From: Candidatus Cloacimonadota bacterium
Lineage (GTDB): Bacteria > Cloacimonadota > Cloacimonadia > Cloacimonadales > Cloacimonadaceae
Assembly: GCA_023228285.1 (NCBI GenBank)
Contig: JALOBM010000074.1
Location: forward strand, 1 to 9,690
DNA length: 9,690 bases
Direction of reading: 5' to 3'
The position numbers were made by a program, and so were the translations under genes. Positions 1 to 9,690 of the stretch are shown here, piece after piece. Each line of letters begins with the position of its first letter. Position 1 is the first letter of the stretch. The notes under the pieces were generated by a model that did no database searches, was not told the origin of the DNA, and saw nothing but the letters and a program-made list of their open reading frames with translations.

Positions 1-822
1 GCTATGGGTTTGTACAAAAGGACCAATGCCGACCATGTGCGGCTGCAACTCATAAAGAAAGAGCATATCATCGGCAAGATATTCAGCAGTCTGAAAGGGT
101 GATCCGACCATAAACCCAGATCCCACCTGATATCCTATTTCTTTCAGGTCTGCCAGACATCGTTTTCTGTTTGTCAGGGACATATCAGCAGGGTGAAGCA
201 TTGAGTAATGTTCTGGATTCGCAGTTTCGTGGCGCAAAAGATAACGGTCAGCCCCGGCGTTGAAATATGCCTGATAGTTTTCCCTGGTTTTTTCACCGAT
301 GGATAGTGTTACCGCGCAGTCCGGGTATCGGGTTTTTATGTTTTTTACAATGTAAATTATCTTATCATCAGTAAAATAGGGGTCTTCTCCCCCCTGAAGC
401 ACAAAGGTCCTGAATCCGAGTTCATATCCTGTCTCACATGCCTGAAATATTTGATCTTCTGTAAGACGATAACGGCTTGCGCTGAGGTTGCTTTTTCTAA
501 TCCCGCAGTAAAGGCAGTCATTTTTACAGAAATTTGTGAATTCGACCAGTCCCCGAATATATACATGGTTTCCATAATATCTCTTCGATATATTTCTTGC
601 TTTTTCAAAGAGATATTCGCTTAAGTCACTGGTGTATGAAGAGACAAGGTAGACAAGCTCGTCTTTTGAAAGACATCTTTGTTTTTCGAGTTTGTCTACC
701 AAAACAAATGCATCCGCATCTTTTTTATGCATGCCTCCAGATTTGAATTTAACAATATTTTTACCGACATCGTCAGCAGGATCTGAAGTTCCGTTATATG
801 TGTGAGTCACTGTTTCGGTCAT
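1..822 (-). CDS. hydE: [FeFe]-hydrogenase maturase HydE, radical SAM (C-terminus beyond window)
   Basis: HydE is a radical-SAM enzyme that, with HydF and HydG, builds the 2Fe subcluster of the [FeFe]-hydrogenase H-cluster in the cytoplasm. The 274 residues present carry the SAM [4Fe-4S] motif CxxxCxxC (C99, C103, C106, in FCKNDCLYCGIR). They also carry the family signatures VLQGGEDPYFTDDKI (142-155), RYLLRHETANPE (193-204), GSGFMVGSPFQT (234-245) and VGIGPF (264-269). Family members are about 350 residues long, so roughly the last fifth is cut off by the left edge. The ATG at 822-820 is chosen because an SD (GGAAGGAG on the minus strand, 831-838) sits 8 nt upstream. This gives about 35 residues more than I recall for typical HydE; a later Met31 has GGAGG only 1 nt away and is less likely. 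No hydF, hydG or hydrogenase gene is visible. The related methylornithine synthase PylB is the main alternative, but the GEDPY and RHETA motifs favour HydE. Confidence 0.9.
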   Translation of the reverse strand, partial: MTETVTHTYNGTSDPADDVGKNIVKFKSGGMHKKDADAFVLVDKLEKQRCLSKDELVYLVSSYTSDLSEYLFEKARNISKRYYGNHVYIRGLVEFTNFCKNDCLYCGIRKSNLSASRYRLTEDQIFQACETGYELGFRTFVLQGGEDPYFTDDKIIYIVKNIKTRYPDCAVTLSIGEKTRENYQAYFNAGADRYLLRHETANPEHYSMLHPADMSLTNRKRCLADLKEIGYQVGSGFMVGSPFQTAEYLADDMLFLYELQPHMVGIGPFVQTHS

Positions 823-890
823 AAAATAGACTCCTTCCAAATGATAGTCTTCAAAAAATATTATATATATCCTATATATCAAGTATGAAT

Positions 891-919
891 ATTATAATTG
901 AATGAATAGGTATTGTAAA
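891..919 (-). promoter_or_regulatory. Predicted sigma-70-type promoter of hydE
   Basis: Read on the minus strand, TTTACA (914-919) and TATAAT (891-896) are separated by 17 nt. A transcript would start near 884 and leave a leader of about 60 nt before the hydE ATG. The surroundings are very AT-rich, which raises the chance of a random match. Confidence 0.5.
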
Positions 920-1008
920 TTACAAAACATTTTTAACTTAAGCTGGGAATTTTCGTAAGTACAATATATTCTGCCTATTTTTTTGATAAATATTTTGAAA
1001 TTCGACTA

Positions 1009-1036
1009 TTGACAAATTACACCAGCGTGGTACTAT
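1009..1036 (+). promoter_or_regulatory. Predicted promoter of the small ORF-metY-cysK operon
   Basis: A consensus -35 TTGACA (1009-1014) and a -10 TACTAT (1031-1036) are separated by 16 nt. Transcription would begin near 1043, about 45 nt before the small ORF and 200 nt before metY. No T-box, SAM riboswitch or other known long leader structure was recognised in the leader. Confidence 0.6.
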
Positions 1037-1086
1037 CCAATATCATATTAAACATATATGAATTATAAAATTAAGGAGGGAATACC

Positions 1087-1224
1087 GTGTGTATTAATAT
1101 TGCCCAAAGAAAGAAAAAATGTCTGAGAAATGACCGAATGCGTACCTGTAAAAATATGCAAGAAATTATTAACAGCAGTGAAAGATCCGGGGTTATCCCT
1201 TTTGGAAGATACTGTAGAAAATAA
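1087..1224 (+). CDS. Small basic Cys-containing ORF (45 aa), possible leader peptide or small protein
   Basis: This small ORF starts with GTG at 1087 and ends with TAA at 1222-1224. It is preceded by a near-perfect SD (AAGGAGGG, 1073-1080) 6 nt upstream and by a good promoter, so translation is likely. The 45-residue product has cysteines at positions 2, 12, 21 and 43 and is rich in Lys and Arg, with a basic stretch at residues 8-15. It has no signal peptide or membrane segment. It ends 17 nt before metY, so it is the first reading frame of the sulfur-assimilation transcript. It could be a cysteine-responsive leader ORF, a small regulatory or metal-binding protein, or a chance frame behind a strong SD. 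I recognise no homologue. The Cys codons are not consecutive, which argues against a classical attenuation peptide. Confidence 0.5.
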
Positions 1225-1241
1225 AGAAAGAAGGAATAGAC

Positions 1242-2522
1242 ATGAGTAATAATTATAGATTTGAGACTATCCAGCTTCATGCCGGCCAAGAGCAGCCTGA
1301 TCCAGCAACTGATGCAAGAGCAGTTCCGATTTATCAGACCTCATCTTATGTTTTTCACAACAGTCAGCATGCAGCAGATCGATTTGCGCTTAAAGATGCA
1401 GGAAATATTTATGGCAGGCTGACAAATCCCACGCAGGACGTTTTTGAAAGAAGAATAGCTGCTCTTGAAGGAGGAGTTGCCGCGCTGGCTCTTGCAAGCG
1501 GCGCCGCCGCTGTAAATTATTCGGTACAGGCAATTGCCCATGCCGGAGATCATATTGTTGCGGAAAAGACAATATACGGGGGAACCTATAATCTGCTCGC
1601 AAATACCCTACCGTTGTACGGGATAAGCACAACGTTTGTAGATCCGTATGACATAGAGGGGTATGAAAAAGCAATAAAGCCCGAAACAAAAGCGATTTTT
1701 ATAGAAAGTCTGGGCAATCCAAACAGCGAAGTAGTCGATATTGAAAAAATTGCTGAGATAGCACACAGGCACGCAATACCGCTTATTGTTGACAACACTT
1801 TTGCGACTCCCTATCTTTTCCGTCCGTTAGAACATGGTGCAGATATAGTAGTACATTCTGCCACAAAATTTATAGGAGGACATGGCACTGCTATCGGAGG
1901 GGTAATTGTTGATGGGGGAAAGTTTGACTGGGAAGCTTCAGGCAAATTTCCATTCCTGACAAAACCAAATCCCAGCTATCACGGGATAAGCTTTACAAAA
2001 AACGTTGGGCCTGCCGCTTATGTGATAAGTATCAGGGCGATACTTTTAAGGGACACCGGGGCAGCAATATCACCTTTTCATTCATTCCTGTTCCTTCAAG
2101 GACTTGAAACCCTCTCCCTCAGGGTGGAAAGACACGTTGAAAATGCGTTAAAAACAGTAGAGTATCTTTCTAAGCACCCGCAGGTCGAACGCGTCAACCA
2201 CCCATCGCTTCAGGCAGATCAGGGTCACGGATTGTATAAGAAGTATTTTCCAAAAGGAGCAGGTTCAATATTTACCTTTGAAATAAAGGGCGGAGCTGAC
2301 GAAGCAAAAAATTTCATCGACAAACTTAAACTTTTTTCACTTCTTGCCAATGTTGCAGATGTCAAATCATTGGTTATCCATCCTGCAAGCACGACCCATT
2401 CTCAACTTAACGATCAGGAGCTTGCTGGGTCAGGCATTAAGCCAAACACTGTCAGGCTTTCGATAGGGACAGAACACATTGACGATATCATTGAAGATCT
2501 TGAACAGGCATTTAAAGTATAG
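1242..2522 (+). CDS. metY: O-acetylhomoserine aminocarboxypropyltransferase / sulfhydrylase
   Basis: This is a cytoplasmic PLP enzyme of the Cys/Met-metabolism family. It condenses O-acetyl-L-homoserine with sulfide (or methanethiol) to give homocysteine (or methionine). At 426 residues it matches the usual MetY length, which is longer than CGS or MetZ at about 390. Visible signatures are the N-terminal [25 protein letters not shown] region (7-31, quoted here in outline), YGRLTNPT (57-64), the cofactor-aspartate region [10 protein letters not shown] (183-192) and the Schiff-base lysine K209 in [12 protein letters not shown]. The ATG at 1242 has an AAGGA SD (1231-1235) 6 nt upstream. It follows the small Cys-containing ORF by 17 nt and precedes cysK by 13 nt, so the three are probably co-transcribed. 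Together metY and cysK give direct sulfhydrylation routes to homocysteine and cysteine, which suits a sulfide-rich anaerobic habitat. Acetyl rather than succinyl preference is inferred from family similarity. Confidence 0.93.
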
Positions 2523-2528
2523 GAGGAT
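2521..2528 (+). promoter_or_regulatory. SD that fixes the cysK start
   Basis: AGGAGGAT begins inside the metY stop region and lies 7 nt before the ATG at 2536. It shows that cysK starts at 2536 and not at an upstream in-frame ATG at 2479, which would overlap the end of metY. Confidence 0.85.
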
Positions 2529-2535
2529 AAAAATA

Positions 2536-3468
2536 ATGAGTAATGTCGCAAAAAAAATTACAGATCTGATCGGACACACTCCGCTTCTTGAGCTGACGAA
2601 CACGGAGAAAAACCTGAACCTGCAGGCAACTATTTTGGCCAAGCTTGAATATTTTAACCCAGCTGGAAGCGTTAAAGACAGGATTGCAAAAGCAATGATA
2701 GACGACGCTGAGAATAAGGGTATTCTAAAAGAGGGTTCGGTGATAATTGAACCCACCAGCGGGAACACCGGAATAGGTCTTGCATCTGTTGCCGCATCAC
2801 GTGGATACAGAATTATATTGACAATGCCTGACACCATGAGCGTAGAACGCAGAAACCTGCTTAAGGCATATGGGGCTGAACTCGTTTTAACCGAGGGCAG
2901 TAAGGGAATGAAGGGGGCAATAGAAAGAGCTGACGAACTTGCAGCCGAAACTCCCGGAAGTTTTGTGCCAAGGCAGTTTGACAACCCGGTCAACCCTGAG
3001 ATACATAAAAATACGACGGGAGTCGAGATATGGAAGGATACGGAAGGAAAGGTGGATGTTTTTGTTGCGGGGATAGGAACCGGGGGAACGATAACTGGAG
3101 TCGGTGAATATCTGAAAACAAAAAATCCTGATATTAAGATAATAGCAGTTGAGCCGTCGGCTTCGCCAGTTTTGTCGAAAGGAACTCCCGGTCCGCATAA
3201 GATCCAGGGAATAGGGGCTGGTTTTGTCCCTAAAATTCTCAATACATCTGTGTATGACGAGATCATTACGGTAGAAAATGAAGATGCGTTTTCTACCGGC
3301 AATTCAATAGGCAAGACTGAAGGAGTTCTTGTGGGGATCTCATCAGGAGCCGCGGTCTGGGCTGCTATACAGCTGGCCAAACGTTCTGAAAACAGGGGGA
3401 AAACCATAGTTGCGCTCTTGGCGGACACTGGTGAACGCTATTTGTCTACTCCCGAGTTCGCCGATTAA
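2536..3468 (+). CDS. cysK: Cysteine synthase A (O-acetylserine sulfhydrylase)
   Basis: This is a fold-type II PLP enzyme that makes L-cysteine from O-acetyl-L-serine and sulfide in the cytoplasm. The 310-residue product has the family's usual length and motifs: IGHTPLLEL (12-20), the PLP lysine K47 in NPAGSVKDR, the substrate loop TSGNTG (74-79), the phosphate-binding GTGGT (181-185) and SSGAA (269-273) with S270 near the pyridine nitrogen. The C-terminus ends in [14 protein letters not shown], typical of CysK and without the CBS-domain extension of cystathionine beta-synthase. It is the last gene of the metY operon, 13 nt after metY, with an intrinsic terminator about 40 nt downstream. A CysM-type or O-phosphoserine-using variant cannot be excluded, but the motifs and the metY partner favour CysK. 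Confidence 0.93.
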
Positions 3469-3508
3469 CTAAATATTTCAAGATAGTATTCTGTAGTAAT
3501 AAAAAGAG

Positions 3509-3552
3509 AAGGATCCTTGGACAGAGTAGTGTTATTCCATTGGATCCTTTTT
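3509..3552 (+). terminator. Intrinsic terminator after cysK
   Basis: An 8-bp arm AAGGATCC (3509-3516) pairs with GGATCCTT (3542-3549). A further TGGA/TCCA helix lies inside an internal loop, and a run of five T follows (3548-3552). It lies 40 nt downstream of the cysK stop and closes the sulfur operon. Confidence 0.8.
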
Positions 3553-4040
3553 CATGTCTTGTTTCGAAAATCGCCAGTGGCCAATAGTAGACACAAGTGA
3601 CCTGCGATGCTATTATCCAAAATGTAACTTTAAAATTATTCTTCGGTTTAGAGGCGGTGATTACATGTCCATAAAGGGAATCTGACGAGATTTAAATAGG
3701 GGGATACACGTTGTGCAACCCCATCGAAGTGTTTTTATGAGTTTGGATTTGAGCGTCGATGTTCGCTTTATGGTCGATGTAATCTGTAACTTGTAACTCT
3801 GCGTCACACAGAGCAAATTTCATTCTTATAATTACATCTTGACCCACTATTGTATCTACATTGTTGGATTTCCTTTTGTTATTTAAAAATGTGTATTTGG
3901 ATCAGCATTTTTGTGCGAAAAAAGCACAAGTTCGTGTTGTCTGCCTATATATTTGGGATGTAAAGAGCAATAGTTTGCGATATTAAATCGAATAGGCATA
4001 AATATTTCTGAGTAGTACTGGATCAGGAGGAATCGTTGAC
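3553..4040. other. Gene-poor spacer, possible decayed mobile-element end
   Basis: About 490 bp separate the cysK terminator from the next gene, and no frame on either strand gives a convincing protein. The segment 3570-3625 has two loosely repeated units beginning AGTGGCCA and AGTGACCT, each followed by an A/T-rich tail. To me this resembles the repeated non-coding ends of IS21-like elements, but I see no transposase. On the minus strand, about 43 codons (complement of roughly 3815 to 3685) read open from an ATG without a recognisable match. A 6-bp hairpin TTGTGC/GCACAA lies at 3911-3929 without a T-tract. The right end carries the likely promoter of the next operon. Confidence 0.3.
3975..4004 (+). 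promoter_or_regulatory. Possible promoter of the TVP38-ArsS cluster
   Basis: TTGCGA (3975-3980) and TAAATA (3999-4004) with an 18-nt spacer would start transcription near 4011, just before the SD at 4025-4030. The match is moderate. It is the best candidate near the first gene of a cluster that needs a promoter after the cysK terminator. Confidence 0.35.
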
Positions 4041-4784
4041 ATGGAAGAAAAGAAACATAAGAACTGTGCTGAGAAAAGATCGAAGCTGCTCTGGAAAATG
4101 ACAATAATACTGTTGCTATTGCTGGCAATAGGAGCATATTTTGTATCTCCTGCCTATAAGAAAATGATAGATGATATATTTGCAACTTTTGCTACAGGAG
4201 ACTTCACTATTATGCGAGAATTCGTAGCAAGGTATGGTAAGCAGGCAGCTGCGGTATCTTTTTTTCTGATGATCTTTCAATCAATCGCCGCTCCGCTTCC
4301 GGCATTTCTAATTACGTTTGCTAATGCCAGCCTATTTGGTTGGTGGCAAGGAGCGGTTCTTTCATGGTCAAGTGCAATGGCTGGAGCAGCGGTATGTTTT
4401 TATATTGCGCGCATAATGGGCCGGGATGTGGTGGAAAAAATTACCAGCAAACGTGGACTTAAGTCAGTTGATGTTTTTTTTGCTCGTCATGGGAAACAGA
4501 GCATCGTCATAGCACGCTTATTACCATTTATATCTTTTGATTTTGTTAGTTACGCCGCCGGATTGACTTCAATGGGTTTTGGGGGGTTTTTTATTGCAAC
4601 GGGAATTGGACAGATGCCGGCAACGATTATTTATTCTTATGTTGGTGGAATGCTTACGGGCGGCGCAAAATATGTAGTTATGGGACTCCTTCTTTTCTTC
4701 AGTTTATCGATATTAATTGTTATGATGCGACAGCTATACAACGAGTACCAAACAAAAAAGGTGACAAATGTCAGCTCAAAATAG
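4041..4784 (+). CDS. TVP38/TMEM64 (DedA/SNARE-associated) family membrane protein, YdjZ/YdjX type
   Basis: This is a 247-residue polytopic inner-membrane protein. A charged cytoplasmic N-terminus (1-19) precedes a first membrane helix (about 20-36). Further hydrophobic segments lie near 68-95, 97-123, 158-176, 180-205 and 211-230. The family core is visible as FGWWQGAVLSWSSAMAGAA (99-117) followed by YIAR..GRD (121-129), and as the second re-entrant motif RLLPFISFDFVSYAAGLTSM (159-178). Family members are thought to be transporter-like, and some have been linked to lipid scrambling or metal resistance; the substrate here is unknown. The ATG has an AGGAGG SD (4025-4030) 10 nt upstream. The gene overlaps the next gene by 17 nt, which suggests translational coupling. 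A second, divergent copy lies at 5613. Two such proteins next to YdjY recall E. coli ydjX and ydjZ. Confidence 0.88.
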   Translation: MEEKKHKNCAEKRSKLLWKMTIILLLLLAIGAYFVSPAYKKMIDDIFATFATGDFTIMREFVARYGKQAAAVSFFLMIFQSIAAPLPAFLITFANASLFGWWQGAVLSWSSAMAGAAVCFYIARIMGRDVVEKITSKRGLKSVDVFFARHGKQSIVIARLLPFISFDFVSYAAGLTSMGFGGFFIATGIGQMPATIIYSYVGGMLTGGAKYVVMGLLLFFSLSILIVMMRQLYNEYQTKKVTNVSSK

Positions 4785-5610
4785 AAAACTAGTAGGTTTT
4801 TGGGGTATACGTCTACATCAATTTTTGAGTTTTTCATCTTTTTTTCAGAAGGTTCATTCAGAAGGCGGTGAATGGGCTTTTTTCCCAGGATGCAGCATGA
4901 TTGGCTATGATCCGGAACTTGTGGAACTTACATATAGCTGGTTGTTGAGGTTAAATCCACAAATGGGAATTGTCAGCAGTTGTTGTGCTTATCCAACCTC
5001 AGGACTGAATGATATGCAAAAATTTAATGTTTATCAAACGCAGCTGGGAAACAAACTTAAGTCAGCCGGAATTCGGAAACTGGTAGTTTGCTGTCCGAAT
5101 TGCACTAAGTCCTTAGAAAATTTAGAGGATGTTGATGTTATTTCTATCTGGCAGTTTCTTGACGAACATCCATGTATTTTTAAGACAGATGAAGGGATAA
5201 CCTATGTTCTTCACGATCCATGCCCCACAAGAAATTATCCAGAAATTCAGGCAACGTTCAGACGTGTAATGGAACGCGGAGGAGTTACATGGCAAGAATA
5301 TAATTCTAACCGTCGGTGGGCAATCTGTTGTGGCAAGATAAAAATGCTGATGATGATTTATCCTGAAAAAGGCAAAGAACTGTTAATGAAGAGGCTGAGT
5401 GAAAGTCAAAACAGGAACATCCTCACATACTGCTTTTCCTGCGTGGATTCTTTCAGAAAAGCAGGTTGCAACTCTGTCCATGGACTGGATTTAATATTTA
5501 GGCGTCCTGATGAGATAAGGTCAGGAGCTATTTGTGATGTAATAAACATCTGGAAAAACAGATGGAAATTGTCAAGAAAATTATCAGGAAAGGATATACA
5601 TAAACATTAA
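4768..5610 (+). CDS. Double-CCG-domain (Fe-S)-binding protein, HdrB/HdrD-like
   Basis: The 280-residue protein has two cysteine-rich CCG domains like those of heterodisulfide reductase HdrB/HdrD, GlpC and LutA. Domain 1 has C42, C72-C73 and CCPNC (C109, C112). Domain 2 has C152, C187-C188 and CFSC (C222, C225). Both sets keep the C-X~30-CC-X~34-CxxC spacing that ligates a non-cubane [4Fe-4S] cluster in HdrB, so cluster binding and thiol/disulfide or electron-transfer chemistry are inferred. Two oddities are visible. Domain 1 reads CCAYPT instead of the usual CCGxP, and after the second CCG comes KIKMLM instead of the common glycine-rich run. No membrane helix or ferredoxin domain is visible, so a partner must deliver electrons. 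The ATG has AAAGGTGA just upstream and overlaps the previous gene by 17 nt; the next gene starts 2 nt after the stop. Confidence 0.82.
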   Translation: MSAQNRKLVGFWGIRLHQFLSFSSFFQKVHSEGGEWAFFPGCSMIGYDPELVELTYSWLLRLNPQMGIVSSCCAYPTSGLNDMQKFNVYQTQLGNKLKSAGIRKLVVCCPNCTKSLENLEDVDVISIWQFLDEHPCIFKTDEGITYVLHDPCPTRNYPEIQATFRRVMERGGVTWQEYNSNRRWAICCGKIKMLMMIYPEKGKELLMKRLSESQNRNILTYCFSCVDSFRKAGCNSVHGLDLIFRRPDEIRSGAICDVINIWKNRWKLSRKLSGKDIHKH

Positions 5611-5612
5611 AC

Positions 5613-6320
5613 ATGCCGCAACTTACGGAATGTATCAGATATGGTCTTAATATTTTTAAAAAATACGGCAAACCTGCTTCACTGGTATTGTTTTGTGTTC
5701 TTGTTTTCATATTAAGCCACAGGTACAGATTGGACAATCATGTCACAGATCCTGCTAATCTGGCCATTCTCAGGGCAATGATCGATGAGAATTATCTTAA
5801 AGCATCTCTTATTTATATTATTTGTATGAGCATATGCTGTGTAATTCTCTCGTTGCCCGGAGTTGCTTTTGCTGTAATCGGAGGTCTGTTATTTGGCCCG
5901 GTTATGGGCACCTTATTATGTCTTATAGCGGCTACAATAGGTGCTGTGCTTTCCTTTATTGCAGGAAGGTACTTTTTGAAAGACAGTGTAAGGCCTATGC
6001 TTGAAAAATATCCAGTTATCAAAAAACTTCTTTTTGATAATGCAAATAACAGCGCTTTATTTCTGCTTTTAGTTACGCGCCTGCTGCCGATATTTCCATA
6101 CAATATTCAGAATTTTGCCTATGGAATAACGGATATCGGCCTGATTCAATATGCAATTTACACATTTATATTTATGGCTCCTGGCGTAGCTATCTTTACT
6201 ATCGGAACGGCAGGTCTTTGGAGCAATGAAAACAGAATGTTTCTCTTTTGTTGGTCAGGTTCTCTTGCTTTGTTAGTAATAATTTCTGGAATATTACTAT
6301 ATCGCAGGTATGTAAAATAA
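5613..6320 (+). CDS. Second TVP38/TMEM64 family membrane protein, YdjX-like
   Basis: This is a 235-residue polytopic membrane protein, close to the length of E. coli YdjX/YdjZ. Hydrophobic segments lie near 21-35, 64-82, 84-118, 147-165, 176-200 and 209-230. The core motifs are GGLLFGPVMGTLLCLIAATI (90-109) leading to AGRYFLKD (117-124), and RLLPIFPYNIQNFAYGITDI (156-175). The latter is the proline-rich re-entrant signature of the family. It differs clearly from the protein at 4041 (NIQNFAYG against DFVSYAAG), so the two are paralogues rather than a recent duplication and may work as a pair. The ATG at 5613 is the only ATG near the start after an in-frame stop at 5601. Its SD is poor (AGGA about 23 nt away), and the 2-nt gap to the CCG gene suggests translation by coupling. 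The transported substrate is unknown. Confidence 0.87.
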   Translation: MPQLTECIRYGLNIFKKYGKPASLVLFCVLVFILSHRYRLDNHVTDPANLAILRAMIDENYLKASLIYIICMSICCVILSLPGVAFAVIGGLLFGPVMGTLLCLIAATIGAVLSFIAGRYFLKDSVRPMLEKYPVIKKLLFDNANNSALFLLLVTRLLPIFPYNIQNFAYGITDIGLIQYAIYTFIFMAPGVAIFTIGTAGLWSNENRMFLFCWSGSLALLVIISGILLYRRYVK

Positions 6321-6359
6321 TTCTTTAGCTTCAATAACTATGGAATCTTGGAGGCATCA

Positions 6360-6398
6360 GTGATTATCAAGGCACTTGAGCATATGCTTAAAACATAG
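6360..6398 (+). other. Possible 12-codon mini-ORF in the spacer before the AhpD-like gene
   Basis: In the 141-bp gap, GGAGG (6350-6354) lies 5 nt before a GTG that opens a 12-codon frame ending in TAG at 6396-6398. It encodes MIIKALEHMLKT. This could be a leader peptide, the relic of a lost gene or chance. The rest of the gap shows no clear promoter or terminator. Confidence 0.2.
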
Positions 6399-6463
6399 CA
6401 GCTATTCTGTTGCGTACTATACATAGAAGAAAATGTTTTTTATCCAATAAAATTTATTTAAAT

Positions 6464-6471
6464 GAAGGTGA
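6464..6471 (+). promoter_or_regulatory. SD suggesting a TTG start for the AhpD-like gene
   Basis: GAAGGTGA lies within the first codons after the ATG at 6462 and 5 nt before an in-frame TTG at 6477. The ATG itself is preceded only by A/T-rich sequence. This makes the TTG the more likely start. Confidence 0.5.
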
Positions 6472-6476
6472 ATGTA

Positions 6477-6821
6477 TTGGGTGATGCTTATTATGATCCT
6501 AATGATCTTGCAAAATTTTCAGAAATAGGAGAATTTGCTCCGGGTTTGTGGCAGAAGTTTATTGGCTACTATGCCAGTGTTTTTGAAGAAGGTGACCTGA
6601 CTGCCAGAGAAAAGGTTATTGTTGCTCTTGCAGTAGCGCACACTGTTCAATGTCCATACTGCATTGATGCATACACACAATCCTGTCTTGAGCATGGGGT
6701 GAATGCCGCTCAAATGACTGAAGCTATTCATGTGGCAGCTGCTATCCGGGGTGGAGCAACACTTATTCACGGAGTACAGATGAAAAATATTATTAATAAG
6801 CTGGAGATGAAAAATGAATAA
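6477..6821 (+). CDS. Carboxymuconolactone-decarboxylase/AhpD-like protein, arsenosugar-associated peroxidase-like type
   Basis: This small cytoplasmic protein has the AhpD/CMD fold. With the TTG start at 6477 it has 114 residues; an ATG at 6462 would add five. Numbered from that ATG, the redox motif is C64-P-Y-C67-IDAYT. It is preceded by E50 and VALAVAH (54-60), and followed by the helix MTEAIHVAAAIRGGATLIHG (85-104). In AhpD the proton-relay residue four positions after the second Cys is His, whereas here it is Tyr71. The protein therefore resembles the group annotated as arsenosugar biosynthesis-associated peroxidase-like protein, which sits beside ArsS-type radical-SAM genes, as it does here. 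A thiol-peroxidase or disulfide-exchange role is inferred. Its stop overlaps the arsS-like start by 8 nt, so the two are translationally coupled. No in-frame TGA was found, so this is a Cys form rather than a selenoprotein. Confidence 0.85.
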   Translation: MGDAYYDPNDLAKFSEIGEFAPGLWQKFIGYYASVFEEGDLTAREKVIVALAVAHTVQCPYCIDAYTQSCLEHGVNAAQMTEAIHVAAAIRGGATLIHGVQMKNIINKLEMKNE

Positions 6822-7794
6822 CCTTTATAGAGTTGAACAGCTGAATATAATTCCACATTTTATTGATTCAATCCCGGATATGAAATGGAACCACTCCATG
6901 AGTCAGATTGAAGTGCTCCAGGTGAATGTCGGACGTCTTTGTAATCTTAAGTGCAGGCATTGTCATCTTTCCTGTGGACCGGACAGAAAAGAGATAATGG
7001 GTCGGGAAGTAATGGAAAACTGTATCAGTGCAGTTAATAAGAGAGGGATTAAGTTACTTGATATTACTGGTGGAGCACCGGAGCTTAACCCCAATTTTCG
7101 ATGGTTTCTACTAGAATCATGCAATACAGGAGCCAGAGTGATTGTAAGGTCAAACATGGTGATCCTTGATGAACCTGGCTTTGAAGATATCCCGAAACTA
7201 TATGCCAATAACGGAATTGAGCTTATCTGTTCTCTCCCTTATTATTCCTCAAATGATAATGACAGACAGCGAGGTACAGGAATTTTTGATCGATCAGTAT
7301 CCATCCTACGCAATCTTAATAAACTTGGTTATGGAAAAGGAGGCGGACTCAAACTTAATCTGGTCTACAATCCCGGTGGTGCGTTTCTGCCTCCGTCTCA
7401 GGCAGCACTTGAAAATGATTACAGAGGGAGACTTAAACAGCAACATGGAATTGTTTTTGACAATCTCTACACCATAACCAACAACCCAACCGGACGTTTT
7501 TATGAATTCCTTCAGAATAGCGGAAATCTTGATGGATATATGAAACGTCTTTATAACAGTTTCAACCCAGCAACAGTTGAGCGAATAATGTGCCGCAGCC
7601 AAATCTCAGTTGGATGGGATGGAATGCTTTATGATTGCGATTTTAATCAGGCATTGGGTTGGGAAGTTCTCGGCATAAAGACTATCGGCGAATGGGCGAA
7701 TGCTCCTTCGGAGGAGCGACCCATAAGATTTGGTAATCACTGCTATGCCTGCACGGCGGGCAGTGGTTCCAGTTGCAGCGGTTCTAATGAATAA
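6814..7794 (+). CDS. arsS: Radical-SAM/Cys-rich protein, ArsS (arsenosugar biosynthesis) family
   Basis: This 326-residue cytoplasmic radical-SAM enzyme has the SAM cluster motif CNLKCRHC (C43, C47, C50) followed by HLSCGPDRKEIM (51-62). The SAM-binding motif is LLDITGGAPELNP (81-93), and family blocks include KLNLVYNPGGAFLPPSQAAL (180-199) and SVGWDGMLYDCDFNQ (265-279). A C-terminal Cys-rich part (C260, C275, C310, C313, C321; CYACTAGSGSSC) resembles a DUF3641/SPASM-like site for extra Fe-S clusters. ArsS is assigned to forming the 5'-deoxyadenosyl-arsenic bond in arsenosugar synthesis. The substrate here is uncertain because no ArsM methyltransferase is visible. The block SLPYY (140-144) has Tyr where I recall Cys in many homologues. 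The ATG has GGAG 7 nt upstream and overlaps the AhpD-like gene. No internal TGA is present, so this is a non-seleno form. Confidence 0.87.
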   Translation: MNNLYRVEQLNIIPHFIDSIPDMKWNHSMSQIEVLQVNVGRLCNLKCRHCHLSCGPDRKEIMGREVMENCISAVNKRGIKLLDITGGAPELNPNFRWFLLESCNTGARVIVRSNMVILDEPGFEDIPKLYANNGIELICSLPYYSSNDNDRQRGTGIFDRSVSILRNLNKLGYGKGGGLKLNLVYNPGGAFLPPSQAALENDYRGRLKQQHGIVFDNLYTITNNPTGRFYEFLQNSGNLDGYMKRLYNSFNPATVERIMCRSQISVGWDGMLYDCDFNQALGWEVLGIKTIGEWANAPSEERPIRFGNHCYACTAGSGSSCSGSNE

Positions 7795-7820
7795 AAACTT
7801 TTTTTTCAATAAAGTTTTTA
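7792..7820 (+). terminator. Weak A/T-rich stem-loop at the end of arsS
   Basis: TAAAAACTTT (7792-7801, including the arsS stop) pairs perfectly with AAAGTTTTTA (7811-7820) around a 9-nt loop, followed by an A/T-rich tract. Only one G-C pair is present, so termination would be partial at best. A TATAAT-like box (7824-7829) follows without a good -35. Confidence 0.35.
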
Positions 7821-7859
7821 TTATATAATATTTTTTTAACAAAAAAAGGAGGAATAAAT

Positions 7860-8528
7860 ATGAAGAAGTTATTGTTTGGTGTGGTATTGGCGGTAGCTCT
7901 GGCTGGAGGTTTTTCGCTTTTACAGAATACAGCTGAAGCCGGTCTTTTCAAAAAATCAGCGGAAGGGCTTCCTGTTGAGATTAACAAAGCGGCAAAAGAG
8001 ATAATTATGCCGGCAGAGGTAAACGGGAAGTATTTCACAGAGCCAACGAGGCATGGAGTGGTTTTTCTTACTGGCTCCAACGGAGAGAAAGCAGTGCTTC
8101 GCGGACTTTCGGATGAGAAACAATTTCACGACGCCCTTCTTGCTATAGGCGCGAAACCTGGAAACAATATAAAACTGAACGATATGAAGGCCGGTCCGAA
8201 TAATGGCAAAAGTGTCGAAGGATCCAAACTTGATGTTTTCGTAAAATGGGAAGGCTCAAAGGGGGAAATTCCATTTCAAAATATTATCAGGGCCACTGTT
8301 GAACGCCCGATGGATATTCGCTTCGGAGGAAATCTTGAAGCAGCCCAAAAAGCCAATACTGGCTGTGTCCTGTGCCTTGACAGCTGTGCAGTTGGGATAA
8401 CAAGCAATGCAGCCTATCCTACAGGAACGACACAGCACAAAGTATCAGAATTTTACGGCAGAAAAGATATCCTCCCTCCCGATGGGACCCGTGTTTCTGT
8501 AATATTCCGTTTGGCGAAACAACAATAA
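7860..8528 (+). CDS. ydjY: Exported YdjY-family protein with CxxCxxxC motif
   Basis: The 222-residue product starts with a clear signal peptide (KK, hydrophobic 4-21, cleavage probably after AEA at 27), so the mature protein is outside the cytoplasmic membrane. The body matches the YdjY family: AEVNGKYFTEPTRHGVVF (52-69), GSNGEKAVLRGL (72-83), the lid region LDVFVKWEG (124-132), DIRFGGNLE (152-160), and the signature NTGCVLCLDSCAVGITSNA (166-184) with C169, C172 and C176. The CxxCxxxC set could bind a metal or Fe-S cluster or act in redox chemistry; its function is not established. E. coli YdjY (about 225 aa) lies between the TVP38-type genes ydjX and ydjZ, matching the two such genes upstream here. 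The ATG has a strong AGGAGGA SD (7847-7853) 6 nt upstream. The next gene follows after 15 nt in the same frame. Confidence 0.87.
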   Translation: MKKLLFGVVLAVALAGGFSLLQNTAEAGLFKKSAEGLPVEINKAAKEIIMPAEVNGKYFTEPTRHGVVFLTGSNGEKAVLRGLSDEKQFHDALLAIGAKPGNNIKLNDMKAGPNNGKSVEGSKLDVFVKWEGSKGEIPFQNIIRATVERPMDIRFGGNLEAAQKANTGCVLCLDSCAVGITSNAAYPTGTTQHKVSEFYGRKDILPPDGTRVSVIFRLAKQQ

Positions 8529-8543
8529 TTATATAAATTTGCA

Positions 8544-8945
8544 ATGAGGATATTAAGCCTGCTTTACAACACCTTTCTGTGGGCTATAGCAGTAGCTATA
8601 GCCCTTTTTCAGTTTACATGGCTGGAAATGAGGGTCAACATCGGTTTGGTTTTATTTTTATTATGGGCGCTGCTATTTATGTGTTCTTTTGTCAAGGGCT
8701 GGAGATTCGGTCAGATCGGCACAACCATAAATTTGGTCGGTGTATTTGGATTCTGTTTTTTAATTCTGGGGTGTGAGCGTTTGTTTGCTGTTCCCGCTCT
8801 GATTATTAGGGAAGGATTAGGGTTAAATAGAATTCCTGTCGATAAGATTAATTTTGTTCTTACATGTATATTAATAATCGGTCTTTTCTCTGTCGTAATT
8901 TGTGATAAACATGCAGCAAAAAGGAGAATAAAAAATGGAACGTAG
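8544..8945 (+). CDS. Unknown small membrane protein (about 133 aa, four helices)
   Basis: I do not recognise a family. The 133-residue product has four hydrophobic segments (about 9-26, 32-50, 59-86 and 102-120) and a basic C-terminus (KHAAKRRIK). Cysteines lie at 47, 71, 77, 109 and 120. It starts 15 nt after the ydjY stop in the same frame, and its stop overlaps the DUF4418 gene by 11 nt, so it belongs to the same transcription unit and is probably a membrane partner of DUF4418. The ATG at 8544 has no SD. An in-frame ATG at 8628 (Met29) also has a poor one, but would remove the first helix. A terminator-like hairpin lies within codons 13-22. Initiation may depend on ribosomes finishing ydjY. 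Confidence 0.62.
   Translation: MRILSLLYNTFLWAIAVAIALFQFTWLEMRVNIGLVLFLLWALLFMCSFVKGWRFGQIGTTINLVGVFGFCFLILGCERLFAVPALIIREGLGLNRIPVDKINFVLTCILIIGLFSVVICDKHAAKRRIKNGT
8581..8609 (+). terminator. Perfect hairpin plus T5 inside the start of the membrane-protein gene
   Basis: GGGCTATAGC (8581-8590) and GCTATAGCCC (8595-8604) form a perfect 10-bp stem with loop AGTA, immediately followed by TTTTT (8605-8609). This is the layout of an intrinsic terminator. It lies 52 nt past the ydjY stop, but within codons 13-22 of the next gene. It may be an attenuator, or a chance product of the repeated AIA-V-AIA codons, because GCTATAGC is its own complement. Confidence 0.55.
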
Positions 8946-9324
8946 AATATCAGGTTTATTCAATATTGCTGTGGGTATCTTGCTGGTTTTTGGGCCCTGG
9001 CTTCTGTTCAAGACGTGTAGTACTGAAGTAAAAATTATGAAATGCTATTGGAGCTCTAAGTCAGAACTGGCGATAGGTATTTTATTCGTTATACTTGGAA
9101 TTCTCATTTTAACAATGAAGGATAACGATGATAATCGCCGTATGTCCATCTTAAGCATAGCAATGAGCATTATTGCTATATTAATCCCTGCATTCATAAT
9201 TGGTGGCTGTATAAAACCTGATATGGCGTGCAGAGCCGTGACATTCCCGACTATTTATACTATATCCACAGTTAATATCATCGCACAGTCCATAATAATA
9301 CTCTCTATCAGGAAAAAACATTAA
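8935..9324 (+). CDS. DUF4418 family membrane protein
   Basis: This is a 129-residue integral membrane protein with four helices (about 7-25, 44-61, 70-91 and 103-125). It matches the DUF4418 pattern: KCYWSSKSELAIG (36-48), with Cys37 before an aromatic residue and a conserved Glu44, and MACRAVTFPTIY (97-108) with Cys99. Further cysteines lie at 28 and 92. The two Cys-containing blocks flank membrane helices and could form a metal or disulfide site at the outer face, but no function is established. The ATG has AAGGAG (8921-8926) 8 nt upstream and overlaps the previous gene by 11 nt. It is followed after 80 nt by an ABC permease gene, an arrangement that I recall for other DUF4418 genes and that suggests a role in that transporter. 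Confidence 0.8.
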   Translation: MERRISGLFNIAVGILLVFGPWLLFKTCSTEVKIMKCYWSSKSELAIGILFVILGILILTMKDNDDNRRMSILSIAMSIIAILIPAFIIGGCIKPDMACRAVTFPTIYTISTVNIIAQSIIILSIRKKH

Positions 9325-9404
9325 CAGAATGTTATTTTTATAACTGACATACATATACGCTCTGCATTGGGCTAAAGCGAAGCAACACAAGGGAGATTTT
9401 TTGT

Positions 9405-9690
9405 GTGAATAGAAACAAAAAGCGCTTATTGACTATATTTGATATAGCAGTTCGAAATCTCGAGCTCAGAAAAATTAGGACTGGATTTATGATCTTTTTT
9501 GTGTGTGTTTTGGCACTTTCTCTTTTCGTAATTTCAGTTATTGTTAATAGTATGGAGCAGAGATTTAATAATACAATTGACCGAATGGGTGCCGATATCA
9601 TAATCGTTCCGTCGTCAGCTGCGGCAGATGTTGTTAATTCAATCTTTCTGGGCGAATCATTCAGCCTATATTTTGACAAAAAAATGTCTG
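9405..9690 (+). CDS. MacB/FtsX-type ABC transporter permease (N-terminus; truncated by window end)
   Basis: The frame opens with GTG at 9405, with GGGAGA (9391-9396) 8 nt upstream, and runs open to the window end (95 codons). The start IFDIAVRNLELRKIRTGF (11-28) is the typical cytoplasmic coupling helix before the first membrane helix of MacB/FtsX-family permeases (about 28-48). A periplasmic segment containing NRMGADIIIVPS-type sequence (here DRMGADIIIVPSSAA, 64-78) follows, as in the MacB periplasmic domain. Such permeases work with a cytoplasmic ATPase, expected just downstream, on substrates on the outer side of the membrane. Similar permeases occur in the Campylobacter/E. coli iron-associated clusters with P19/FetP and Fe-S proteins. 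Whether this one belongs to such a system is inference. Confidence 0.82.
   Translation, partial: MNRNKKRLLTIFDIAVRNLELRKIRTGFMIFFVCVLALSLFVISVIVNSMEQRFNNTIDRMGADIIIVPSSAAADVVNSIFLGESFSLYFDKKMS

Follow-up and report, generated by a model that had tools for sequence, protein, structure and literature searches.

The locus analyzed here raises the question of what task could unite a radical SAM enzyme of the ArsS family with relatives of the E. coli proteins YdjX, YdjY and YdjZ. The window, i.e. the whole stretch of 9,690 nucleotides that was analyzed, comes from a Candidatus Cloacimonadota bacterium, likely an anaerobe. We give a probability of about 50% to the reading that the genes at 4041–8945 are a conserved ArsS set, predicted to place the 5′-deoxyadenosyl group of SAM on a metalloid, and that their YdjXYZ-type envelope module would serve in transmembrane transport of the metalloid compound. 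The metalloid would most likely be methylated arsenic from a source outside the set.

Gene content of the locus

Seven adjacent genes, all transcribed in the same direction (+ strand), occupy positions 4041–8945. The first three encode TVPa (4041–4784; 247 aa), a YdjZ-type TVP38/VTT membrane protein (VTT domain, 87.2 bits), CCG (4768–5610; 280 aa), an HdrB-like protein with two CCG stretches (Pfam CCG, 37.4 bits), and TVPb (5613–6320; 235 aa), a YdjX-type TVP38/VTT membrane protein (VTT domain, 68.9 bits). They are followed by CMD (6462–6821; 119 aa), an AhpD-like protein with a CxxC motif (TIGR04169, 191.5 bits), and by the radical SAM enzyme ArsS (6814–7794; 326 aa), which matches TIGR04167 (415.7 bits) and contains Radical_SAM and DUF3641 (174.3 bits) domains. 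YdjY (7860–8528; 222 aa) is a predicted extracytoplasmic protein with a CxxCLDSC motif (NF040466, 149.4 bits). The preliminary description had listed these six ORFs and their families; all were recovered in place, with scores above the family cut-offs (33.9 bits for VTT/TVP38, 20.6 for CCG, 120 for TIGR04169, 300 for TIGR04167 and 50 for NF040466). The cluster had been proposed to end with ydjY at 8528, and here the description needs extension, since U133 (8544–8945; 133 aa), a small membrane protein with four hydrophobic stretches and a companion of YdjY, also belongs to it. The overlaps of 17 nt (TVPa/CCG) and 8 nt (CMD/ArsS) and the 2-nt gap between the CCG and TVPb genes were exact on re-measurement; the remaining gaps are 141 nt (TVPb–CMD), 65 nt (ArsS–YdjY) and 15 nt (YdjY–U133).

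The ORF that overlaps the U133 gene by 11 nt encodes a DUF4418 protein (8935–9324). It was rejected as a member of the set: tblastn found no counterpart in any other of 119 loci, and there was no genome-wide enrichment (7/27 ArsS-positive and 28/158 ArsS-negative genomes of Synergistota, where it served as a control). A 95-residue piece of the ORF that follows has no Pfam match. As had been proposed, the window holds no ArsM: none was present among the 10 window proteins scanned, and none was found by tblastn with one arsenosugar ArsM. Glycosyltransferases of the TIGR04282 and TIGR04283 families were likewise not found in the window, and queries with YnjB and YnjC gave no match up to its end at position 9690.

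In ArsS, C43, C47 and C50 (the radical SAM CxxxCxxC motif), together with C260, C275, C310, C313 and C321, are invariant in 23 aligned homologs, including the window protein, and near-invariant in a comparison that contains ArsM-linked ArsS proteins. In that comparison (rows L165 and L166 left out of the cassette group), 58 near-invariant columns, cysteines included, are common to cassette and ArsM-linked ArsS, and seven columns are group-specific. An in-frame TGA at the position of C321 in L003 and L074 indicates selenocysteine in some ArsS proteins. YdjY is hydrophobic in an N-terminal segment, and its only cysteines, C169, C172 and C176, are all invariant in 32 aligned rows. Cysteine pairs occupy residues 72–73, 108–109 and 187–188 of CCG, and the cysteines of CMD are residues 64, 67 and 75. 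The similarity of CCG to NF045663 (pyridine nucleotide-disulfide oxidoreductase/dicluster-binding protein) lies in the double CCG part; however, it covers only the C-terminal part of the profile (414–663 of 759), the flavoprotein half being absent, and the score of 154.5 bits is far below the 530-bit cut-off, so that CCG was rejected as a full member of this family. Sequence searches against solved structures yielded only CMD/AhpD entries with CMD and only other radical SAM enzymes with the ArsS profile. CCG, TVPa and E. coli YnjB had no match within the limits applied, and the best value reached with YdjY was E = 0.16.

Conservation and genome-wide co-occurrence

The two closest relatives (G156 and G157) contain, in the same order as the window, genes for a YdjZ-type TVP38 protein, CCG, a YdjX-type TVP38 protein, CMD, ArsS, YdjY and U133, then TIGR04282 and TIGR04283; in loci L147 and L148, the two glycosyltransferase genes directly follow the gene set. 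Identity to the L148 counterparts is 73% for TVPa and CMD, 65% for ArsS, 56% for TVPb and 53% for CCG; U133 is 47% identical to its L147 counterpart. In relatives too, U133 adjoins the 3′ end of ydjY, and these proteins have a WLEMRVN-type motif in common (one neighbor-gene listing dropped overlapping ORFs and misses genes such as U133 of G156). The order of the genes is variable, and in Clostridia the modules lie apart. Three loci that encode YdjY (L158, L159 and L162) gave no match for CMD, and a TVP38–YdjY module without adjoining ArsS occurs in E. coli, Acetoanaerobium, G325 and G406. One of the locus sets consists of the best 80 of 590 and leans towards relatives of the window.

The preliminary description had regarded these genes as one system, a claim to be examined by genome-wide co-occurrence; it holds for YdjY and ArsS in both groups of bacteria analyzed. 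In Synergistota, YdjY is present in 17 of 185 genomes, all of them within the 27 that are ArsS-positive (Fisher p = 1.8e-17, kinship ignored), and absent from the other 10 ArsS-positive genomes. Among 341 Clostridia, seven genomes are YdjY-positive, seven are ArsS-positive and five contain both (p = 1.2e-8, kinship ignored). This sample was centered on G002, which itself carries both genes; without it, p = 4.1e-7 (kinship ignored). The grouping of YdjY with ArsS is not due to chance. In four of the five Clostridia genomes with both genes, the two are not neighbors, and the ArsS proteins of these four occupy three places in the tree (L174 grouped with L175, L178 elsewhere, and L177 on a long branch, its placement unsure). 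Since genomes tend to contain both ArsS and YdjY even where the two genes are distant from each other, the proteins likely cooperate, making and moving a metalloid-carrying sugar. TIGR04282 follows ArsS as well: it was detected in 25/27 ArsS-positive and 9/158 ArsS-negative Synergistota (p = 2.9e-21, kinship ignored).

A conceivable role of TVP38 and YdjY as general envelope genes, such as carrier-lipid flippases, that lie near arsS with no common task is very improbable. It would fit the variable gene order and the separate clostridial modules, as well as the carrier-lipid flippase or phospholipid scramblase activity of DedA/TVP38 relatives described in PMC10127716. However, it leaves the unlinked pairs in four Clostridia genomes, with ArsS from three places in the tree, unaccounted for, and proteins of the set are fused in relatives, as in the TVPb–TIGR04282 fusion protein of L003.

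Probable substrate of the proposed pathway

In the favored reading, the set represents an arsenosugar pathway variant that includes a YdjXYZ envelope module and most likely acts on methylated arsenic. In such a pathway, CCG and the CxxC protein CMD would maintain a reduced, thiol-bound state of the metalloid in the cytosol, and ArsS would form a carbon–metalloid bond to the 5′-deoxyadenosyl group. The resulting sugar may be activated and transferred by the TIGR04282 and TIGR04283 enzymes, whose genes adjoin the set in relatives and are absent from the window. Transport through the membrane, of either the substrate or a lipid-linked product, could be the task of the two TVP38 proteins and U133, and on the outside YdjY would bind the metalloid or an Fe-S cluster through its three cysteines. 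Arsenic is favored by ArsM encoded elsewhere in G156 and G157, the conserved columns common to both groups of ArsS, and the TVP38 pair of Pseudanabaena (see below). Counting against it are the lack of ArsM and glycosyltransferase genes in the window, an ArsM distribution that does not track that of ArsS, the complete absence of arsB and arsC from 119 loci, and the enrichment of SelD. The reading as a whole is also weakened by the 10 ArsS-positive Synergistota without YdjY and by the YdjY loci in which no CMD was found.

The absence of arsM had been used to argue for a substrate other than arsenic. This argument is weakened, because G156 and G157 carry ArsM on another contig than the gene set and the window is silent on the rest of its own genome; yet no clear ArsM was found in 20 of the 27 ArsS-positive Synergistota. 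This absence is not a matter of missing sequence, since SelD was found in 25 of the same 27 genomes. Many Synergistota thus carry ArsS without a detectable ArsM, the methyltransferase thought to feed it. In Muricomes intestini DSM 29489, whose cassette is locus L002, the highest score against the ArsM model is 57 bits (cut-off, 263). Indeed, ArsM is no more frequent in ArsS-positive genomes (7/27) than in 51 ArsS-negative controls, hand-picked from 158 and mostly larger genomes (17/51; p = 0.61). No arsenosugar ArsM occurs together with YdjY or YdjZ in any of 110 ArsS loci, and arsR is present in only five of the 119 loci (four ArsM-linked Nitrospira and L003).

Plain arsenosugar synthesis, with ArsM and the glycosyltransferases encoded elsewhere and TVP38, YdjY and CCG as lineage-specific helpers adding no new chemistry, appears unlikely. 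The seven ArsM-positive Synergistota, which include the two nearest relatives, the ArsM-like matches in four of six further Clostridia with ArsS, and scores of ArsS and CMD above arsenosugar-family cut-offs all agree with it, but YdjY is linked to ArsS much too strongly to be a casual helper, and the many ArsS-positive genomes lacking a clear ArsM speak against it. The latter agree with selenium, tellurium or sulfur as substrate, in which case ArsS would attach the adenosyl group to a reduced chalcogen and YdjXYZ would take up or extrude an oxyanion or organic product; this we consider rather doubtful. SelD is enriched in ArsS-positive Synergistota (25/27 versus 36/51 of the hand-picked controls; p = 0.041, kinship ignored) and present in both Lachnospiraceae tested (G001 and G002). 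Moreover, selD lies immediately upstream of the CMD–ArsS genes in L009 and ∼6 kb from arsS in L158, YnjE-type rhodaneses occur in some loci, and a DedA protein was tied to selenite in Cupriavidus metallidurans (Ledgham 2005, as cited in PMC8679861 and PMC10127716). However, SelD is common in Synergistota and its association with ArsS is weak, the ArsS proteins hardly differ from ArsM-linked enzymes in their alignment columns, and selenocysteine in some ArsS proteins would alone explain the SelD link.

Comparison with known systems

Arsenosugar loci (ArsM and ArsS), for which the chemistry of ArsS has been described (Cheng et al. 2021, as cited in PMC12159101), resemble the window in ArsS (TIGR04167) and CMD (TIGR04169) and its relatives in TIGR04282 and TIGR04283. 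They differ in that the window set has no adjoining ArsM and contains in addition CCG, YdjY, U133 and a YdjZ-type TVP38 protein. The annotated TVP38–merA–ArsM–TVP38–ArsS locus of Pseudanabaena also encodes a TVP38 pair, but both of its members are YdjX-like.

The proposed resemblance to ydjXYZ-ynjA was borne out in its ydjXYZ part as real homology: identity is 53% between TVPa and E. coli YdjZ (230 aa), 38% between the window YdjY and its E. coli namesake (184 aa) and 35% between TVPb and YdjX (216 aa). The ynjA part did not stand, as CMD matches YnjA at only 23% identity over 52 aa (E = 0.002), and E. coli YnjA matches NF053654, whereas CMD matches TIGR04169. The E. coli K-12 ydjXYZ-ynjABCD-ynjE genes thus resemble the window set in encoding YdjZ, YdjX and YdjY homologs together, and some loci related to the set contain a rhodanese of the YnjE type. 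However, the window contains no clear relative of YnjA and no YnjBCD; E. coli, in turn, has no ArsS above the cut-off, and its operon lacks CCG, U133 and the glycosyltransferases. Since E. coli has the module but lacks ArsS, the module cannot require ArsS in every host. No paper connecting YdjXYZ with ArsS was among the matches listed in searches of openly licensed literature.

The clusters of Acetoanaerobium noterae (L198) and G325 (L191) encode CCG, YdjY and both YdjZ-type and YdjX-type TVP38 proteins, that of G325 also U133, TIGR04282 and TIGR04283, as in relatives of the window. They differ by a YnjB-C-C-D ABC transporter, and ArsS was detected neither in G325 (at E 1e-50) nor in one A. 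noterae record (at 1e-40). A make-or-import swap, in which YnjBCD replaces ArsS, was rejected: YnjB is present in five of the 29 genomes tried, three of which (G385, G406 and G500) also contain ArsS. We regard it as a tentative possibility, short of probable, that the E. coli ydjXYZ-ynjABCD genes, the clostridial CCG-YnjBCD-YdjXYZ clusters and the ArsS cassette are forms of a single, widely distributed envelope system that handles a sugar carrying a metalloid or chalcogen, and that ArsS of lineages without ArsM acts on a substrate other than methylated arsenic. Because the co-occurrence is independent of gene order, it gives the E. coli ydjXYZ-ynjABCD genes, whose function is unexplained, a testable tie to metalloid chemistry.

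Gene set and surroundings

All six ORFs of the preliminary description, with their overlaps, were present as described on the plus strand, and their families hold: two TVP38/VTT proteins, an HdrB-like protein with two CCG stretches, an AhpD-like CMD protein (TIGR04169), ArsS (TIGR04167 plus DUF3641) and YdjY. The only three cysteines of the window YdjY all lie in CxxCLDSC and are invariant across 32 aligned sequences. A further ORF, U133 (8544–8945), extends the set to 4041–8945; it contains about four hydrophobic stretches and had no match in Pfam or NCBIfam (E 0.01). In Synergistota and several Clostridia the ORF located 3′ of YdjY has WLEMRVN-like motifs in common with U133, whose counterpart in locus L188 is apparently fused to a YdjZ-type protein. 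A terminator-like ten-pair hairpin with a T run (8581–8604) lies within the start of U133.

Upstream, about 570 nt ahead of the set, are genes for O-acetylhomoserine sulfhydrylase (1242–2522) and cysteine synthase CysK (2533–3468), a sulfur amino-acid pair (1242–3468) with no sign of membership in the set. The minus strand carries an incomplete radical-SAM-looking ORF with a CLYCGIR motif (1–882), HydE-like by reading of the sequence alone. Downstream, a DUF4418 gene overlaps U133 by 11 nt; the next ORF, truncated at the end of the window, has no Pfam match but looks by reading like the beginning of an ABC permease; together (8935–9689) they occupy the place of the glycosyltransferases in relatives.

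Conservation and co-occurrence

The cassette is genuine: its genes are conserved as a set and linked in function. An ArsS alignment scan of one-genome-per-species contigs confirmed at least 590 places, and the 80 best of these were retained. The nearest sets, among the matches listed, were those of genomes G157 and G156 (L147 and L148; short loci L115 and L121), ordered YdjZ-type TVP38, CCG, YdjX-type TVP38, CMD, ArsS, YdjY, U133, TIGR04282 and TIGR04283. Six window proteins show 53–73% identity to those of L148, U133 is 47% identical to its L147 counterpart, and the window ArsS clusters with those of both genomes (SH-aLRT 99; quick tree of 110 ArsS proteins). Nine of 27 Synergistota loci, some ending at contig ends, have the order transglutaminase-like protein, YdjZ type, YdjX type, YdjY, U133, CCG, CMD, ArsS, TIGR04283 and TIGR04282; no CMD was detected in L158, L159 and L162, three of the nine. 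Fusions were identified in Lachnospiraceae: in L003, TVPb (YdjX type) is joined to TIGR04282, and YdjY to an ABC substrate-binding domain; in L002, TIGR04282 is joined to TIGR04283.

Other genes in ArsS loci included a 1638-aa ORF near ArsS with five rhodanese stretches and Big_2 and LRR_5 repeats (Lachnospiraceae, L001, 12246–17162), and a DUF5714 protein between CCG and CMD with weak likeness to the metal-binding selenoprotein MbdU (L154, 8914–9612). In two ArsM-positive Synergistota (L143, L144), ArsS adjoins, on the opposite strand, a flavoprotein-dicluster protein that matches NF045663 in full length (544 bits against a cut-off of 530).

The grouping, proposed earlier to form a system, exceeds random co-occurrence. 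ArsS was above cut-off in 27 of 185 Synergistota genomes and YdjY was found in 17, all among those 27 (Fisher p = 1.8e-17, kinship ignored); YdjY was on the ArsS contig in 15 of the 17 and was not found in 10 of the 27. A sample of 341 Clostridia, centred on G002, in which the two genes are side by side, yielded ArsS in 7, YdjY in 7 and both in 5 (p = 1.2e-8); with G002 removed, 4 genomes had both, of 6 with each (p = 4.1e-7; kinship ignored in both). In those four (G401, G406, G480 and G500) the two genes lie on separate contigs or 68 kb apart. TIGR04282 was present in 25/27 ArsS-positive and 9/158 ArsS-negative Synergistota (p = 2.9e-21, kinship ignored), whereas the control family DUF4418 showed no link to ArsS (7/27 versus 28/158).

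Arsenic or selenium as substrate

The evidence on the suggestion that the substrate may not be arsenic points both ways. ArsM (NF008823, E 1e-20 or better), thought to feed ArsS, does not track it in Synergistota (7/27 ArsS-positive versus 17/51 ArsS-negative; p = 0.61, kinship ignored). Missing sequence is not the reason for the 20 genomes without ArsM, since 25 of these 27 ArsS-positive genomes did yield SelD. Near 110 ArsS loci, an arsenosugar ArsM occurred in 25, YdjY or YdjZ in 25, and both in none. This distribution and non-overlap count against a simple arsenic reading. Selenium instead of arsenic is a less likely alternative: SelD is more frequent with ArsS (25/27 versus 36/51 Synergistota; p = 0.041, kinship ignored), selD lies immediately 5′ of CMD-ArsS in L009, selD and ArsS are about 6 kb apart in L158, and some loci encode YnjE-type rhodaneses.

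Towards arsenic count ArsM in relatives, common ArsS columns and a Pseudanabaena locus. ArsM was above cut-off elsewhere in the genomes of the two nearest relatives (G156, G157) and of G003, G006 and G500; among a further six ArsS-bearing Clostridia, an ArsM-like match was obtained in four and none in G385 and G406. The ArsS alignment has 58 near-invariant columns, cysteines included, common to 23 cassette and 25 ArsM-linked rows, and 7 group-specific columns. An annotated Pseudanabaena plasmid locus encodes TVP38, mercuric reductase, ArsM, TVP38 and ArsS, both TVP38 proteins being closest to the YdjX type. We weigh arsenic above selenium, which is kept open; the cassette is best read as a variant of the arsenosugar pathway and not as a new kind of system.

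ArsM matches in G003, G071, G156, G157 and G500 span an in-frame TGA that may encode selenocysteine. In ArsS of L003 and L074, an in-frame TGA, probably selenocysteine, stands in place of the conserved C-terminal cysteine C321.

Predicted pathway, modules and the E. coli operon

Judging from the protein families, the HdrB-like CCG and CxxC CMD proteins would hold the metalloid in a trivalent, thiol-bound state, and ArsS would add a 5′-deoxyadenosyl group, an attachment reported for arsenosugar synthesis (PMC12159101). In relatives, the kinase and the CofC-like and GT2-like enzymes may activate and transfer the sugar, possibly to a lipid, since DedA relatives are described as translocating carrier lipids and phospholipids (PMC10127716). 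Movement of the sugar product, whether inward or outward, would fall to the TVP38 pair and U133, with YdjY predicted to act outside, where its three cysteines are candidate ligands for a trivalent metalloid or an Fe-S cluster.

The genes of the cassette and its relatives sort into three groups: (i) the core, CMD-ArsS, which stands alone among the reference genes at some clostridial loci (L174–L176); (ii) TIGR04282 and TIGR04283, sometimes accompanied by an APH/choline-kinase-like kinase (adjoining in L191, fused to a TIGR04282-type protein in L178); and (iii) a membrane and redox module of YdjX, YdjY, YdjZ, U133 and CCG, which also occurs where no ArsS adjoins. Such loci include L190 (YdjY, YdjZ type, YdjX type and CCG) and those of G325 (L191) and Acetoanaerobium noterae (L198), in which the module is joined by a YnjB-C-C-D transporter. 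The cassette's chief value is as a bridge to an unexplained E. coli operon: ydjXYZ-ynjABCD, given as a single operon in an FNR regulon table (PMC3688515), looks like a form that lacks CCG, ArsS and the glycosyltransferases.
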